From Amycolatopsis sp. FDAARGOS 1241 (GTDB lineage Bacteria; Actinomycetota; Actinomycetes; Mycobacteriales; Pseudonocardiaceae): a stretch of DNA of 64,000 nt. The notes under the pieces are model-generated. The model was not told the DNA's origin and made no database searches. It saw only the letters and a program-made list of their open reading frames with translations. The stretch covers positions 124,001-188,000 of the forward strand of contig NZ_CP069526.1 of assembly GCF_016889705.1 (NCBI RefSeq), given 5' to 3'. Of this stretch, positions 1 to 64,000 are shown piece after piece (position 1 is the stretch's first letter; each line of letters opens with the position of its first letter). Both the position numbers and the translations under genes were made by a program.

Positions 1-237
1 GAGGTCCTGGCCGAGATCCGGTACAGCCAGGGCAACTTCGAAACGGCCGCTCGTGCGTTGGCGCTCAGCGCCCTGATCCGCGGCCAGTTCGACCTGGGCA
101 GCCCGGAAGTGAAGGCGCTGATCGGGAACCTGCAACAGGAACTAGGCCACGACCGCTACCAACAACTGGTCACGGAAGTCCGCACCATGGACCGCGCCGA
201 CGGCATCACGTGGCTCCTCAACGAAGTCGGCGAATAG
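1..237 (+). CDS. C-terminal part of an unidentified helical (possibly TPR-like) protein
   Basis: An open frame enters from the left edge and stops with TAG at 235-237, giving 78 residues. Composition is Ala/Leu/Gln/Glu rich with a helical repeat look (YSQGNFETAARALALSALI), which would fit the end of a TPR-like or other alpha-solenoid protein. It ends WLLNEVGE. No catalytic motif is visible and the N-terminus lies outside the window, so no function is assigned. GC3 is high, supporting real coding. Confidence 0.6.
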   Translation, partial: EVLAEIRYSQGNFETAARALALSALIRGQFDLGSPEVKALIGNLQQELGHDRYQQLVTEVRTMDRADGITWLLNEVGE

Positions 238-303
238 CCGTCTCCAAACCAGCCCACCACCCAACGCACCGCCACTACGGGGAAAGCAGCCACACCCCAC
301 CGT

Positions 304-555
304 GCATCCCGATACTAAGGAAGCTCGGGCTTCGGGATGCTTCCCCAGTGACGTCTTCGTCTTCAGAGCCGGCCCTACCGCACCGAAGTCACCACACGAA
401 CGTTGCTACAGCACGGAAAGGCGCTGGCGCGCCAAAGAACCACACGACGGATCCCGAAGCCTGATTGTGACTACGCTTTGCCCCTGCTCGTCACGGCGGG
501 AAAGCGTACCTTGACAAGCAGGGGCAAAGCGTGTGGCGGCTTCGTATCGGGATGC
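304..555. repeat. Cluster of nested inverted repeats in a gene-free gap
   Basis: The 470-base gap 238-709 holds no convincing gene. GCATCCCGATAC at 304-315 is matched by its reverse complement at 544-555. A shorter copy in reverse orientation (TCGGGATGC) lies at 332-340 and a related ATCCCGAAGC at 451-460. Inside, a 21-base arm at 473-493 pairs with 512-532 with one mismatch across an 18-base loop. Together these could fold as a branched RNA or be the ends of a small non-autonomous element. Function unknown. Confidence 0.6.
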
Positions 556-656
556 AGGGCGGGGTCTGGCCGGTCGTCTTCGTTGACGAAGTCGCTTGCG
601 CTGGTCAGGGGTTTTCGCTGTCGCGAGAAGAAAGCCCCATCTCCACGCAGAAAACA

Positions 657-700
657 GGAACGGCCCCCTCCACCACCCCCGCGGTGAAAGGGACCGTCCC
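657..700. terminator. Imperfect hairpin, possible bidirectional terminator
   Basis: An imperfect stem (657-669 with 689-700) lies ten bases past the stop of the minus-strand permease gene and downstream of the plus-strand gene entering from the left. Its position between convergent genes fits a terminator, but the stem has mismatches and there is no T-run. Confidence 0.35.
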
Positions 701-709
701 AACCCTACC

Positions 710-1507
710 TCACACCCGGCGGCGATAAGCCCACGTCGCCAACGGGAAGAACACGACCACGGCCCCGACCATCCACGCCAGTGCCCCGCCGAGTTGCCCG
801 GCCACGGGGCCGCCGTTCATCAACCCCCGCAACGCGTTCGCCATCAGGCTCACGGGGCTGATGTCCGCCCAGGCCTTCAGCCACCCGGGCATCGTCGCGG
901 TCGACACAAACACGTTGCTGCCGAACGTCAGCGGCATGATGAACACGAACATCAGGCCTTGCGCTGCTCCCGGTGACTTCATGAGCATCCCCACGAACAC
1001 CGAGCCCCAGCAGAAGCACAGCCCGAACGCCAGCACCAGCAGGATCGCGGCGACGAACTGCAGCGGCCCGGTCTCCACGCGGTAGCCCATCACCATCGCG
1101 ACGACCATCAGCACCGCGAGGCACACCAGGTACCGCACCAGATCCGCCAGTACCGCGCCGACCAGCGGCGCCGACCGCGCGATCGGCATGCTGCGGAAGC
1201 GGTCGAACACACCCTTGGTGACGTCGGTGTTCAGCTGCACCCCGACGGTCAGGCTCGCCTGCAGGATGTTCATCACGACCAGGCCGGGCACGAGGTTCTG
1301 CAGGTAGTTCGAAATCGAGCCGCCGAGTGCGTTGCCGAACAGGTACGTGAACATCAGCAGGAAGGTGATCGGCATCAGCGTCACATCGGCCAGCTGATCC
1401 GGGTTCTTCCGGATCTTCAGGATTCCCCGCCACGCCAGCGAAAGGGCGTGCTGCGCGCCCTTGAGCGGGCTGAGGTGCCGCGGCGGGTCGAGGGCGAGCG
1501 TGGTCAC
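710..1507 (-). CDS. ABC-2 type exporter permease (DrrB-like)
   Basis: A 265-residue membrane protein with about six hydrophobic segments and the ABC-2 permease look of daunorubicin-resistance DrrB proteins (start region TLALDPPRHLSPLKGAQHAL, then DQLADVTLMPITFLLMFTYLF). GTG start at 1507 overlaps the stop of the ATPase gene (GTGA), so the two are translationally coupled. It should form the membrane part of a two-gene exporter for a hydrophobic compound or lipid. The substrate cannot be read from sequence. No biosynthetic cluster sits nearby, so a drug-resistance role specifically is not supported. Confidence 0.88.
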   Translation of the reverse strand: MTTLALDPPRHLSPLKGAQHALSLAWRGILKIRKNPDQLADVTLMPITFLLMFTYLFGNALGGSISNYLQNLVPGLVVMNILQASLTVGVQLNTDVTKGVFDRFRSMPIARSAPLVGAVLADLVRYLVCLAVLMVVAMVMGYRVETGPLQFVAAILLVLAFGLCFCWGSVFVGMLMKSPGAAQGLMFVFIMPLTFGSNVFVSTATMPGWLKAWADISPVSLMANALRGLMNGGPVAGQLGGALAWMVGAVVVFFPLATWAYRRRV

Positions 1508-2466
1508 GCGAGGCTCCCTTCGAGCTCGGGTTCGGCCGAATGGCCGGTGAGTGCCAGGAACACCTCGTCGAGGCTCGGCAGGCGCAGCGCGAGCTCGTCG
1601 GAGGTGATGCCGGCTTCGTCGAGCTTGCGCACGAGCGTGGACAACAGGACGGGGTCGGACACGGGCGCTGTCAGCAGGCCTGTGTCGTGGTCGCGCGCCG
1701 GCCGCACGCCGGTGAGCTCGCCGAGGATGCGTTCGACGGCGTCGAGGTCCGCGAGCCGCGTCGGCCGCACCTGCAGCGTCTGCCCGCCGACGCGGCGCTT
1801 CAGTTCGTCGGCGCGGCCGTCGGCGACCACGCGGCCGTGGTCGATCACGGTGATCTTGTCGGCGAGCTGGTCGGCTTCCTCGAGGTACTGCGTGGTGAGC
1901 AGCACCGTCGCGCCGTCGGCGACGAGGCCGCGGACCACGGCCCACACCTCGTTGCGCGCGTGCGGGTCGAGGCCCGTGGTGGGCTCGTCGAGGTAGAGCA
2001 CCTCCGGCCGCCCGACGAGGCTCGCCGCCAGGTCGAGGCGCCGGCGCATGCCGCCGGAGTACGTGCGGATCGGGCGCTTCGCCGCGTCTGACAGCTCGAA
2101 CCGCTCCAGCAGTTCCTTCGCCCGTGCCTTCGCGTCGGCGCGGGACAGGCCGAGCAGCCGGCCGATCAGCACCAGGTTCTCGGTGCCGTTCAGGTCCTCG
2201 TCGACCGACGCGTACTGACCGGTGAGCCCGATCAGCGACCGGACCCGCACGGGGTCCCTCACGACGTCGTAACCCCCGACGGTGGCGGATCCGGCGTCCG
2301 GCTCGATCAGCGTGGCCAGGATGCGGACCGCGGTCGTCTTGCCCGCGCCGTTGGGTCCGAGCACCCCCACCACCTTGCCGAACGGGACCTCCAAGTCCAC
2401 CCCGCCCAGCGCCTTCGTCTCCCCGAAGTGTTTGACCAGGCCCTCGGCCGTGATCGCGTGTGACAT
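1504..2466 (-). CDS. ABC exporter ATP-binding protein (DrrA-like)
   Basis: A 320-residue ATPase: Walker A GPNGAGKTT near residue 33, signature YSGGMRRRLDLA, Walker B VLYLDEPTTGLDP, and an H-loop replaced by Gln (LLTTQYLEEAD), as is usual in DrrA proteins. The C-terminal extension (about 225-320) is the DrrA-type accessory domain. ATG at 2466 is chosen because GGAGGAGGAAA lies just upstream; a longer reading to 2517 lacks such a site. It forms an exporter with the overlapping permease. The next gene is divergent, so the promoter lies in 2467-2640. Confidence 0.92.
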   Translation of the reverse strand: MSHAITAEGLVKHFGETKALGGVDLEVPFGKVVGVLGPNGAGKTTAVRILATLIEPDAGSATVGGYDVVRDPVRVRSLIGLTGQYASVDEDLNGTENLVLIGRLLGLSRADAKARAKELLERFELSDAAKRPIRTYSGGMRRRLDLAASLVGRPEVLYLDEPTTGLDPHARNEVWAVVRGLVADGATVLLTTQYLEEADQLADKITVIDHGRVVADGRADELKRRVGGQTLQVRPTRLADLDAVERILGELTGVRPARDHDTGLLTAPVSDPVLLSTLVRKLDEAGITSDELALRLPSLDEVFLALTGHSAEPELEGSLA

Positions 2467-2640
2467 GGTGTTTCCTCCTCCTGCGTCGCCCTCCGGAGAA
2501 CACAGTGGACTTCGCACCTGTCAGCGCGCGCACACGGCGCTGACAGCGGCTGCCAGAACCGGTGTCGGCGCTGTGTGGAGGAGTTGTGGAGGTGTCGTGG
2601 CGCCGCGCGCGGGAGCCGCGGGAGTCGGCATACTCGGGGC

Positions 2641-3597
2641 GTGGTGATCAACGAACGGGTACGCCCTGCCAGGCGGCTGGTCACGGGCCTGCTGCTGGTG
2701 TTCGGCGTGCCCTTGCTGGCGATCACGACCTTGCGAGCGCTCGGTTTCGACGGTGGCTGGCACACGCTCATCCTGCTCGCGCTCACGCCGTACGCGGTCG
2801 TTTACGGTGCGTTGCTCGGCGGCGCCGCGCTGGTGCTGCGCCGCTGGTGGACGGGCGGGATCGCGCTGGCGATGACCGTGCTGCTGGCCGTGTTCGTCGC
2901 GCCGCGCGCGATGCCGGACCCGCAACCGACCGCGGCGGGGAAGTCGCTGCGCGTCATGTCGGCCAACCTGCACCTCGGTCACGCCGACGCGGGCGCGGTG
3001 GTGCGGCTGGTACGCGAGAACCGCGTCGACGTGCTCAACCTGGTGGAGCTGACGCCCGCCGAAGAGTCCGCTTTGGACGCGGCCGGGCTGTTCGCGCAGC
3101 TGCCGTACCGCGTCGTGCACGCCGCACCGGGCGCCGATGGCTCGGCGGTCGTGTCGCGCTACCCGCTCACGGAAAAGAACTACACCGGCGACTCGGCGGC
3201 CAAGCAGCCCGGCGCGGAAGCCGACCTCGGCGGCGGCACGGTCGTCGAGATCGTCGCCGTGCACCCGCAGTCCCCGGACACCGGCTCCGGCGAATGGGTG
3301 CGCCAGACCCGCGACCTCTCCCGCGCTGCCGGCGAACACGGCCTGCGCATCCTCGCCGGCGACTTCAACGCGACGCTCGACCACTCCGCGCTCCAAACCG
3401 TCCTGAGCCGCGGCTACCACGACGCCGCGGACGAACTCGGCGACGGCCTCCAGCCGACCTGGCCCGCGGACGCGCTCCCCGTGGTTACGCTCGACCACGT
3501 GCTGGTCGACAAGCGGGCGGCGGTGCGGGACTACCGGGTGCTGGCCGTCCCCGGCACGGACCACCGAGCCGTCTACGCCGAGGTGCAGCTGCCGTGA
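2641..3597 (+). CDS. Membrane-anchored endonuclease/exonuclease/phosphatase (EEP) family protein
   Basis: About 318 residues. The first 100 hold three hydrophobic segments (GLLLVFGVPLLAI, LALTPYAVVYGALLGGAAL, IALAMTVLLAVFVAP), followed by an EEP fold: MSANLHLGHAD, the metal-binding NLVELTPAEE, AVHPQSPD, GDFNATLDHS and the C-terminal LDHVLV and DHRAVYAEV. These are the signatures of the DNase I/sphingomyelinase-like superfamily with its Asn, Glu, Asp-Asn and Asp-His residues. The catalytic domain probably faces outward. The substrate is unknown. GTG at 2641 or 2644 is possible. It overlaps the next gene by four bases. Confidence 0.82.
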   Translation: MVINERVRPARRLVTGLLLVFGVPLLAITTLRALGFDGGWHTLILLALTPYAVVYGALLGGAALVLRRWWTGGIALAMTVLLAVFVAPRAMPDPQPTAAGKSLRVMSANLHLGHADAGAVVRLVRENRVDVLNLVELTPAEESALDAAGLFAQLPYRVVHAAPGADGSAVVSRYPLTEKNYTGDSAAKQPGAEADLGGGTVVEIVAVHPQSPDTGSGEWVRQTRDLSRAAGEHGLRILAGDFNATLDHSALQTVLSRGYHDAADELGDGLQPTWPADALPVVTLDHVLVDKRAAVRDYRVLAVPGTDHRAVYAEVQLP

Positions 3598-4031
3598 CCG
3601 CCGAACTCCGCCCCGTCGCGGGCGAACGCGAGTACCCGCGGTTGCTGCAGGTTTGGCGCAGCTCGGTCGAAGCCACCCACGACTTCCTCACGCCGGCCGA
3701 CGTCGAGTTCTTCGCCGAGCGCGTGCCCGCCTACTTCCCGGCGGTCGACCTGACTGTGGCGGTGGTCGACGGGGCTGTCGCGGGCTTCTCGGGCGTCGCC
3801 GACGGCGACCTCAGCATGCTGTTCGTGCACGCCGACTACCGCGGTGAAGGAATCGGTTCCGCGCTGCTGCGCAAGGCGTTCGCCCAGTTCCCGCAGCTGA
3901 CGGTCGACGTCAACGAGCAGAACTCGCAGGCCGTCGGTTTCTACCTGCACCACGGCTTCGTGGTCGCGGGGCGCTCCGAGTTCGACTCGGAAGGCCGTCC
4001 GTTCCCGCTGCTGCACCTCAAGCGAGCTTGA
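3594..4031 (+). CDS. GNAT family N-acetyltransferase
   Basis: A 145-residue GNAT protein. Motif A is clear (LFVHADYRGEGIGSALL, the acetyl-CoA pyrophosphate loop), followed by LTVDVNEQNSQAVGFYLHHGF, the usual motif B with Asn and aromatic residues. The GTG start overlaps the TGA of the EEP gene, so both are translated together. The 3' end overlaps the Sir2 gene on the opposite strand by 14 bases. It resembles small-molecule or ribosomal-type acetyltransferases; substrate unknown. A neighbouring acetylase and deacylase is suggestive but not proof of a shared target. Confidence 0.85.
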   Translation: MTAELRPVAGEREYPRLLQVWRSSVEATHDFLTPADVEFFAERVPAYFPAVDLTVAVVDGAVAGFSGVADGDLSMLFVHADYRGEGIGSALLRKAFAQFPQLTVDVNEQNSQAVGFYLHHGFVVAGRSEFDSEGRPFPLLHLKRA

Positions 4032-4821
4032 GCAGCGTCTCCAAGGCCCCCGCGGCGATCGACACCCCGCGGCCGTGGCGGATCTGCGGCTCGCGCGGGT
4101 TGATGCGCACCAGCGCACCCGTCGCCGCGCTGGCGAGTTCGGAGTAGCGGCGGACGGTCGGCACGGCCTGGCCGGCGCCCAGCTCCACCACCACGAGGTC
4201 GCGGTTCGCGCGCCGCCACGCGGTCAGCTCCTCGAGCTGGGTGTCGCTGCGGTCGGGGACCCACGAGAAGTCCCCGAACATCAGGATGTTCGGCCGGGCC
4301 AGGCCGCCGCAGCGGGGGCACGATGGCAGCGGCGGGCGGGCCCGCATGGTCGTTTCGTCGATGTTCACCTCGACGCCGGCGGCGGACCAGATGTCGTCCG
4401 AGCACCCGGCGAGGCACTGCAGGTGGTGGATGGATCCGTGCGCTTCGGCGACGTGCGGGAACCCCGCTACCTGGAACTGGCCGTCCACATTGGACGTGAA
4501 CACGCGCACGCCACCGGGTTTCGCCTGGCCCCACCGCAACAGCAGGGCGAACCCCTCGTGCGGCACCGTCGAGCGGTACAGCGCGAGCCGGTGGCCGTAG
4601 AAGCCCCACGCGAGTTCCGGGTCGTCCGCGAAGTGGCGCGGGTCGGCGATCTCCTCGAAGCTCAGGCCGAGCCCGGCGTACGGCGGGTAGGCGCGCCAGA
4701 ACCCCTCGTCACCGCGGAAATCGGGCAGCCCGGAGTCCACGCCCATCCCGGCGCCGGCGCACACGAGGAGCGCGCCGGCACCGTGGACGAGCTCGGCGGC
4801 GTGCGCGAGGTCGTCACTCAC
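4018..4821 (-). CDS. Sir2 family NAD-dependent protein deacylase
   Basis: A 267-residue sirtuin-like protein. NAD-binding motif CAGAGMGVDSGLPDFRG near residue 20, TSNVDG, the catalytic AHGSIHHLQC, and four zinc-type Cys in CLAGC...CPRCGG. The usual GAGxS Ser is Gly here. It would remove acyl groups from lysine using NAD. GTG at 4821 is chosen because it overlaps the upstream gene's stop by eight bases and begins in-family (SDDLAHAAELV). The Sir2 3' end overlaps the convergent GNAT gene. Confidence 0.86.
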   Translation of the reverse strand: MSDDLAHAAELVHGAGALLVCAGAGMGVDSGLPDFRGDEGFWRAYPPYAGLGLSFEEIADPRHFADDPELAWGFYGHRLALYRSTVPHEGFALLLRWGQAKPGGVRVFTSNVDGQFQVAGFPHVAEAHGSIHHLQCLAGCSDDIWSAAGVEVNIDETTMRARPPLPSCPRCGGLARPNILMFGDFSWVPDRSDTQLEELTAWRRANRDLVVVELGAGQAVPTVRRYSELASAATGALVRINPREPQIRHGRGVSIAAGALETLLKLA

Positions 4822-5122
4822 CCGGCTTGGACGCCTGCACGACCTCGAACTCGAGCAGGGTCGCGCCGCTCGACACCGGCTTCGCGCGCTCACCCGAGTG
4901 GGCCTCGCGCGCGGGGCCCGCCGCCCACGCCTGGTAGTGCTCCTCCGACTCCCACTTCGTGTAGACGAAGTAGCGCTTGTCGCCGGAAACCGGGCGGAGC
5001 AGCTCGAAGCCGAGGAAACCGGGCTGGTTGTCCACGGCGTGCAGCCGCGCGGCGAAGCGCTTCTCCAGCTCGGGGCCGGCGCCTTCGGGAACTTCGATCG
5101 CGTTGATCTTCACCACTGCCAT
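4814..5122 (-). CDS. Antibiotic biosynthesis monooxygenase (ABM)-fold protein
   Basis: A 102-residue alpha+beta barrel protein. VVKINAIEVPEG, then PGFLGFELLRPV, RYFVYTKWESEEHYQAW and a C-terminal LLEFEVV match the ABM/heme-degrading monooxygenase fold (IsdG/MhuD-like). The Asn of the IsdG active site may be replaced by AIEVPEG context, so heme cleavage is not certain. It is the first gene of a two-gene unit with the Sir2 gene, overlapping it by eight bases. Confidence 0.8.
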   Translation of the reverse strand: MAVVKINAIEVPEGAGPELEKRFAARLHAVDNQPGFLGFELLRPVSGDKRYFVYTKWESEEHYQAWAAGPAREAHSGERAKPVSSGATLLEFEVVQASKPGE

Positions 5123-5225
5123 GACCCCAGCCTACTGTCGCCGGACGCGGCAGTCGCCGCCGGAAACCTGGCGCAAGTGGCCTGCTCGGGCGATTCGTGC
5201 CACGCTGGGGCACCTGGGGAAAACC

Positions 5226-6608
5226 ATGAACTGCTGGCCAAGGACGTGCAGCGCATCATCAAGGCGACCGCCGATTCCGCGGCCGGTGAACACGCCGGCG
5301 AACTGGTCGACCCCGTCACCGCCCACCTCGGTGTGCCGCTCACGCAGGCGCTGGTGATCACGCGAACTACGAAGACTGGGAGCACGCCAACATCCAGGCG
5401 GGCGTCGATGCCTACCTGGCCGAACACGGCGTACTCACCGACTGGTTCGGCATCGCGGGTGGGCAGCGCGGCCACGAAGACCTCGTGGACATGCTGTTCG
5501 CCGCGCGCAGCCACCAGCTCTTCGAGCTGGGCGCCGTCGACTACACGACCGCGGCCGTCGGGCCCGACGAGGCCGTCGAGGTCGTGCAGTTGGGTCTCGG
5601 CGGCACCACCGCGCCGGACGGCACGCCCGTGCTGGTCGGCGTCCGCGGGGCGAACCCGCAGTACGGCCGGCTCCAGTGCCGCCTGGAGGTGATCGCGGGC
5701 GGGCGGCCCGCGGCCACGGCGGCGCGCGACCGCATCGAGCAGCTGATCGCGAAGCACGACATGCTGCAGGGCCAGGTCCTCGCGTTCGGCGTGAGCGAGC
5801 ACCGCGGCAACGAGCTGCTCACGTTCCTGCCGCGGCCGTCGATCGACGCCGAGGAGGTCGTGCTGCCCGAAGGCGTGCTGGACGCGGCCGAGCGGCACAC
5901 CGTCGGCATCGCCGAGCACGTCGGACGGCTGCTGGCGGCGGGCCAGCACCTCAAACGCGGGGTGCTGGTCCACGGCCCGCCCGGCACCGGCAAGACGCAC
6001 ACCGTCCGGTACCTGATGGGCCGGCTGCCGGGCAGCACGATCGTGGTCCTCACCGGCACCGCGATGCGGTTCGTCTCCAAGGCCGCGACGATCGCGCGGC
6101 GGCTGCAGCCGAGCGTCGTGGTGCTCGAGGACGTCGACCTCATCGCCCAGGAGCGCGACCACCGCATGGGCGGCACGCCGCTGCTGTGCAACCTGCTCGA
6201 CGCCATGGACGGCGGCGACGCCGACGTCACGTTCCTGCTCACCACCAACCGCGCCGGCGACCTCGAAAACGCCCTGGCCGACCGGCCGGGCCGCGTCGAC
6301 TCGCCGTCGAGATCCCGCTGCCCGACGCCGCCGGGCGCGCCGCGCTGCTGGAGCTGTACTCACGCGGGCTCAAGGCGACGGCCGACCTCGGCCCGGTCGT
6401 CGAGGCGACCGAGGGCGTCACGGCGTCGTTCGTGAAGGAGCTGCTGCGGCGCGCGACCCTGCGCAGCATCGCCGAGCGACCCGACGACGACGTCGTGGTC
6501 GGAGACGCGGAGCTCACGTCGGCGCTGGCCGAGATGAACGACGCCCGCAGCGCCCTGACCAGGTCGTTGCTGGGTGCTGCGAATCAGCGCCGCAGCGAAC
6601 CGGGGTAG
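5226..6608 (+). pseudogene. AAA family ATPase broken by two or three frameshifts
   Basis: The protein reads in three successive frames. ELLAKDVQRIIKATADSAA starts at about 5228 in one frame; the ATG at 5226 is out of frame with it. The reading then shifts near 5363-5372 to YEDWEHANIQAGVDAYLAEH, and again near 6298-6303 to LAVEIPLPDAAGRAALLELY. Each shift fits a missing base. Walker A (HGPPGTGKTHT), Walker B (VVVLEDVDLI), sensor 1 (LLTTNRAGDLE) and the Arg-finger region (DRPGRVD) are all intact, so the original product was a normal cytosolic AAA ATPase of about 460 residues. Motif conservation with indels fits recent decay or sequencing error. Its 3' end overlaps the convergent peptidase gene by 25 bases. 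Confidence 0.82.
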
Positions 6609-8005
6609 AGGTCGGCGTCGGTGGGCAGCCCGTCGCCGCGGAACCAGTCGTCGAGGAACGGCGTGAGGTTCTGCCCGGCGAGCCGGTTCACGAGCTGCTC
6701 GAATTCGGCCCACGTCGCGTTGCCGTGGCGGTGCTGGGTGGTCCAGTCGTGCAGCAGGGCGGTGAACGGGCCTTCACCCATCTTCCGGCGCAACGCGTGC
6801 AGCGCCAGGATGCCCTTGTCGTAGACGCCCTCGAACTCATGGCCGGCGCCCATGCCGACGAGCTTGCGGTTCCAGAAGTCCGTGCTGCCGTGGAAGATCT
6901 CGATGGCCGCGCGGTAGCGGTCGTCGAGGTTCTCGCCCTCGCGCTCGGACCACAGCCACTGCGCGTAGGACGCGAAGCACTCGTTGAGGCAGATGTCGGA
7001 CCACGAATCCAGCGACACGGAGTCGCCGAACCACTGGTGCGCGTTCTCGTGCACCACGGTGAGGATGTCGGCCCACTTCGCGTACGTCGGGCGGGTCTGC
7101 GTTTCGAGGGAGAACTGGATGTCCTCGTTCAGGTAGATCCCGCCGGCCGCGCTCTGCGGGTACGGGCCGAACTTGCCGGCCAGGAACGCAATGATCTCCG
7201 GCAGACGGTCGCCGGTGGCGTCGTTGCCCTCGGCGCCCGGCGCGTACGCCGACACCACTGGGGTGCCGTCGGGCAGCGTCGCGCGCTTCACGGTGAACTT
7301 GCCGATCGCGATCGTGGTCAGGTAGCTCGCGACCGGGTCCGGCTCGGACCAGGTGGTGGTCGTCTTGCCGTCCTTCGCCGTGCTGCCCTGCTCACGGCCG
7401 TTCGAGAGGACGGTCCAGCCGTCGGGCACGTGGGCGGTCAGCGTGAACGTCGCCTTGTCCCGCGGAGTTTCGTTCACCGGGTACCAGAACGCGGCCGAAT
7501 GCGGCTCACCGACCACGAACGCGCCGCCGTCGGCCGAGCGGCTCCAGCCGATCTCACTGCCGCCGGCGTGCGGCGTCTTCGCCGGGTCGCCCGAGTAGCG
7601 CACGCGCGTGCGGAAGGTCGAGCCCGCCGGCACCGGCTGCGCCGGCGTGACGACCAGTTCGAACTCCTTCTCCCGGCTGAACTTCGCGGGCTTGCCGCCG
7701 ACCTCGACCGAACGCACGTCGAGCCCGCGCAGGTCGAGGTCGAAACGGTTGAGGTCCTGCGTGGCCTTCGCGGTGACGGTGGTGTCGCCGTCGAGGTGGT
7801 CGCTCGCCGGGTCATAGCCGACGTCGACGTGGTAGTCGAGCGCGTCGTAGCCGCCGTTGCCGTCGTCGGGGTAGTACGGGTCGCCCGCGCCGCTCGCGCC
7901 CGCGGACGGGTTCAGCGGTTGCGGCGTGTCTGTTTTGTCCGCCGTGCACGCGGACAGCACCAGCACACCGGCGAGGACGAGGGCGAGCGGGCGGTGGCTG
8001 CGCAT
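6584..8005 (-). CDS. M1 family metallopeptidase, secreted lipoprotein
   Basis: A 473-residue lipoprotein. Signal peptide with lipobox LSAC (Cys20), then a beta-rich N-terminal domain (YDALDYHVDVGYDPASDHLDG) typical of gluzincin aminopeptidases. Zinc site HENAH at 319-323 with the third ligand Glu342 in LNECF, and the helix after it, all intact. It should act outside the membrane on peptides. ATG at 8005 is the natural start because it begins the signal peptide. It is divergent from the alpha/beta hydrolase, sharing a 58-base promoter region. Its usual partner exopeptidase motif GxMEN is not visible (GGIYLNEDIQF is at that place), so substrate range is uncertain. Confidence 0.9.
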   Translation of the reverse strand: MRSHRPLALVLAGVLVLSACTADKTDTPQPLNPSAGASGAGDPYYPDDGNGGYDALDYHVDVGYDPASDHLDGDTTVTAKATQDLNRFDLDLRGLDVRSVEVGGKPAKFSREKEFELVVTPAQPVPAGSTFRTRVRYSGDPAKTPHAGGSEIGWSRSADGGAFVVGEPHSAAFWYPVNETPRDKATFTLTAHVPDGWTVLSNGREQGSTAKDGKTTTTWSEPDPVASYLTTIAIGKFTVKRATLPDGTPVVSAYAPGAEGNDATGDRLPEIIAFLAGKFGPYPQSAAGGIYLNEDIQFSLETQTRPTYAKWADILTVVHENAHQWFGDSVSLDSWSDICLNECFASYAQWLWSEREGENLDDRYRAAIEIFHGSTDFWNRKLVGMGAGHEFEGVYDKGILALHALRRKMGEGPFTALLHDWTTQHRHGNATWAEFEQLVNRLAGQNLTPFLDDWFRGDGLPTDADLYPGSLRR

Positions 8006-8063
8006 CCTTCGACTCTATGTGTTCGGATGTGCTGAGGTGATCGAGCGAGCGAGGGGAGACGTC

Positions 8064-8816
8064 GTGCGACCTGGCGTGATCCACTTCGGTGGCGAGCCGG
8101 ACACGGGCGTGTCGGTGCTTCTGCTCCACGGGCTGATGGGCCGCGCCCGCACGTGGTGGCCCGTCGCGCAGTGGCTCAAGCCCTACGGGTGCGTCCACGG
8201 CCTCGACGCCCGTGGCCACGGCCGGGCGCCGAAGACCGGGCCGTGGACCACTGAGCAGTTCGCCTCCGATGTGGCCGAAGTCCTGGCGGAACTCGGTCCT
8301 TCCGTGCTCATCGGCCACTCCATGGGGGGCCTGCACGCCTGGGCGACGGCGGCCGAGTACCCGGAACTCGTGCGGGCCGTCGTGAGCGAAGACTTCGCCC
8401 CCGACCAGCGAGGCCGCACCGTCGAAACCTGGCGCGGCCACTTCGAGAGCTGGCCCGTGCCGTTCGAATCCCTCGCCCACGTGCGGGCGTTCTTCGGCAC
8501 CGCGGGTGATTACTTCACCGAATGCGTCGAGGAACGCGAAGACGGCTACCACCTCATCGCGGACCTGGAGGCCCTCTACGAAATCGCCGCCGAATGGGGT
8601 CGCCGCGACTACTGGTCCACAGTGGAGGCGATCCGCTGCCCGCTGCTGCTCGTCGAAGGCGAGCACACGGCGATGCCCGCGGGCCAGCAAGCGGAGGTCG
8701 CCGCGCGCGTGCCGGGCGCCCGCCACCTCGTCGTGCCCGGCTCCGCACACCTGCCACACGCCGAAGCTCCGCGGGTGTACCGCGGGGCCGTGGAGGCGTT
8801 CCTCGCCGGGTTGTGA
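8064..8816 (+). CDS. Alpha/beta fold hydrolase
   Basis: A 250-residue hydrolase. Oxyanion region LLLHGLMGRARTW, nucleophile elbow GHSMGG (Ser), acid in VEGEHTAM region, and His in SAHLPHAE near the C-terminus form a standard triad. GTG at 8064 is preferred: GAGGGGAG lies at 8051-8058, and upstream codons overlap the divergent gene's signal peptide. No transmembrane segment. It could be an esterase, epoxide hydrolase-like or C-C hydrolase; substrate unknown. Confidence 0.87.
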   Translation: MRPGVIHFGGEPDTGVSVLLLHGLMGRARTWWPVAQWLKPYGCVHGLDARGHGRAPKTGPWTTEQFASDVAEVLAELGPSVLIGHSMGGLHAWATAAEYPELVRAVVSEDFAPDQRGRTVETWRGHFESWPVPFESLAHVRAFFGTAGDYFTECVEEREDGYHLIADLEALYEIAAEWGRRDYWSTVEAIRCPLLLVEGEHTAMPAGQQAEVAARVPGARHLVVPGSAHLPHAEAPRVYRGAVEAFLAGL

Positions 8817-8850
8817 AAAAGGGGCTGCGAAAAAGCAGGCTGTGAATAAG

Positions 8851-8897
8851 CCGGCGGGTCCCGTGCACCGCCCTCGCCGGCGCGCACGACCCGCCGG
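8851..8897. terminator. Bidirectional terminator hairpin
   Basis: CCGGCGGGTC at 8851-8860 pairs perfectly with 8888-8897, between two convergent stop codons (8816 and 8900). The loop contains a further GTGC/GCAC pairing. Position and stem strength support a shared terminator. Confidence 0.6.
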
Positions 8898-8899
8898 GG

Positions 8900-9850
8900 T
8901 CAGTGGGCGAGTTCCGTCCGCCACGCCGCCGCGGCCTTGCCCGGCGGCACGATCAGCGGCCACACGTCCGAGCCGAGGAAACCCGACTCGTCGGCCGCGC
9001 GCGCCGCCGTGCAGGAAGCACGCGACAGCCCGTGGGCGGCGGCCAGCCGGGTCACCGCGTCGGTTGTGGACCGTCCGAACACCCCGTCCACCGGGACGCC
9101 GTAGCCGGCGGCGCGCAGGAAGCGTTGTGCGGTCTGCACCTTCGGCCCGGCCTGCCCCGGTTTGAGCAGCGGCCACTCGGGCACATCGGCCCGTGGCGCC
9201 GCGACGCCGAGCACCCGTGAGACGGCCGTGCGCAGCTCCGGGAGCCGGTCGTAGAGCACCTGGCCGCAGCACTCCGTCGAGTTGAAGTCACGGTGGCCCT
9301 TGATGAAGCTCGGCGCGATGCCGTACTGATCGGCGATGTAGGCGACGAGCGACACCAGCGAGTTCCACAACGCCACCGGCACGTCGACGGTGCTGTAGAG
9401 GCCCTCGTTCTCGATGCCGAGACACTCGCTGTTGTGGTTGCCGACGTTCGCGCCCTGCACGTGCTGCGTGCCGCCGCGCAGGATCTCCAGGCTGCGGTGC
9501 CGGCCTTCGGTCACGTACCCGCCGCGGCTGTTCGTGAACTGCTGGCCCGTGTCGATCCAGCCGCGCGTGTCCATGTGGAAGGTCTGGATGTCGCGCGAGA
9601 TCTGCAGCGCGTGGGCCAGCGAGTAGTCGGTGTTGTTGCCCGGGTCCACGGTGTGGTGAACGACGATGTACGTCGGTTTGTGGTTCTCCACCACGATCGC
9701 CCCGGAAGCCGGGCGTGCGTTCCACTCGGACGTCGGGTGGATCTGCGGCACCGCCGCCGACGCCGTGCTCGCCGAACCGAGCCCCAGTGCGCCGGCCGCG
9801 GTGACCGTGAGCCCTCCCTTGAGGACGGCACGACGAGTGGCTTCCCCCAT
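8900..9850 (-). CDS. Tat-exported N-acetylmuramoyl-L-alanine amidase (PGRP type) with C-terminal peptidoglycan-binding-like region
   Basis: A 316-residue exported protein. N-terminus MGEATRRAVLKGGLTVTAAG is a twin-arginine signal. The catalytic domain (about 35-200) has the zinc ligands in VHHTVDPG and HRDFNSTECCGQ and the family SWNAR-like WNARPASG. It would cleave between MurNAc and L-Ala of peptidoglycan. The C-terminal 90 residues contain a peptidoglycan-binding-like repeat (KVQTAQRFLRAAGYGVPVDGVFGRST). It ends convergently with the alpha/beta hydrolase, separated by a hairpin. Confidence 0.9.
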   Translation of the reverse strand: MGEATRRAVLKGGLTVTAAGALGLGSASTASAAVPQIHPTSEWNARPASGAIVVENHKPTYIVVHHTVDPGNNTDYSLAHALQISRDIQTFHMDTRGWIDTGQQFTNSRGGYVTEGRHRSLEILRGGTQHVQGANVGNHNSECLGIENEGLYSTVDVPVALWNSLVSLVAYIADQYGIAPSFIKGHRDFNSTECCGQVLYDRLPELRTAVSRVLGVAAPRADVPEWPLLKPGQAGPKVQTAQRFLRAAGYGVPVDGVFGRSTTDAVTRLAAAHGLSRASCTAARAADESGFLGSDVWPLIVPPGKAAAAWRTELAH

Positions 9851-9954
9851 GACGAATCTCCTTCGCCGGAAACAGCGCCGGAAACAGCGTTCGGGGGAAA
9901 GCTAACCCGCCGGGAACCTCAGGACAACTTTTCGCCGACTTTCGTCGTAGGCGG

Positions 9955-10839
9955 TCAGTGTTCCCCCGGGAGGGCGAACAGACCGCTGTCGGTCTGCTCC
10001 AGCAGCCCGTCGACCAGCAGCGAATCGAGACACCGGTCGCGCTGCCCGGCCTCGTGCCACACCAGATCGAGGCGCGCCTTCTCCACCGGGCCCTCGCTGC
10101 CGCGCAGCACGTCGAGCAGCAGACCGCGCACCTGCCGGTCGGTGCCCGCGAACTTCTGCACGGGCTTGGCCGGGCCCGCGTACTCGGGCCGGCCGTTGTG
10201 CTGCCACGTGCACGTGTCGAACACCGGGCAATCGGCGCAGCGCGGCGACCGCGCGGTGCAGACCAGCGCGCCGAGTTCCATCAGCGCGGCCGACATCTTC
10301 GCCGCCGGCTCGTCTTCGGCCGGCAGCAACGCCTCGACATCGGCCATGTCGCGCGTGTTCGACGCCGGGCCGGCGTCACCCGCGCCGTGCACGGCCCGCG
10401 CGACCACCCGCCGGACGTTGGTGTCGACCACCGGCGCTCGCTTGCCGTACGCGAAGGCCGCGACCGCACGGGCGGTGTACGCGCCGATGCCCGGCAACGC
10501 GAGCAGCGTGTCCACATCGGACGGCACGACGTCGTCGTGCTCCGCGGCGATCACCGTCGCCGCCGCGTGCAGCCGCAGCGCGCGGCGCGGGTAACCGAGC
10601 TTGCCCCACGCACGCACGACCTCACCCGTGGTCTCCGCGGCCAGCGCCGAGGGCACCGGCCAGCGGGCCATCCACTCGAGCCAGATCGGCTGAACCCGCG
10701 CGACCGGCGTCTGCTGCAGCATGATCTCGCTGACCAGCACGCCCCAGGCGGAGCGATCCGGTTCCCGCCACGGCAGGTCTCGCCCGTGCGTGCCGAACCA
10801 GTCGATCAGTACGTCCGCGTCCACAGCCACGCGGACCAT
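9955..10839 (-). CDS. mutY: A/G-specific adenine glycosylase
   Basis: A 294-residue MutY. Catalytic Glu in SEIMLQQTPV, helix-hairpin-helix LLALPGIGAYTARAV, catalytic Asp in VDTNVRRVV, and the [4Fe-4S] ligands spaced C-x6-C-x2-C-x5-C (CTARSPRCADCPVFDTC). It removes adenine opposite 8-oxoguanine. The C-terminal NUDIX-like lesion-recognition domain appears short: the protein ends about 60 residues after the cluster with a winged-helix-like segment, as in shortened actinobacterial MutY. It is followed 15 bases before by the carbonic anhydrase gene on the same strand. Confidence 0.93.
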   Translation of the reverse strand: MVRVAVDADVLIDWFGTHGRDLPWREPDRSAWGVLVSEIMLQQTPVARVQPIWLEWMARWPVPSALAAETTGEVVRAWGKLGYPRRALRLHAAATVIAAEHDDVVPSDVDTLLALPGIGAYTARAVAAFAYGKRAPVVDTNVRRVVARAVHGAGDAGPASNTRDMADVEALLPAEDEPAAKMSAALMELGALVCTARSPRCADCPVFDTCTWQHNGRPEYAGPAKPVQKFAGTDRQVRGLLLDVLRGSEGPVEKARLDLVWHEAGQRDRCLDSLLVDGLLEQTDSGLFALPGEH

Positions 10840-10854
10840 TGAAACCGATGCGGT

Positions 10855-11346
10855 TCAGGCGACCTCGGTCAGGCTCCCGGTTTTCACGTCGTAGACGAAC
10901 CCGCGCACGTTGTCGCGGTGGGGGAGGAAGTCGCTGCGGCGCACCCGCTCCACCGAGACCCGCACGCTGTCCTCGACCTTGCGGAACGCCTCGACCGACC
11001 AGGTCGGGCGCAGCCCGGTGGCCTGTTCGAGCTCGTCCTTGAAGTCGTCTTCGGTCACCATCGACAGGCCGCACTCGGTGTGCTGCACGATCATGACCTC
11101 ACGGGTGCCCAGCTTGCGCTGGCTCAGCGCCAGCGAGCGGATCATGTCGTCGGTCACCACGCCGCCGCCGTTGCGCAGCACGTGGGCCTCACCCTGGATC
11201 AGCCCGAAGATCTCGAACACCCGCACGCGGGCGTCCATGCAGGTCAGGATGGCCACCTGCAGCGACGGCTTCGGCGACGAACGGTCGCCGGGGACGATGT
11301 CGCCGATCTCCCGGTTGCGCTTGAGGAGGACGTCGATGGAGGTCAT
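10855..11346 (-). CDS. Small beta-type carbonic anhydrase
   Basis: A 163-residue beta-class carbonic anhydrase. Zinc ligands Cys36 (in CMDAR, with catalytic Asp38-Arg40), His89 and Cys92 (HTECGL) are present, plus the RNGGG loop. It interconverts CO2 and bicarbonate in the cytosol. ATG at 11346 is preferred over a GTG six bases earlier because AAGGG is correctly spaced before the ATG. Short proteins of this type resemble mycobacterial Rv1284. It lies 15 bases upstream of mutY and may be co-transcribed. Confidence 0.92.
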   Translation of the reverse strand: MTSIDVLLKRNREIGDIVPGDRSSPKPSLQVAILTCMDARVRVFEIFGLIQGEAHVLRNGGGVVTDDMIRSLALSQRKLGTREVMIVQHTECGLSMVTEDDFKDELEQATGLRPTWSVEAFRKVEDSVRVSVERVRRSDFLPHRDNVRGFVYDVKTGSLTEVA

Positions 11347-11472
11347 GGTCACCCTTCGGCCACGCGGCCCCGACTACACGGGCGGTCCCTCCCATGGAAC
11401 CCGCCCGAAGCGTCCCCCACAACGTGATAACTCCGACTTCACGGAGGGACTGTGGTGTGCTCAGCCCCCTGC

Positions 11473-12573
11473 TCAGCCCCCGAACCACGGCTCCTCGACG
11501 GTCCGCGGCGGCGCCGACGTGCGGCCCACCCGCAGCTCGGTCGGCAGCGTGATGACCTTCGGGCCCACGCGTTCGGCCGAGCCGAGCAGCAGCCGGCCGG
11601 CCACCTTGCCCTTCTCGAGCACGGGCTGGTGCACGGTGGTCAGGCCGATGCGCTCGGCCTCGGCGATGCCGTCGAAGCCGGTGACGGTGAGGTCCAGCGG
11701 CACCCGCAGCCCGCGGCGTTCGGCCTCGGCCAGCGCACCGAGCGCGAGGATGTCGGACGTGCAGATCACGGCCGTGACCTGCGGATACGCGTCGAGCAGC
11801 TGGCGGGCGGCCGAAGCGCCGTCGTCGACGGTGTGGTCGAAACGTTCGACCACGGGCACGGTGGCCCAGTCGACGCCGGCCGCGGAGAACGCCGTGGCCA
11901 GGGCTTCGAGGCGGATGCGCTGCACGTGGAAGTGAGCGCTGCTCTGGCGCTGGGCCGTCACGAAGTCGTCGTTGCGCTCGCGCGCGAGCCGCATGCACAG
12001 CACGCCGACCTGCCGGTGGCCGAGTGAGACGAGGTGCTCGGCCAGCCGGGTCACGGCCGCCGCGTCGTCCGGGCCGACGCGGTCGACGCCGTCGATGCGG
12101 GGCTGGTCGATGATCACCGTCGGGACCGGTCTCTCCAGCACGGCGGCCAGGTGCGGGTCGTCGTCGGGCACGGAGTAGACGACGAACCCGTCGACACCCG
12201 CGCGGTGCACGGCGGCGACGTCTTCGCGGCCCGGGCTCGCGGGCACCAGGTGCAGTCCGACCCCGGCGTCCTCGCAGGCGAGGGCGAGGCCTTCCAGCAC
12301 ACCGACCGCGGCCGGGTCGCGGAACGCGTAGGACAGGTTCTCGGTGAGCAGCAGCCCGACGGCACCGGCCTTGCGCGTGCGCAGGGAGCGGGCGACGGGG
12401 TCGGGGCCGGGGTAACCGAGGCGCCGGGCGGTTTCGAGGATGCGCCGGCGCAGCTCCGGGGACAACTGATCAGGACGGTTGTAGGCGTTGGACACGGTGG
12501 TCCTCGACACCCCGAGCTCCGCCGCCAGCGACGCCAGTGTCGCCTGCCTCCGGGTGCGAATAGGACGGCCCAT
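11473..12573 (-). CDS. LacI family transcriptional regulator
   Basis: A 366-residue repressor. HTH at about 10-32 (TLASLAAELGVSRTTVSNAYN), hinge helix then a periplasmic-binding-like effector domain with GVLCM, AVICTSDILALGALAEAERRG and VTGFDGI. The effector is probably a sugar or nucleoside. Start at 12573 begins MGRPIRTRRQ, right for the family; a longer frame to 12666 is unsupported. A perfect palindrome six bases upstream of the start suggests self-regulation. The target operon is not identified; the next gene is the divergent zinc operon. Confidence 0.9.
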   Translation of the reverse strand: MGRPIRTRRQATLASLAAELGVSRTTVSNAYNRPDQLSPELRRRILETARRLGYPGPDPVARSLRTRKAGAVGLLLTENLSYAFRDPAAVGVLEGLALACEDAGVGLHLVPASPGREDVAAVHRAGVDGFVVYSVPDDDPHLAAVLERPVPTVIIDQPRIDGVDRVGPDDAAAVTRLAEHLVSLGHRQVGVLCMRLARERNDDFVTAQRQSSAHFHVQRIRLEALATAFSAAGVDWATVPVVERFDHTVDDGASAARQLLDAYPQVTAVICTSDILALGALAEAERRGLRVPLDLTVTGFDGIAEAERIGLTTVHQPVLEKGKVAGRLLLGSAERVGPKVITLPTELRVGRTSAPPRTVEEPWFGG

Positions 12574-12578
12574 CCGCA

Positions 12579-12591
12579 AACCGTAACGGTT
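12579..12591. promoter_or_regulatory. Candidate operator of the LacI-type gene
   Basis: AACCGTAACGGTT is a perfect 6+1+6 palindrome six bases upstream of the LacI-type start codon. LacI operators are palindromes of this kind, and location in the leader is classic autoregulation. No binding data. Confidence 0.5.
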
Positions 12592-12709
12592 CAGATCGTT
12601 TTCCAGAAGCGACACCCCTGTGGTGAGCGTCTCGATCCGCTGAGTGACGACAAGGGGTTCTGCCACCCGGTGGAGCGGGGTCTGTCATTCGGATGGGGTA
12701 AAGTGAATC

Positions 12710-12727
12710 TGACAACGATTTCCATTA
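12710..12727 (+). promoter_or_regulatory. Candidate Zur box before the zinc operon
   Basis: TGACAACGATTTCCATTA resembles the actinobacterial Zur consensus (TGAAAATCATTTTCATTA pattern): TGA-x-AA then ATTT-x-CATTA. It lies 30 bases upstream of the zinc-binding lipoprotein start, so zinc repression of the operon is expected. Match is imperfect. Confidence 0.6.
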
Positions 12728-12757
12728 GCTGATCGGTACCACCCAGGAGAGTTCTCG

Positions 12758-13672
12758 ATGACTTCCCGCCGCACCAAGAGCGTCCTCGCTGCCGCGTCGG
12801 CTTTGGCCGTGCTCGCGCTCAGCGCCTGCTCCAGCACCGACTCGGGTGGTTCCGGCACCGCCGGGTCCGGTTCCGGGGACCAGATCAAGGTCGTGGCCGC
12901 CACGGACGTGTGGGGCAGCGTTGTCTCGGCCATCGGCGGGGACAAGGTGCAGGTCAAGTCGATCATCAACGACCCCTCGGCCGACCCGCACTCGTACGAG
13001 TCGACCGCCGACGACGCGCTCGCGGCCAAGAACGCGCAGCTCACGCTCGCCAACGGTGGCGGGTACGACGACTTCTTCTCCCACCTCGCCGACCAGGCGA
13101 GCGGCGCGAAGAAGCTGGTCGCCTACGACATCGCCGCGACCGGCAACGAGAACGAACACGTCTGGTACGACCTGCCGGGTGTGGAGAAGGTCGCCGACCA
13201 GGTCGCGAACGCCCTCGGCCAGATCCAGCCGGCGTCGAAGCAGACGTTCGACGACAACGCCAAGGCGTTCAAGGGCCAGGTCGACGCGCTGCTGAAGAAG
13301 GCGGCCGACCTCGGCGCGGCGCACCCGGGCACGAAGGTCGTGGTGACCGAGCCCGTGGCCCACTACCTGCTCGAGAGCGCGAAGATCACCGACGCCACGC
13401 CGAAAGCCTTCTCCGACGCGGTGGAGAACGAGACCGACGTGCCCGCGACAGCCGTCGGTGACTTCACCCAGCTGATCAAGTCGAAGCAGGTGAAAGCCCT
13501 GATCAACAACGTTCAGACCGTCACGCCGCTGACCCAGCAGGTGGTGGCCACGGCGAAGTCCGCCGACGTGCCGGTGGTGGACGTGGCCGAGACGCTGCCC
13601 GCCGACGTCAAGGGCTACATTGACTGGATGACCAAGGAAGTGGACTCGCTGTCCGGGGCTCTGAACAGCTGA
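12758..13672 (+). CDS. Zinc ABC transporter substrate-binding lipoprotein (ZnuA-like)
   Basis: A 304-residue lipoprotein: lipobox LSAC (Cys24), low-complexity Ser/Gly linker, then the cluster A-1 metal-binding fold. Likely metal ligands are in DPHSYESTADD and NENEHVWYD (His), and the later NETDVP. No long His-rich loop is present. First gene of a three-gene operon; its TGATG overlaps the ATPase start. It captures Zn (or Mn) outside the membrane for import. A Zur-like box upstream supports zinc. Co-transcription is inferred from overlaps. Confidence 0.9.
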   Translation: MTSRRTKSVLAAASALAVLALSACSSTDSGGSGTAGSGSGDQIKVVAATDVWGSVVSAIGGDKVQVKSIINDPSADPHSYESTADDALAAKNAQLTLANGGGYDDFFSHLADQASGAKKLVAYDIAATGNENEHVWYDLPGVEKVADQVANALGQIQPASKQTFDDNAKAFKGQVDALLKKAADLGAAHPGTKVVVTEPVAHYLLESAKITDATPKAFSDAVENETDVPATAVGDFTQLIKSKQVKALINNVQTVTPLTQQVVATAKSADVPVVDVAETLPADVKGYIDWMTKEVDSLSGALNS

Positions 13673-14508
13673 TGTCCGCCTCGCTCTCGACGGTTCGCCC
13701 CGCGGTCCGCGTGCGCGGGGCCGGCCTGGCGTTCGGCAGCCGCACCCTCTGGTCGGGGCTCGACCTCGACGTCGAAGCGGGGGAGTTCCTCGCGATCCTC
13801 GGCCCCAACGGGTCCGGCAAGAGCAGTTTGCTGAAGGCGCTGCTCGGCATGCAGGGCCTGTCGGCGGGCAGCGTCGAGATCGCCGGCGGCCGCCCCGGCG
13901 GCGCGAACCGCAAGGTCGGCTACATCCCGCAGCAGCGCGCGATCGACGACGGCCTCACGCTGCGCGGCGTCGACCTCGTCGGCCTCGGCCTCGACGGGCA
14001 CCGCTGGGGGCCCGGGCTGTCCGGCGGGCGCGCGCGGCGTCGTCGCGTCGCCGAAGCGATCGAAGCCGTCGGCGGCACGGCGTACGCGAAGCAGCCGATC
14101 GGACGGCTTTCCGGCGGCGAGCAGCAACGGCTCCGCGTGGCGCAGTCGCTGGTCGGTGACCCGGCGGTGCTGCTGTGCGACGAGCCGCTGCTGTCGCTCG
14201 ACCTCGCGCACCAGCGCGCGGTCAGCGAGCTGATCAACCGGCGCCGGCGCACGGAGAACACGGCCGTGCTGTTCGTGACGCACGAGATCAACCCCGTGCT
14301 GCAGTTCGTCGACCGAGTGCTGTACCTGGTCAACGGCTCGTTCCGCATCGGCAAACCCGACGAGGTCATGAACTCCGAAACGCTGTCCGAGCTGTACGGG
14401 ACGCGGATCGAGGTGCTGCGCGTCGGCGGGCAGATCCACATCGCGGGTGCGCAGAGCGCCCTGTGCGAAGACCAACCCCACCACCACGAGCAGGAAGCAG
14501 TGGGCTGA
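13672..14508 (+). CDS. Zinc ABC transporter ATP-binding protein
   Basis: A 278-residue ATPase. Walker A LGPNGSGKSSL, signature LSGGEQQRLRVAQ, Walker B VLLCDEPLLSLDL and H-loop VTHEINPV. Signature and context match metal-family (ZnuC/AztA) ATPases. It ends with a His-rich tail (QPHHHEQ) that may sense zinc. Starts inside the stop codon of the binding protein. It drives import through the next gene's permease. Confidence 0.92.
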   Translation: MSASLSTVRPAVRVRGAGLAFGSRTLWSGLDLDVEAGEFLAILGPNGSGKSSLLKALLGMQGLSAGSVEIAGGRPGGANRKVGYIPQQRAIDDGLTLRGVDLVGLGLDGHRWGPGLSGGRARRRRVAEAIEAVGGTAYAKQPIGRLSGGEQQRLRVAQSLVGDPAVLLCDEPLLSLDLAHQRAVSELINRRRRTENTAVLFVTHEINPVLQFVDRVLYLVNGSFRIGKPDEVMNSETLSELYGTRIEVLRVGGQIHIAGAQSALCEDQPHHHEQEAVG

Positions 14509-14520
14509 GCCTTGGACGGC

Positions 14521-15393
14521 ATGTTCGACTTCGGCAAGACGTGGGAGCTGATCGTCGCGCTGCCCAGCGTGCAGACGGCCCTCATCGCCGCCGCCGTGCT
14601 GGGGCTGGTGGCCGGGATCCTCGGCCCGCTGATCGTGATGCGCCGCATGTCGTTCGCCGTGCACGGCACGTCGGAGCTCGCGTTCACCGGCGCGGCCGGC
14701 GCACTGCTGCTGGGCATCGGCGTCGAGTACGGCGCCCTGCTCGGCGCCGTAGCCGCCGCGTTGCTGCTCGGCATCCTCGGCACGCGCGACGCCGACCGCG
14801 ACTCCGTGATCGGCGTGATCCTGTCCTTCGGGCTCGGCATGGGTGTGCTGCTGCTGTCCTTCTACAAGGGACGGTCGGCCAACAAGTTCGGCATCCTCAC
14901 CGGCCAGATCATCACGGTGGACTCGACCAACCTCACCGCGCTGGTCGTCTCGGCGGTCGCCGTGCTGGCCGTGCTGGCGTGCGTCTACCGGCCCCTGCTG
15001 TTCGCCAGCGTGGACCGCAACGTCGCCGTCGCGCGCGGTGTGCCGGTGAAGTCGCTGACCGTGGTGTTCGCCCTGCTCGTCGGCGTCGCGACGGCGTTGA
15101 GCGTGCAGATCGTGGGTTCGCTGCTGGTCGTCGCGCTGATGGTGACGCCCGCGGCCGCCGCCGCCCGCGTCACGGCCAGCCCGCTGCGCGCCACGGTGCT
15201 TTCGGTGGTCTTCGCCGAGGTGTCGGCGCTGGGCGGCATCGTATTGTCCCTGGCGCCGGGCAAGCCGGTGAGCGCCTTCGTCACCGCGATCTCGTTCCTG
15301 ATCTACCTGGTGTGCCGCGTGGTCTCCTGGGCCCGCGACCGGCGCGGCGGCGTCCGGGTCACGGTCCCCGAACGCCGGCCGGTGGCGGTCTGA
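14521..15393 (+). CDS. Zinc ABC transporter permease
   Basis: About 290 residues with eight hydrophobic segments, typical of the ABC-3 (ZnuB/AztB) family. MRRMSFAVHGTSELAFTGAA is a family signature, with KSLTVVFALLVGVATALSVQIVG later. ATG 14521 is used; TTG at 14512 is also possible. It completes the three-gene zinc importer. Downstream DNA holds an IS110 relic rather than another transporter gene. Confidence 0.9.
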   Translation: MFDFGKTWELIVALPSVQTALIAAAVLGLVAGILGPLIVMRRMSFAVHGTSELAFTGAAGALLLGIGVEYGALLGAVAAALLLGILGTRDADRDSVIGVILSFGLGMGVLLLSFYKGRSANKFGILTGQIITVDSTNLTALVVSAVAVLAVLACVYRPLLFASVDRNVAVARGVPVKSLTVVFALLVGVATALSVQIVGSLLVVALMVTPAAAAARVTASPLRATVLSVVFAEVSALGGIVLSLAPGKPVSAFVTAISFLIYLVCRVVSWARDRRGGVRVTVPERRPVAV

Positions 15394-15459
15394 GTTGCCA
15401 GGCCCGGGTCGTGGTGCAGCCGGAGTTGCCGTGGACCTGGTCGGGGTTGTCGCCTGCGG

Positions 15460-15640
15460 TCATCCGTGCTGAGCCACCCGCAACGCTCGAGCTGCCTCGA
15501 CATTCGAGGTTGCGGTCGCGGTGCCGGCCGGCACGGCGCACGCTGCTGCTTCGGCATCGACCGGGTCTGACTTGTCGCGTGCTCGCCGATCCGGGGCCGG
15601 TCGACCTCGATCACCGGTGCCCGCGACGCTCGAGCCCGCC
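15460..15640 (-). pseudogene. Relic of an IS110-type transposase
   Basis: On the minus strand, VIEVDRPRIGEH followed (after a frameshift near 15575) by KSDPVDAEAAACAVPAGTAT then ATSNVEAARALRVAQHG and a stop corresponds to the N-terminal DEDD domain of IS110 transposases (VVEVDRP, KSDPxDAEAAARA). About 60 residues remain; the rest of the element is missing. The 15394-15731 gap holds no other gene. A complete IS110-type element lies at the right end of the window, but the two are not closely related in these motifs. Confidence 0.72.
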
Positions 15641-15731
15641 CCGGCGCCGCCCCGGCCAGTGCCCTGGCTTCCGAAGGTCGGTCGGCCAACGGGTCAATTC
15701 GGGCGGATGACCCCGCACCCCGTCGTCAGCG

Positions 15732-17045
15732 TCACCGGATCGGGTGTTCGGCCAGCGCCGTCTTCACCGCCGAGATGAAGCCCTCGTCCGTGAACGGCAC
15801 CAGGCCACCCGCGACGTTGCGCTCCACGGCCTGCAGCACCACCACCTGCGAATCCACGAACTGGTTCACCGCCTGCGCCTGGGGCGTCTTGTCGGTCGAG
15901 TACGCCAGGTAGGTCAGGTTCGTGAACGCCGCGGTGAGGTAGCGCGAGGACGCGAGGCTGAACGAGTCCCCGTAGATGAGCGTCGGCTTGCTGATCGTGC
16001 CCGGCAGCGGGGCCGAGGTGCGGTGCACGGGCTGGTCGATGTTGGCGATGAAGCCCGACGCGCGGTCGGTGACGCCGTCGGGGCGCAGGCTGTACTGCGT
16101 GTTCGACTTCACGCCCGACTTGCCGAGCAGCAGCGGCAGGTCGGCGATGGCGTCGTACCGGCCGTCCGGAGTGGACATCCAGCTGGTGGTGACGCCGGGC
16201 TGGATCGTCTCGGCGAGCGTGCGCGTGAGCACGATCCCGCCCTCGTCCTGCCAGTGCGTGTCGTTCGGCGCGTAGATCGGGTGTCCGACATGTGCCGCGG
16301 ACGCGGCGAGGGCCGGCCGCAGATCCAGCGAGTGACCGACGGTGGTCATCTTGTACCAGTCGTTCGGCGCGGCGGCCTGCGAGCACTCCTTGCCCGGGTA
16401 GCTGTCGGGCAGGAACTGGGGCACCATCGTCGTCTTGTCCGGTGTCACCACGAACACGAACTTCCGGCCGGACGCCTCCACGGCGGCGCGCAGCTCGTCG
16501 ACCTTCTTCAACGTCGTGTCGAGGTCCTGGGTCGGCGTGCACTTCGCCTCGGCGTCGTAGCCGTAGTACAGCCAGCCGTCGAGACCCTGCACGACCTTGC
16601 GGTAGCCGGCCTGGCTGCTGCCCGGAGAGCTGGGTGTCGTCGGGGCGTTCGGCGCGCCCGGCTGCAGCGGCGGCGCCGGGATCGGGCCGGAGTCCGACGA
16701 CGGACCCTGGTCCAGCGGAGCTTCCTCACCGAAGACCGTGCGGCTGACGCCGTCGGCCGCGTTGATGGCGCCCGCGCGGAACGACAGCTGGTCGATCGCC
16801 CACTGGGGCAGGCCGGTGAAGAAACCGAACCCGTCGCCGATGCTCGGGAAGCCCGCGAGCTTGTGATTCTCGATCTCCGTCGGCCGCACCCCGAACACCC
16901 ACAGCAGCGTCGGCGTCGTGAAGAACAGCAACGCGCAGATCAGCGCCGTGAGCTGCCGCTTGCCGTGGCGGGGGCGGTGCAGCGCGTGCTCGCGCGGCAG
17001 GTACGCCTCGTGGACGGCTGGCAGCTGGTGAGATTCGGACGCCAC
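15732..17045 (-). CDS. AlgX/AlgJ-like SGNH hydrolase-fold acyltransferase protein
   Basis: A 437-residue protein with one N-terminal transmembrane segment (ICALLFFTTPTLLWVF, about 35-50), a Pro-rich linker and an exported SGNH-like domain: YYGYDAEAK, NDTHWQDEGG (the DxxH catalytic dyad) and the block IYGDSFSLASS (Ser nucleophile). This matches the AlgX/AlgJ acetyltransferase-like family, which transfers acyl groups to extracellular glycans after an MBOAT partner. An MBOAT gene lies at 22669-24102. The partnership is inferred. No alginate-type genes are seen. Confidence 0.82.
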   Translation of the reverse strand: MASESHQLPAVHEAYLPREHALHRPRHGKRQLTALICALLFFTTPTLLWVFGVRPTEIENHKLAGFPSIGDGFGFFTGLPQWAIDQLSFRAGAINAADGVSRTVFGEEAPLDQGPSSDSGPIPAPPLQPGAPNAPTTPSSPGSSQAGYRKVVQGLDGWLYYGYDAEAKCTPTQDLDTTLKKVDELRAAVEASGRKFVFVVTPDKTTMVPQFLPDSYPGKECSQAAAPNDWYKMTTVGHSLDLRPALAASAAHVGHPIYAPNDTHWQDEGGIVLTRTLAETIQPGVTTSWMSTPDGRYDAIADLPLLLGKSGVKSNTQYSLRPDGVTDRASGFIANIDQPVHRTSAPLPGTISKPTLIYGDSFSLASSRYLTAAFTNLTYLAYSTDKTPQAQAVNQFVDSQVVVLQAVERNVAGGLVPFTDEGFISAVKTALAEHPIR

Positions 17046-17096
17046 TTGCTCACGGTAGCCACTTCGGGTGAACGGGGTGCGGGCAACCGCCGAAAC

Positions 17097-18320
17097 TCAG
17101 CCGAGCATCAGCAGGACCTGCAGCTCACCGACCACGAACCCGATCACGCCGCCGACGGCGATGAGCTTCCACTCGTCCTGCCGGAACGCCGGACGCAGCA
17201 GGCCCTCGAACTCCACGGGTGTGAGCGCGAGCATGCGCTGTTCGATGACCTTGGCGACGTCCATGGCCTGCGTGAGGTAGCCCTCGGCGTAGCGGACGGT
17301 CAGCGGCAGCTCCGCGAGCGCCCGCTTCGCCGCTTCGTGCTTCATCTCCTGCAGTCGCCGGCCGCCGACGGCCATCGTGAGCACGGGTTTCGCCAGGCTG
17401 GCCTGCTGGTCGACGGCGTGGCCCACCGCGCGTTCGACCATCGCCACGAGCCGGTCGGACTTCGGGCCGCGCAGCAGCGCCTCGAGCAGGTTCGCCGTGG
17501 TCAGGACCTCGGAGGCGATCAGCTCGCCGTACTGCCGGGCGACCTCGGCGCGCCGGCGTTGGAACTTGCCCTGCAGGATCACGCGGCCGAACCGGACTGG
17601 TTCGCGCGGCAGGAAGATCATCTTGATCGCCAGCCAGTCGGTGAACAGGCCGATGCAGCCGCCGAAGAGTGGCAGCACGAGCGGCTGGCGCGTGAACGCC
17701 CACACGACCGCCTGCACGACCCCGAGACCGAACCCGAAGAAGATGCCGGCGCGCGCGATGAACGTCATCTCCGGGCGCGACGTCTCGCGGATCAGCTTCA
17801 CGAGCAGGGCCTTGTCGCGCGTGAGGGCTTCGACCGTCATGTGCCGCACGTCGAGCACTTCGTCGAGGTTGTCGCGCACGTCCTCGAGGAACTCGCGCAC
17901 GAGCCGCGGCGCGTTGGCCTGGACCTGCTTGATGAGCAGCTCCTGCGCGAGCGTCGGCAGGACCTCCCACAGCCTGGGGTGGTGCTGCTCCAGCACGTCG
18001 CGGGCGATGCCGTCGACGGCGCGCAGCAGCGGTTGCTCGAGCTCGCGCGTGACGATGACCGGGTCGATCTTGTCGAAGATCTCCTTGATGTCGAGCAGGT
18101 TCGTCGTGAGCAGTTCGGTGGCGATGGCCGCCATCCGGCCGCCGTGCTTGGGCACCACGCCCTGCCAGCCGAGGAACGGCTTGATCCCCACGAATTCGAG
18201 CGGGCGGAACATCATCTCGATCGCGACGCGCTTGGTGACGTAGCCGATCAGCGCGGCGATGAACGGCATCGTGGCGTAGACGGGCCAGTGCCGCGCGAGG
18301 TCGTCGAGGACCACGTCCAA
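17097..18320 (-). CDS. DUF445 family membrane protein
   Basis: A 407-residue protein of the DUF445 (YheB-like) family. N-terminal hydrophobic segment with FIAALIGYVTKRVAIEMMFRPLEF, central FFGFGLGVVQAVVWAFTRQPLVLPL and FTDWLAIKMIF, and C-terminal KLIAVGGVIGFVVGELQVLLML. The family pattern of repeated xxTKxxAixMMFRP and TDWLAIKMIF segments is complete. Function of the family is not established. Two decayed paralogs follow upstream. The gene starts divergently from nothing close, and lies 52 bases from the AlgX-like gene. Confidence 0.85.
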   Translation of the reverse strand: MDVVLDDLARHWPVYATMPFIAALIGYVTKRVAIEMMFRPLEFVGIKPFLGWQGVVPKHGGRMAAIATELLTTNLLDIKEIFDKIDPVIVTRELEQPLLRAVDGIARDVLEQHHPRLWEVLPTLAQELLIKQVQANAPRLVREFLEDVRDNLDEVLDVRHMTVEALTRDKALLVKLIRETSRPEMTFIARAGIFFGFGLGVVQAVVWAFTRQPLVLPLFGGCIGLFTDWLAIKMIFLPREPVRFGRVILQGKFQRRRAEVARQYGELIASEVLTTANLLEALLRGPKSDRLVAMVERAVGHAVDQQASLAKPVLTMAVGGRRLQEMKHEAAKRALAELPLTVRYAEGYLTQAMDVAKVIEQRMLALTPVEFEGLLRPAFRQDEWKLIAVGGVIGFVVGELQVLLMLG

Positions 18321-18362
18321 ACCGGCCTCCCTCCCGCTCGCCAGCAGAACGGTATCGCAGTT

Positions 18363-19265
18363 TCAGCGCAGGACGACCAGCGCCTGGAGCTCATCGACGA
18401 GTCCGCCGATGACCGCGCCGACGGCGATCAGCTTCCCTTCGTCCTGCCGGAACGCCGGGCGGCGGATGGTCTCGGGCACGCGTTCGGCGGATTTCGCGGC
18501 GGCGGCCTGCTTCATTTCCTGGAACCGTTTCGTGCCGACGGCGATCGCGACGAACGGCTTCAGGACGCGCGCCTGCGAGTCGATCGTCCGCTGCACCTCG
18601 CGGGTGATCATCGTGAACAGGCGATCGGACTTCGGGCCGCGCAGCGCAGAAAGACGCCCTGCCACGAGTACAGGCCGAAGAACCGTTTCGGCTCAAGCGA
18701 GAAGAAGATCATCTTCAACGCGAGCCAGTCGGTGAGCCAGCCGATGCCGAGGCCGAACAGGGGCAGCACGATCGGCGATTTCGTGAGGGTCCACGCGAGC
18801 AGCTGCACGCACCCGAGAACGAACCCGAAGACGATTCCCGGCCGCGCGATGAACTGCGTTTCCGGCGGGAGGTGTCGCGGATCAGGCGGTCGAGGAGCGC
18901 TTTGTCGCGACGAGGCTGGTCACGACAAGATGCTCGAGGTCGAGCACGGCCTCGATGTCCAGCACCTCGCGCGTCACGTCTTCGACGACTTCGAGCAGCG
19001 GTTGCTCGATCTCCTTGGCCACCTGCGCGGGGTCGAGGCGGGCGAAGATTTCTTTCGGGGCGACGAGGTTCGTGGTGAGGATTTCCGCGGCCGTCATCGC
19101 TATGCGTTCGGCGTTGGCGGGAAGCACCTTTTGCCGGCCGCGGAACGGTCTGACGCCGACGAACTCGACGGGCCGGAACATCATTTCGCTCGCCACGCGT
19201 TTGGTGACGTAGCCGATCAGCGCGGCGATGAACGGCATCGTCGGGTAGACCTGCCAGTGCTGCAC
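18363..19265 (-). pseudogene. Decayed second DUF445 paralog
   Basis: Homologous to the preceding gene but broken: the N-terminal part (FIAALIGYVTKRVASEMMFRPVEF, to about 18882) runs into a stop, the centre (FGLGIGWLTDWLALKMIF) is read in another frame, and the C-terminal part (MKQAAAAKSAERVPETIRRPAFRQDEGK) in a third, with internal segments missing. Clearly a tandem duplicate that has lost function. Confidence 0.83.
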
Positions 19266-19478
19266 CGCGATCCCCTTGTTTCGCGTTCACCGCACGGTTG
19301 CGGGCCGAGGTCGGGGCGGCAGGGGCAAGACCTGCGGTTCTCCGGTTCTGTGGTTCGTCGGCGATGCGGCCGCTGCGCGAGGTCTCGACCAACGCCGGCG
19401 GAGCGTTTCGAGCCCGGTGACCTTTTTCTCCGCATCGAGCCCAGGCAAGAACCTGTCTGGGGTCAGGAGGCGCCTCTA

Positions 19479-19584
19479 GGGTCCGGAACAGCGTCTCGAT
19501 CGCGACGCGTGGGGTGGCGTAGGCGATGAACGGCGTGGTCGGGTACGTGCCGGTGCGCGATGTGGTCGTGGGGGATTGGCGCAC
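19479..19584 (-). pseudogene. N-terminal scrap of a third DUF445 copy
   Basis: TTPFIAYATPRVAIETLFRTLE repeats the N-terminal DUF445 signature (FIAALIGYVTKRVAIEMMFRPLE), about 35 residues only. The rest is absent. Together with the two neighbours this shows repeated tandem duplication and decay. Confidence 0.65.
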
Positions 19585-19733
19585 TGTCCATTCGGGTCTT
19601 CTGCCGTTACCGTGTTGTTAGCCCGATTGTCGCCGGCAGGACAGGATGCCATGCGTGACGGGCTGTTCCGCGTTTCGTAATGCAGCCGTTTGGCGGTACG
19701 TACGAACGCACCGCCCCTCACTAAGGTGGCCCG

Positions 19734-20936
19734 ATGGTCGCGCCCGAGAAGTCCGAAGCCACCCCGAAGAGCGCCCCGTTCGCGGTCGCCGTCAGGGGTT
19801 ACAACCAGCGCCAGGTCGACGAGCGCCTCACCGCGCTCACGCGCGAGCTGCGGGAGACGTCGCGCAGCCGCGACGAGGCCATCGCGACGTCCGGTGAGCT
19901 GTCGAAGGCTCTCACCACCACTCAGAACGAGCTCTCCGAGGCGAAGGCCGCTCTCGTGCGGCTGAGCTCGAGTCCTTCGGGCGCGGGCGCGATGGCGGAG
20001 CGCGTACGCATGATGATGCAGCTCGCCGAGGAGGAGATCGCCGACCTCCGCTCCGCGGCCGAAGCCGACGCCGCTTCCACCCGCACCGAGGCCGACAAGT
20101 ACGCGCACGAAACCCAGCGCACGATGGAACGCCTCGCCAAGGAAGCCGAAGCCGAACGCGACCGGCTTCTCGCCGAAGCCCAGGCCGACATCGCGTCCCG
20201 CCTGCAGGCCGCCGAGGACGACATCGCCGCGCGCATCGCCGCCGCCCACGCGGACATCGAATCCCGCACCCTCGCCGCCGACGAGGACATCGCCTCCCGC
20301 ACCGCCGCGGCCAACGCGGACATCGAGGCCCGCACCCGCGCCGCGGATGAGGACATCGCGACCCGCACCACCGCGTGCAACGAGGACATCGCCACCCGCA
20401 CCGCCGCCGCCAACGCCGACATCGAAGCCCGCACCCAGGCCGCCGACCGCGCCCGCACCGAAGCGGACGAAGCCGCCGCCCGCGCCCGCGCCGAGGCCGA
20501 CGAGGCCGCCGCCACCGCCCGCGCCGAAGCCGACGCCGCCGCGGAAGCCGCCGCCTCCGCCGCCCGCTCCGAAGCCGACCGCCTCGCGTCCGAAGAGATC
20601 GCCACCAAGAAGTCCCAGACGGACTCCGCTCTCGCCGACGCCCTCCAGAAGCAGGCCGAGGCCACCGAGTCCCGCACCCTGGCCCTCGAGCTGCGCGCCA
20701 AGGTCGCCGACCGCATCGCGGCCACCAACGTGGCCGTCCAGGAAGCCCTCCGCCTCCTCTCCTCTCAGGACCAGGCCGCGACCGACCCGGCCACCTCCAC
20801 CTCCGAGGCCCCCGCCGACTCCCCGGACACCGACTCGGTGTCCCCGGCCACCGCCGAGGACACCGAGCCCCCGGCCCCGGCCGAGCGCTCGACGCCGGCT
20901 AGGTCCTCGAACTCCACCAAGCCCTCCGGCCGCTGA
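19734..20936 (+). CDS. DivIVA-like coiled-coil protein with tandem 14-residue repeats
   Basis: A 400-residue protein. Near the N-terminus FAVAVRGYNQRQVDERL is a DivIVA-type membrane/pole-binding motif. From about 65 to 300 it is almost all coiled coil, very Ala/Glu/Asp/Arg rich. Residues about 135-240 carry a tandem repeat of roughly 14 residues of the type ADIEARTxAADEDI. The tail is Pro/Ser/Thr rich and disordered. Actinobacterial proteins with this plan (Wag31, Scy, FilP families) act as polar or cytoskeletal scaffolds; identity with any one is not claimed. Repeat number may vary between strains. Confidence 0.85.
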   Translation: MVAPEKSEATPKSAPFAVAVRGYNQRQVDERLTALTRELRETSRSRDEAIATSGELSKALTTTQNELSEAKAALVRLSSSPSGAGAMAERVRMMMQLAEEEIADLRSAAEADAASTRTEADKYAHETQRTMERLAKEAEAERDRLLAEAQADIASRLQAAEDDIAARIAAAHADIESRTLAADEDIASRTAAANADIEARTRAADEDIATRTTACNEDIATRTAAANADIEARTQAADRARTEADEAAARARAEADEAAATARAEADAAAEAAASAARSEADRLASEEIATKKSQTDSALADALQKQAEATESRTLALELRAKVADRIAATNVAVQEALRLLSSQDQAATDPATSTSEAPADSPDTDSVSPATAEDTEPPAPAERSTPARSSNSTKPSGR

Positions 20937-21188
20937 GCCACCTCCTTCGTCCACTCTCGCGGGCCCATCATCGGTGGGCCCGCTCTTCATTGCCCTCGCC
21001 TGCACGGTTCGCCGTCCAGGACGCCGAGTGGTCGGTCTCGGCCAGGCCCTCAACGCCGATCCGTTGCCACTCCTTGATCAGGCCACCCGGCAGTCCGACG
21101 AAGGTGCGATCGAGGCGTGCGGCCTCGGGCATCGGCGGAGCTTGTTCGCCGATCCCGCACCGCCGAAGGGGGTATTCCGGCTCAATAC

Positions 21189-21977
21189 TGGCGGCGCCAA
21201 TCTGCTGGGCCTGCCGACCGGGTTGTCCGTGCCGGCCGGGCCGTTCGACCTGCGTCCCAGCGCGATCGGCGCCGGAGTGCGGGAGCCGGGTGACGGCATC
21301 CTGACCGCGGGTACCACGCTCGCGTGCCAAGTGCGCACGGCCGACATGGCATTCGAACGCGAGGGCGAGCGGGCCGGAATGTCTCTGTCCACACCGGACG
21401 AGTCGCGGTACTTGCCGGCGATGGTCGGCACCGCCGGCATCGACTGGGTGTGCGCGTTGCTGCGTTACGACGTCGCGGAGATCGACGCGCTACTGGCGAG
21501 CAGCGCCGCGAGTGCGGGTGGCGTGCGAGCGTTGCCGTTCCTGTCGGTTTCCGGCGAGCGTGCGCCGTTCGTCGACGCGGGCGCACGGGCGCAGTTCGCC
21601 GGGCTGAGCCTGGAAAGCAGCCCGGGGTGACTGGTGCGGGCGTTGTGCGAATCGATCGAGTTGGCCGCGAGGCACTGCTTCGAGGCGGCCGGGCTTTCGG
21701 GCCGGCCGTACGCGTGTGGCGGGGGCACGCGCTCGCAGGGGTGGATTCGGATCTTCGCCGACGTGCTGGGCCGGCCGATCGTGATCCCGAGCGATCCGGG
21801 AGTCGGCGCGCGGAGCGCGGTTCTCACGGCCGCTTCGGCACGCCGTTCGACCAGGAGCGGTGGGCGGCCAACTCGCGAACGGTGGCCGTCCGGCCGGAGA
21901 ATGTCGAGGTCTACGAGCGCGGTTACGCCGGCTACCAGGGGTCCCTCGCCGCCGCGCGCGGACTGTGGAGGCTGTGA
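21189..21977 (+). pseudogene. C-terminal half of an FGGY carbohydrate kinase, broken
   Basis: Readable segments are NTGGANLLGLPTGLSVPAGP with DLRPSAIGAGVREPGDGIL, then PFLSVSGERAPFVDAGAR, an in-frame TGA at 21628, then VRALCESIELAARHCFEAAG and GGGTRSQGWIRIFADVLGRP, and a frameshift near 21838 to FDQERWAANSR and YERGYAGYQGSLAAARGLW. These are the C-terminal FGGY kinase motifs. The N-terminal domain is missing. The stretch 20937-21188 has no gene. The reading ends in the start codon of the aldolase gene, so the pair was an operon. Confidence 0.8.
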
Positions 21978-22627
21978 TGATCCTCGAGGACGAGCGGGCC
22001 GCCGTCTGCGACTACGCGCGTCGCCTGACGGCCGACGGCCTGGTCGTCGGCACCTCCGGCAACATCTCCGTCCGAGATGGCGCGTTGATCGCCGTCACGC
22101 CCACGGGCGTCGACTACGCGGGCCTGCAGCCGGCCGACATCCCCGTCGTGAGCGTCGACGGCGAACCCGTCGAGGGCGAGCTGAAGCCGACGAGCGAACT
22201 CCCGATGCACCTCACGATCTACACCCGCGCCGCCGACCCGGACGGCGCGCCGATCACCGCGGTCGTCCACACGCACTCCGTGCACGCCACGGCTGTCTCG
22301 ACCCTGGTCGACGAGGTCCCGCCCATCCACTACATGCTCGCCACCGTCGGCCCGACCGCCCGCGTCGCCCCCTACGGAACCTACGGCACCGACGCGTTGG
22401 CCCACAACATGCTCAAAGCCCTCGACTCCCGCCGCGGGTGCCTCCTGGCCAACCACGGCACCATCACCTACGGCGACACCCTGCGCGCCGCGTACGACCG
22501 CGCCCAGCAACTCGAGTGGGTGTGCCGCCTGTGGCTGCTGGCCCGCTCCGCGGGGGCCCCGGCGTTGCTGCCCTCGGAGGAGATCGAGCACGTGGTGGAC
22601 AAACTGCGGGATTACGGCCAGCGCTGA
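21977..22627 (+). CDS. Class II aldolase/adducin family protein
   Basis: A 216-residue protein. GTSGNISVRDG and LKPTSELPMHLTIY match the sugar-phosphate site, and HTHSVHA plus a later LANHGTITYG supply the zinc His residues and catalytic Glu in the TSE region. Close families are L-fuculose-phosphate aldolase and L-ribulose-5-phosphate epimerase. ATG at 21977 overlaps the kinase stop. With the kinase destroyed, the original pentose or deoxysugar pathway is likely disabled unless another kinase serves it. Confidence 0.87.
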   Translation: MILEDERAAVCDYARRLTADGLVVGTSGNISVRDGALIAVTPTGVDYAGLQPADIPVVSVDGEPVEGELKPTSELPMHLTIYTRAADPDGAPITAVVHTHSVHATAVSTLVDEVPPIHYMLATVGPTARVAPYGTYGTDALAHNMLKALDSRRGCLLANHGTITYGDTLRAAYDRAQQLEWVCRLWLLARSAGAPALLPSEEIEHVVDKLRDYGQR

Positions 22628-22668
22628 GTCGGGCGCGCTGTCGGCTGCCACCGCAGACGTCCTGGCGA

Positions 22669-24102
22669 TCAGAATTGGTAGTAAAGGAACGGACTGAACG
22701 TCCCCGTCGCTACCAGGATTGCGGCGTAGACGAGGCCGGCGGTCATCACGCCGACGCGCAGGGCCGTGGCGGGGCGGGTGCGGGACGACTCCAGGAGGGG
22801 GCCCGTCACGGGCTGGGCAGGCAGGAGGAAGACCGCGAGAGCCAGAATCAGGATGACGAGGCGCTGGTTGGTCAGCGCGCTGGACACGACGTCGCCCAGG
22901 CCGGTGAAGTCCGGGAGGAGCATGTGGCCGATCATGGCGAGCGCGTGGGCCAGGTCGGCGGAGCGGAAGAACACCCAGCCGAACACCACGAGGACCAGGG
23001 TGAGCAGTCGGCGGGCGAGGCGGGCGACGCGGCCGGTCGGGGTGTTGCCCCAGTTGAAGCGGCGTTCGATGACCAGCAGGGCGCCGTGGTAGCAGCCCCA
23101 GACCAGGAACGTCCACTGGGCTCCGTGCCAGAAGCCCGTCAGGACGAAGACGATGCAGAGGTTGCGGTAGGTCTTGCCGGCGCCGGAGCGGTTGCCGCCG
23201 AGGGGGATGTAGACGTAATCGCGGAACCAGCGTGACAGCGACATGTGCCAGCGGCGCCAGAATTCCGTGATGGTGACCGACGAGTACGGCCGCGCGAAGT
23301 TCTCCGGCAGGCGGAAGCCGAGCATGCGGCCGAGGCCGATGGCCATGTCCGAGTAGCCGGAGAAGTCGAAGAACAGCTGCAGCGTGTAGCCCACGGCGCC
23401 GAGCCAGGCCGTCGCGAACGTCATCTGGTTGCTGGGCGTCGAGAAGCACGCCTCGACCATGGGGGAGAGCGAGTCGGCGACGATGGATTTCTTGCACAGG
23501 CCCAGCGCGAACCGCGGGAAGCCGGCGGCGATGTCGTCGAGGCGGTGCGAACGCTGCTGCGGCAGCTGGTCCGCGATCTCGCGGTAACGCACGATCGGGC
23601 CCGCGATGAGCTGCGGGAACATCGCGATGTACGCCGCGAAGGACACGGGGTTGCGCAGCGCGTGCCGTTCGCCGCGGAAGATGTCCACGACGTACGAAAT
23701 GTGGTGGAACGTGTAGAACGAGATGCCGATCGGCACCACGATGTTCGCGACGCCGACGTCCCCGCCGAACCAGTGCGCGACGGCCGCGATCTGCTGCGTC
23801 GCGAAGCCCGCGTATTTCCAGATCACCAGCACGAGCACGTCGAGCGTGACGACGCCGATGAGGATCCGCTTGCGCCGCTTGCCGTGCACGTCCCACGGGC
23901 TGGGCTCGAGCGCAGGCCCCGCGAGGAAGTTCACGGCCATGCAGCCCAGCAGCAGGAACAGGTACGGCCCGGCGCCGATCGTGTAGAACAGCAAGCTCGC
24001 CACCGCGACGATCGCGTTGCGCCAGCTGCGCGGGCACACCAGCACGGCGACCAGCACCGCCGGCATGAAGTACCACAAGAACAGCGGCGAAACGAACGAC
24101 AT
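22669..24102 (-). CDS. MBOAT family O-acyltransferase (AlgI/DltB-like)
   Basis: A 477-residue multi-span protein with about ten hydrophobic segments. VVPIGISFYTFHHISYVVDI, FPQLIAGPIVRYREI, then the invariant catalytic His in FVLTGFWHGAQWTFLVWG and the re-entrant FARPYSSVTITEFWRRWHMSLSRW with WFRDYVYIPLGGNR. This passes acyl groups across the membrane to an exported acceptor. The AlgX-like gene at 15732-17045 is the obvious candidate partner, separated by 5.6 kb. Substrate unknown. Confidence 0.93.
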   Translation of the reverse strand: MSFVSPLFLWYFMPAVLVAVLVCPRSWRNAIVAVASLLFYTIGAGPYLFLLLGCMAVNFLAGPALEPSPWDVHGKRRKRILIGVVTLDVLVLVIWKYAGFATQQIAAVAHWFGGDVGVANIVVPIGISFYTFHHISYVVDIFRGERHALRNPVSFAAYIAMFPQLIAGPIVRYREIADQLPQQRSHRLDDIAAGFPRFALGLCKKSIVADSLSPMVEACFSTPSNQMTFATAWLGAVGYTLQLFFDFSGYSDMAIGLGRMLGFRLPENFARPYSSVTITEFWRRWHMSLSRWFRDYVYIPLGGNRSGAGKTYRNLCIVFVLTGFWHGAQWTFLVWGCYHGALLVIERRFNWGNTPTGRVARLARRLLTLVLVVFGWVFFRSADLAHALAMIGHMLLPDFTGLGDVVSSALTNQRLVILILALAVFLLPAQPVTGPLLESSRTRPATALRVGVMTAGLVYAAILVATGTFSPFLYYQF

Positions 24103-24481
24103 CGGTGACGGACCCCCTCGGTTCCGGAGCTGACCTTAGCCCGAGTGGGTGGCCCAGTGGAGTGAAGCCCAGCCGATCCCGGCGCGAATCACTGACTGTG
24201 ATGGCACAAGGGGCACCGCTGACCCTCGCGCGACGAGGTCCAGACCCCTGCGAGCGCCTCGCCCCGGCGGACATGCCCCCGCCCTCCCCGGGGGCGTCCC
24301 CGACCCATTTTATCGGTGAGGGGCGACAAAACGGTCGGACGGCTCTTGGAGGGCGGAGCTGTCCACAATTCGGTCGGGCTGTGGGTAACTGCGTCGGCTG
24401 GAGGGGTGAGGCTGCTTTGCTCGGTAAGTACCTCGCGAGGCGAGGCAAGGCGGCGCGGCGCCGAGCGAGTGCTGTGGTCCG

Positions 24482-25030
24482 GATGGTGGATGAAGGCGAG
24501 GCGGTCCGGCACCGGCGAAGGCTCCGTTCGGATGGCGGGCGACCTCGCAACGCGAGGCCGTCCCGGCACCGGCAAAGGCGTGATGCCGGCAAGCGAGCTG
24601 CGGCCGCAGGGCGTGCGGCCGGTGGTCCTGGAGCGCGCCGCGGAGCCCACGAAGGGTGCGCGCGCTCGGGCTGCACTCCCGCAGCATCGAGCCGATGGAC
24701 CAGCGCGGGCTGCTGCAGCGGTTCCTCCCGGAAGGGCAGCGCCACCCGCTCGCCGCTTCTTCGCGGGCATCGAGAAGCCGGCGCCGCACGGGCTGGACAC
24801 GCCCCACCCGTTCGCGCTCGGTCGGATGGCGGGTGATCTCGTGGCGCGAGGCGGTCCGCCATCCGAACGAGAGCGTCCGTGCGGACGGTGGGAGACCCGG
24901 CGAGAAGAGACGGGGCCACGGGCAAGAGCATCCGTGGAGGGCGGGCGACGTCGGCGAGGCGACGCGAGGCGGCCTGACACCGGCAAAGGTGAGATGGCAG
25001 GCCGCGTCAGCGAGGCGACGCGAGGCGGCC
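24482..25030. repeat. Gene-free stretch with short imperfect direct repeats
   Basis: Between the MBOAT start (24102) and rlmB stop (25064) no gene is convincing. A 21-base unit (GCGAGGCGACGCGAGGCGGCC) occurs at 24954 and 25010. A longer imperfect unit (TCGGATGGCGGGYGAYCTCG then CGCGAGGC) occurs at about 24529 and 24822, and CACCGGCAAAGGYG at 24566 and 24977. The composition is unlike the neighbours. Could be decayed repeat-driven sequence or a repeated intergenic family. Confidence 0.5.
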
Positions 25031-25063
25031 CCGACAACCCGAGACCCCGAAAACCCGACAAGA

Positions 25064-26035
25064 TCAGCTCAGGCGACCCGCCAAGCGGCGACGGCGGGCG
25101 ACCTCCGCCAGCAGCACCCCGGCGGCGACCGAGGCATTCAGCGACTCCACGCCGGCCGCCATGGGGATGGAGACGGTGGCGTCGCAGGTTTCGCGGACGA
25201 GGCGGGACAGGCCGCGGCCCTCGGAGCCCAGGACGACGACCAGCGGGTCCGCCGCGAGCTCCAGGGAGTCGATGTCCACGGTGCCGTCGGCGTCGAGACC
25301 GACGATCATGAGGCCGTCGGACGCCCAGGCGCGCAACTGGCGCGTGAGGTTCGTCGCGACGGCGATGGGGAGCTTGGCGGCCGTGCCGGCGCTGGTGCGC
25401 CAGGCCACCGCGGTCATGCCGGCGCTGCGGCGCTCGGGCAGCAGCACACCCTGGGCGCCGAACGCGGCGGCGGACCGGATGACGGCGCCGAGGTTGCGCG
25501 GGTCCGTGACGCCGTCGAGCGCGACGAACAGCGGGGTGCTGCCGGAATTGCGCGCGGCGGCGAGCAGGTCGTCCGGGTGCGCGTACTCGAAGGGCGGCAC
25601 CTGCAGGCCCAGGCCCTGGTGCATGGCCCGGTTGGTCTTGCGGTCGAGCTCCTCGCGCGGGATCTCGAGGATGGAGATGCCCTTGTCCGCGGCCAGGCGC
25701 ACGGCCTCGTTCACGCGGTCGTCGATGTCGATGTTGAGCGCGACGTACAGCGCGGTGCCCGGGACGTCGGCGCGCAAGGCCTCGACGACCGGGTTGCGGC
25801 CGGCGATCAGCTCCGGCCGGTCGGCCTTCTTCTGGCGCTGCTGTTCGCGCGTCTTCTCACGCGCCTTCGCCGCCTGGGCGGCGCGGTGCGCCTTGTGGCC
25901 CGGCCGGTCCTCGGCCTTCGGCGTGGGGCCCTTGCCTTCGAGCGCCTTGCGCCGCTGCCCGCCGGAGCCAACGACGGCGCCCTTCTTGGTGCCGGCCTTG
26001 CGGATGGCGCCCTGACGCCGTGAGTTGCCTGCCAT
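25064..26035 (-). CDS. rlmB: 23S rRNA (guanosine-2'-O-)-methyltransferase (TrmH/RlmB, SpoU family)
   Basis: A 323-residue SpoU methyltransferase. A basic, disordered 70-residue N-terminus ([20 protein letters not shown]) precedes the RNA-binding substrate domain ([19 protein letters not shown]) and the knotted SPOUT domain: [34 protein letters not shown] and [17 protein letters not shown]. It 2'-O-methylates G in 23S rRNA (G2251 in E. coli). 38 bases separate its start from the cysS stop. This order is the same as Rv3579c-Rv3580c in M. tuberculosis. Confidence 0.92.
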
Positions 26036-26073
26036 GTGTAACCGAGTCCTTCACTCTCCCGCAAGCGTTCGGG

Positions 26074-27459
26074 TCAGGAGTTCCTGACCGTCCACTGCGG
26101 ACCGTTCGGGGTGTCCTCCACCGCGATGCCCGCCTCCTGGAGGCGGTCGCGGGCGGTGTCCGCGCGCGCGAAGTCTTTCGCGGCGCGCGCCTCCTGGCGT
26201 TCGGCCAGGAGTCCTTCCACGAGCGACGCCAGCGCTTCGCGGACCGGGGTGTCGCTGCCGCCCTCGGCCCAGCGTTCCGACAGCGGGTCGATGCCCAGCA
26301 CGTCGGTCATCGCGCGCACCGAGGCGGCGAGTTCGAGCGCCTTGGGGGTGTCGCCCGCGTCGAAGGCGGCGTTACCGTCGCGCACCGTGTTGTGCACCAC
26401 GGCGAACGCGGCCGGCGTCGCCAGGTCGTCGTCCATCGCTTTCGCGAAGTCCGGGTGCACCGCGCCCACGGGCACGGCGCCGGCGGCGGCCGCGCGGCGC
26501 AGGAACGCCTCCACGCGCCGGTAGCCCTGGGCCGCTTCCGCGACCGCGCCGTCGGAGTACTCGATCGTGGACCGGTAGTGCGGCTGCACGAGGTAATACC
26601 GCAGCTCGACCGCCCGGTAGCGCTCCAGCATCGCCGGAATCGACACGGTGTTGCCCAGCGACTTCGACATCTTCTCGCCGGACATCGTCACCCACGCGTT
26701 GTGCAGCCAGTACCGCGCGAACGGGTCGCCGACCGCGTTGGACTGCGCGCGCTCGTTCTCGTGGTGCGGGAACACCAGGTCGACGCCGCCGCCGTGGATG
26801 TCGAACTCCGGGCCGAGGTAGTTCGTGGACATCGCGGAGCATTCCAGGTGCCAGCCCGGCCGGCCGTCGCCCCACGGCGTGGGCCACGACGGCTCTCCCG
26901 GCTTCGCGCTCTTCCACAACGTGAAGTCGCGCGCGTCGCGCTTGCCGCGGGTCGGCGTCTCGCCCTGCTGGACCTCGTCGAGGTGCTGGCCCGACAGCTT
27001 GCCGTAGCCGTCGAACGTCTTCACCGAGAAGTAGACGTCACCCTCGGCCGCGTACGCGTGTCCGCTGTCGATCAGGCGCTGCATGAGCGTGATCATCTGC
27101 GTGATGTGCCCGGTCGCGCGCGGGTTGACCGACGGCGGGAGGCAGCCCAGGTCGTCGTAGGCCTGCTCGAACTCGCGCTCGTGCGTCATCGCCCACTCCC
27201 ACCACGGCCGGCCCGCTTCGGCGGCCTTGGTGAGGATCTTGTCGTCGATGTCGGTGACGTTGCGGACGAGCAGCACGTCGAGTCCACTGTGGAGCAGCCA
27301 GCGGCGCAGGACGTCGTAGTTCAGGACCCCCCGGACGTGCCCGATGTGCGGCACCCCCTGCACGGTGGCGCCACACAGGTAGATGGACGCCGTTCCGCTG
27401 CGGACGGGAACGAACTCCCGGGGGGCACGGGTCGCGGTGTCGAACAGGTGTAGGGCCAC
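26074..27459 (-). CDS. cysS: Cysteinyl-tRNA synthetase
   Basis: A 461-residue class I synthetase. HIGH-type motif PHIGHVRG near residue 37, zinc Cys29 (YLCGATV), Cys and His in WHLECSAMS and [11 protein letters not shown], and KMSKS ([11 protein letters not shown]). It charges Cys-tRNA. An alternative is MshC (mycothiol ligase), but the length, C-terminal anticodon domain and chromosomal order fit cysS. First gene in the minus-strand run with rlmB; 42 bases from the HAD gene. Confidence 0.96.
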
Positions 27460-27501
27460 CCTGAAAGGGTACGGGGTCGGCGTGAGCGACGTCGCAAGAC
27501 G

Positions 27502-28179
27502 TCAGAAGACGCCGTGCTCCCGCAGCGCCGCGAGCAGGGCGTCCGGCCGCTCGGTGGTCGGCAGCGGGTCCACCAGTGCGAACGCGCAGCCGAGCGCCCG
27601 CGCCCCGCCGTCGGCCTCCTCGCTGTCGCCGACCATGAGCGTCTCCTCGGCGCGCACGCCCAGCCGCTCGATCGCCGTCCGGAAGATCTCCGGCTGCGGT
27701 TTCACGGCCCCGACCTCGAAAGACAGCACGAACTCGGCGACGTGCGCGTCCCACCCGCGCTGCGTGAACGCCGGACGGATGTCGAACGCGATGTTGCTCA
27801 GCACGCCCACCAGGGGGCCGGCGGCCTTCAGTGCGTCCTGTGTGTCGGGGTACGGCGTCCACTCGCCCGGGGTGATCAGCCGCTGGTAGAGCGCCTCGGC
27901 CTGGTCGAGGTGGTGGACACCGGAGGCGCGCAGGACTTCGAGGTAGACCTTGCGGTGCAGCGCGGGGTCGAGGTCGCGGTTGTGCCAGGCGTACTGGTAC
28001 TCCTCGTCGAGCTCGACGACCTGGCCGACCGGCGCGGTCAAGCGGCGCATCAGCTCCGTCTGGGCTTCGAGGTCGAGGGCCGCGCCGCTGTCGTCGCGGA
28101 CGTCGGTGAGCCAGGAGGGGTCCTGCTCGAGACGGAAAAGGGTGCCGGAGAAATCGAAGAGGACAGCGTTGATGGCCAC
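27502..28179 (-). CDS. HAD superfamily hydrolase
   Basis: A 225-residue HAD protein. Motif I DFSGTLF (Asp9 nucleophile; the second Asp is Ser, as in several dehalogenase/phosphonatase-like members), motif II GVLSNIAFD, motif III Lys (GAVKPQPEIF) and motif IV VGDSEEADGGGA-like region. The C1-type cap follows motif I. Cytosolic; substrate unknown. It is inserted in the minus-strand block between cysS and the PPOX gene, unlike the M. tuberculosis order. Confidence 0.88.
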   Translation of the reverse strand: MAINAVLFDFSGTLFRLEQDPSWLTDVRDDSGAALDLEAQTELMRRLTAPVGQVVELDEEYQYAWHNRDLDPALHRKVYLEVLRASGVHHLDQAEALYQRLITPGEWTPYPDTQDALKAAGPLVGVLSNIAFDIRPAFTQRGWDAHVAEFVLSFEVGAVKPQPEIFRTAIERLGVRAEETLMVGDSEEADGGARALGCAFALVDPLPTTERPDALLAALREHGVF

Positions 28180-28201
28180 CCGCCAACCCTAGCCAGGACT
28201 G

Positions 28202-28231
28202 CCGCCGCCGGGTGCGAAAACCCGGCGGCGG
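28202..28231. terminator. Strong GC hairpin, probable terminator
   Basis: A 12-base stem 202-213 / 220-231 (offset from 28000) with a six-base loop GCGAAA, in the short gap after the PPOX gene stop. It lies downstream of the carD-ispD-ispF-PPOX unit and upstream of the HAD gene, so it could end that transcript. No T-run, which is common in this DNA type. Confidence 0.6.
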
Positions 28232-28237
28232 GCCGGC

Positions 28238-28630
28238 TCAGGCCGCGTTGCCGGTGATCTTCTCCGGGATGACGCGGACGAGGACGCGGACGTTCTCCGG
28301 CGGCTCGGCGGGGTAGTCCTTGCCGGTGTACTTGTGGGACAGCTCGTTGATCAGCTCGCGGCCACCTTCGTCCGTCATCTCGACGCGGCCGCGGATCTCG
28401 ACGTAGTTGTACGGGTTGTCGGTCTCGAAGACGGACACCGAGACGCGCGGGTCGCGGGCCATGTTCCGTTCCTTGAGGCGGCCGCGGACGGTGGCGAAGA
28501 TCAGCGTGTCGCCGTCGCGCTTGGCCCAGAGCACCGACGTCTGGGCGGAGCCGTCCTTGTTGAGGGTGGCGAGGACGGGGAAGTTCCTGCCGTCGAGCAA
28601 CGCCTTCGTGGCGTCGTTGAAGGTCACCAT
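28238..28630 (-). CDS. PPOX class F420-dependent oxidoreductase
   Basis: A 130-residue flavin/deazaflavin split-barrel protein. NFPVLATLNKDGSAQTSVLWAKRDGD and FATVRGRLKERNMARDPRVSV are the family signatures; the C-terminus has YVEIRGRVEMTDE. It likely uses F420 in the cytosol. Substrate unknown. It starts 18 bases after the ispF stop and shares the transcript. Confidence 0.88.
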   Translation of the reverse strand: MVTFNDATKALLDGRNFPVLATLNKDGSAQTSVLWAKRDGDTLIFATVRGRLKERNMARDPRVSVSVFETDNPYNYVEIRGRVEMTDEGGRELINELSHKYTGKDYPAEPPENVRVLVRVIPEKITGNAA

Positions 28631-28648
28631 GACGGCGACACTAAAGGA

Positions 28649-29122
28649 TCACTCCCGTACGAGGAGCGCGGTGGCGACGGCCGCGATGCCCTCGCCGCGG
28701 CCCGTCAGGCCGAGGCCGTCCGACGTGGTGCCGGCGACGCTCACCGGGCCGCCGACGGCGTCGCTCAGCGCGCGCTGGGCCTCATCGCGGCGCTTGCCGA
28801 TGCGGGGCTGGTTGCCGATCACCTGGACGGTCGCGTTGGCGACCCGCCAACCCTCGGCTTCGACCAGGCCGCGGACCTCCGCGAGCATGTCGGCGCCGTG
28901 CGCGCCGTCCATGCGCGGGTCGCCGGTGCCGAAGACCGCGCCCAGGTCGCCGAGGCCGGCGGCCGACAGCAGCGCGTCGCAGAGGGCGTGGGCGGCGACG
29001 TCGCCGTCGGAGTGCCCGGCGCAGCCGTCGACGCCCGGCCAGAGCAGGCCGGCCAGCCAGCACTCGCGGCCCGGTTCGATCGGGTGGACGTCGACGCCGT
29101 TGCCCACACGGAGGTCGGTCAC
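28649..29122 (-). CDS. ispF: 2-C-methyl-D-erythritol 2,4-cyclodiphosphate synthase
   Basis: A 157-residue Isp[14 protein letters not shown] holds the first metal ligands, [18 protein letters not shown] and the Asp/His, [13 protein letters not shown], and the C-terminal [20 protein letters not shown]. These give a complete active site. It makes the cyclodiphosphate of the MEP isoprenoid pathway. ATG overlaps the ispD stop (ATGA), so both are coupled. Confidence 0.95.
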
Positions 29123-29781
29123 AGCGGGGCCTCCTGGTCGCCGCCGGCCACGAGGGCTTCGGCGAGCGTGAGTTCGAAGGCGCTCGCGACGCGCATCGCG
29201 TCGGGATCGCCGGGGACGGTGATCGCGCCGGCCAGCGAGCCGAAGCCGGGCTCGGTGCTTTCGGACAACGCCGCGCGGAACGCGTCGAGTGAGAATCCGA
29301 CGGGCGTTTGCGCGGTCCGCAGGCCGTCGCGGTCGACGGTGGCGGTGATCAACCCGGCCGCGTCGGTCGCCTTCACGGTGTCCGACATCGGCAGCACCGG
29401 AACGACCACGCGGGACCCTTCACGGACGGTGTCCAGAACTTCACGGACAGTCCGTTGTGGAGTGAACGCCCGGAGTGCGTCGTGCACCAGCACGATCGCA
29501 TCGGGTGAGAGCAGCGGCTCGACGGCGGTGAACACCTGCCGGAGCGACGCGCCGGCGACGACCCGGCAGCGGTCGGCAAACCTCGTGAGGGTTGCCGCAT
29601 ACGAATCAGCACACCGCTGGGGGGCCGACACGACCACCAGATCGAGATCCGGCGTGCCGAGCAGCCCCCGCACGGTGTGCTGAAGGAGAACTTCACCATT
29701 CACCGTCGAGAGAGCGCGCTCTTCGTCGGCGGTGCGGTGTGCGACAGTCACGAACGCGACGCTGTGCACCATCTGGTTCAT
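29119..29781 (-). CDS. ispD: IspD-like cytidylyltransferase lacking the CTP loop
   Basis: About 220 residues (start 29781 or 29772). It keeps the fold and position of Isp[21 protein letters not shown] (Asp and Arg region), [34 protein letters not shown]. But the N-terminal AAGxGxR...PK loop that binds CTP and carries the catalytic Arg and Lys is replaced by [20 protein letters not shown], and the TDDAS motif is absent ([11 protein letters not shown]). Position between carD and ispF, with overlap to ispF, is the classical location of ispD. Function as the cytidylyltransferase is therefore doubtful. Confidence 0.8.
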
Positions 29782-29845
29782 CGGGTCGTGATCGTAGAGA
29801 AGCAGCTTCCCGGTGCCTCCTCCGGGAGCTGCATGACCTCGGGGG

Positions 29846-30337
29846 TCAGACCGTCGCGGTTTCCAGAACTTCGTCGAGGAGGGTTTCCGCCTTGTCCTCG
29901 TCGGTGCCTTCCGCGAGCGCGAGCTCGCTGACCAGAATTTGCCGCGCCTTCGCCAGCATGCGCTTCTCGCCGGCTGAAAGTCCGCGGTCCTTCTCTCGCC
30001 GCCAGAGGTCGCGCACCACTTCGGCCACCTTGTTCACGTCGCCGGAGGCGAGCTTCTCGAGGTTGGCCTTGTACCGACGAGACCAGTTCGTGGGCTCTTC
30101 GGTGTGGGGAGCACGCAGAACGTCGAAAACCTTGTCCAGTCCTTCTTGCCCGACGACATCGCGCACGCCGACGATTTCGGCGTTGTCGGCAGGCACGCGA
30201 ACCGTGAGATCCCCTTGCGCGACCTTGAGGACGAGGTACTTCTTTTCCTCGCCCTTGATCACACGGGTCTCGATGGCTTCGATGAGTGCGGCACCGTGGT
30301 GCGGGTAGACGACGGTCTCTCCGACCTTGAAAACCAT
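29846..30337 (-). CDS. carD: CarD family RNA polymerase-binding transcription factor
   Basis: A 163-residue CarD. Tudor-like RNAP-interaction domain ([23 protein letters not shown] through [21 protein letters not shown]) and the helical DNA-binding C-terminal domain with [22 protein letters not shown] and the conserved Trp in [20 protein letters not shown]. It stabilises promoter open complexes. First gene of the carD-ispD-ispF order found in mycobacteria; the divergent lipoprotein shares the 285-base intergenic region. Confidence 0.96.
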
Positions 30338-30622
30338 GTGTCCTCTGCCCCTTTCGCTGATTCCATCCTAGCACGGTCTTCAGATGGCCACCTAGCGCCC
30401 CGGGATCGTCGTCGCAGGTCAGCGGCCTGGTTGGGCTTGACAAACCAGAATGGCCCGTGCTCATGCAGGTGACGACGGAACCGGTGATCAGCAGTTTCGA
30501 AATCCACTGTGGACGGTTGATCTTGGGTGGCGGGGCACCCGCAACCCCCACCGGTGCCGCGTGCGCGCGGGCGCCCGGCTACTCTTCGACGTGACGAGGC
30601 CGTGAGATGGAAGGACTCCGAC

Positions 30623-31255
30623 GTGAGGCTGCAGAATCGTCGCGTGCTCGGCGTGACCGTGTCGGCGCTCGGCGCCGCGCTGGTACTCGCCGGTTGCGGG
30701 GCCGGTCAGATCACCCAGACCGACACGCAGCAGCCCGCTGTCAACGGCACGTACGCGCAGGTGAAGACGCTGGTCCTGCGCAACGTGGCCGTCCAGTACC
30801 CGGGCCAGGGGGTCGCGTACTCGGCCGGTCAGTCCGCGCCGCTCACCCTCACCATCGTCAACCAGGGCGCCCAGGACGACCAGCTCGTCTCGGTCACCTC
30901 GGAGGGTTCGAACGGCCCCGCGAAGATCTCCGGCGCCACCGACATCGTCGCCGGCCACTCGCTGGTCATCGGCCCGGACGACGCCGTCGAGTCGACCAAC
31001 GAGCAGGCCCCGCCCACGCCGTCGAGCCCGGCGTCGACCCCGCCGAGCGGCACCTCCGGCGCGCCCGCGAGCAGCGCTTCCCCGGGTGACGGCGGCGCGG
31101 CGGCCACCGAGCTGGGCAAGGGCACGGTCGTGCTGCAGGGTCTGAAGCAGCCGCTGTGGTCGGGCATGACGATCAACGTCACCTTCACCTTCCGCAACGC
31201 CGGGCCGATCACCGTCGAGATGCCGGTCGCCGCGCCGGCGCACGTCGAGCCCTGA
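30623..31255 (+). CDS. LpqE-like lipoprotein
   Basis: A 210-residue lipoprotein: lipobox VLAGC at about residue 20, an Ig-like beta domain (PLTLTIVNQGAQDDQLVSV), a Pro/Ser/Ala linker, and a second beta segment with TFTFRNAGPITVEMPV. GTG at 30623 has GGAAGGA seven bases before it. Its place between carD and radA equals that of M. tuberculosis lpqE (Rv3584), and the architecture agrees, so it is probably the ortholog. Function unknown; surface location expected. The radA gene follows 35 bases later. Confidence 0.8.
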   Translation: MRLQNRRVLGVTVSALGAALVLAGCGAGQITQTDTQQPAVNGTYAQVKTLVLRNVAVQYPGQGVAYSAGQSAPLTLTIVNQGAQDDQLVSVTSEGSNGPAKISGATDIVAGHSLVIGPDDAVESTNEQAPPTPSSPASTPPSGTSGAPASSASPGDGGAAATELGKGTVVLQGLKQPLWSGMTINVTFTFRNAGPITVEMPVAAPAHVEP

Positions 31256-31290
31256 CGGGTTTTGTCGGTCCGCGCCGATAGCCTCGGCGC

Positions 31291-32652
31291 GTGGTGAAGA
31301 AGTCCAGCACCGTCTACCGGTGCGCGGAGTGCGGTTACGAGGCCGCCAAATGGCTCGGCCGGTGCCCGGAGTGCCAGGCCTGGGGCACGCTCGAGGAGCG
31401 CGGCGGGGTCAAGCCCGCGATCACCCGCGTGGCCGCGGGCGCGCCCAGCGCGCCCGCGCAGCCGATCGCCGAGGTCGACGTCGAGACGGCTCGCGCGAAG
31501 GCGACGGGCGTCCCCGAACTCGACCGCGTGCTCGGCGGCGGGCTGGTGCCCGGTGCCGTGGTGCTGCTGGCGGGTGAGCCGGGCGTCGGCAAGTCGACGC
31601 TGCTGCTGGAGGTCGCCTACCAGTGGGCCGCCACGGCCGGGCGCTCCCTGTACGTGACGGGTGAGGAGTCCGCCGGGCAGGTCCGGCTGCGCGCCGAGCG
31701 CACGGGCAACGTGCACGGCGAGATGTTCCTCGCAGCCGAGAGCGACCTGTCGGCGATCCTGGGGCACGTCGACGCCGTGAAGCCCGGTGTGCTGATCGTC
31801 GACTCCGTGCAGACGATGGCGTCTCCGCAGGTCGAGGGCTCACCAGGCGGCGTCACGCAGGTTCGCGCCGTCGCGGCGGGGCTCGTGGCGCTCGCCAAGG
31901 AGCGTGGGCTTCCCGTCGTGCTGGTGGGGCACGTCACAAAGGACGGTTCGGTCGCCGGTCCGCGCGTGCTGGAGCACCTCGTCGACGTCGTGCTGCAGTT
32001 CGAAGGCGACAAGCACTCGACGCTGCGCATGGTCCGCGGCGTGAAGAACCGCTTCGGCGCGGCCGACGAGATCGGCTGCTTCGAGCTCACCGAGGGTGGC
32101 ATCGTCGGCGTGCCCGACCCGTCGGGGCTGTTCATGAGCGGCACCGCCGAACCGGTTCCGGGCACGGCGATCACGGTCGCCGTCGAGGGCAAGCGGCCGC
32201 TGCTCGGCGAGGTGCAGGCGCTGGTGTCGAACACGAGCATGCCGCAGCCGCGGCGCGCGGTGAGCGGCCTCGACTCCGCGCGCGTCGCCATGGTGCTCGC
32301 CGTGCTGGAGAAGCGCGGCCGGCTCAAGCTCGGCGACAAGGACGTCTACGTCGCCACCGTGGGTGGGATGAAGATCACCGAGCCGGCGATCGACCTCGCG
32401 CTGGTCCTGGCCCTGACGTCGTCGCTGCACGACGTGGCCCTGTCGCCGCGGCTGGTGGCCGTGGGCGAGGTCGGGCTGGCCGGCGAGGTGCGCCGGGTGC
32501 CGAACGTCGCGCGCCGCCTCGCCGAAGCCGCCCGGCTCGGCTTCACCCACGCCCTCGTGCCACCCGACTCCGGCAAGCTCCCCGACGGCATCCGGGTGCT
32601 GGAGGTCGGCGACGTCGCCAGCGCGCTCAACGCCGCCAACCACGCGAAGTGA
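31291..32652 (+). CDS. radA: DNA repair protein RadA
   Basis: A 453-residue RadA. N-terminal zinc finger (YRCAECGYEAAKWLGRCPECQ), RecA-like ATPase with Walker A GEPGVGKSTL, Walker B VLIVDSVQTM and the RadA-specific KNRFGA, and a C-terminal Lon-protease-like domain (SSLHDVALSPRLVAVGEVGL). It drives branch migration during recombination. Divergent orientation and the lpqE-radA order are conserved. In mycobacteria disA comes next, but here a minus-strand gene starts within the next base. Confidence 0.95.
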   Translation: MVKKSSTVYRCAECGYEAAKWLGRCPECQAWGTLEERGGVKPAITRVAAGAPSAPAQPIAEVDVETARAKATGVPELDRVLGGGLVPGAVVLLAGEPGVGKSTLLLEVAYQWAATAGRSLYVTGEESAGQVRLRAERTGNVHGEMFLAAESDLSAILGHVDAVKPGVLIVDSVQTMASPQVEGSPGGVTQVRAVAAGLVALAKERGLPVVLVGHVTKDGSVAGPRVLEHLVDVVLQFEGDKHSTLRMVRGVKNRFGAADEIGCFELTEGGIVGVPDPSGLFMSGTAEPVPGTAITVAVEGKRPLLGEVQALVSNTSMPQPRRAVSGLDSARVAMVLAVLEKRGRLKLGDKDVYVATVGGMKITEPAIDLALVLALTSSLHDVALSPRLVAVGEVGLAGEVRRVPNVARRLAEAARLGFTHALVPPDSGKLPDGIRVLEVGDVASALNAANHAK

Positions 32653-33722
32653 TCAGGAGCCGAAGCCGCTGGTGATCTCGTAGGTGAACTCGGCGGAGCT
32701 GAGGCCACGGCCGGCTGGGATGCCGTAGAAGTTCTGGGTCGTGACGTTGGCGGCGCCGATCAGCTGCGAGGTCGCGGTGTTCACGTTGACGACGAGTTCG
32801 TGGTTGCCGTAGCTGATGGTGTAGGTCTCGACGTCGGCGTGCTTCTCCTTCGAGGAAGCCGAACTGCGCAGGAGTTCGATGATCGCCGTGCGCAGCGGGC
32901 GGGGCGCGAGTCCCGAGGCGAGCACGGTGAGCGGGCGCATCTGCGTGTCTCCGGGGCCTGGGTAAGCGGCGACCGCCGACCCGAAGGTGGCCGGTTGCGG
33001 CGTCTTCGGCGTGCTCGTGACGCCATCCGGAACCTGGGTGCTGCCGGTGTAGGACAGCATCGGCGGGAGGATCTGCTCGGGCTCGCTCGACATTTTGCCC
33101 GGTTTCCAGCGCTCTTCGTCGGCCGAGAGGAGCTTCGTGAGAACCACGGGATCTGCCGGCAGGGTGGCGACGAACTGCGGGGTCGGCCGGAACCAGTCCG
33201 GGCCGACGGTGAGGTTCCAGCCGCCGGGGTGGGGGAACGGCTCCTTGAAGTCCCCGCCGGGGGCGACCTGCGTGGCGGAAACAGGTCCGACGCGTCGGCG
33301 GGGAGCCAGAACTCGACCTTCTGCCGCACGGCGAACGCACTGCGGTCGGCCACCCATTCGACGTCCGTGTAGGTGTTGGTCACGTGGGTGTACTGCCCCG
33401 GCCCCGGCTGGACGTCGGCGGCCGGTGTCGCCGCCGGGGCCACCGCAGCAGGGCGTTCGACGACCTCGCGGGCTACCACCACCCCACCCGTCACCACGGC
33501 TACCGCAGCGGCCACGGCGATCCACCGCCACGTTCCGGAGCGCTTCTTCTTCGCCTGCGGGGCCGTGTGCGCGCGGCCGGTTTCGGCTGCGGCGGCGCGA
33601 AACAACGTCGCGCGGGCGCGGTCCAGCTCGGCGGGATTCGTGCGTACGTGGGGGTGGAGGGCGTCGAAGGCTTCGTCGAGCTCGGCGTCGGACCACAGGT
33701 GGCGCACGTTGTCGTCGTTCAA
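32653..33722 (-). pseudogene. Sigma-factor-linked membrane protein (CU044_5270-like), frameshifted
   Basis: Reads well from TTG at 33722 (NDDNVRHLWSDAELDEAFDAL), through one membrane segment (WRWIAVAAAVAVVTGGVVV) to YTDVEWVADRSAFAVRQKVE, then shifts one frame near 33285 to PVSATQVAPGGDFKEPFPHPGG and continues to the stop. The shift corresponds to one missing base; otherwise 357 codons. It overlaps the sigma factor stop by four bases, so it was probably the anti-sigma or co-regulated partner. May be a sequencing error rather than decay. Confidence 0.78.
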
Positions 33723-34333
33723 AGTTCCTTCGCCTCCTCGGTCGAATCGGGAGTCGTGGTCGCGGCGTTGGCGCGCAGCCAACGGCGGATGCGGTGCAAG
33801 CGCGAGCGGATCGTGCCAGGCGGCACGCCCAGCGCTTCGGCCACCTCCGACGGTTCCAGCCCGGCCCACGACACGAGCAGCAGCGTGTCGCGATCGGCGG
33901 CGCTGAGCTTCGCCAGTGCGCCCGCGAGCTGCGCCGCACGCGTCTGTGCGTCGACCTGCTCGGCGACGCGGCCGTCGTGCCCGGCGGTGCTGTGGTCGCC
34001 GGCGTACGCGAGCCGCGCGGTCGCCTTCAGCGCTCGCGTTTCGCCGCGGACGTGGTGGCGCAGCAGGTTCGTCGCGATCCCGTAGAGCCACGAGCGCGCC
34101 GTGCCGAGCTCCGGCCGGTACGACTCCCGCCGCCGCAGCGCGACGAGCAACGTTTCGGCGACCAGGTCGTGCGCCGCGTCGTCGCCGGCGCGGCGCGCCA
34201 GGTAGCGGTGCATCTGGTGCGAGTGCGCGTCGAACAGCCGCCCGAAGACGGGCGCCGGATCGGGAACGCCCAGGTCGGGGCGGTCCAGCGAATCCAGTAA
34301 CACCGGATCGGGACCGTCGTGGATCACCTGCAT
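33719..34333 (-). CDS. ECF-type RNA polymerase sigma factor
   Basis: A 204-residue sigma factor. Region 2 (FGRLFDAHSHQMHRYLARRA ... DLVAETLLVALRR), region 3 is not seen, region 4 HTH (LEPSEVAEALGVPPGTIRSRLHRIRR). ATG at 34333 is preferred; a longer start at 34399 is possible. It directs the transcription of its own operon, which includes the overlapping downstream gene. No -35/-10 target was identified. Confidence 0.86.
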   Translation of the reverse strand: MQVIHDGPDPVLLDSLDRPDLGVPDPAPVFGRLFDAHSHQMHRYLARRAGDDAAHDLVAETLLVALRRRESYRPELGTARSWLYGIATNLLRHHVRGETRALKATARLAYAGDHSTAGHDGRVAEQVDAQTRAAQLAGALAKLSAADRDTLLLVSWAGLEPSEVAEALGVPPGTIRSRLHRIRRWLRANAATTTPDSTEEAKEL

Positions 34334-34458
34334 GTTCTGTGTCGCCCGCAAGCGCCCGCAGCGTTCACCGGCCGAGAATACTTTCGCAGTGATCTTCACG
34401 AGCCCGTGGGCTCGGCGGCCGAGGGGACCGGATCAGGCAGGTCATCGACGGTGCGCGG

Positions 34459-34992
34459 TCACCAGATCGGGTGGTCGCTGAACTTCTCCAGCGTCGAAAC
34501 CGAAGGGCGGACGTAGAAGAGGCCCACGGCGTAGCCGAGCACGCCCAAGGCGAAGTTGGCGAACGTCGCCAGCAGGTCCGTAGCGCCCAGGCGGTCGTGG
34601 TCGCTCCAGAGGTCGACCAGGGCGGACGCGGTGAGCGCGAACAGGGAGGCGACGACCAGCGCCGTGAAGCACGCGGCGAGGGCTTTGCGCGCAGCCCGAG
34701 CGCGGGCGACCACGAGGTAGTCGCCCTGCAGGCAGCCGCGGCACGAGAGCACGACGACCGCCGTGGCGACCACGGACAGCGTGGGGAGCAGGAGGCCGAG
34801 GACACCGACCGGGGAGTCCGGGAGGCTGTGCCCGTGCAGCGGCCGGTTGACGAACGCCGTGAGACCGAGGACGAACGCCGTGCCGATCAGCAGCGCGACG
34901 CCCGTGACCAGCGAACCGACGCGCACGCGAGCGGCGAAGAGCGGCGGCAAGGGGGCGTACTCGGTGGCTTGTTGCCCGTAGTACTGCTTCAT
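34459..34992 (-). CDS. Predicted membrane protein, unknown function
   Basis: A 177-residue protein with four hydrophobic segments (VGSLVTGVALLIGTAFVLGL, LPTLSVVATAVVVLSC, ALAACFTALVVASLFALT, LATFANFALGVLGYAVGLF) and no catalytic motif. ATG at 34992 has GGAGGTG correctly spaced. It ends 125 bases from the sigma-factor start, so it may be part of the same transcript region but this is not shown. Confidence 0.75.
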   Translation of the reverse strand: MKQYYGQQATEYAPLPPLFAARVRVGSLVTGVALLIGTAFVLGLTAFVNRPLHGHSLPDSPVGVLGLLLPTLSVVATAVVVLSCRGCLQGDYLVVARARAARKALAACFTALVVASLFALTASALVDLWSDHDRLGATDLLATFANFALGVLGYAVGLFYVRPSVSTLEKFSDHPIW

Positions 34993-35036
34993 CCCGTCAC
35001 CTCCGCCCGCGAATGCAGGATGAACGTGCAAATGCT

Positions 35037-35085
35037 CGTGAAGGTCACCTTAAGGGACAGTGGGTCTCTCAAGGTGACCTTCACG
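35037..35085. repeat. 15-base inverted repeat (GTGAAGGTCACCTT type)
   Basis: CGTGAAGGTCACCTT at 35037-35051 is perfectly inverted at 35071-35085 with a 19-base spacer. A second smaller inverted pair follows (35091-35098 / 35120-35127). It lies between the membrane protein start and the end of the OtsB-GH15 gene. Could be a palindromic repeat family, a terminator for that gene, or both. Confidence 0.6.
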
Positions 35086-35132
35086 GCACTTGTCACCGAC
35101 CTGTGCTAACGCACTACGCCGGTGACAGGTGT

Positions 35133-37670
35133 TCACAGCTTTTCGGCGAGCAGGTTCGCGCAGCGGATCAGCCCGATGTGCGAGTAGGCCTGCGGGTGGT
35201 TGCCCAGCGAGCGCTCGGCGATCGGGTCGTACTGCTCCGGCAGCAGGCCCGTGGGGCCCGCCGAGGCGACGATCTGCGTGAACAGCTCCTCGGCCTCGTT
35301 GCGCCTGCCGGTGATGAGATATGCCTCGATCAGCCAGGCGGCGCAGATGTGGAACCCGCCTTCGCCGCCGGGCAGGCCGTCGTCGCGGCGGTAGCGGTAC
35401 ACGGTGGACCCGCTGCGGAGCTCGGCTTCGATCGCCGTCACCGTCTTCTGGAAGCGCTCGTCGGCCGGGTCGATCAGGCCGGTCAGGCCCACGAACAGCG
35501 AGGCGGCGTCGAGGTCGGTGCCGTCGTAGGCCGTGGTGAAGGCCTGGACCTCGTCGTTCCAGCCGCGCGCCAGCACGTCGGCCTTGATGCGGTCGCGCAG
35601 CTTCGGCCAGGCGCTCGGCACGTCACGGCCGTACTCGTAGCCCAGCTTCACCGCGCGGTCGATCGTGACCCAGCACATCACGCGCGAGTACACCCGGTGG
35701 CGCGGCACGTGCCGCTCTTCCCAGATGCCGTGGTCCGGCTCGTTCCAGCGCCGCGTGACGGCCTCGGCCATCGCGCGCACCAGCTGCCAGTCCTCGTCAC
35801 GCAGCTCGCCGCGCGCGTCGGCCAGCGTGGTCACGAGCTCCACGACCGGGCCGAACACGTCGAGCTGCACCTGGTGGTTGGCGAGGTTGCCGACGCGCAC
35901 GGGCCGCGAACCCGCGTACCCGGGCAGCGACTCGATCACGGCCTCGGCGCCGATCACGCTGCCGGCCAGCGTGTACAGCGGGTGCAGCCGCTCCGGACCG
36001 GCCAAAGTGGACAGCACGCCGTGCAGCCACCGCAGGTAGCCCTCGGCTTCCTCGTTGGACCCGAGGTGCACCAGCTCGCGCACGGTCATGGCCGCGTCGC
36101 GGATCCAGCAGTAGCGGTAGTCCCAGTTGCGGACGCCGCCGATCTCCTCCGGCAGCGACGACGTCGCCGCCGCCAGCACGCCACCCGTGTCGGTGTCGAC
36201 GAGGCCGCGCAGCGTCAGTGCCGACCGGCGGACCAGCTCGGTCTGCACGGTCGGCAGCTTGAGCTTCGCGGCCCAGTCGCTCCAGTAGCGGCCCGCCCGG
36301 TCGCGACGGTCTATTTCGGACAGTTCATGGGGCTCGAGATCCGTGGTGCCGCATCGCAGTTCGAGCACCACGGGGTTCTCCGGCGTCGGCTCCACGAGCG
36401 CGGTGGCGGTGTCGTGCAGTCCGTCGGACGTGATGGTCCAGTCCACGCCGGCCGAGCGCAGGACGAACGGCTCCGACGTGCCCAGCACGCGCAGCCCGTC
36501 GCCCTCGGGGACGATCTTCACCGGCACGCCGCCGAACTCCGGCCGCGGCGCGAACAGCACGTCGGCGGCCGTCTCACCCGAGATCACGCGCACCATGTCC
36601 GTGCGGTGCGAAGGGCTTTCCGGCTCGAGGTAGTCGGTGACGAGCAACCGTGACCAGCGCGTCTCCACCGTCATCGTGTTCGGCAGGTAGCGCTGGCCGA
36701 GCGGCAGCCCGTTGCGGTGCGGCTTGATCGAGAAGCAGCCGGCGCTCGGGCCGCCCAGCAGGTCGGCGAACACGGCGGGCGCGTCCGGCCCCGGGTGGCA
36801 CAACCAGGTGAGCTTCGCGTCGGGCGTGACGAGGGCCACCGACCGCTCGTTGGCCAGCAGCGACAGCCGCTCGATGGGCGGCGCCGACTCGCCGTAGAGC
36901 CAGTTGCGCCGCTCCTCCAGCATGAACGCGAGCACCAGCGCGACGTCGACGGTGTCGGGCACGCGGTAGGTGGCGAGCGTCTCGCCCTCGCCCACCTTGA
37001 TGCCGAGGTCCGGACCGGACAGGCGCGCGAACGCCTTCTCGTCGGTCACGTCGTCGCCGAGGAAGATCGCGGCGGTGGCCCCCACCTGGTGGCGCAGGGT
37101 GTCGAGCGCGCGGCCCTTGTCCGTCTGGACCACCGCGAGCTCCACCACCTCCTTGCCGTCGGTGGTCGACACGCCTTCCCAGGTCGACGGACCTTCGTGC
37201 ACGGCCGCGAGCACCCGGCGACCGGCCTCGTGCTCGGCCCGGCGCACGTGGACCGCGATGCTCGCGGGCTTCACCTCGAGCGACACACCCGGCACCTCGA
37301 GCACCAGGTTCTCCAGCTCGGCTTCGAGCCGGCGGTGCAGTGCCCGCGCCTCGTCGTCGAGGGCGTGGATGAAGCCGATGTCGAACTCGGAGCCGTGGCT
37401 GCCGACCAGGTTCACCTCGGCGGGCAGGCGCGAGAGCGTCGCCAGGTCGCGCAGCGCGCGGCCCGAGATGACGGCCGTGGTGGTCTCGTGCAGGCCGGCG
37501 AGGGATCTGAGTGCGCCGACGGACTCCGGCAGCGGCCGGGCCTCGTCGGGGTTGGCGGTGATCGGGGCCAACGTGCCGTCGTAGTCGCAGGCGACCAGCA
37601 GGCGCGGGGTACGGGCGATCTGCACGATCGCGCGCCGTAGCTCCGCGGGCAACGCCTCGGCGGTCAACAC
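35133..37670 (-). CDS. Trehalose-6-phosphate phosphatase fused to a GH15-type trehalase
   Basis: An 845-residue bifunctional protein. Residues 1-255 form a HAD-type phosphatase with DYDGTLAPI (Asp29/Asp31), SGR, a Lys-bearing LEVKPASIAVHVRR and GDDVTDEKAF; this is OtsB. Residues about 265-845 are a GH15 glycosidase: NWDYRYCWIRDAAMT, then YEYGRDVPSAWPKL and the Glu-bearing GGEGGFHICAAWLIEAY. Actinobacterial GH15 members include trehalases. The same protein would release trehalose and cleave it. Otherwise the GH15 part may act on another alpha-glucoside. OtsA lies 36 bases upstream on the same strand. Confidence 0.9.
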   Translation of the reverse strand: MLTAEALPAELRRAIVQIARTPRLLVACDYDGTLAPITANPDEARPLPESVGALRSLAGLHETTTAVISGRALRDLATLSRLPAEVNLVGSHGSEFDIGFIHALDDEARALHRRLEAELENLVLEVPGVSLEVKPASIAVHVRRAEHEAGRRVLAAVHEGPSTWEGVSTTDGKEVVELAVVQTDKGRALDTLRHQVGATAAIFLGDDVTDEKAFARLSGPDLGIKVGEGETLATYRVPDTVDVALVLAFMLEERRNWLYGESAPPIERLSLLANERSVALVTPDAKLTWLCHPGPDAPAVFADLLGGPSAGCFSIKPHRNGLPLGQRYLPNTMTVETRWSRLLVTDYLEPESPSHRTDMVRVISGETAADVLFAPRPEFGGVPVKIVPEGDGLRVLGTSEPFVLRSAGVDWTITSDGLHDTATALVEPTPENPVVLELRCGTTDLEPHELSEIDRRDRAGRYWSDWAAKLKLPTVQTELVRRSALTLRGLVDTDTGGVLAAATSSLPEEIGGVRNWDYRYCWIRDAAMTVRELVHLGSNEEAEGYLRWLHGVLSTLAGPERLHPLYTLAGSVIGAEAVIESLPGYAGSRPVRVGNLANHQVQLDVFGPVVELVTTLADARGELRDEDWQLVRAMAEAVTRRWNEPDHGIWEERHVPRHRVYSRVMCWVTIDRAVKLGYEYGRDVPSAWPKLRDRIKADVLARGWNDEVQAFTTAYDGTDLDAASLFVGLTGLIDPADERFQKTVTAIEAELRSGSTVYRYRRDDGLPGGEGGFHICAAWLIEAYLITGRRNEAEELFTQIVASAGPTGLLPEQYDPIAERSLGNHPQAYSHIGLIRCANLLAEKL

Positions 37671-37705
37671 TCCTCCTCAGGAGGTCCAGCGCGGTACGGG
37701 GGAGG

Positions 37706-39148
37706 TCAGTCGACCGGCTCCGCACCCAGCGCCTGCAGGAACGAGCGCGCCCACCGGTCGACGTCGTGGGTGAGGACCTGGCGACGCATGGCGCGCATCC
37801 TGCGTCGGCCCTCGGCGGGGTCGAGCGTAATAGCAGCCACCAACGCGTTCTTCACCCCGTCCAGATCATGCGGGTTGACCAGGAATGCGCTGGTCAGTTC
37901 GGCAGCGGCGCCGGCGAACTCGCTGAGCACGAGCGCCCCGCCGAGGTCGTGGCGGCAGGCGACGTACTCCTTGCAGACGAGGTTCATCCCGTCGCGCAGA
38001 GGAGTCACCACCATGACATCCGCGGCGGAGAAGAACGCGGCGAGCTCGGTGCGGTTCACCGATTGGTGCAGGTAGTGCACGACCGGGTGACCCACGCGCG
38101 CGAACTCGCCGTTGATGCGGCCGACCATCTGCTCGATCTCGCCGCGCATGCGCTGGTAGTGCTCCACGCGCTCGCGGCTCGGGGTGGCGAGCTGCACGAA
38201 GGCGACGTCCTCGGGCTGCAGCCGCTCCTCGTGCAGCAGCTCGTGCAGCGCCTGCAGCCGCAGGTCGATGCCCTTCGTGTAGTCGAGGCGGTCGACGCCG
38301 AGCAGCACGGCCTTCGGGTTGCCGAGATCGCGGCGGATCTGCTTCGCGCGCTCGACCACGCCCTTGCCGCGCGCGACGCTGTCGAGGCCCGTCGCGTCGA
38401 TGGAGATCGGGAACGCCCCGACGCGCACGGTGCGGTCGCCGACCTGCACCATGCCCGGCCGCGACCGCACGCCGACGGCCCCGCGCGTCGGCTCGAGGCC
38501 GACGAGCTGACGGGCCAGCCACAGGAAGTTCTGCGCGCCGCCAGGGCGGTGGAAGCCGATGAGGTCGGCGCCGATGAGCCCGCGCACGATCTCCGCGCGC
38601 CACGGGAGCTGCATGAACAGCTCGACCGGCGGGAACGGGATGTGCAGGAAGAAGCCGATGCGCAGGTCGGGCCGCAGCTCGCGCAGCATCGTCGGCACCA
38701 GCTGCAGCTGGTAGTCCTGGATCCAGACGGTGGCGCCGTGGGCCGCGACTTCGGCGCTCGCCTCGGCGAAGCGGCGGTTGACCTTCACGTAGCTGTCCCA
38801 CCACGCGCGGTCGAACACCGGCGGCGCGACGACGTCGTGGTACAGCGGCCAGAGCGTGGCGTTGGAGAAGCCTTCGTAGTAGTCGCGCACCTCGGCGGAG
38901 GTGAGGGAAACGGGGTGCAGCACGAGACCGTCGTCGTCGAACTCCTCGACGTCGACGTCGGGCACGCCGGGCCAGCCGACCCAGGCGCCCTTGCGCGCTC
39001 GCAGGAACGGTTCGAGCGCGGAGACGAGCCCGCCGGGGCTCGCGGTCCAGCGCCGGCTGCCGTCCGCGGTGCGTTCGAGGTCCACGGGCAGCCGGTTGGC
39101 CACCACCACGAAATCGGCGGACGGTGCGGTCTTCTGCTCGTCAGTCAC
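37706..39148 (-). CDS. otsA: Alpha,alpha-trehalose-6-phosphate synthase
   Basis: A 480-residue GT20 enzyme. N-terminal [43 protein letters not shown], and C-terminal [19 protein letters not shown] with [14 protein letters not shown] (donor UDP- or GDP-glucose site), all intact. Makes trehalose-6-phosphate from glucose-6-phosphate. First gene of the otsA-(otsB-GH15) pair, so one transcript codes both synthesis and turnover. Confidence 0.95.
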
Positions 39149-39231
39149 TACAGCTGCTCCCTCGTCACCCGCGGGTCGCGGCCCCAGTGAAACCCTAGCG
39201 CGCGTGGAGTGACCGGCTGCTGATCAACCGG

Positions 39232-40785
39232 TTACTCCAATCGCCTCTCCGTCGGCTCCAACGGTCCCGCCATCCGCGGGCCGGCCAGCTTGCGCTCGAG
39301 CCTGCCGAGCCGCATCCGGACGGGTTGCGCGAGGTATTCGCCCAGGACAACGCCCGCTGCGAGCGCGAGCCCGATGGCGACGGCGGTCATGAGGGTGGAG
39401 AGATTGCCGCCGGGCTCGACGCCCAATTGGTATAGACCGCGATAGGTGGAAAGTCCGGGTAGCAGGGGGGTGATCCCGGACACGGCGACGACGAGCGGGG
39501 TCACTTTCAGCCGCCGCGCGAGCAGGCCGCCGCAGAAGCCGACGAGCGTGGCCGCGATGGCCGAGGCGCTCACGGCGTCGAGCTGCGTGAGCGTCAGCGC
39601 GCCGTAGACCAGCGCCCCGATACCGCCGGCGGCCGCGGCGACGAGCAACGCGCGCAGCGTGGAGTAGGAGGCGAGCGCGAAGCACGCGGCCGCGCCGGCC
39701 CCGCCGATCACGACGATCGGCAGCTGCTGCGGCGTCGAGCCGGTGACCTCGGGCAGCGGAGTTCGCGGCAACCCGAGCAGCACGGCGAGCTTCAGCGCCA
39801 GGACGACCCCGGAGATCAGGCCGGCACTCATCAGGGCCGTTTCCATCGTGCGGCCGGCGGCGGTGACGTTGTAGCCGGTGATCGCGTCCTGCACCGCCGA
39901 GACGGTGGAGAGCCCGGACAGCAGCACGGTGACGGCCGCGGCGACCACGAGCGTCGGCCGGTCCGTGGTGAGGACGTTGCTGCTGACTATCGCCATCGCC
40001 GACAGCGTGGCGACGAGACCGCCGACGACCTGCTGGAAGAAGAACGGCAGGTGGTAGCGGTTGAGGAACCGGCCGAGCCGGTCGATCACCGAGGAGATCA
40101 CGAACGCCACCACGGCGATGTCGGGGCCGCCGCCGAGCAGCAGGGTGATGAATGCGGCCAGCCCGCCCCACGCGATGGTCGCGACCCAGCGCGGGTACGG
40201 GTGCGGCGCCGACGTGATGCGCTCCAGCTCCGTGTGCGCCTCCTCGGCGCCCATGGCACCGCGGACGATCTTGCGCACGAGGATCTCGGCCTGCGTCAGC
40301 CGCGTGTAGTCGAGGCTGCGCGAGCGGACCACTCGCAGCGCCGTGACCGGCGCCAGTTCCGTGCCGCGGTGGCAGGTGACCGTGATCGACGTGAAGATCA
40401 CGTCGACCTCGCAGTGGGGAAGCCCGAGCGCGGAGGTGAGGGCGAGGATCGTGGCGGTGACGTCGGACGCGCCGGCGCCACTGGCCATCTGCACCTCGCC
40501 GATGCGCAGCGTCAAGTCGAGCACGAAGTTGACGGTCGCGTCGTCCGGCGGCTGCGGGCCCAGCGCCTCACCGCTGTCGACGGCCGGTTGTTCCGCCGTC
40601 GGCGCCTCCAGGATGTGCCACGCCCGCCGGCGCAACAGGTTCGGCCGGTGGCGTTGGTTCGACCGCGGCCGAGGAGGCTCCAGGATCGGCCACCGTCTGC
40701 GGTGCACCCCCTGGTCGGCGCGCTCGTTGATCTTCAAGATCGATCCCACCTCCTCGTCCGTGTGCTCGACGTTCCCGGGGACCAT
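39232..40785 (-). CDS. Threonine/serine exporter family protein (ThrE-like)
   Basis: A 517-residue protein: a long soluble N-terminus (about 1-200, with LRIGEVQMASGAGASDVTATI and the HCEVDVIFTSITVTC segment of the ThrE domain) and about ten membrane segments after VATIAWGGLAAFITLLLGG. Both halves of the Corynebacterium ThrE plan (N-terminal DUF1212 plus C-terminal DUF3815) are fused in one gene. It likely exports small amino acids, but substrate is not visible. Confidence 0.88.
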   Translation of the reverse strand: MVPGNVEHTDEEVGSILKINERADQGVHRRRWPILEPPRPRSNQRHRPNLLRRRAWHILEAPTAEQPAVDSGEALGPQPPDDATVNFVLDLTLRIGEVQMASGAGASDVTATILALTSALGLPHCEVDVIFTSITVTCHRGTELAPVTALRVVRSRSLDYTRLTQAEILVRKIVRGAMGAEEAHTELERITSAPHPYPRWVATIAWGGLAAFITLLLGGGPDIAVVAFVISSVIDRLGRFLNRYHLPFFFQQVVGGLVATLSAMAIVSSNVLTTDRPTLVVAAAVTVLLSGLSTVSAVQDAITGYNVTAAGRTMETALMSAGLISGVVLALKLAVLLGLPRTPLPEVTGSTPQQLPIVVIGGAGAAACFALASYSTLRALLVAAAAGGIGALVYGALTLTQLDAVSASAIAATLVGFCGGLLARRLKVTPLVVAVSGITPLLPGLSTYRGLYQLGVEPGGNLSTLMTAVAIGLALAAGVVLGEYLAQPVRMRLGRLERKLAGPRMAGPLEPTERRLE

Positions 40786-41481
40786 CGGCGGCCGCGCCCT
40801 GGCTGTTGCATACCCGGCGGAGTGGTGTGCACCACGTCTTGTGTCGATCGTCTCTCAATGCGGGGCGAGCCGCGCGGTTTCGAGGTCTGAGCTGGGGTTT
40901 CGGACCAGTGGGGTGATCGTGGTGACGGCGCTCGGGGCGGTCGTCGGGTTGTGCCGGCGTGGTTTGCGGAGGGCGCGGAGGCGTCACCCGGGGAGTACAG
41001 GTGTTGTCCATCTTGGCGCAGGAGTCGGCAACCCCCTTGGCTCAACCACCGACTGAACGGATCTCGGGTGTGGGCCCCGGTCGGCTCAGTCCTGATCGGC
41101 GCGCGGAAACCCTTGTGGAACCGGTTGCGAAATGGGTTCGTGCCGGGACTCGGATGGCTGAAATTGGCGGCTCAACTTTTCTGAGTTTGCGCTGGTAAGA
41201 ATGGGACTGTGCGCACGTAAATCGCGACTGATACCACCTGGTATTTGCTTGGTTCAAGGAGTGGTAATTGTTGATCTGTGCCGCTGATCACTCTTTCGTG
41301 CATTCCTGTATTTCATTTCGTAATGTGCCCGTGTTCTCGCGGTGACCTGCGGTCGGAAGTCGATCAGCGGCCGCACGCCGCCCGTCGGCCGAGGTGATAC
41401 CCCCGATCACCCGAACAGGCCGGACGGCGCGGGTCACCGCGGCAAGCCCCCCGACGGCCCCCGGAAGGAGCCCTCCCCGAC
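40786..41481. other. 700-base gene-free region upstream of the NlpC/P60 gene
   Basis: No gene supported. The part from about 41180 to 41340 is clearly less GC rich than the rest of the window, and the last 120 bases before the NlpC gene are C-rich with several short inverted stretches. The long leader would fit a regulated cell-wall gene, but the expected conserved core of the c-di-AMP riboswitch (GGGGGAACC) was not found. Confidence 0.4.
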
Positions 41482-42006
41482 ATGGCACCTCACCGTCTCG
41501 AAGATCGCCCGGAAACCGGGCCCTCGCACAAGCGGTACTTCGTCCGCGCCGCCCTGACGGCGACGGCGATGGCCGCCGCGATGGCCGCCACGGCCGGCCC
41601 GGTCCTGGCGAGCACCGCGACCGCCGCGACCCCGGCGCCGGCCTCGGCTACCGCGCAGGCCGGCAAGGGCGCCGCCGCGCTGGCCCGCGCACTCACCCAG
41701 CGCGGTAAGCCCTACGTCTGGGGCGCGGCCGGCCCGAACGCCTACGACTGCTCCGGCCTCGTCGTCTGGGCGTTCAAGCAGGTCGGCGTCGCCCTGCCGC
41801 ACAGTTCGCGGCTGCAGTCCGGGATCGGCACGCCCGTGTCGCGCGCGGCCCTGCAGCCCGGTGACCTCGTGTTCTTCTACAGCCCCGTGAGCCACGTCGG
41901 CATCTACGCCGGTGGTGGCAACGTCCTGCACGCCAGCCAGCCCGGCCAGCCGGTCAAGATCTCGCCGCTGGCTTCGATGCCGTTCCACAACGCTCGCCGG
42001 ATCTGA
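41482..42006 (+). CDS. Secreted NlpC/P60 endopeptidase
   Basis: A 174-residue exported protein: signal peptide (AALTATAMAAAMAATAGPVLA), then an NlpC/P60 domain with catalytic Cys in YDCSGLVVWAFKQVGV, His in SHVGIYAGGG and the third residue HAS. Cleaves D-Glu-mesoDAP bonds in peptidoglycan. GGAAGGAG lies 11 bases before the ATG. A short protein, catalytic domain only, so binding to the wall needs no extra domain or a partner. Confidence 0.92.
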   Translation: MAPHRLEDRPETGPSHKRYFVRAALTATAMAAAMAATAGPVLASTATAATPAPASATAQAGKGAAALARALTQRGKPYVWGAAGPNAYDCSGLVVWAFKQVGVALPHSSRLQSGIGTPVSRAALQPGDLVFFYSPVSHVGIYAGGGNVLHASQPGQPVKISPLASMPFHNARRI

Positions 42007-42128
42007 CGGCACCCGGCGCAGCGACACCCGGTCGCGCGGCCGCTTCGGCGCAGCCGCCTTCCGGGTGCCGCCGGGCCCGGCTGGGCCGATATACTGGCCT
42101 GCGCCCTCGCCTGGCGCGTGGGGCGCAG

Positions 42129-42204
42129 GCCGCTATAGCTCAGCTGGTAGAGCATCTGTCTTGTAAACAGAAGGTCAGGGGTTCGAGCCCCCTTGGCGGC
42201 TCCA
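42129..42204 (+). tRNA. tRNA-Thr (anticodon TGT)
   Basis: Folds as a complete cloverleaf: acceptor GCCGCTA/TGGCGGC, D-arm GCTCAGCTGGTAGAGC, anticodon arm TCTGT-CTTGTAA-ACAGA, T-arm AGGGG-TTCGAGC-CCCCT and encoded CCA. The TGT anticodon reads ACA. The gene directly precedes a gene-poor accessory stretch, a common integration point. Confidence 0.97.
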
Positions 42205-42370
42205 TTGCTGACCAGGGAGTTTCCCGTTGTGGAAATCTCCCTGGTCCGTTCCGTCTCAGTTGTCGTTCCAAGCGGCTACCGGTGGCTTTCCCCCGTCGTC
42301 TCCGGGCGGTCCGCCGAGCTGCGTAGCAAATGTCACACGCCGGCCGGGGTTATGCGCTAGAACAGAGCCC

Positions 42371-44224
42371 ATGGTCGCGCCCGCGTTCGACGCCTACGGC
42401 TACTCAGTTTTCGCGAGCGGCGCGAGCACCGATCGGTTCGTGGTGCTCAACGACGCGCCGTTGGGTGAAGGTGACGGTGCCGACCTGCTGGAGACGACTC
42501 CGGTCGCGCGCGGGCTCGCCGACCTCATCGTGGCGTCGCGTGCCGCCGCGCCGTTCGCGCTGGCCGTGGACGCCGCCTGGGGCATGGGGAAAAGCAGCTT
42601 GATGCGCAAGCTGGAGTCGACGCTGGCCGCCGAACCGGCGGTGTCGGTGGTGTGGTTCAACGCGTGGACGTCGGGGCAGGCCAGCGCGCTCGAGGGACTG
42701 ATCAAGTCCGTGCTGTTGCGCTTCGACCGCAACCTCGTGCGGCGGGCCGTGCGGTCGATCCAGCGGCGGACCCACCTGCTGGGGGTGCTGCGGGCGGCCG
42801 CGTTGGTGTCGGGCAGCGTGTTCGGTCTCGGTCGTCTCGTCGACGAGATCTGGCGGGCGCTGTCGGTCGATGCCCGGTCCCGCAACCAGATGAAGGGCGT
42901 GCTGCGCGACCTGTTCGCCGCGTGGCTGGCCAAGGGCGAGCGGGCGGGTGATCGCCGGCTGCTCGTGGTGTTCGTCGACGACCTCGACCGGTGCGCGGCC
43001 GAGCGCATCGTCGAGGTGTGCGAGGCGATCAAGCTGTACCTCGACGTGCCGGGCGTCGTGTTCGTGCTGGCCTGCGACCAGGCAGTGCTGTGGAAGGCCG
43101 TGCAGGGTTCGGCGCCCGAGGGCGAGCCGGCGGGTGCGGTCGAGTACCTGGAGAAGATCATCCAGATCAACTACCGGATCCCGCCGCCGAGTGCGGCTTC
43201 GGCGCTGCGGCTGGTCGACGGTTACCTGGAGCTGTCGCGGACCGCGGGCCTGTTCGACGACTCGATGAAGAGCGTGATCATCGAACGCTCCGGGCGGAAC
43301 CCGCGGCGGATCAAGCGGCTCATCAACAGTTTCGTGCTGGAGTACCACCTGAACCGGTCGTGGGACGAGCTCGGCGTCGCGAACCTCGTCCGGGTGGTGC
43401 TGCTGCAGCACTTCTACCCGACCTTCTACAGCATCCTCGTCAGCCCGCGCGAGGCGGACCCGATCCGGGACTTCCTGCGCTACCAGGAGTTCCGCGCGAA
43501 GGTCCGCCACGGCGAGACCGAGGACCGGCACGACTGGCGGGAACTGTTCGCGGACAAGCGACTCCGGCCACCCGATGCCGCCCAGGCGTCGCTCACCGAG
43601 TCGCTCGCCGAGCTCGAACGCGAGCTGCCGGCCCAGTTCCCGCTGCTGGCGGCCGACCGCGACTTCGTCGCCCTGCTCGAAAGCCTCGACGGGCCCGCCA
43701 ATTCGGACCAGTTCCGGCGGCTCCTGCGCAAGCCGCTGACCGGTGGCCCCGCGCTGCCCCTGCCAGACCCGGCGGACGTGGCGCTGTTCGCACAACCGCG
43801 GCAACCCCTGACGGCGACCGGCCGCGACGTCGATCTCGCCGGCGTGCGCGTGCTGTGGATCGACGACAACCCGGTCAGCAACCGCCGGGTGATCGAGCGC
43901 CTGTCGAATTCCGGGGCCATCGTGACGACGGCGACGGACCGCACGGCGGCCGTCGCGGCACTGCGTGAGGGCGAACCCGACGTCATCCTCTCCGACTTCA
44001 CCCGCGACGGCTATCCCTTCACCGGCGTCGACGACGTGGCCTACTTCCGCGAGCACGACCTCTACCACGGGCCGGTGGTCTTCTGCTCCGGTCAGCGGCT
44101 CCCGCAGCTGCTCCGCCGCGTCGAAGAGCTCGACGCGATCGGCCCGACCAACGACGAGAACGAGATCGTCCGCTGGGTGGCGCGCATCGCGGCGGAGAAG
44201 GCCGCGGCACGCACGCGCGACTAG
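42371..44224 (+). CDS. KAP-type P-loop NTPase fused to a C-terminal receiver-like domain
   Basis: A 617-residue protein. Walker A WGMGKSSL at 70-77 and Walker B DDLDRC at 203-208 (LLVVFVDDLDRC) fit the KAP NTPase family, whose bacterial members often have membrane segments between the two motifs; here only a weak hydrophobic segment lies near 135-157. Residues about 210-470 are helical, with NPRRIKRLINSF. From about 490 a response-regulator-like domain follows: Asp498/Asp499 (VLWIDDNP) and a possible phosphoacceptor Asp542 (VILSDFTRDG). No conserved Lys is clear. The KAP-plus-receiver plan is unusual. It starts 166 bases after tRNA-Thr. Function is not assigned. Confidence 0.88.
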   Translation: MVAPAFDAYGYSVFASGASTDRFVVLNDAPLGEGDGADLLETTPVARGLADLIVASRAAAPFALAVDAAWGMGKSSLMRKLESTLAAEPAVSVVWFNAWTSGQASALEGLIKSVLLRFDRNLVRRAVRSIQRRTHLLGVLRAAALVSGSVFGLGRLVDEIWRALSVDARSRNQMKGVLRDLFAAWLAKGERAGDRRLLVVFVDDLDRCAAERIVEVCEAIKLYLDVPGVVFVLACDQAVLWKAVQGSAPEGEPAGAVEYLEKIIQINYRIPPPSAASALRLVDGYLELSRTAGLFDDSMKSVIIERSGRNPRRIKRLINSFVLEYHLNRSWDELGVANLVRVVLLQHFYPTFYSILVSPREADPIRDFLRYQEFRAKVRHGETEDRHDWRELFADKRLRPPDAAQASLTESLAELERELPAQFPLLAADRDFVALLESLDGPANSDQFRRLLRKPLTGGPALPLPDPADVALFAQPRQPLTATGRDVDLAGVRVLWIDDNPVSNRRVIERLSNSGAIVTTATDRTAAVAALREGEPDVILSDFTRDGYPFTGVDDVAYFREHDLYHGPVVFCSGQRLPQLLRRVEELDAIGPTNDENEIVRWVARIAAEKAAARTRD

Positions 44225-44428
44225 CGCTGGACCGATGGCTGTCGCGTTCAAGGCGAACGTTCCCCGGTGCGATCGCGCTGAGCGGGCGGCGCTCGACGCG
44301 CTCCCATCCGGCCAGACCGTCGAGTTTCCGGGGCCCCGCAGTGCTCCCCGAAAATCGGGCGGATATGCCTGACCAGCGGCGATCATTCGTTGTCGGCCCG
44401 GAATCTTCAGCGGCAAGTACCGCGGTCC

Positions 44429-45121
44429 CTACCCAGGCAGTGGTGATGTCATCGTGGACGGAGCGGACCAGTTCTCAGTGTGTCCGATGAACATTTCGGC
44501 GACGTCGACGGGCCACCGGGGCTTGTCCACGACGTCGAACTCGGCGCAATACTCCAAAGGACTGGCCGTGGGGTGGGCACGGGGATGGCTCGCGACCTCG
44601 GCGAACTCAGCGACGACAAGGCCGAACATGGCGGCGCTGCCAGTGAGGAACAGCGTCCCAGCGTGCACGTGGTGCACGAAGCGGTCGCGATTCTCGCGGT
44701 GCCGGAGCTGGGGATAGTCCTGATCGAGGCGGGTCCGCACTGCTTCGTCAGGCAGGCCGACGGTCTGTGGGTGACCAGCGCCGAGGCTTCGCGGGATCCT
44801 CGGCCACGCCGAGGGCCGTAGGTGGAGCGAGTGGTGAACGAGGACCACATCCAACGCGGGCAGGTCAGCTTGCCGGTGCGAGTCGGTGTCCAGAGCGTTG
44901 CCCCGAAGGGGAAAGTAGAAGATCGAGCGCGGTGATCGGGCTGCCAACTCCCAGAGGCCGGCGAACTGTCTCGCCGTTGCCTGGTCCAGGCGTAGGTGGA
45001 AGCACGTGCGCGCATCGCGCAGTGTCGCGTGCAGGGGTCTGGGTCGCGGTTGGACGATCCGGTACTGCCTGGCGCCGAGCCGGACCTGGTGCCTGGTCAC
45101 GCGAAGTTTCACCGCCGCCAC
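44429..45121 (-). CDS. Hypothetical protein, unknown function
   Basis: A 230-residue protein read from GTG at 45121 (or 45112), with high GC3 through most of its length. Segments such as SPRSIFYFPLRGN, LDVVLVHHSL, RTRLDQDYPQLRHRENRDRF and FGLVVAEFAEVASHP look like a globular cytosolic protein. No known family was recognised. It is overlapped at its 5' end by the stop of a 52-residue upstream gene. The 204 bases from 44225 to 44428, after the KAP gene stop, hold nothing. Confidence 0.6.
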   Translation of the reverse strand: MAAVKLRVTRHQVRLGARQYRIVQPRPRPLHATLRDARTCFHLRLDQATARQFAGLWELAARSPRSIFYFPLRGNALDTDSHRQADLPALDVVLVHHSLHLRPSAWPRIPRSLGAGHPQTVGLPDEAVRTRLDQDYPQLRHRENRDRFVHHVHAGTLFLTGSAAMFGLVVAEFAEVASHPRAHPTASPLEYCAEFDVVDKPRWPVDVAEMFIGHTENWSAPSTMTSPLPG

Positions 45122-45267
45122 ACGGCGATGGCGTCGTACCCGCTCTCCGCGTTCTCGGCGGTGTGCGTCGGATCGCTGGCACGCGACACCGCACAGATCG
45201 TCCTCAAGCTTGGGAACCAATCGCCCGCGACCGACCTCAGGTAACCAGAATTCTTCCGCGCTTCCAT
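45109..45267 (-). CDS. Small hypothetical protein (52 residues)
   Basis: ATG at 45267, stop at 45109-45111, 52 residues beginning MEARKNSGYLRSVAGD and ending GYDAIAVWRR. Almost every third base is G or C, better than the two other minus frames here, so real coding is likely. The TGA overlaps the downstream GTG, suggesting translational coupling. It might also be the true N-terminus of the next protein separated by a frameshift. Function unknown. Confidence 0.5.
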   Translation of the reverse strand: MEARKNSGYLRSVAGDWFPSLRTICAVSRASDPTHTAENAESGYDAIAVWRR

Positions 45268-45577
45268 CGCCGGATCGTCCCATGACTGCGCAGGCCCAGC
45301 GCCTGCACCGCGTCACCGGATCCGTCACCGTCGAATCCGCCGCCCCGCCACCATGAGCCGGGGCAGGGGAGACCGCCGTGACCCAGGTGGATGTCCTGTC
45401 TCGCTGAAGCCTTCACCGGACTGGGAGGCGTCACGGCAGGTGAGTGGGTAGGCGTCGGTGAGTGTCAGTGGCGCTGGGCCGAGGGTGATGCCCGACCTCG
45501 GTGTAGGACAGATTCCGCGGTGCGCGTCGGGCCGGCCGAGATGGGCGGGCGCTTCGGCCTTCGGGCGGCTGAAGCGG

Positions 45578-45923
45578 GTGGCCCGCGACGAACCACCGGG
45601 GATCCGCGTCACGCGGTGGCTGCTGTGGCTGCAGGTCGCGAGCTGCCTTCTGATCGCGGGCTTCGCCGCGGCTGGGTTCGTCGACAGCGGCGGCTGGTGG
45701 AGCGTGCTCCTCGGCTTCATCGTGGTGTTCGACGTGGTTCCCGCGGCGTGTGCCGGGGCGATCGGGAACGGCCCGCGGCGGGTGCTGCGCAGCGTGCTGA
45801 CGCTCAGCATGGGGATCGCGCTGCTCTTCGGGGATACTTTTCGTGAATCCGTCGTGGGTGCTCGCCGGGACGCAGTTGCGGCGTCGGCCGGGCGACGAGG
45901 AAGAGGCCTGGTTCGACGCCTGA
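45578..45923 (+). pseudogene. Small membrane protein, frameshifted
   Basis: From GTG at 45578 (start tentative) it reads RDEPPGIRVTRWLLWLQVA with three hydrophobic segments (LLIAGFAAAGFV, LLGFIVVFDVVP, LTLSMGIALLFG). Near 45834-45842 the frame shifts by one base, after which FVNPSWVLAGTQLRRRPGDE ends at TGA 45921. The restored protein would be about 114 residues. Function unknown; may be a base error. Nothing recognisable lies in 45268-45577 or 45924-46178. Confidence 0.6.
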
Positions 45924-46178
45924 GCGATCCTGAAGACCCCCAGGCTGGGCGCGGTGGACGACGAGCAGGTGGTTGGCGGCCTTGCCTCAACTGCGAAAAC
46001 AGTGGTGTGAACCTTTGCAGACAGCGCTGTGGTCGGCCGTGCCGCGTGCGGGTGCGGTACTCGGTCTGCCGGCACGAGTCCGAGCGGAAAGGGGTGGGGC
46101 GCCAGAGCTTTTCGTCGGCTGTGGGATGTTGAGCGGGGAACGCAAGCCGCCGGTATTGAGAGGAACGAGGGGCTGCGC

Positions 46179-47600
46179 ATGACGTCTCCGCAGGTTGAGG
46201 CCGGTCCTGTCACTGGCCGGGCCGACCCGGTCAGCGTTGACCGGACCAATCCTCTGTTCGACGCGCGGACTGTCCCGCCGAAGCCGCACACGGACCCGCC
46301 GCCGCTACGGCAGGAGTACGTCGAGGCGGCCACGAGCGCGCCGACTGCTCTCACCAACCGGGCTGAGCCGCCCCGCTCGACCGACCGGACCGCTGCCGTG
46401 TCGTCCGTCGACCAGCCCGGCGACCGGTCCGGCGACCGGCCCGCCCGGCAGCCGACTGCAGAAGTGCCGGCCGAGCCGTCACCCGCGGCTGTCCCCGTGG
46501 AGACGCGCGAGCGCCGGACGGGCTGGCGCGCCTCCGTTGGCGGGGCCATCGTCACGCTGGGCCTGGTGGCCGCCGTAGCGCTGGCTCTGGTCGTCGCGCT
46601 GCGGTTGCTCAACGCGGCCCCGGGCTGGCTCGCGTGGCTCACCGAGGGCCCGGGCTGGTGGCACGCCCTGATCCCGGTCGGCGGTGCGGTGCTGGTGCTG
46701 CTCGCGGTCGGCGGCGCGCTGGTGGCACTGGCGCCGAAGCGCACCGTGGAGGTTCAGCCGGGTTCGCCGCTGCACGCCAAGGGCTGGTACGCGATGTTCG
46801 CCGGGGCGCTGTTCCTGTCCGGCGACACGTCCGCCCGGTACTTCACGCAGGTGCTGCACTTCCACCCGTGGGAGACCGCGGTCGTCTTCCTGCTCATCGA
46901 AATCGGCCTGCTGTCGGCCGCACTGGAGATGCGCGACATCCTCACCCGGCCCGACGGTGAACGAGCCGGCCTCGGCAAGGCCCGAGCGCTCCTGTGGACG
47001 CTGTTCGGCGGCCAGGCCATCGTCGCGGTGGCGCTCAACATCGACCCGCGCGAGCTGGTCGTGCGGCTGGTCTTCGCCGGGTTCGGCCTGCTGGCGATCC
47101 ACCAGGCCCTCGGCGTCGACGTCCGCGAAGCCCGCCGCCACAGCGGCACGACCGGCGAGCTGTCCTACTTCGGCCGCTTGCTGCGCGAGCTGCGCGACGC
47201 AGCGCTGTCCTGGACCGGGCTGGGCGAGCCGGAGCGCGACGCGCTGCAACGTCGCCGCGAGCGGGCCGCCGACCGGTACGCCCGGCTGTTGAGCGAGGGC
47301 AAACCCCAGGGCGACGGCAAGCACCGGTGGTCGGCCGCGGCGCGGTGGACGCGCAACGTGCGTCGCGCCCGCCGGCGCGCGAACCTGCACGACCCCACGC
47401 AGCAGGAACGCGTGGTCCGCGTGATGCAGCACGAGCGCGCGGACGATGAGCTGATGAACGCTCGCCTCCCGAAGCTGTTCGACCTGCCGGCCACGCCGGG
47501 GGCCTCGGCTGCGGCCGATGTCGACAAGGCGGCGGGCGACCAGCCGGGCGAGCAACCGAACGCCTGGTGGCACGCGGCAGGTGGACCGGCCGCGCGATGA
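46179..47600 (+). CDS. Large membrane protein of unknown function
   Basis: A 473-residue protein. Residues 1-120 are Pro/Thr/Arg rich and disordered. Then four to six membrane segments: VGGAIVTLGLVAAVALALVV, ALIPVGGAVLVLLAVGGALV, a FAGALFLSGDTSARYF block, ETAVVFLLIEIGLLSAAL and ALLWTLFGGQAIVAVALNI. The last 150 residues are basic and charged (RRRERAADRYARLLSEGK, then a helical tail) and probably cytosolic. No recognised family. It resembles in plan some conjugation or phage membrane proteins, but nothing specific supports that. Confidence 0.72.
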   Translation: MTSPQVEAGPVTGRADPVSVDRTNPLFDARTVPPKPHTDPPPLRQEYVEAATSAPTALTNRAEPPRSTDRTAAVSSVDQPGDRSGDRPARQPTAEVPAEPSPAAVPVETRERRTGWRASVGGAIVTLGLVAAVALALVVALRLLNAAPGWLAWLTEGPGWWHALIPVGGAVLVLLAVGGALVALAPKRTVEVQPGSPLHAKGWYAMFAGALFLSGDTSARYFTQVLHFHPWETAVVFLLIEIGLLSAALEMRDILTRPDGERAGLGKARALLWTLFGGQAIVAVALNIDPRELVVRLVFAGFGLLAIHQALGVDVREARRHSGTTGELSYFGRLLRELRDAALSWTGLGEPERDALQRRRERAADRYARLLSEGKPQGDGKHRWSAAARWTRNVRRARRRANLHDPTQQERVVRVMQHERADDELMNARLPKLFDLPATPGASAAADVDKAAGDQPGEQPNAWWHAAGGPAAR

Positions 47601-47688
47601 GAAGCCGAGGCAGGGACCGAGGCCGGCGTCATGACAAGCATGCCGCCGGCGGCTGACCGGGCCGGCGAGAGCGCCGTGCCCGGGCTGG

Positions 47689-48171
47689 TCAGGCGGAGAC
47701 CGGCCGCCACTGCTCGGCGAGGGGCTTGCCCGGCAGCGGCTTGCCGAGCACTGCCAGGGGCACCAAGAAGGTGACCTGGCCGATCGCCATCGTCAGCGTG
47801 GCCAGCGCCTTGTCGTCGTAGTGCGTCGCCACCCGGGCGTAGAGCTCGTCGGAGACTCGCTCTCCGTGCGTCGAGGGCTGCAGCACGGCCTCCACCAGCG
47901 CGAGCGCCGCGCGCTCGGGCTCGGTGAAGTACGGCGCGTCCGGCCAGGTCGCGACGGCGGTGATCCGCTCCTCGGGCTCCCCGGTCCTGCGCAGGGTGCC
48001 GGTGTGCAGCACGGTCAGGTGGGTGTTGCCGACGATCTGACCCGCGCGCAGCTGCATCAGCGCGATTGTGGCCCGCGGCACCGAGCCGTTGCCGGTGACC
48101 TTGAACAACGCCGCCGTCAGCTCCCGCAGTTCGGGGATCAGGTCCAGCGGGTTGGGCAGCCGTGATTGCAT
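47689..48171 (-). CDS. Carboxymuconolactone decarboxylase/AhpD-fold protein lacking the CxxC pair
   Basis: A 160-residue CMD-fold protein. ATG at 48171 is used because GGAGGAGAAC sits just upstream. The AhpD-like helix reads RAGQIVGNTHLTVLHTGTLRR: the usual CxxC peroxidase pair (GCxYC) is replaced by VGNT with no Cys. The later DDKALATLTMAIGQVTFLVPL is the second family helix. It would therefore not work as a thiol peroxidase; a decarboxylase-like or structural role is possible. Confidence 0.78.
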   Translation of the reverse strand: MQSRLPNPLDLIPELRELTAALFKVTGNGSVPRATIALMQLRAGQIVGNTHLTVLHTGTLRRTGEPEERITAVATWPDAPYFTEPERAALALVEAVLQPSTHGERVSDELYARVATHYDDKALATLTMAIGQVTFLVPLAVLGKPLPGKPLAEQWRPVSA

Positions 48172-48396
48172 GTTCTCCTCCATCACTTCGTGTTTCCCGG
48201 TGTCCGGAGCGATGACGGACCGCGGCACGGCGATGTGACCGCGACAATCGGCGCGCTGGTGGGACGCCGCGAACAGGCGAGCTTCAGCTGCTCCTGCTTC
48301 GTGCGAGCCGGAAAGCCGACCACGCCCGGGAACTTGCCGCCGGCACGGGCATCGAGCGACGCGAGCGCGCGCGACCAGTCGCGGTCGTGGTCGTCC

Positions 48397-49565
48397 TCAG
48401 TGGACTGAACCGCGGCCGGCCCGGTCGCGCACCGTGTCGCTCACCGCGACCGCCAGTACCACCAGCATGATCACGAACGACAGCACGAGCTGGGTCGCCA
48501 CCAGGGAAGCCGGCACCAGTACAGCCAGCCCGCACAGGCCGGCGAGCCGCGAGACCACCCAGCGTCCCGAGACCGTCCGCTGGAAGAACAGGTGACCGGC
48601 GAGGAACAATCCCGGGCCCAGCAGGGAAACGGCCGCCGTGACGGGCGTGAGGTGGCGGTGCGGCTCGGCGATCGTCAGCTCGTCCGCGACCGCCGTGACG
48701 ATGATGCCCGCGACCATCGGGATGTGCAGGTACGTGTACGCCGTGCGCCCGATTCACGCGGGGTCCGCGGACGCGGCGATCGCCTCCGCGCCGAAGTGGG
48801 CTGAGCGGTCGAAGTACGTCCACCACAGCGCCACGCACGTCAGGAAAGCGACGATCAGCGCCGCCACCGCGGACGCCGAGAAGCGCTGAGAGGCGAATGC
48901 CGTCCCGGTGACCACCACGGACTCGCCAGCGCAATGATCACGAACAGGTGGCAGCGTTCGGCCATGTGCGAACCGGTGATCACGCGGTCGGCCGTGCCGG
49001 ACTTGCCGAGCCCCGGCACGTGGAATCCCGTGAGCGGCCCGACGTTGTCCACGATCACCGCGGCGAGCCACCGGAGGTCGCGCGCCGGACCGTCCACAGT
49101 GGCGCCCGCGAGCCACAGGGCACCGGAGGCGCAGAGCCACACGGTGATGCGCTGGAACGTCCGCCGCAGCGTCGCGTCGCGCCGGCTGCGCCACAGCGCG
49201 GCGAGCGTGCGGCCGATCTGCATCAGCACGTAGCCGCCCGCGAACCAGAACCCGCGATCGCCGAACGCGCCGGGCACGCCCGCGGCTGCGACGAGGCTGA
49301 CGAGCATCGTGGCGATCAGCACGGCGCGCACCGGCAGGACTTCGGGGTCCAACCAGTTCGTCAGCCACGTCGAGTACATCCACGCCTGCCACACCGCGAG
49401 CAGCACGAGCGCCGCGTGGAACGCGCCGCGCCCGCTCAGGTCGCCCAGCAGCAGGTGGGAGATCTGCGTGACGGCGTAGACGTAGACGAGGTCGAAGAAC
49501 AGCTCGACGAACGTGACCTCGGTGGCGTCCTCGGCCCGTGCCCGCAGGTAGCGAGAGGTGATCAC
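48397..49565 (-). pseudogene. Low temperature requirement A (LtrA) family membrane protein, broken
   Basis: From GTG 49565 the N-terminal half is intact: VTSRYLRARAEDATEV-like start and EVTFVELFFDLVYVYAVTQI, followed by several membrane segments. Near 48925 a missing base shifts CHLFVIIALA to ESVVVTGTAFASQRFS, and at 48754-48756 a TGA interrupts the reading before IGRTAYTYLHIPMVAGIIV, which then continues in frame. So one frameshift and one nonsense codon. Its start overlaps the TetR stop by four bases (GTGA). Confidence 0.8.
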
Positions 49566-50161
49566 GAGCGCGGCGCCGTGATGCGGCGGACGGCTTCCAG
49601 CAGCGCGGCCCGGTGCCGGCCCAGCCCGTCGCGGCCGAACGCGGTGATCAGCGCGGGTGGTGCGTCGAGCCAGCTCTCGGTGATCCGCAGGACCATCGCG
49701 AACAGGTCGGCCGCCGGCAGCCGGTCGTCCAGCCGTCCTTCGCGTTGCGCGCCCGCGACGGCCTCGATCGCTTCGCGGTAGCTGGTGATCTCGGCGCCGC
49801 TGTGGTGGATCCGCTCGAAGCGGCGCCACGCGGCCAGCCGCGCCGTCTCGGGATGGCTGCGCATGAAGTCGAACCGGGCAGCCTCGTACGCCTCGAGATC
49901 GCCGTCGACCAGCGGCGTCTCCTCGTGCAGCAGCCCGATCTGCCGCTGCAGCACGGCTTCGAACAGCTGGTCCTTGTCGCCGAAGTAGACGTACAGCAGC
50001 CGCTTGTTCGCGCCGGCCCGCTCGGCGATCCGGTCGATGCGTGCGCCGGCCAGGCCGTGGTCGGCGAACTCCGCCGTCGCCGCGGCCAGGAGCAGCTCTT
50101 TCGTGGCGCGGGAGTCGCGCGGTCGCTGGGGCACGCAGACCACGGCAGCCGAAGTAACCAA
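49562..50161 (-). CDS. TetR family transcriptional regulator
   Basis: About 199 residues. HTH at residues 22-60: TKELLLAAATAEFADHGLAG then RIDRIAERAGANKRLLYVYF, as in TetR proteins. The C-terminal ligand domain is divergent. TTG at 50161 is used; a later GTG is possible. It is coupled to the downstream ltrA-like gene and divergent from the acylase, either of which could be its target. Confidence 0.88.
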   Translation of the reverse strand: MVTSAAVVCVPQRPRDSRATKELLLAAATAEFADHGLAGARIDRIAERAGANKRLLYVYFGDKDQLFEAVLQRQIGLLHEETPLVDGDLEAYEAARFDFMRSHPETARLAAWRRFERIHHSGAEITSYREAIEAVAGAQREGRLDDRLPAADLFAMVLRITESWLDAPPALITAFGRDGLGRHRAALLEAVRRITAPRS

Positions 50162-50293
50162 CTTTTGATTTACATCTCCCGCTGCCCGAACGGGTAGTCA
50201 TCCGCCACCCGCGCGGCCGCGAACTTCTGCCGACGCGGCGAGCGCCCTGGCTGTTTGACTGCAGCCACCTCGATGACGAGACGGGAGACAGTG

Positions 50294-52591
50294 GTGGCAC
50301 CTGAACGAATGTCGCACACGCTGCCCGGGCTGACGGCGCCGGCCGAGATCGTGGTCGACCGCTGGGGCGTGCCCCACATCTACGCGGCGAGCACGTACGA
50401 CGCCTTCCGCGTGCAGGGCTTCAACGCCGCTCGCGACCGGTTGTGGCAGATCGATTTCTGGCGCCGGCGCGGGCTGGGCCGGCTGGCCGAGGTCTTCGGC
50501 GCCGAACACGCCGAGCGCGACCGCGCGGCGCGGTTGTTCCTCTACCGCGGCGACATGCACCGCGAGTGGCTGGCGTACGGTTCGGACACGAAACGCGCGA
50601 CGACGGCGTTCGTCGAAGGCGTCAACGCGTTCGTGGAGCTCACGCGCGGCAACCCCGAGCTGCTGCCCGCGGAGTTCCGGGAGCTGGGCTACGCGCCGGC
50701 GTTGTGGGACCCCGAAGACGTGGCGCGCATCCGCAGCCACGGCCTGTTCTACAACCTCCGCGAGGAGGTCGCCCGCGCCCGGACGCTGCGCGACCTGCCC
50801 GGGGACGTCGAAGAGCTGCGGCGCCGGCGTGAGCCGTGGCGGCCGGTCGAGGTCCCGGACGGCCTCGACCTCGCCGCGATCCCCGACGACGTGCTGCGCG
50901 TGTACGACCTGGCCACGACCGCGCCGGTGTTCGCGCCGGCGGCGCCGGACGATCCGCAGGGCGAGGTGCTGCCCGAAGGCAGCAACAACTGGGTCCTCGC
51001 CGGTTCGCGCACCCGCTCGGGCCGGCCGCTGCTGGCCAACGACCCGCACCGCGCGGCCGCCGCGTTGCCCGGCCTGCGCTACATCGCGCACCTCAACGCG
51101 CCGGGCCTCGACGTGATCGGCGGCGGTGAGCCGGCGTTGCCGGGCATCTCCATCGGCCACAACGGGCAGATCGCGTTCGGGCTCACGATCTTCGCGATCG
51201 ACCAGGAAGACCTCTACGTCTACGAAACCGCTCCCGGCGATCCCACGAGCTACCGCTACGACGGCCGCTGGGAGCCGATGCGGCGCGTCACGGAGACGAT
51301 CGCGGTGCGCGAGGGCGACCCGGTCGAGGTCGAGCTGCTCTTCACCCGCCACGGCCCGGTCGTGTACCAGGATCCGGACAAGCACACGGCGTACGCGGTG
51401 CGCGCGGCCTGGCTCGAGGCCGGCATGGCGCCCTACCTCGGCAGCATGGACTACATGCGCGCCCGCAACTGGGACGAGTTCTCGGCCGCGATGAACCGCT
51501 GGGGCGCGCCGCCGGAGAACCAGGTCTACGCCGACCCCTCGGGCCGCATCGCCTGGCAGACCGGTGGCCTCACCCCGATCCGGCCCAACTGGGACGGCAC
51601 CCTGCCCGTCCCCGGCGACGGCCGCTACGAATGGGCCGGCTTCTACGACACCGACCAGCTGCCCGGCGCCCTCGACCCGGAAGCGGGATTCCTGGCCACG
51701 GCCAACGAGATGAACCTGCCGCCGGACTACCCGCCCGACCGGCACATCACCTACGACTGGTACGCGCCCTACCGCAAGCACCGCATCGACGAGATCCTCG
51801 CGCAAACCACCGACGCCACCCCGGCGAGCATGCTCGCCCTGCAGAGCGACTTCCTGTCCCTGCCCGCGCGCCGGATCGTCGCGCGGCTGCGCGAGCTGAG
51901 CGTGACCGTGGACGGGCTCGACCTGCTGACCGGCTGGGACGCCGTGCTCGCCCCCGACAGCGCGGCCGCCGCGCTGTTCGAGGTCTGGTACCGCCGGCAC
52001 CTGCGGCCCGAGCTGCTGGCCCGGGCGCTGGAACCGCTGGTCGGCGGGGAGGCCGCCGCGACGGCCGCCCGTATCTCACCGGCCGAGGACCTCCTGGCCG
52101 ACGCGCGCATCGACGTCGAACTGGTGGAGAACTCCGACGCCTTGGCCGAGATCGTCGCCAAGACCCTGCCCGCCGCCGTCGCCGAGCTGGAAGAGCTGCT
52201 GGGCGCCGACCGGCGCGCGTGGGAGTGGGGCCGGCTGCACGTGGCCCGCGCGCAGCACCCGCTCAAGGCGCTGCTGGGCAATCTCCCCGCGGACCGGCTC
52301 GCGACGGAACCGCTTCCGCGCGGCGGCAGCGGCGACACCGTCGGGAACACCGCCTACGGCCCGAACTTCGTGCAGACGGCCGGCGCGACGTTCCGGATCG
52401 TCGTCGACGTCGGCGAGTGGGACTCATCACTCGCCATGAACGCACCAGGCCAGTCCGGCCGGCTCGACGACCCGCACCTGACCGACCTGTTCGCCCCCTG
52501 GACCCGCGGCGAAGCCTTCCCCCTGCTCTACAGCCGCGAGCGGATCGACGCCGAGGCCGAAACCGTCATCGAGCTCAACCCGCCCGCCTGA
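50294..52591 (+). CDS. Penicillin acylase family Ntn-hydrolase
   Basis: About 765 residues. It has the plan of penicillin/AHL acylases: alpha part with VDRWGVPHIYAASTYDAFRV and an RDRLWQIDFWRR segment, then the processing site where Ser230 (GSNNWVLAG) becomes the N-terminal nucleophile of the beta chain. GNTAYGPNFVQT and MNAPGQSGRLDDPHL are typical beta-chain motifs. GGGAG is spaced well before GTG 50294. No signal peptide is visible, so the enzyme would act inside the cell, unlike many relatives. Substrate could be an acyl-homoserine lactone or other amide; unproven. Confidence 0.9.
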   Translation: MAPERMSHTLPGLTAPAEIVVDRWGVPHIYAASTYDAFRVQGFNAARDRLWQIDFWRRRGLGRLAEVFGAEHAERDRAARLFLYRGDMHREWLAYGSDTKRATTAFVEGVNAFVELTRGNPELLPAEFRELGYAPALWDPEDVARIRSHGLFYNLREEVARARTLRDLPGDVEELRRRREPWRPVEVPDGLDLAAIPDDVLRVYDLATTAPVFAPAAPDDPQGEVLPEGSNNWVLAGSRTRSGRPLLANDPHRAAAALPGLRYIAHLNAPGLDVIGGGEPALPGISIGHNGQIAFGLTIFAIDQEDLYVYETAPGDPTSYRYDGRWEPMRRVTETIAVREGDPVEVELLFTRHGPVVYQDPDKHTAYAVRAAWLEAGMAPYLGSMDYMRARNWDEFSAAMNRWGAPPENQVYADPSGRIAWQTGGLTPIRPNWDGTLPVPGDGRYEWAGFYDTDQLPGALDPEAGFLATANEMNLPPDYPPDRHITYDWYAPYRKHRIDEILAQTTDATPASMLALQSDFLSLPARRIVARLRELSVTVDGLDLLTGWDAVLAPDSAAAALFEVWYRRHLRPELLARALEPLVGGEAAATAARISPAEDLLADARIDVELVENSDALAEIVAKTLPAAVAELEELLGADRRAWEWGRLHVARAQHPLKALLGNLPADRLATEPLPRGGSGDTVGNTAYGPNFVQTAGATFRIVVDVGEWDSSLAMNAPGQSGRLDDPHLTDLFAPWTRGEAFPLLYSRERIDAEAETVIELNPPA

Positions 52592-52637
52592 ACACCTGCT
52601 TTTCCCAGAACAGAGCCAAATAACACGAGGAGGACCC

Positions 52638-53564
52638 ATGGGTCACCTGCAACTCCCACCCGGCAAGAAGATCGCCGTGAACCTCGGCACCGACTTCGAC
52701 GCCCAGTCGCTGTGGCTGGGCGGTTTCAACCGGCCCAGCCCGTCGTTCATGTCGCGCGGTCAGTTCGGCGCCGAGGTCGGCGTGCCGCGGCTGCTGGAGC
52801 TCTACAAGCGCTTCGACATCACCACGACCTGGTTCACCCCGGGGCACTCCGTGGACACGTTCCCCGAGCAGTGCAAGGCGGTGCTGGAGGCGGGCCACGA
52901 GTTCGGCCACCACGGCTACTACCACGAGATCCCGCCGGGCATCGAACGCGACACCGAACGGCGGCTCGTGGACCTCGCGTTCGCCACATACAAGAACGTG
53001 CTCGGCATCCGCCCCACCGGCTACCGCTCGCCGTACTGGGACTACAGCGAGCACACCCTCGACATCATCGAGGAGTCCGGCTTCCGCTACGACACGAGCC
53101 TGATGGCGCGCGATCTCGTGCCCTACCACCCGCAGCGCTGGCAGATCAACTGGGAGAAGGGCAACGTCGCGGGCCCGGCCAGCTCCGTGCTGGAGATCCC
53201 GGTGAACTGGTACCTCGACGACTTCCCACCGCTCGCCTACACCGGGACGTCCACCGGCATGCAGGACACGGAGACGATCTTCCGCCGCTGGCGCGACATC
53301 TTCGACTACGCCTACGAACGCGTGCCGAACCCGGTGTTCGCCTCGTGCGTCCACCCGCAGATCATCGGCCAGGCGCACAACATGCTCTGGTACGAGAAGC
53401 TCATCGAGCACATCGTCTCCCGCGACGGCGTCTGGTTCGCCACCTGCGACGAGATCGCCCGCGCGTGGGTCGACGACGAGGAGGACGAACGCCTCATGGC
53501 CCTGCCCGAGGTCCGCGGCGTGGAGCCGGCTCCCGCCGACTCGAGCTGGGCGCGGCAGGCCTGA
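52638..53564 (+). CDS. Polysaccharide deacetylase family protein (PuuE/allantoinase-like)
   Basis: A 308-residue NodB-like hydrolase. Metal motif region NLGTDFDAQS, HSVDTFPEQC and EFGHHGYYHE, GYRSPYWDYSEHTL, and catalytic His in CVHPQIIGQAHNMLW. This arrangement is closer to the cyclic-imide/allantoinase-like subgroup than to chitin deacetylases. It starts 46 bases after the acylase stop, with GGAGGA before the ATG, so the two likely share a transcript and act on related amide compounds. Substrate unknown. Confidence 0.9.
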   Translation: MGHLQLPPGKKIAVNLGTDFDAQSLWLGGFNRPSPSFMSRGQFGAEVGVPRLLELYKRFDITTTWFTPGHSVDTFPEQCKAVLEAGHEFGHHGYYHEIPPGIERDTERRLVDLAFATYKNVLGIRPTGYRSPYWDYSEHTLDIIEESGFRYDTSLMARDLVPYHPQRWQINWEKGNVAGPASSVLEIPVNWYLDDFPPLAYTGTSTGMQDTETIFRRWRDIFDYAYERVPNPVFASCVHPQIIGQAHNMLWYEKLIEHIVSRDGVWFATCDEIARAWVDDEEDERLMALPEVRGVEPAPADSSWARQA

Positions 53565-53693
53565 CCCCTGCCTCCCGAAGCGTCGGCCCGGACCGGTCAA
53601 ACCGCCGGTCCGGGCCGTCTCGCCGCCGCCGGAGCCGTGACGGTTCGCGGTTCGTGTGGGACGCTGGCGGGCGCGCAGAGAGGACGAACGCTC

Positions 53694-55301
53694 GTGGACT
53701 ACCTCGTCGACGGTGGTGGTTTGCAGGCGATCGACGACGCCCTGCGCCCGATCCTCGACGAGATCCGGGAGCTGCTCGCGGCCGACGTCGGCCTCGTCGT
53801 GTACGAACCGCGCCGCAGCGGGCCGCCGCACGTCGTGCTGTCAGGCACCACCGGCTGGAGCGAGCGGTTCCTGCCGCACGAACCCGTGGTCGCCAACCAG
53901 CCGCTGCCGCGGCGTGAGCCGGGTTCGCTGGTGGAGCTGGAGATCCGGTCGAAGCTGCGCAACCACGCTGTACGGCTCGCGGCGTGCGTCGTGGTGCCGT
54001 GGCGCGACGCCCACGGCACGGGCGCGGTGGTCGTCGGCACGCTCGGCGCGCCCGTGTGCGATCCGGCGCAGCTGGCCGACGACGCGCTGCGCAACCACTA
54101 CCGCACGACGATCGCGCGCGCTCTGCGCCAGGCGCGCCGTTCGGGCGCGCTGCAGCTGGGCCGTCAGCTGCGGGGTGCGGCGCGGCTGGTGGCCGAGGCC
54201 GCGGTGGACGGCCCGGACGTGCCGACCGTGCTGTCGGCGGTGCTGACGTCCGCGCGCGACCTGATGCGGTCGGAGGTCGCGTACCTGGCCGTGCCGGACG
54301 GCGGGCCGGGGACGTTCGTGTTCGACCAGGTACTGGGGATCCGGACGCCGGCGTTCCGGAGCCTGCGCGTGCAGCTGGGACAAGGCCTCGGCGGGCTCGC
54401 GCGCGAGCTGGGCCGGCCGATCCGGTCGGCCGACTATGCGGCCGACGCGCGGCTGCAGGCCGCGCCCGTGAGCGAGACGCGGGGCGAGGGCATCATCTCG
54501 GCGATGGCCGTGCCGGTGCTGGTGGGCCGGGAGATCGCCGCCGTGCTCTACGTCGGCGACCGGCGGATGCGCGCGTTCACGCCCGTCGACGAGGACCTGC
54601 TGGAGGAGTTCGCCGGACACGCCTCGCTGGGTCTGCGGCGGCGGCTGAGCGAAAGCCGCCGGCTGGCGACGGTGGAGCGGTCCGTGCGGGAACAGGTCGC
54701 GTACGACTTGCACGACTCCGTGGTCCGGGGGCTCGTCACGATCGGTTTCGAGGCCGAGCAGGCGGGGTTTTCCGCCACGGATCCCGAAACCGCGTCGCGG
54801 CTGGCGACGATCGCGCGGGCCGCCGAGGCGTGCATGGCGCGGCTGCGCGGGGAGCTGGGCACGCTCGTCGTCGGGTCGCACCCGGGCGTGGTGCGGGCTT
54901 CGGAGGTGCTGGAACGCATCGACGGTCTGCCGGACCGCGGTGTGCCGCGGGTGGTGGAGCTCGAGGGGGAAGACGTGCCGCTGGTGCGGGAAGTGGCCGA
55001 CGCGCTGGTGCGCGTGGGCCGGGAAGCTGTGGCGAATGCCGAGCAGCACTCGGGTGGCTCCCGGCTGGCGGTGCGCGTGGCGACGACCACCGCGCGGGTG
55101 GTGAGCCTGCAGGTCACGGACAACGGCACGTTCGACGCCGCCGCGCTCACGCCGTCTTCGGGCCACTTCGGGATGCGCGCGATGCGTTCGGCCGTCGAGG
55201 AACTGGGCGGGCAGCTGACCGTGGCGGCCGCGCCGGGCCACGGCACCGTGGTCCACACGACGATCCCCGTGTGGCCCGCGCCCAGGACGGTGCCGTCGTG
55301 A
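53694..55301 (+). CDS. GAF-containing sensor histidine kinase
   Basis: A 535-residue soluble kinase without membrane segments. Two GAF-type segments (about 30-150 and 185-320; the second with EVAYLAVPDGGPGTFVFDQV). HisKA_3 with His340 in YDLHDSVVRG, then an HATPase domain (VGREAVANAEQHSGGSRL, GTVVHTTIPV). GTG 53694 is chosen with AGAGAGGA upstream; an earlier start is possible. Its stop overlaps the regulator start (GTGA). Being soluble with GAF domains, it probably senses a small molecule or redox state. Confidence 0.9.
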   Translation: MDYLVDGGGLQAIDDALRPILDEIRELLAADVGLVVYEPRRSGPPHVVLSGTTGWSERFLPHEPVVANQPLPRREPGSLVELEIRSKLRNHAVRLAACVVVPWRDAHGTGAVVVGTLGAPVCDPAQLADDALRNHYRTTIARALRQARRSGALQLGRQLRGAARLVAEAAVDGPDVPTVLSAVLTSARDLMRSEVAYLAVPDGGPGTFVFDQVLGIRTPAFRSLRVQLGQGLGGLARELGRPIRSADYAADARLQAAPVSETRGEGIISAMAVPVLVGREIAAVLYVGDRRMRAFTPVDEDLLEEFAGHASLGLRRRLSESRRLATVERSVREQVAYDLHDSVVRGLVTIGFEAEQAGFSATDPETASRLATIARAAEACMARLRGELGTLVVGSHPGVVRASEVLERIDGLPDRGVPRVVELEGEDVPLVREVADALVRVGREAVANAEQHSGGSRLAVRVATTTARVVSLQVTDNGTFDAAALTPSSGHFGMRAMRSAVEELGGQLTVAAAPGHGTVVHTTIPVWPAPRTVPS

Positions 55302-55930
55302 TCCGCTTCTGCGTCATCGACGACCACGAGGTCGTCCACGACGGCCTGCGCGCCATGGCCGACCGCGAACCGGATCTCGAGTTCCTCGGCGGCGCCACGA
55401 CCGTCCCGGACGGCGAGCACCTCGTCGAGCGGGTCCACCCCGCCGTCGCCATCCTCGACCTCCGCATCGGCGAGCGCGACGGCGGCAACGGGATCGACCT
55501 GTGCCGCACGTTGCACTCGCGCTACCCGTCGATGTCAGTGGTGCTGTTCAGCGCGTACGGCAACGGGGAACTGCTCGCACAGGCCATCGCCGCGGGCGCT
55601 GCGGGCTACATGCTCAAGGAGACGTCCGTCGGCCGCGTGCCGGGCATCCTGCGGGAGATCACGACGAGCGGGAGCTGGTTCGAACCGCGCATTGCCAGCG
55701 AACTCCTGCAACGGCGCGCGGGCGGCTCCGCGCCGGGCGCCTTCAGCGCTCAGGAACTGGAGATCGTGCGCGGTATCAGCCGGGGTGAGAACAACCACGA
55801 GATCGGTGAACAGCTGCACATCAGCCCGCACACGGTGAAGTACCACATCGCGTCGATGCTGCGCCGCCACGAGGTGCACCGCCGGGCGGAACTGGTGCGG
55901 CTGGCTTCGGACCTGCATTTGCTGGAGTGA
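55298..55930 (+). CDS. NarL/LuxR-type response regulator
   Basis: A 210-residue regulator. Receiver with acidic pair CVIDDHEVV, phosphoacceptor Asp54 (VAILDLRIGE), the conserved Lys in YMLKETSVG, and a LuxR-type HTH (FSAQELEIVRGISRGENNHE and LHISPHTVKYHIASML). GTG overlaps the kinase stop codon. Target genes not identified; the adjacent divergent region holds nothing obvious. Confidence 0.93.
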   Translation: MIRFCVIDDHEVVHDGLRAMADREPDLEFLGGATTVPDGEHLVERVHPAVAILDLRIGERDGGNGIDLCRTLHSRYPSMSVVLFSAYGNGELLAQAIAAGAAGYMLKETSVGRVPGILREITTSGSWFEPRIASELLQRRAGGSAPGAFSAQELEIVRGISRGENNHEIGEQLHISPHTVKYHIASMLRRHEVHRRAELVRLASDLHLLE

Positions 55931-56302
55931 AACCGGATCGCTCGTGACGCAGCGGAGTTTGCCGGTGGTTTGCCTTGCCCGGCCGGGTTTCCCACGGCTG
56001 CAGATGGGTCGCGGCAGCGGATTCGTTCGCAGGCCAACCTTGCCGGCACGGAAACCGGCCCGGCGGGCTCCGGCGCTCACGCCGCCGCGCAGTTCATCTC
56101 CGCTGAGTCAAGCTCCGCGGAACGGCACCGCTTCGGACCAGGTAGCGGTGTTCTTCGCGAACTGGCAGGCAAGTGCCTGCGTCGGGCACCAACCCGTGAT
56201 CCGGAACCGGTTCAGCCCAGCTCAGTGCCCTTGGACTGGACCTTCCCCTCAAGCCCGACCGGAAACCCTGTGTGGGCGAACCCCATCGAGGGTTTTCCGT
56301 AC
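55931..56302. other. Gene-free gap
   Basis: About 370 bases after the response regulator. Reading frames are short and without codon bias; nothing recognised. Confidence 0.4.
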
Positions 56303-56533
56303 TCAGGAAGCCGCGGCCAAGCGCACCCGGCGGGTGCGCGCGTACGACACCAGCTCACGCACTTCGTCGGTCGTGATGATGCGCACGGCGTCGTCCAGGA
56401 GTTCGGCGGTGGCGACCTGCAGGGGCCAGCCCACCAGCCCCGGGGCGGGTTCGTGCCAGAACCACTGGCCCTGCGTCAGGTCCTCGGCAAAGACGGTGTC
56501 CTCGGCGAAGACGGTGATTTCGTCGGAAGTCAT
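56303..56533 (-). CDS. Small hypothetical protein (76 residues)
   Basis: MTSDEITVFAEDTVFAEDL is an acidic start, followed by GQWFWHEPAPGLVGWPLQV and a charged tail ending LAAAS. High GC3 supports coding. No family recognised. Note the repeated VFAEDTVFAEDL, an in-gene duplication of a few residues. Confidence 0.55.
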   Translation of the reverse strand: MTSDEITVFAEDTVFAEDLTQGQWFWHEPAPGLVGWPLQVATAELLDDAVRIITTDEVRELVSYARTRRVRLAAAS

Positions 56534-56704
56534 GCGCGAAGCCTATCGGCGCCCAGCGACAAAAAACGGTCCACCGTGGACCACCGCCGTGACCGGCGTT
56601 TTTTGCGAGCGGGCGCCCGCTGGCCTAGGCTGCGCCGAATCACCGGGAGTACCGCGGACCACCGCCGGCCCGGAAGGAGAACCGGAAGAACAGGAACAGG
56701 CGCC

Positions 56705-57256
56705 ATGCCCCTGCTTGACTCCGGGTCGTACCGTGACGTCGACCTGCCGACGATCGTCCGCATGGAGCGGAGGCTGCCCTGGTTCGGGTGGCCGCACCTG
56801 CCGCTCGGCCTGCTGGTCTGCGTCGCCGCGATCCTGGCCGCCTACCGCGTGCCCGTGTCGTACCACACCACCACCGCGCTGGTCGCCGGCGGCGGCGTGC
56901 TCGGGGGCTTCTGCGGCTACGGCTGCGGCCTCGTGATGGTGAGCACACCCGACCTCGTCAAGACGGGCCGCCTGCGCTGGCGCCGCACGCGCGTGCTGCG
57001 CGGCCTGCTGCTCGCATTCGCCGCGTTGTCGGCGGCGTCGCTGGTCCTCGTCGCGGTGTGCCACCTCGTGCTGCTGGCCGGGGCGTCGGGCCTGCACCCG
57101 TTCACGCTTTCGCTGCAGGCCGCGATCTACCTCGTGCTGGCCGCGGTGAACACCGCGCTCGCGGTGCTCGAAACGCTGCAGCTGACGAAGGTCCTCAATG
57201 GAGTGTCCGTTGTGGACGACAAAGTCACCGGCGCCGCAGCAGGACTTCCTGCGTGA
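56705..57256 (+). CDS. Predicted membrane protein, unknown function
   Basis: A 183-residue protein with four hydrophobic segments (LGLLVCVAAILAAYRV, TALVAGGGVLGGFCGYG, LLLAFAALSAASLVLVAV, LSLQAAIYLVLAAVNTA) and a short N-terminal amphipathic part. No recognised domain. Its 3' end overlaps the convergent tesB gene by 32 bases. Confidence 0.75.
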   Translation: MPLLDSGSYRDVDLPTIVRMERRLPWFGWPHLPLGLLVCVAAILAAYRVPVSYHTTTALVAGGGVLGGFCGYGCGLVMVSTPDLVKTGRLRWRRTRVLRGLLLAFAALSAASLVLVAVCHLVLLAGASGLHPFTLSLQAAIYLVLAAVNTALAVLETLQLTKVLNGVSVVDDKVTGAAAGLPA

Positions 57257-58046
57257 CGGAAGCCACGAGCCGCCCGTCGGTGGTGTAGAACTCGCCGTGG
57301 GTGAGGCCGCGTTCGCTCGAGAAGCTGCGGCTCTCCATGTCGAACAGCAGCCACTCGTCGGCGCGGAACGGGCGGTGGAACCACACCGCGTGGTCGAGGG
57401 AAGTCAGGTGCGGCTTGCCCGGCTCGCCGCGGTGCGGCAGCGCGGCCGTGCCGGCCAAGCGGATGTCGGAGATGTAGGTGAGCGCGCACACGTGCGCCAG
57501 CGGGTTGTCGGGCAGCCGGCCCTTCGCGCGCACCCAGATGCGCTGGCGCGGCCCCGCGCCGAGGTCCGGCAGCCCGGCGGCCGGGTCGCTGATGAACCGC
57601 GCTTCGATCACCGACAGCATGATCGGCAGCTCGTCCTCGTCGCGCACCTCGACGTCGTCGGGCTGCGGCACCTCCGGCATGCGTGCCTGGTGCTCGCTGC
57701 TCTCGGCGGGCCGCTGGAACGAAGCCGACAGGCTGAAGATCGTCTCGCCGTTCTGGATCGCCGCCACGCGCCGCGTGGTGAAGGAGCCGCCGTCGCGCGT
57801 GCGCTCGACCTCGTAGACGATCGGCAGGTCCGTGCGGCCGCCGCGGATGAAGTAGCCGTGCAGCGAATGCACGCCGCGGTCCTCGGGCACGGTCGCGCCC
57901 GCCGCAGTGAGGGCCTGCGCCGCGACCTGGCCGCCGAACGCCCGCTGCGGTGAGCCCTCGTGGCTCGAACCGCGGAAGAGGTTGCGTTCGAGCGGTTCCA
58001 GCTTGAGGAGCTGGTCGATGCCGGGGTGCACGGGGTCGCTGATCAC
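57225..58046 (-). CDS. tesB: Acyl-CoA thioesterase II (TesB-like)
   Basis: A 273-residue double-hotdog thioesterase: N-terminal LLKLEPLERNLFRGSSH, FGGQVAAQALTAAGATV, RTRDGGSFTTRRVAAIQNG and C-terminal SLDHAVWFHRPFRADEWLLF with FYTTDGRLVASVTQEVLL. The Asp, Thr/Ser, Gln triad region is present. Hydrolyses medium/long acyl-CoA in the cytosol. Starts 21 bases past the stop of the upstream alpha/beta hydrolase gene, so co-transcription is likely. Confidence 0.93.
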   Translation of the reverse strand: MISDPVHPGIDQLLKLEPLERNLFRGSSHEGSPQRAFGGQVAAQALTAAGATVPEDRGVHSLHGYFIRGGRTDLPIVYEVERTRDGGSFTTRRVAAIQNGETIFSLSASFQRPAESSEHQARMPEVPQPDDVEVRDEDELPIMLSVIEARFISDPAAGLPDLGAGPRQRIWVRAKGRLPDNPLAHVCALTYISDIRLAGTAALPHRGEPGKPHLTSLDHAVWFHRPFRADEWLLFDMESRSFSSERGLTHGEFYTTDGRLVASVTQEVLLRRR

Positions 58047-58067
58047 GCCGTCATCGTAAGTGACCGC

Positions 58068-58805
58068 TCAGCCGTCACGCTCGGTGAGCTTCGTCAACAA
58101 CGGCAGCAGCGCGGCAGGGTCCTCGACGTGTGCGTTGTGCCCGAGTGCGGGCAACGTCACGGCGCCGGCCGCCAGTGCTCGCAGCTGTTCGGGCCGCGAC
58201 ATCGGGTCGTTCTCCCCGGCTGCCAGCACGACGGGACATCGGGCTTGCGCGAGCAGGCTCCGCACGTCCGGCGCACCCACGCCGAACGCCGCCGCGTCGA
58301 GCGAAAGCCGCCAGCCGTCCGGAGTTTCGACGACGCCGGCCGGATCCGCGGGCGCGATCCCCGTGAGGCCGGACACCTTCAGGTACGCGACTTCCGCGTC
58401 CTCGCGCGCCGGGAACAGCCGCGGCGCCCGGGCGGCCATCGCCGCGGCCCGGTCCAGCTCGGCTTCGCTCCACACCACCTTCACGCCGAGTGCCAGCACA
58501 CCCGCGACGGCGAGCCCGTGCCGCCCGCTCGCCAGCTCCAGCGCGAGCACCCCACCCAGCGAATGCCCGACGACGACCACCGGCCCGGACTCGGCCAACC
58601 CGGCGGCCACCGCGGCCGCCATCGCCGGGAACGAGTACGCCGGCAGCGGCGCGGAACCACCGTGCCCGGGCAGGTCGGGGACCAGCAGCCGGTGGTCCAG
58701 CAGCTCGGCCAGGCCGTGCCACACCGCACCGGTCGCGCCGAGGCCGTGCAGCAGCAGCACGGCCGGTTCACCACGGCCGCCGGTGCGCAGCTTCAGGGTT
58801 TCCAC
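58068..58805 (-). CDS. Alpha/beta fold hydrolase
   Basis: A 245-residue hydrolase. VLLLHGLGATGAVW, nucleophile GHSLGGVLALELA, Asp in AAGENDPMSRP, and His in ALGHNAHVEDP form a normal triad. GTG 58805 (GAAACCCTGAAG follows) has GGAGG upstream. Soluble. Divergent from the P450 with a 48-base gap, and just upstream of tesB on the same strand, so lipid or terpenoid ester chemistry is possible but unproven. Confidence 0.88.
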   Translation of the reverse strand: METLKLRTGGRGEPAVLLLHGLGATGAVWHGLAELLDHRLLVPDLPGHGGSAPLPAYSFPAMAAAVAAGLAESGPVVVVGHSLGGVLALELASGRHGLAVAGVLALGVKVVWSEAELDRAAAMAARAPRLFPAREDAEVAYLKVSGLTGIAPADPAGVVETPDGWRLSLDAAAFGVGAPDVRSLLAQARCPVVLAAGENDPMSRPEQLRALAAGAVTLPALGHNAHVEDPAALLPLLTKLTERDG

Positions 58806-58853
58806 CGGACGGATCCTCCCGCAGCCGGGGCTCGCGGGGCTAGGGTCGGGACC

Positions 58854-60125
58854 GTGTCGAGTGCCGTGATCGCCGATCCGGAGACCTACGTCGAGGGCGT
58901 GCCGTACGACCTGCTCGCGCGGCTGCGCCGCGAGACGCCGGTGACGCGCGTCGGCGACTTCTGGGCCGTGCTGCGCCACGCCGACGTGCGCCACGTGCTG
59001 CGCAACCCGGCCACGTTCTCGTCGCAGCTCGGCGGCACGCAGATCCGCGACCCGGCGACCCCCGAAGACCTGCGTTACGTGCGGCGGATGATGCTCAACA
59101 TGGACCCGCCGGAGCACGGGCGCCTGCGCGGTCTGCTCACGAAGGCGTTCACCCCGCGCGCGGTCGGCCGGCTCACCGAGCGCATCGAGAACTGGGCCCA
59201 CGACCTGGTCGCGGCCGTCGCCGGCCGCGGCGAATGCGACTTCGCCAAGGACGTGGCCGCCGACCTGCCGCTGCTCACGCTCGCCGAGGTGTTCGGCGTG
59301 CCGGAGCAGGACCGGCGGCTGATGTTCGACTGGAGCAACCGCGTGATCGGCTACCAGGACCCCGAATACGCGGTGAGCGCGACCGTCCGGCCCGAGGACG
59401 TCACGGACCTCGCCCGTGAAGCGCTGGCCGTCCGGCCGGAACCGGCCCCCGGCGGCGCGATGCCGGACCCGCGCACGCGCGCGGGCATGCCGGACCTCTA
59501 CGCGTACGCGAACGCGCTCGGCGAGTACAAGCGCAGCCACCCCGGCGACGACGTGATGAGCAACCTCATGCGGCACGTCGACGACGACGGCGGCCGGGTG
59601 TCGATCGAGGAGTTCGAGAACCTCTTCTGGCTGTTTTCCGTGGCGGGCAACGAAACCCTGCGCAACGGCCTGCCCGGGGGGCTCGCGGCGCTCATCGCGC
59701 ACCCGGACCAGTACCGCAAGCTCCTCGACGACCGGACCCTGCTGCCCGGCGCCGTGGAGGAGATGCTGCGCTGGTGGACGCCGGTCATGCACTTCCGCCG
59801 CACCGCCACCGAGGACACCCGGCTGTCCGATGTGGACATCAAAGCCGGTGACAAGGTCGTGGTCTGGTTCTCCTCCGCCAACCGCGACGAGACCGTGTTC
59901 GCCGACCCCGACGCCTTCGACGTCACGCGGGCGCCGAGCGAGCACCTGACGTTCGGCCACGGCCCGCACTTCTGCCTCGGCTCGCACCTCGCGCGCGTGC
60001 AGCTGCGGGCGCTCTTCGGGGCCGTCCTGGACCAGCTCGGCGAAGTCCGCCTCGCGGGCGAACCGCGGCGGCTGCGGTCGAACTTCCAGAACGGCCTCAA
60101 GAGCCTCCCCATCCGGTGGGGCTAG
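58854..60125 (+). CDS. Cytochrome P450
   Basis: A 423-residue soluble P450. I-helix LFSVAGNETLRNGLPGG (Ala-Gly-x-Glu-Thr), K-helix EMLRWWTPV (ExxR), and heme Cys374 in FGHGPHFCLGSHLAR. The fatty-acid/sterol side of the family (CYP124/CYP125-like) is suggested by NMDPPEHGRLRGLLTKAF, but substrate is not readable. It needs a ferredoxin partner; none is adjacent. GTG start 58854 follows the divergent hydrolase start by 48 bases. Confidence 0.92.
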   Translation: MSSAVIADPETYVEGVPYDLLARLRRETPVTRVGDFWAVLRHADVRHVLRNPATFSSQLGGTQIRDPATPEDLRYVRRMMLNMDPPEHGRLRGLLTKAFTPRAVGRLTERIENWAHDLVAAVAGRGECDFAKDVAADLPLLTLAEVFGVPEQDRRLMFDWSNRVIGYQDPEYAVSATVRPEDVTDLAREALAVRPEPAPGGAMPDPRTRAGMPDLYAYANALGEYKRSHPGDDVMSNLMRHVDDDGGRVSIEEFENLFWLFSVAGNETLRNGLPGGLAALIAHPDQYRKLLDDRTLLPGAVEEMLRWWTPVMHFRRTATEDTRLSDVDIKAGDKVVVWFSSANRDETVFADPDAFDVTRAPSEHLTFGHGPHFCLGSHLARVQLRALFGAVLDQLGEVRLAGEPRRLRSNFQNGLKSLPIRWG

Positions 60126-60499
60126 GGCGTGTCTGACAAAGGTTGTTGCTGGTGGCTGGGATGCTGCTGGTGTGTAGCGGTTTCAGTTGCTTTCGGATGA
60201 GCAGTGGGTGTTGATCGAGGACTTGCTTCCGGTGCGGACAGGTAAGCAGGGGCGGCCGTTTTCTGATGCGCGGGCGATGGTCGAGGGGATCATCTATCGG
60301 TATCGGCGATCCGTGAGTTTCTGCGCGCCCGCCGGATCACCGCCGTGATCCCCGAACCTGCCGACCAGATCGGGCACCGCAAGCGCCGTGGTTCCCGCGG
60401 TGGACAGCCACCGGCATTCGACTCGGCCGGCTACCGCGGCCGCAACGTCGTCGAACGCCACTTCAACCTGCTCAAACACTGGCGCGGCCTGGCCACCTG
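60126..60499 (+). pseudogene. IS5-type transposase relic
   Basis: LLSDEQWVLIEDLLPVRTGK with RPFSDARAMVEGIIYRYR is the N-terminal part of an IS5-family transposase. At 60309 it jumps to the C-terminal part: IREFLRARRITAVIPEPADQ, FDSAGYRGRNVVERHFNLLK, ending WRGLAT. About 400 bases of the centre, including the first catalytic Asp, are missing. GGGCGTGTCTGACAAA at 60125-60140 looks like the left end of such an element; a matching right end was not seen. 60500-60789 has no gene. Confidence 0.85.
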
Positions 60500-60789
60500 A
60501 CCGCCACCGGTCCTGTTCTGGGTGTTCGCACCGCAAGTCCCTTCATCCGTGGTCGGCTCGCCACCCGAGTCTCGGGCCCAGCCGCTGGGTGGTCATTGTG
60601 TCGATCGTGCTGTGCCCGGCGGTCTTGCGCCTCCTGCGCGGGTCCGAAGTGCCTCGGCCGTGAGGCTGACCTCGGCTGTGGGCGAACTGCCGCCCAGCCC
60701 GCCGGCCGTACCGAGCCCGGGTGCCGCGAGCACGCCGCCCCGGCCGCGCCGGAGCTCCGGCCGACCCGTGTGATCGCGCGGCCTCAACT

Positions 60790-61548
60790 TCAGCCGAAGC
60801 TGACGAGCGACAGCCACCGGTCGAGGAAGTCCGTGTCGCCGGTGCGCTTCGCGGTGCCGGCAGGAGCGCGGCCGTAGACGATCAGCAGCAGGTCGGTCAG
60901 CGGGGCTACGACGGTGACCGCCGGGTGGTCGACGGGCCCGGGCCGCCAGGCGGGCAGCTCGCCGGTGAGGTCGACCGTCCACGAAGCCGCGTGGTCGGTC
61001 GGGGCGAGGTGGATCGTGTGGCCCGGACTCTGGAGTGAGCGGCGCTCGGGGAAGTATTCCAACATCACCGCCAGCGAGCCGAGTTCGAGCCACTCGTCCA
61101 TCGTGTCGCGGGCGGTTTCGGCGTCGAGCTCGAACGGCTGCCCGAGGGCGAGCGCGACGTCGGCCCGGTGCATCGCCGTCTCGTGCAGGAAGCGCCGCGC
61201 GAAGAACGCGGCCCTCGGCGGCCCCGCGGGCACCGGGGTCCACACCACGGCGTCGGGGCCGGCGGTCCGCAGCGTCGCCGCCAGGTGCGCGGCGCCCGCG
61301 GTCAGCCACTCACCCGGCCGCACCTCGTGGCCGGGGTTGCGCAAGTAGTCGTCCGACGGCGGTTCGGGCTCGCCGCCGCGCACGATCTGCTCCGCGTAGC
61401 GGTGTCCCGCGCCGACGTGGTTGAGCAGCTGCCCGAGACTCCAGTCGGGGCACGCCGCGATCCGCGTGGCCAGGTCCGCGCCCTGTGCGGTGGACCGCAG
61501 CAGCTCGGTCTGCTCCACGATCCCGGCGACGCGACGTTCGAAATCCAT
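60790..61548 (-). CDS. DinB-like maleylpyruvate isomerase family protein
   Basis: A 252-residue mycothiol-dependent-type DinB protein (TIGR03086-like). The N-terminal four-helix part has CPDWSLGQLLNHVGAGHRYA, and a later HETAMHRADVALALG supplies the second and third metal His residues, with the first in LNHVG. C-terminal domain residues end LPAWRPGPVDHPAVTVV. The family uses mycothiol or acts as a metal protein. ATG 61548 is natural for the family. Confidence 0.87.
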   Translation of the reverse strand: MDFERRVAGIVEQTELLRSTAQGADLATRIAACPDWSLGQLLNHVGAGHRYAEQIVRGGEPEPPSDDYLRNPGHEVRPGEWLTAGAAHLAATLRTAGPDAVVWTPVPAGPPRAAFFARRFLHETAMHRADVALALGQPFELDAETARDTMDEWLELGSLAVMLEYFPERRSLQSPGHTIHLAPTDHAASWTVDLTGELPAWRPGPVDHPAVTVVAPLTDLLLIVYGRAPAGTAKRTGDTDFLDRWLSLVSFG

Positions 61549-61702
61549 GACGTGTCCTACCTTCTTTGTTGGGTCTGAACTGGTCATTCGTAGGATCGGT
61601 GGGCCCTGGGGCTCCGGGTATGGCTTGCATGGCGTCGCCGTTGGCAAGGCTGAAAGGACTTGGCCGCCCGGTCCCTCGCGACGACTCGACCGCTAATTGG
61701 GA

Positions 61703-62992
61703 TACGCGTTGATCGCTGTGTAGGACATCGTCGGCGTGGTCGTCTGTGGGTGAACTGTTCTGGTGAGTGATGGAGGTGGTCGTGCCCCGAATCTGGGCCG
61801 GCGTGGACATCGGCAAGGAACACCACCACTGCGTGGTGATCAACGACGACGGAGAACGGCTGTTGTCCCGGCGAGTCCAGAACGACGAAACTGAACTGCT
61901 GAACCTGATCGCCGACGTCGCGGCCGTCGACACCGACGTGCTGTGGGCAATCGACCTGAACACCGGCGGTGCCGCGCTGCTGATCGGCCTGCTGGTCAAC
62001 CACGGTCAAGAACTGGTCTACATCACCGGGTTGAAGGTCCACCGCGCCGCCGGAACCTACCGAGGCGAGGGCAAGACCGACGAGAAAGACGCGTTCGTCA
62101 TCGCCGATCAGGCCCGCGTCCGCCGCGACCTCGGCCCGCTGCGGGCCGGGGACGAACTCGCGGTTGACCTGCGGACCCTGACCAACCGGCGCACCGACCT
62201 GGTCTGCGACCGCACCCGGGCGATCAACCGTATCCGCCACCAGCTGCTGGAGTACTTCCCCGCGCTGGAACGCAGCCTCGAGTTGTCCCGCAAAGGACAC
62301 CTGGTGCTGCTGACCGGCTACCAAACCCCGGACGCGATCCGGCGTCTGGGCGAGCAACGCCTGATCCACTGGCTGCACAACCGCAAGGTCCGCAAAGCCG
62401 ACACGGTCGCCCACGCGGCGATCGAAGCCGCCGCCGCGCAACAAACCACGCTGCCCGGGCAGAAACTCGCTGCCGCGATGGTCGAACGGCTGGCCAAGGG
62501 GGTGATCGCCCTCAACACGGAAATCGCCGAGCTCGACGCGATGATCGAGGAGCGATGTCGCCGGCACCGCTACGCCGACGTGATCCTCACCCTGCCCGGG
62601 TTCGGCCCGACCCTCGCCGCGGAATTCCTCGCCGCTACCGGCGGGGACATCGCCGCGTTCGGCTCGGTCGACCGTCTCGCCGGCTACGCCGGGCTGGCTC
62701 CGGTTCCCCGCGACTCCGGCCGGATCCGCGGCAACCTCAGGCGGCCTCGCCGCTACCACCGCGGTTTGCTGCGGGCCTGTTACCTCGCCGCCTCGGCCAG
62801 CCTGCCCGGCTGCCCGATTTCCAAGGCCTACTACCGGCGCAAACGCGCCGAAGGCAAACGACATGAACAAGCGCTGCTCTGCCTCGCCCGCCGACGCCTG
62901 AACGTCCTGTGGGCCATGCTCCGCGACAACGCCAACTACCACGCCTCACCCCCGATCCCAGCAGCAGCGTGACTTGACAATCCCCATTGGGA
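61703..62992 (+). mobile_element. IS110-family insertion sequence
   Basis: The transposase at 61782-62972 is intact. ATTGGGA occurs at 61696-61702 and again at 62986-62992, a possible target-site duplicate or recombination core, giving an element of about 1.29 kb. IS110 elements lack long terminal inverted repeats, so the exact ends are inferred. Confidence 0.6.
61782..62972 (+). CDS. IS110 family transposase
   Basis: A 396-residue DEDD transposase/recombinase: VDIGKEHHHCVVINDDGER (first Asp), WAIDLNTGGAALL, KTDEKDAFVIADQAR, and the C-terminal Tnp_20 domain with ILTLPGFGPTLAAEFLAATG and YAGLAPVPRDSGR plus the Ser-bearing region AASASLPGCPI. GTG 61782 is preferred: GGAGGT is spaced five bases before it. 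Reading frame intact, so the element may be active. Confidence 0.92.
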   Translation: MPRIWAGVDIGKEHHHCVVINDDGERLLSRRVQNDETELLNLIADVAAVDTDVLWAIDLNTGGAALLIGLLVNHGQELVYITGLKVHRAAGTYRGEGKTDEKDAFVIADQARVRRDLGPLRAGDELAVDLRTLTNRRTDLVCDRTRAINRIRHQLLEYFPALERSLELSRKGHLVLLTGYQTPDAIRRLGEQRLIHWLHNRKVRKADTVAHAAIEAAAAQQTTLPGQKLAAAMVERLAKGVIALNTEIAELDAMIEERCRRHRYADVILTLPGFGPTLAAEFLAATGGDIAAFGSVDRLAGYAGLAPVPRDSGRIRGNLRRPRRYHRGLLRACYLAASASLPGCPISKAYYRRKRAEGKRHEQALLCLARRRLNVLWAMLRDNANYHASPPIPAAA

Positions 62993-63182
62993 AGTCCTTT
63001 CCCGTTCGGTTCACGAGGGAGTCGGAACCGCACCGGCGGACCGGACACGGGACGTCAAGAACGTTCCGGAACCGGGTCGAACGCGATCGACCGGGGCCAG
63101 GCCCACGAGGGCTCGACCCCCGCGGGCCGTTCGCGAAGCGCCGTCGAACGCGTCCGCACCCAGGGACAGCCGCCGCGGCGGG

Positions 63183-63755
63183 TCAGCGGACGACGTTGTA
63201 CGTCAGGTGCGTCATCGTCGGTGTGGCCACCACGTCGGTGCGCTCCAGCGCGATGTGGCGTTCGGCCAGGTCGCCGAACAGCCGCACGCCCGCGCCGAAC
63301 ACCAGGGGCACCAGGTGGATGCGCAGTTCGTCGACGACGCCGAGCTGCAGGCACTGGTCGATCGGCGAACCGCTCATCAGCACGACGTCGAGGTCGCCCG
63401 CGGCCGCTTTCGCTTGCGCCAGCGCACTTTCCGGGCCGTCGGTGACGAACGTGAACGTGGTCTTGCCCTGCACCCGCGGTTCGGCCGCGCGGTGGGTGAG
63501 CACGAACGACGGCCGCTCGAACGCTCCGTCCGGGCCCCATATGTCGATGCCCATGTCGAACGTCGTGCGCCCGAGCACGAACGCCCCGGTACCGGTGAAA
63601 AACCCGGCCATCACCTGGTGGTCGACTTCGTTGCCGTGGGCCATCCACGTGTGGAGCAGATCGCCGTCGCGCCCGAGCCGGTGCTCGGTGTTGGTGCCGG
63701 GCCCGGCGACGACGCCGTCGAGCGACATGCTGATCTCCGCGATGACCTTCCCCAT
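63183..63755 (-). CDS. Dihydrofolate-reductase-like (RibD C-terminal family) protein
   Basis: A 190-residue DHFR-fold protein: MGKVIAEISMSLDGVVAGP, FVLGRTTFDMGIDIWG, VVLMSGSPIDQCLQLGVVDE and IHLVPLVFGAGVRLF. This is the RibD_C/YyaP-type family; a true folate reductase is unlikely. NADPH-dependent reductase of unknown substrate. 19 bases separate it from the next gene upstream. Confidence 0.9.
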   Translation of the reverse strand: MGKVIAEISMSLDGVVAGPGTNTEHRLGRDGDLLHTWMAHGNEVDHQVMAGFFTGTGAFVLGRTTFDMGIDIWGPDGAFERPSFVLTHRAAEPRVQGKTTFTFVTDGPESALAQAKAAAGDLDVVLMSGSPIDQCLQLGVVDELRIHLVPLVFGAGVRLFGDLAERHIALERTDVVATPTMTHLTYNVVR

Positions 63756-63774
63756 CGGCCTGCTCCTTCGTGGT

Positions 63775-64000
63775 TCAGCTGCCGGCCTGCTCTGTCGTGG
63801 TCCAAGGGTCGCCCCACGAAGCGTCGCGGGCCGCGCGGTAGCGGGGACCGTGGCGTTTGGACACCGTGACCCCCGGCGCGAGGCCCTCCACGGTACACAA
63901 ATCCAGCTGTACGAAGCCCTTGTGTTTGCGGGGGTGCCGCAGGATTCGCGCGGCGGGCCGGTCGAGCGCGGTGCCCAGCGGCGCCGTCGCGACGTACGAG
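63775..64000 (-). CDS. C-terminal part of an Rsm22-like methyltransferase
   Basis: An open frame entering from the right edge ends at TGA 63775-63777. LRHPRKHKGFVQLDLCTVEG, then VTVSKRHGPRYRAARDASWGD match the C-terminus of Rsm22-family small-ribosomal-subunit methyltransferase-like proteins (HPxxRKGxVxLxLCTPEG, AAWGDEW). The N-terminal part lies outside the window. Confidence 0.75.
   Translation of the reverse strand, partial: SYVATAPLGTALDRPAARILRHPRKHKGFVQLDLCTVEGLAPGVTVSKRHGPRYRAARDASWGDPWTTTEQAGS

Follow-up and report, generated by a model that had tools for sequence, protein, structure and literature searches.

A KAP NTPase fused to a lysine-less receiver domain in Amycolatopsis: a possible single-gene conflict protein whose C-terminal module can be exchanged

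Organisation of the locus and of the encoded protein

The window (the whole stretch of DNA that was analysed, 64,000 nucleotides from Amycolatopsis sp. FDAARGOS 1241) contains a gene, here designated KAP-REC (42371..44224, + strand), which is predicted to encode a protein of 617 amino acids (P0001). As noted in the original prediction, the gene is found directly downstream of a tRNA-Thr (TGT) gene (42129..42204, + strand, identified with ARAGORN), with 166 bp between the two. A Pfam search of P0001 returned KAP_NTPase (PF07693, residues 44-325, 42500..43345, + strand, E 2.3e-36) and Response_reg (residues 494-589, E 1.5e-7), both over the cut-off. The P-loop NTPase domain is complete, as had been proposed, with a Walker A motif DAAWGMGKS (residues 67-75, 42569..42595, + strand) and a Walker B motif FVDDLDRC (residues 201-208, 42971..42994, + strand). 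Residues G71, G73, K74 and S75 of the former, F201, D203, D204, L205, D206, R207 and C208 of the latter, and also D236, are invariant in 56 aligned homologs, which suggests, at the level of sequence, an active ATPase.

In the AlphaFold2 model of KAP-REC (mean pLDDT 85.1) the KAP and receiver parts are predicted with confidence, whereas the linker between them (approximately residues 460-472) is of low confidence. The model has an insertion of helices ahead of Walker B (residues 106-188, 42686..42934, + strand), within which the helices at 131-170 have a pLDDT of 54-68, and a helical region behind the KAP domain (residues 326-450, 43346..43720, + strand). Transmembrane segments may interrupt the P-loop domain of KAP proteins, and a hydrophobic stretch was observed inside the KAP domain of P0001 at residues 136-154 (19-residue mean hydropathy 1.69; family median 1.62, n=120).

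The accessory stretch and transfer of the gene

The tRNA-Thr gene forms the left border of an accessory stretch (42205..48590) which is missing from the tRNA-Thr locus of a relative, G010 (blastn against L062). About 50 bp past the tRNA-Thr, G010 has an 80-bp match to window positions 48591-48670 (75%), followed by a match to 55628-55922 (70%) and by strong collinearity from 56303 onward (86%). The block of the window in which the KAP gene lies is thus an accessory insertion, with a right border that is uncertain, being set by the weak 80-bp match (the stretch may extend to 55627). The tRNA-Thr gene also follows a ThrE gene in G010 (with an NlpC/P60 gene between them), G068 and G058, the last two having different content behind the tRNA; in G059 the tRNA match is 84% and in reverse orientation.

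A copy of KAP-REC is present in G010 at an unrelated locus, in two frames and with 90% DNA identity. The DNA common to the window and this copy runs from 42337 to 44211, covering the gene plus 34 bp of upstream sequence and none of the flanks, and only 42353-44176 is in common with the copy in G058 (L040, 74%). KAP-REC has been transferred without flanking DNA; the G010 comparisons thus bore out the earlier proposal of an accessory stretch and of horizontal acquisition. In several other clades the gene occupies stable housekeeping places, at tsaE-tsaB/D (two genomes) and sdh (three genomes; genes named by eye), and four Actinopolyspora-like genomes have it at one common place (by eye), indicating that KAP-REC is not always mobile.

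A promoter-like TAGAAC (42358..42363, + strand) ends 7 bp before the ATG, and L041 and L040 have this hexamer at an identical distance from the start, while TATAAA is found 7 bp (L013) and 6 bp (L017) before the start codon; neither was present before the start in L012, L014, L015 or L016. In the copies with TAGAAC or TATAAA the sequence suggests that the promoter travels with the gene and that the transcript may be leaderless.

Several vehicles of transfer were considered. A search of the rest of the window for a tRNA-derived attachment repeat, using the tRNA and the 26 bases following it, gave no match above 13 bp, so that an integrase-type element is not supported. Base composition was uninformative as a sign of transfer. 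A phage-borne gene was rejected, with only two weak KAP matches among 50,697 phage records and 14 KAP-only matches (23-36% identity) among viral contigs, as was a plasmid-borne gene, for which 20 records were matched, each over less than 80% of the query. The top plasmid match, on a Streptomyces plasmid (L052, 10001-11400), is 45% identical over residues 21-439 and ends shortly afterwards, with no receiver or NYN match behind.

KAP-REC is followed by approximately 2.2 kb without a convincing gene (44225-46397), up to the next called ORF, where two long ORFs have no Pfam match. For an ORF at 46029-47600 the match was to a holin-like membrane family, very weak (E 0.006) and below the cut-off, and an 84% identical DNA stretch is present in G010 at another locus. 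Near the possible right border an LtrA (low-temperature-requirement A) gene is apparently split into two pieces (48397-48717 and 48855-49565, - strand), the first matching the end of the profile only; two genes of the neighbour pool described below also match LtrA.

Distribution of the family and exchange of the C-terminal domain

A protein search (E up to 1e-3) gave 816 proteins, and the best 120 of the 816 were examined together with the query (n=121). Using family-built profiles, one receiver was found in 110, two receivers in 3, an NYN domain in 5 and neither in 3. One or two receivers are therefore present in 113 of the 121, a tally which takes in divergent receivers missed by Pfam (for example P0121). 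In one clade a predicted YacP/Rae1-like RNase domain occupies the place of the receiver (P0047 is of this form); for this NYN form the nearest match among solved structures is Rae1. Many of the homologs are labelled 'CheY-like chemotaxis protein' or 'response regulator' in their source annotations.

Genome searches, in which few candidates were scored per genome and the tallies are lower bounds, gave matches in at least 9 of 80 Amycolatopsis genomes at 1e-20, at least 15 of 397 genomes at the level of the order at 1e-30 and at least 2 of 396 at the level of the phylum at 1e-40, the genome of origin being counted each time. Among the nine matching Amycolatopsis genomes KAP-REC is intact in four (G000, G058, G040 and G065) and broken into two frames in G010 and G069, while G077, G053 and G007 have other KAP architectures. 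The KAP-receiver fusion thus forms an established family of actinobacteria with a patchy distribution. Neither of the outcomes named beforehand as contrary to the prediction, a C-terminus of another fold or its absence from most homologs, occurred.

The split copies seen in two genomes of the genus (L041, 9413-11268, and L042, 9727-11408) would fit either a gene that is dispensable or an assembly error. Other KAP proteins were also observed. A distant cousin in another genome of the genus (L009, 1450-3195) has a C-terminal TIR domain (E 2.5e-19). In L007 (121-2880), Clp_N and AAA chaperone-type domains precede a KAP domain 42% identical to that of the query, without a receiver; L007 and L052 are KAP relatives with no C-terminal module after the KAP part.

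Properties of the receiver domain

The C-terminal part of KAP-REC (approximately residues 491-613, 43841..44209, + strand) has a standard receiver fold in the predicted structure which, together with the Response_reg match, confirmed the receiver-like domain that had been proposed. The acidic pair D498/D499 (43862..43867, + strand) and the phosphoacceptor position D542 (43994..43996, + strand), both pointed out in the original prediction, are Asp in 106, 105 and 104 of the 110 single-receiver homologs respectively (approximately 95%), and position 573 is Ser or Thr in 87/110. Lysine was found at positions 590-596 in 0/110 homologs compared to 4/4 control response regulators, whose lysines align with residue 595; within this switch-lysine stretch, T593 (44147..44149, + strand) is Thr in 91/110. 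R545 (D+3; 44003..44005, + strand) is Arg in 104/110 homologs and in 0/4 control receivers. By alignment, a lysine-less receiver subtype can be told by its Arg at D+3 and by a Thr in the lysine region.

A receiver is ordinarily taken to be the output of a histidine kinase, and the original prediction envisaged an NTPase controlled by phosphorylation. In such a scheme D542 would be phosphorylated by a histidine kinase encoded elsewhere, or from a small phosphodonor, and the KAP ATPase would so be turned on or off, for which the standard fold, the retained aspartates and Ser/Thr573 speak. Against it stand the missing lysine, the lack of any recognised conserved kinase partner among the neighbours, the presence of an RNase-type domain in the receiver's place in one clade and the occurrence of the same subtype with patatin and EAD11 domains (see below); the phosphoacceptor site of the earlier proposal stood, while control of the NTPase by phosphorylation is unlikely.

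Compared with the two pieces in G010, dN/dS was 0.17 for residues 1-305, 0.35 for residues 322-470 and 0.43 for the receiver, and in the comparison with L040 the KAP part gave 0.31 and the receiver 0.55, so that the receiver is the fastest-evolving part of KAP-REC, its aspartates nonetheless being retained. Such rates would suit a pseudo-receiver serving only for dimerisation or partner recruitment, on an ATPase with a cellular, non-immune role (in membrane or stress organisation, for example), and atypical orphan receivers are described in Streptomyces in the part of the source available (PMC4125116). The stable loci in some clades and the hydrophobic stretch before Walker B, a possible place for the membrane segment of KAP proteins, are also consistent with a cellular role. 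Retention of the Mg-site aspartates at this level is, however, unexpected for a mere binding surface, and patchy presence, broken copies and flank-free transfer better fit a dispensable conflict gene; we consider this explanation improbable, to the same degree as control by phosphorylation.

Response_reg was the sole receiver model in Pfam (which presumably includes a cRec model) to match P0001 at E up to 1. The cRec domains resemble the KAP-REC receiver as divergent receivers with conserved aspartates which would act independently of a kinase, but they are linked to NAD/ADPr enzymes, whereas P0001 matches generic Response_reg only. In the comparison of neighbours at 20 KAP-REC loci, no NAD/ADPr enzyme partner was common to unrelated ones. 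In the available part of the source, cRec domains are proposed to be kinase-independent receivers which process cyclic phosphates (PMC7824862), and the KAP-REC receiver could likewise act enzymatically, opening or removing phosphate esters, and so be the effector itself. The filling of the same slot elsewhere by an RNase-type or TIR domain would agree with an enzyme, but with Response_reg as its only Pfam receiver match a cRec-like activity is very unlikely.

The same receiver subtype in distant genomes

Three loci in the genome scan were matched through the receiver alone, all in Saprospiraceae MAGs. A receiver-only search gave three matches among full-length proteins, and a profile search gave 56 among short proteins, many named CheY-like. 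The receiver profile matched at least 10 of 296 actinobacterial genomes at 1e-12; of these ten matches, those in the genome of origin and in G639 scored above 110 bits, both being KAP-REC, and eight scored 49-56 bits, a group in which L084 is lysine-less and L085, L086, L088 and L090 are ordinary receivers. At least 2 of 198 genomes in the class of G845 matched at 1e-13, and at least 1 of 240 in the class of G1043 at 1e-15.

Five receivers (L024, L025, L084, L093 and L095) were aligned with the family; in all of them the lysine is missing, D+3 is Arg and the 593 column is Thr. Asn replaces the second Asp of the acidic pair in L084, and the 573 column has Val in L024 and Ile in L093. L023, outside this alignment, has no Arg at the D+3 place, while L101 has a subtype-like receiver (by eye) adjoining a separate hydrophobic ORF.

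EAD and patatin are conflict-system domains. In a Saprospiraceae MAG, L093 (88-1863) has a patatin phospholipase domain (E 3.2e-23) and, at its C-terminus, a lysine-less SDxxR receiver, and L023 (8831-9721), from the same genome, has a weak EAD11 match beside the receiver, below the cut-off. In L025 (8444-12223) the receiver is accompanied by EAD11 (E 2.2e-12), by a domain for peptidoglycan binding and, weakly, by a trypsin-like match. The Response_reg match is below the cut-off in L025, L084 and L093. L024 (9620-10357), L084 (1000-1947) and L095 (1501-2274, - strand) are short proteins with lysine-less receivers and a hydrophobic N-terminus (by eye), which is probably a membrane anchor. These distant cases are a small set picked by score, with no ordinary receivers as a control.

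Relation to defence NTPases and gene neighbours

RdrA of RADAR was the first-ranked solved fold for the modelled ATPase part in both models (Foldseek TM 0.35, with Orc1/Cdc6 ranked close behind), and the helical insertion of KAP-REC is placed like the crown insertion of RdrA, before Walker B. The two differ in that identity to the KAP part is 12-14%, that RdrA has a long helical C-terminus where the KAP-REC family has a receiver or NYN domain, and that, unlike RADAR, KAP-REC has no partner gene common to unrelated loci among the 20 compared. RdrA was absent among the 60 of 193 matches listed in a profile search of the PDB, no RdrA-named model was among the matches of P0001 at E up to 1 in PADLOC (which we take to include an RdrA model), and no deaminase such as RdrB was present among the 25 of 135 Pfam families listed for the neighbour pool. 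The likeness to RdrA, as modelled, is at the level of the fold only.

Among named defence proteins QatA (qatABCD) was the top sequence-profile match to P0001, scoring 118.7 bits against a model cut-off of 600; in the part of its description available, QatA likewise has a KAP domain and a separate C-terminal domain, and its deletion left defence against some phages unaffected. No qat model was among the 25 of 37 PADLOC families listed for the neighbour pool. The KAP models PifA and PDC-S20, presumably single-gene systems, match the NTPase part with 95 and 90 bits, but their best matched stretches (28-354 and 194-280) stop short of the receiver.

Neighbours were compared at 20 loci (L012/L049 and L014/L043 being the same contigs counted twice) and no specific partner was common to unrelated loci, only generic families (ABC ATPases at 9 loci, AMP-dependent ligases at 5 and Ser/Thr kinases at 2) and same-place clusters. 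The homolog survey that had been suggested thus found the same fusion in most of the homologs examined, but no conserved neighbour such as a kinase. No kinase gene adjoins KAP-REC in the window, as originally remarked, and no histidine kinase was among the 25 of 135 Pfam families listed for a pool of 86 neighbour genes from 12 loci (84 of 101 listed genes and two more); in L016 a LuxR-type regulator and a probable kinase lie 6.3 kb off the KAP-REC gene (by eye). The 25 of 37 PADLOC families listed for this pool were mad3, with 4 members, and a further 24 models that had 2 members apiece, the latter probably being the two Ser/Thr kinases seen by Pfam, and a defence-island context was not found in them. 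These generic neighbours make the case for immunity from context weaker. That case comes instead from the relatives of the ATPase, the exchangeable end, the other fusions of the receiver and the patchy distribution. The immune setting first suggested is plausible; the neighbourhoods do not resemble defence islands.

Proposed function

We infer that KAP-REC acts as a single-gene conflict protein, mobile and most likely directed against phages, in which the C-terminal module is exchangeable, and give this reading an even chance of being correct; any one role for the receiver is held with less confidence than that. The KAP part would be a ring-forming ATPase of the RdrA/QatA kind, in which the sensing of infection may lead to assembly or to a change of shape. 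The C-terminal slot would hold the exchangeable module, usually a lysine-less, probably Mg-binding receiver working without a histidine kinase, which most likely would bind or process a phosphate or nucleotide ligand, and in one clade the putative YacP/Rae1-like RNase domain. Generic neighbours, stable housekeeping loci, the low QatA score, the defence retained against some phages after QatA deletion, the fold-level likeness to RdrA and the module-less KAP relatives all count against a conflict protein, as does the fact that receivers are not known to be toxic. A more specific proposal is tentative and on balance doubtful: that these are single-gene immune ATPases whose receiver is a kinase-independent phosphate/nucleotide module, with Arg at D+3 substituting for the lost lysine, of a subtype found also in patatin/EAD11 conflict proteins of other phyla and swappable for a Rae1-like RNase with the ATPase unchanged.

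A lysine-less subtype which keeps its metal site and recurs in conflict-type proteins would flag kinase-independent receivers. The receiver and the RNase-type domain on one ATPase form a natural pair of proteins for probing the role of the receiver, possibly in bacterial immunity, and their exchange in a few relatives suggests an undescribed single-gene immune protein. In the parts available of the papers on ternary and iSTAND2 conflict systems, receivers without a histidine kinase likewise occur alongside conflict NTPases and KAP is named as a STAND substitute, but neither a KAP-receiver fusion nor the SDxxR/Thr subtype is described there (PMC7159879, PMC8195603). The fusion was also absent from the available parts of PMC10907252, PMC13279940, PMC10853773, PMC11237479, PMC9994260, PMC4125116 and PMC7824862, and no description of it was found in the literature searched, which lies largely outside subscription papers and preprints.

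One further KAP NTPase (L038, 1249-2817) has a ribosomal L7/L12 C-terminal domain at its end (E 2.3e-14); this and the Rae1-like end of P0047 hint that some KAP proteins are linked to the ribosome.
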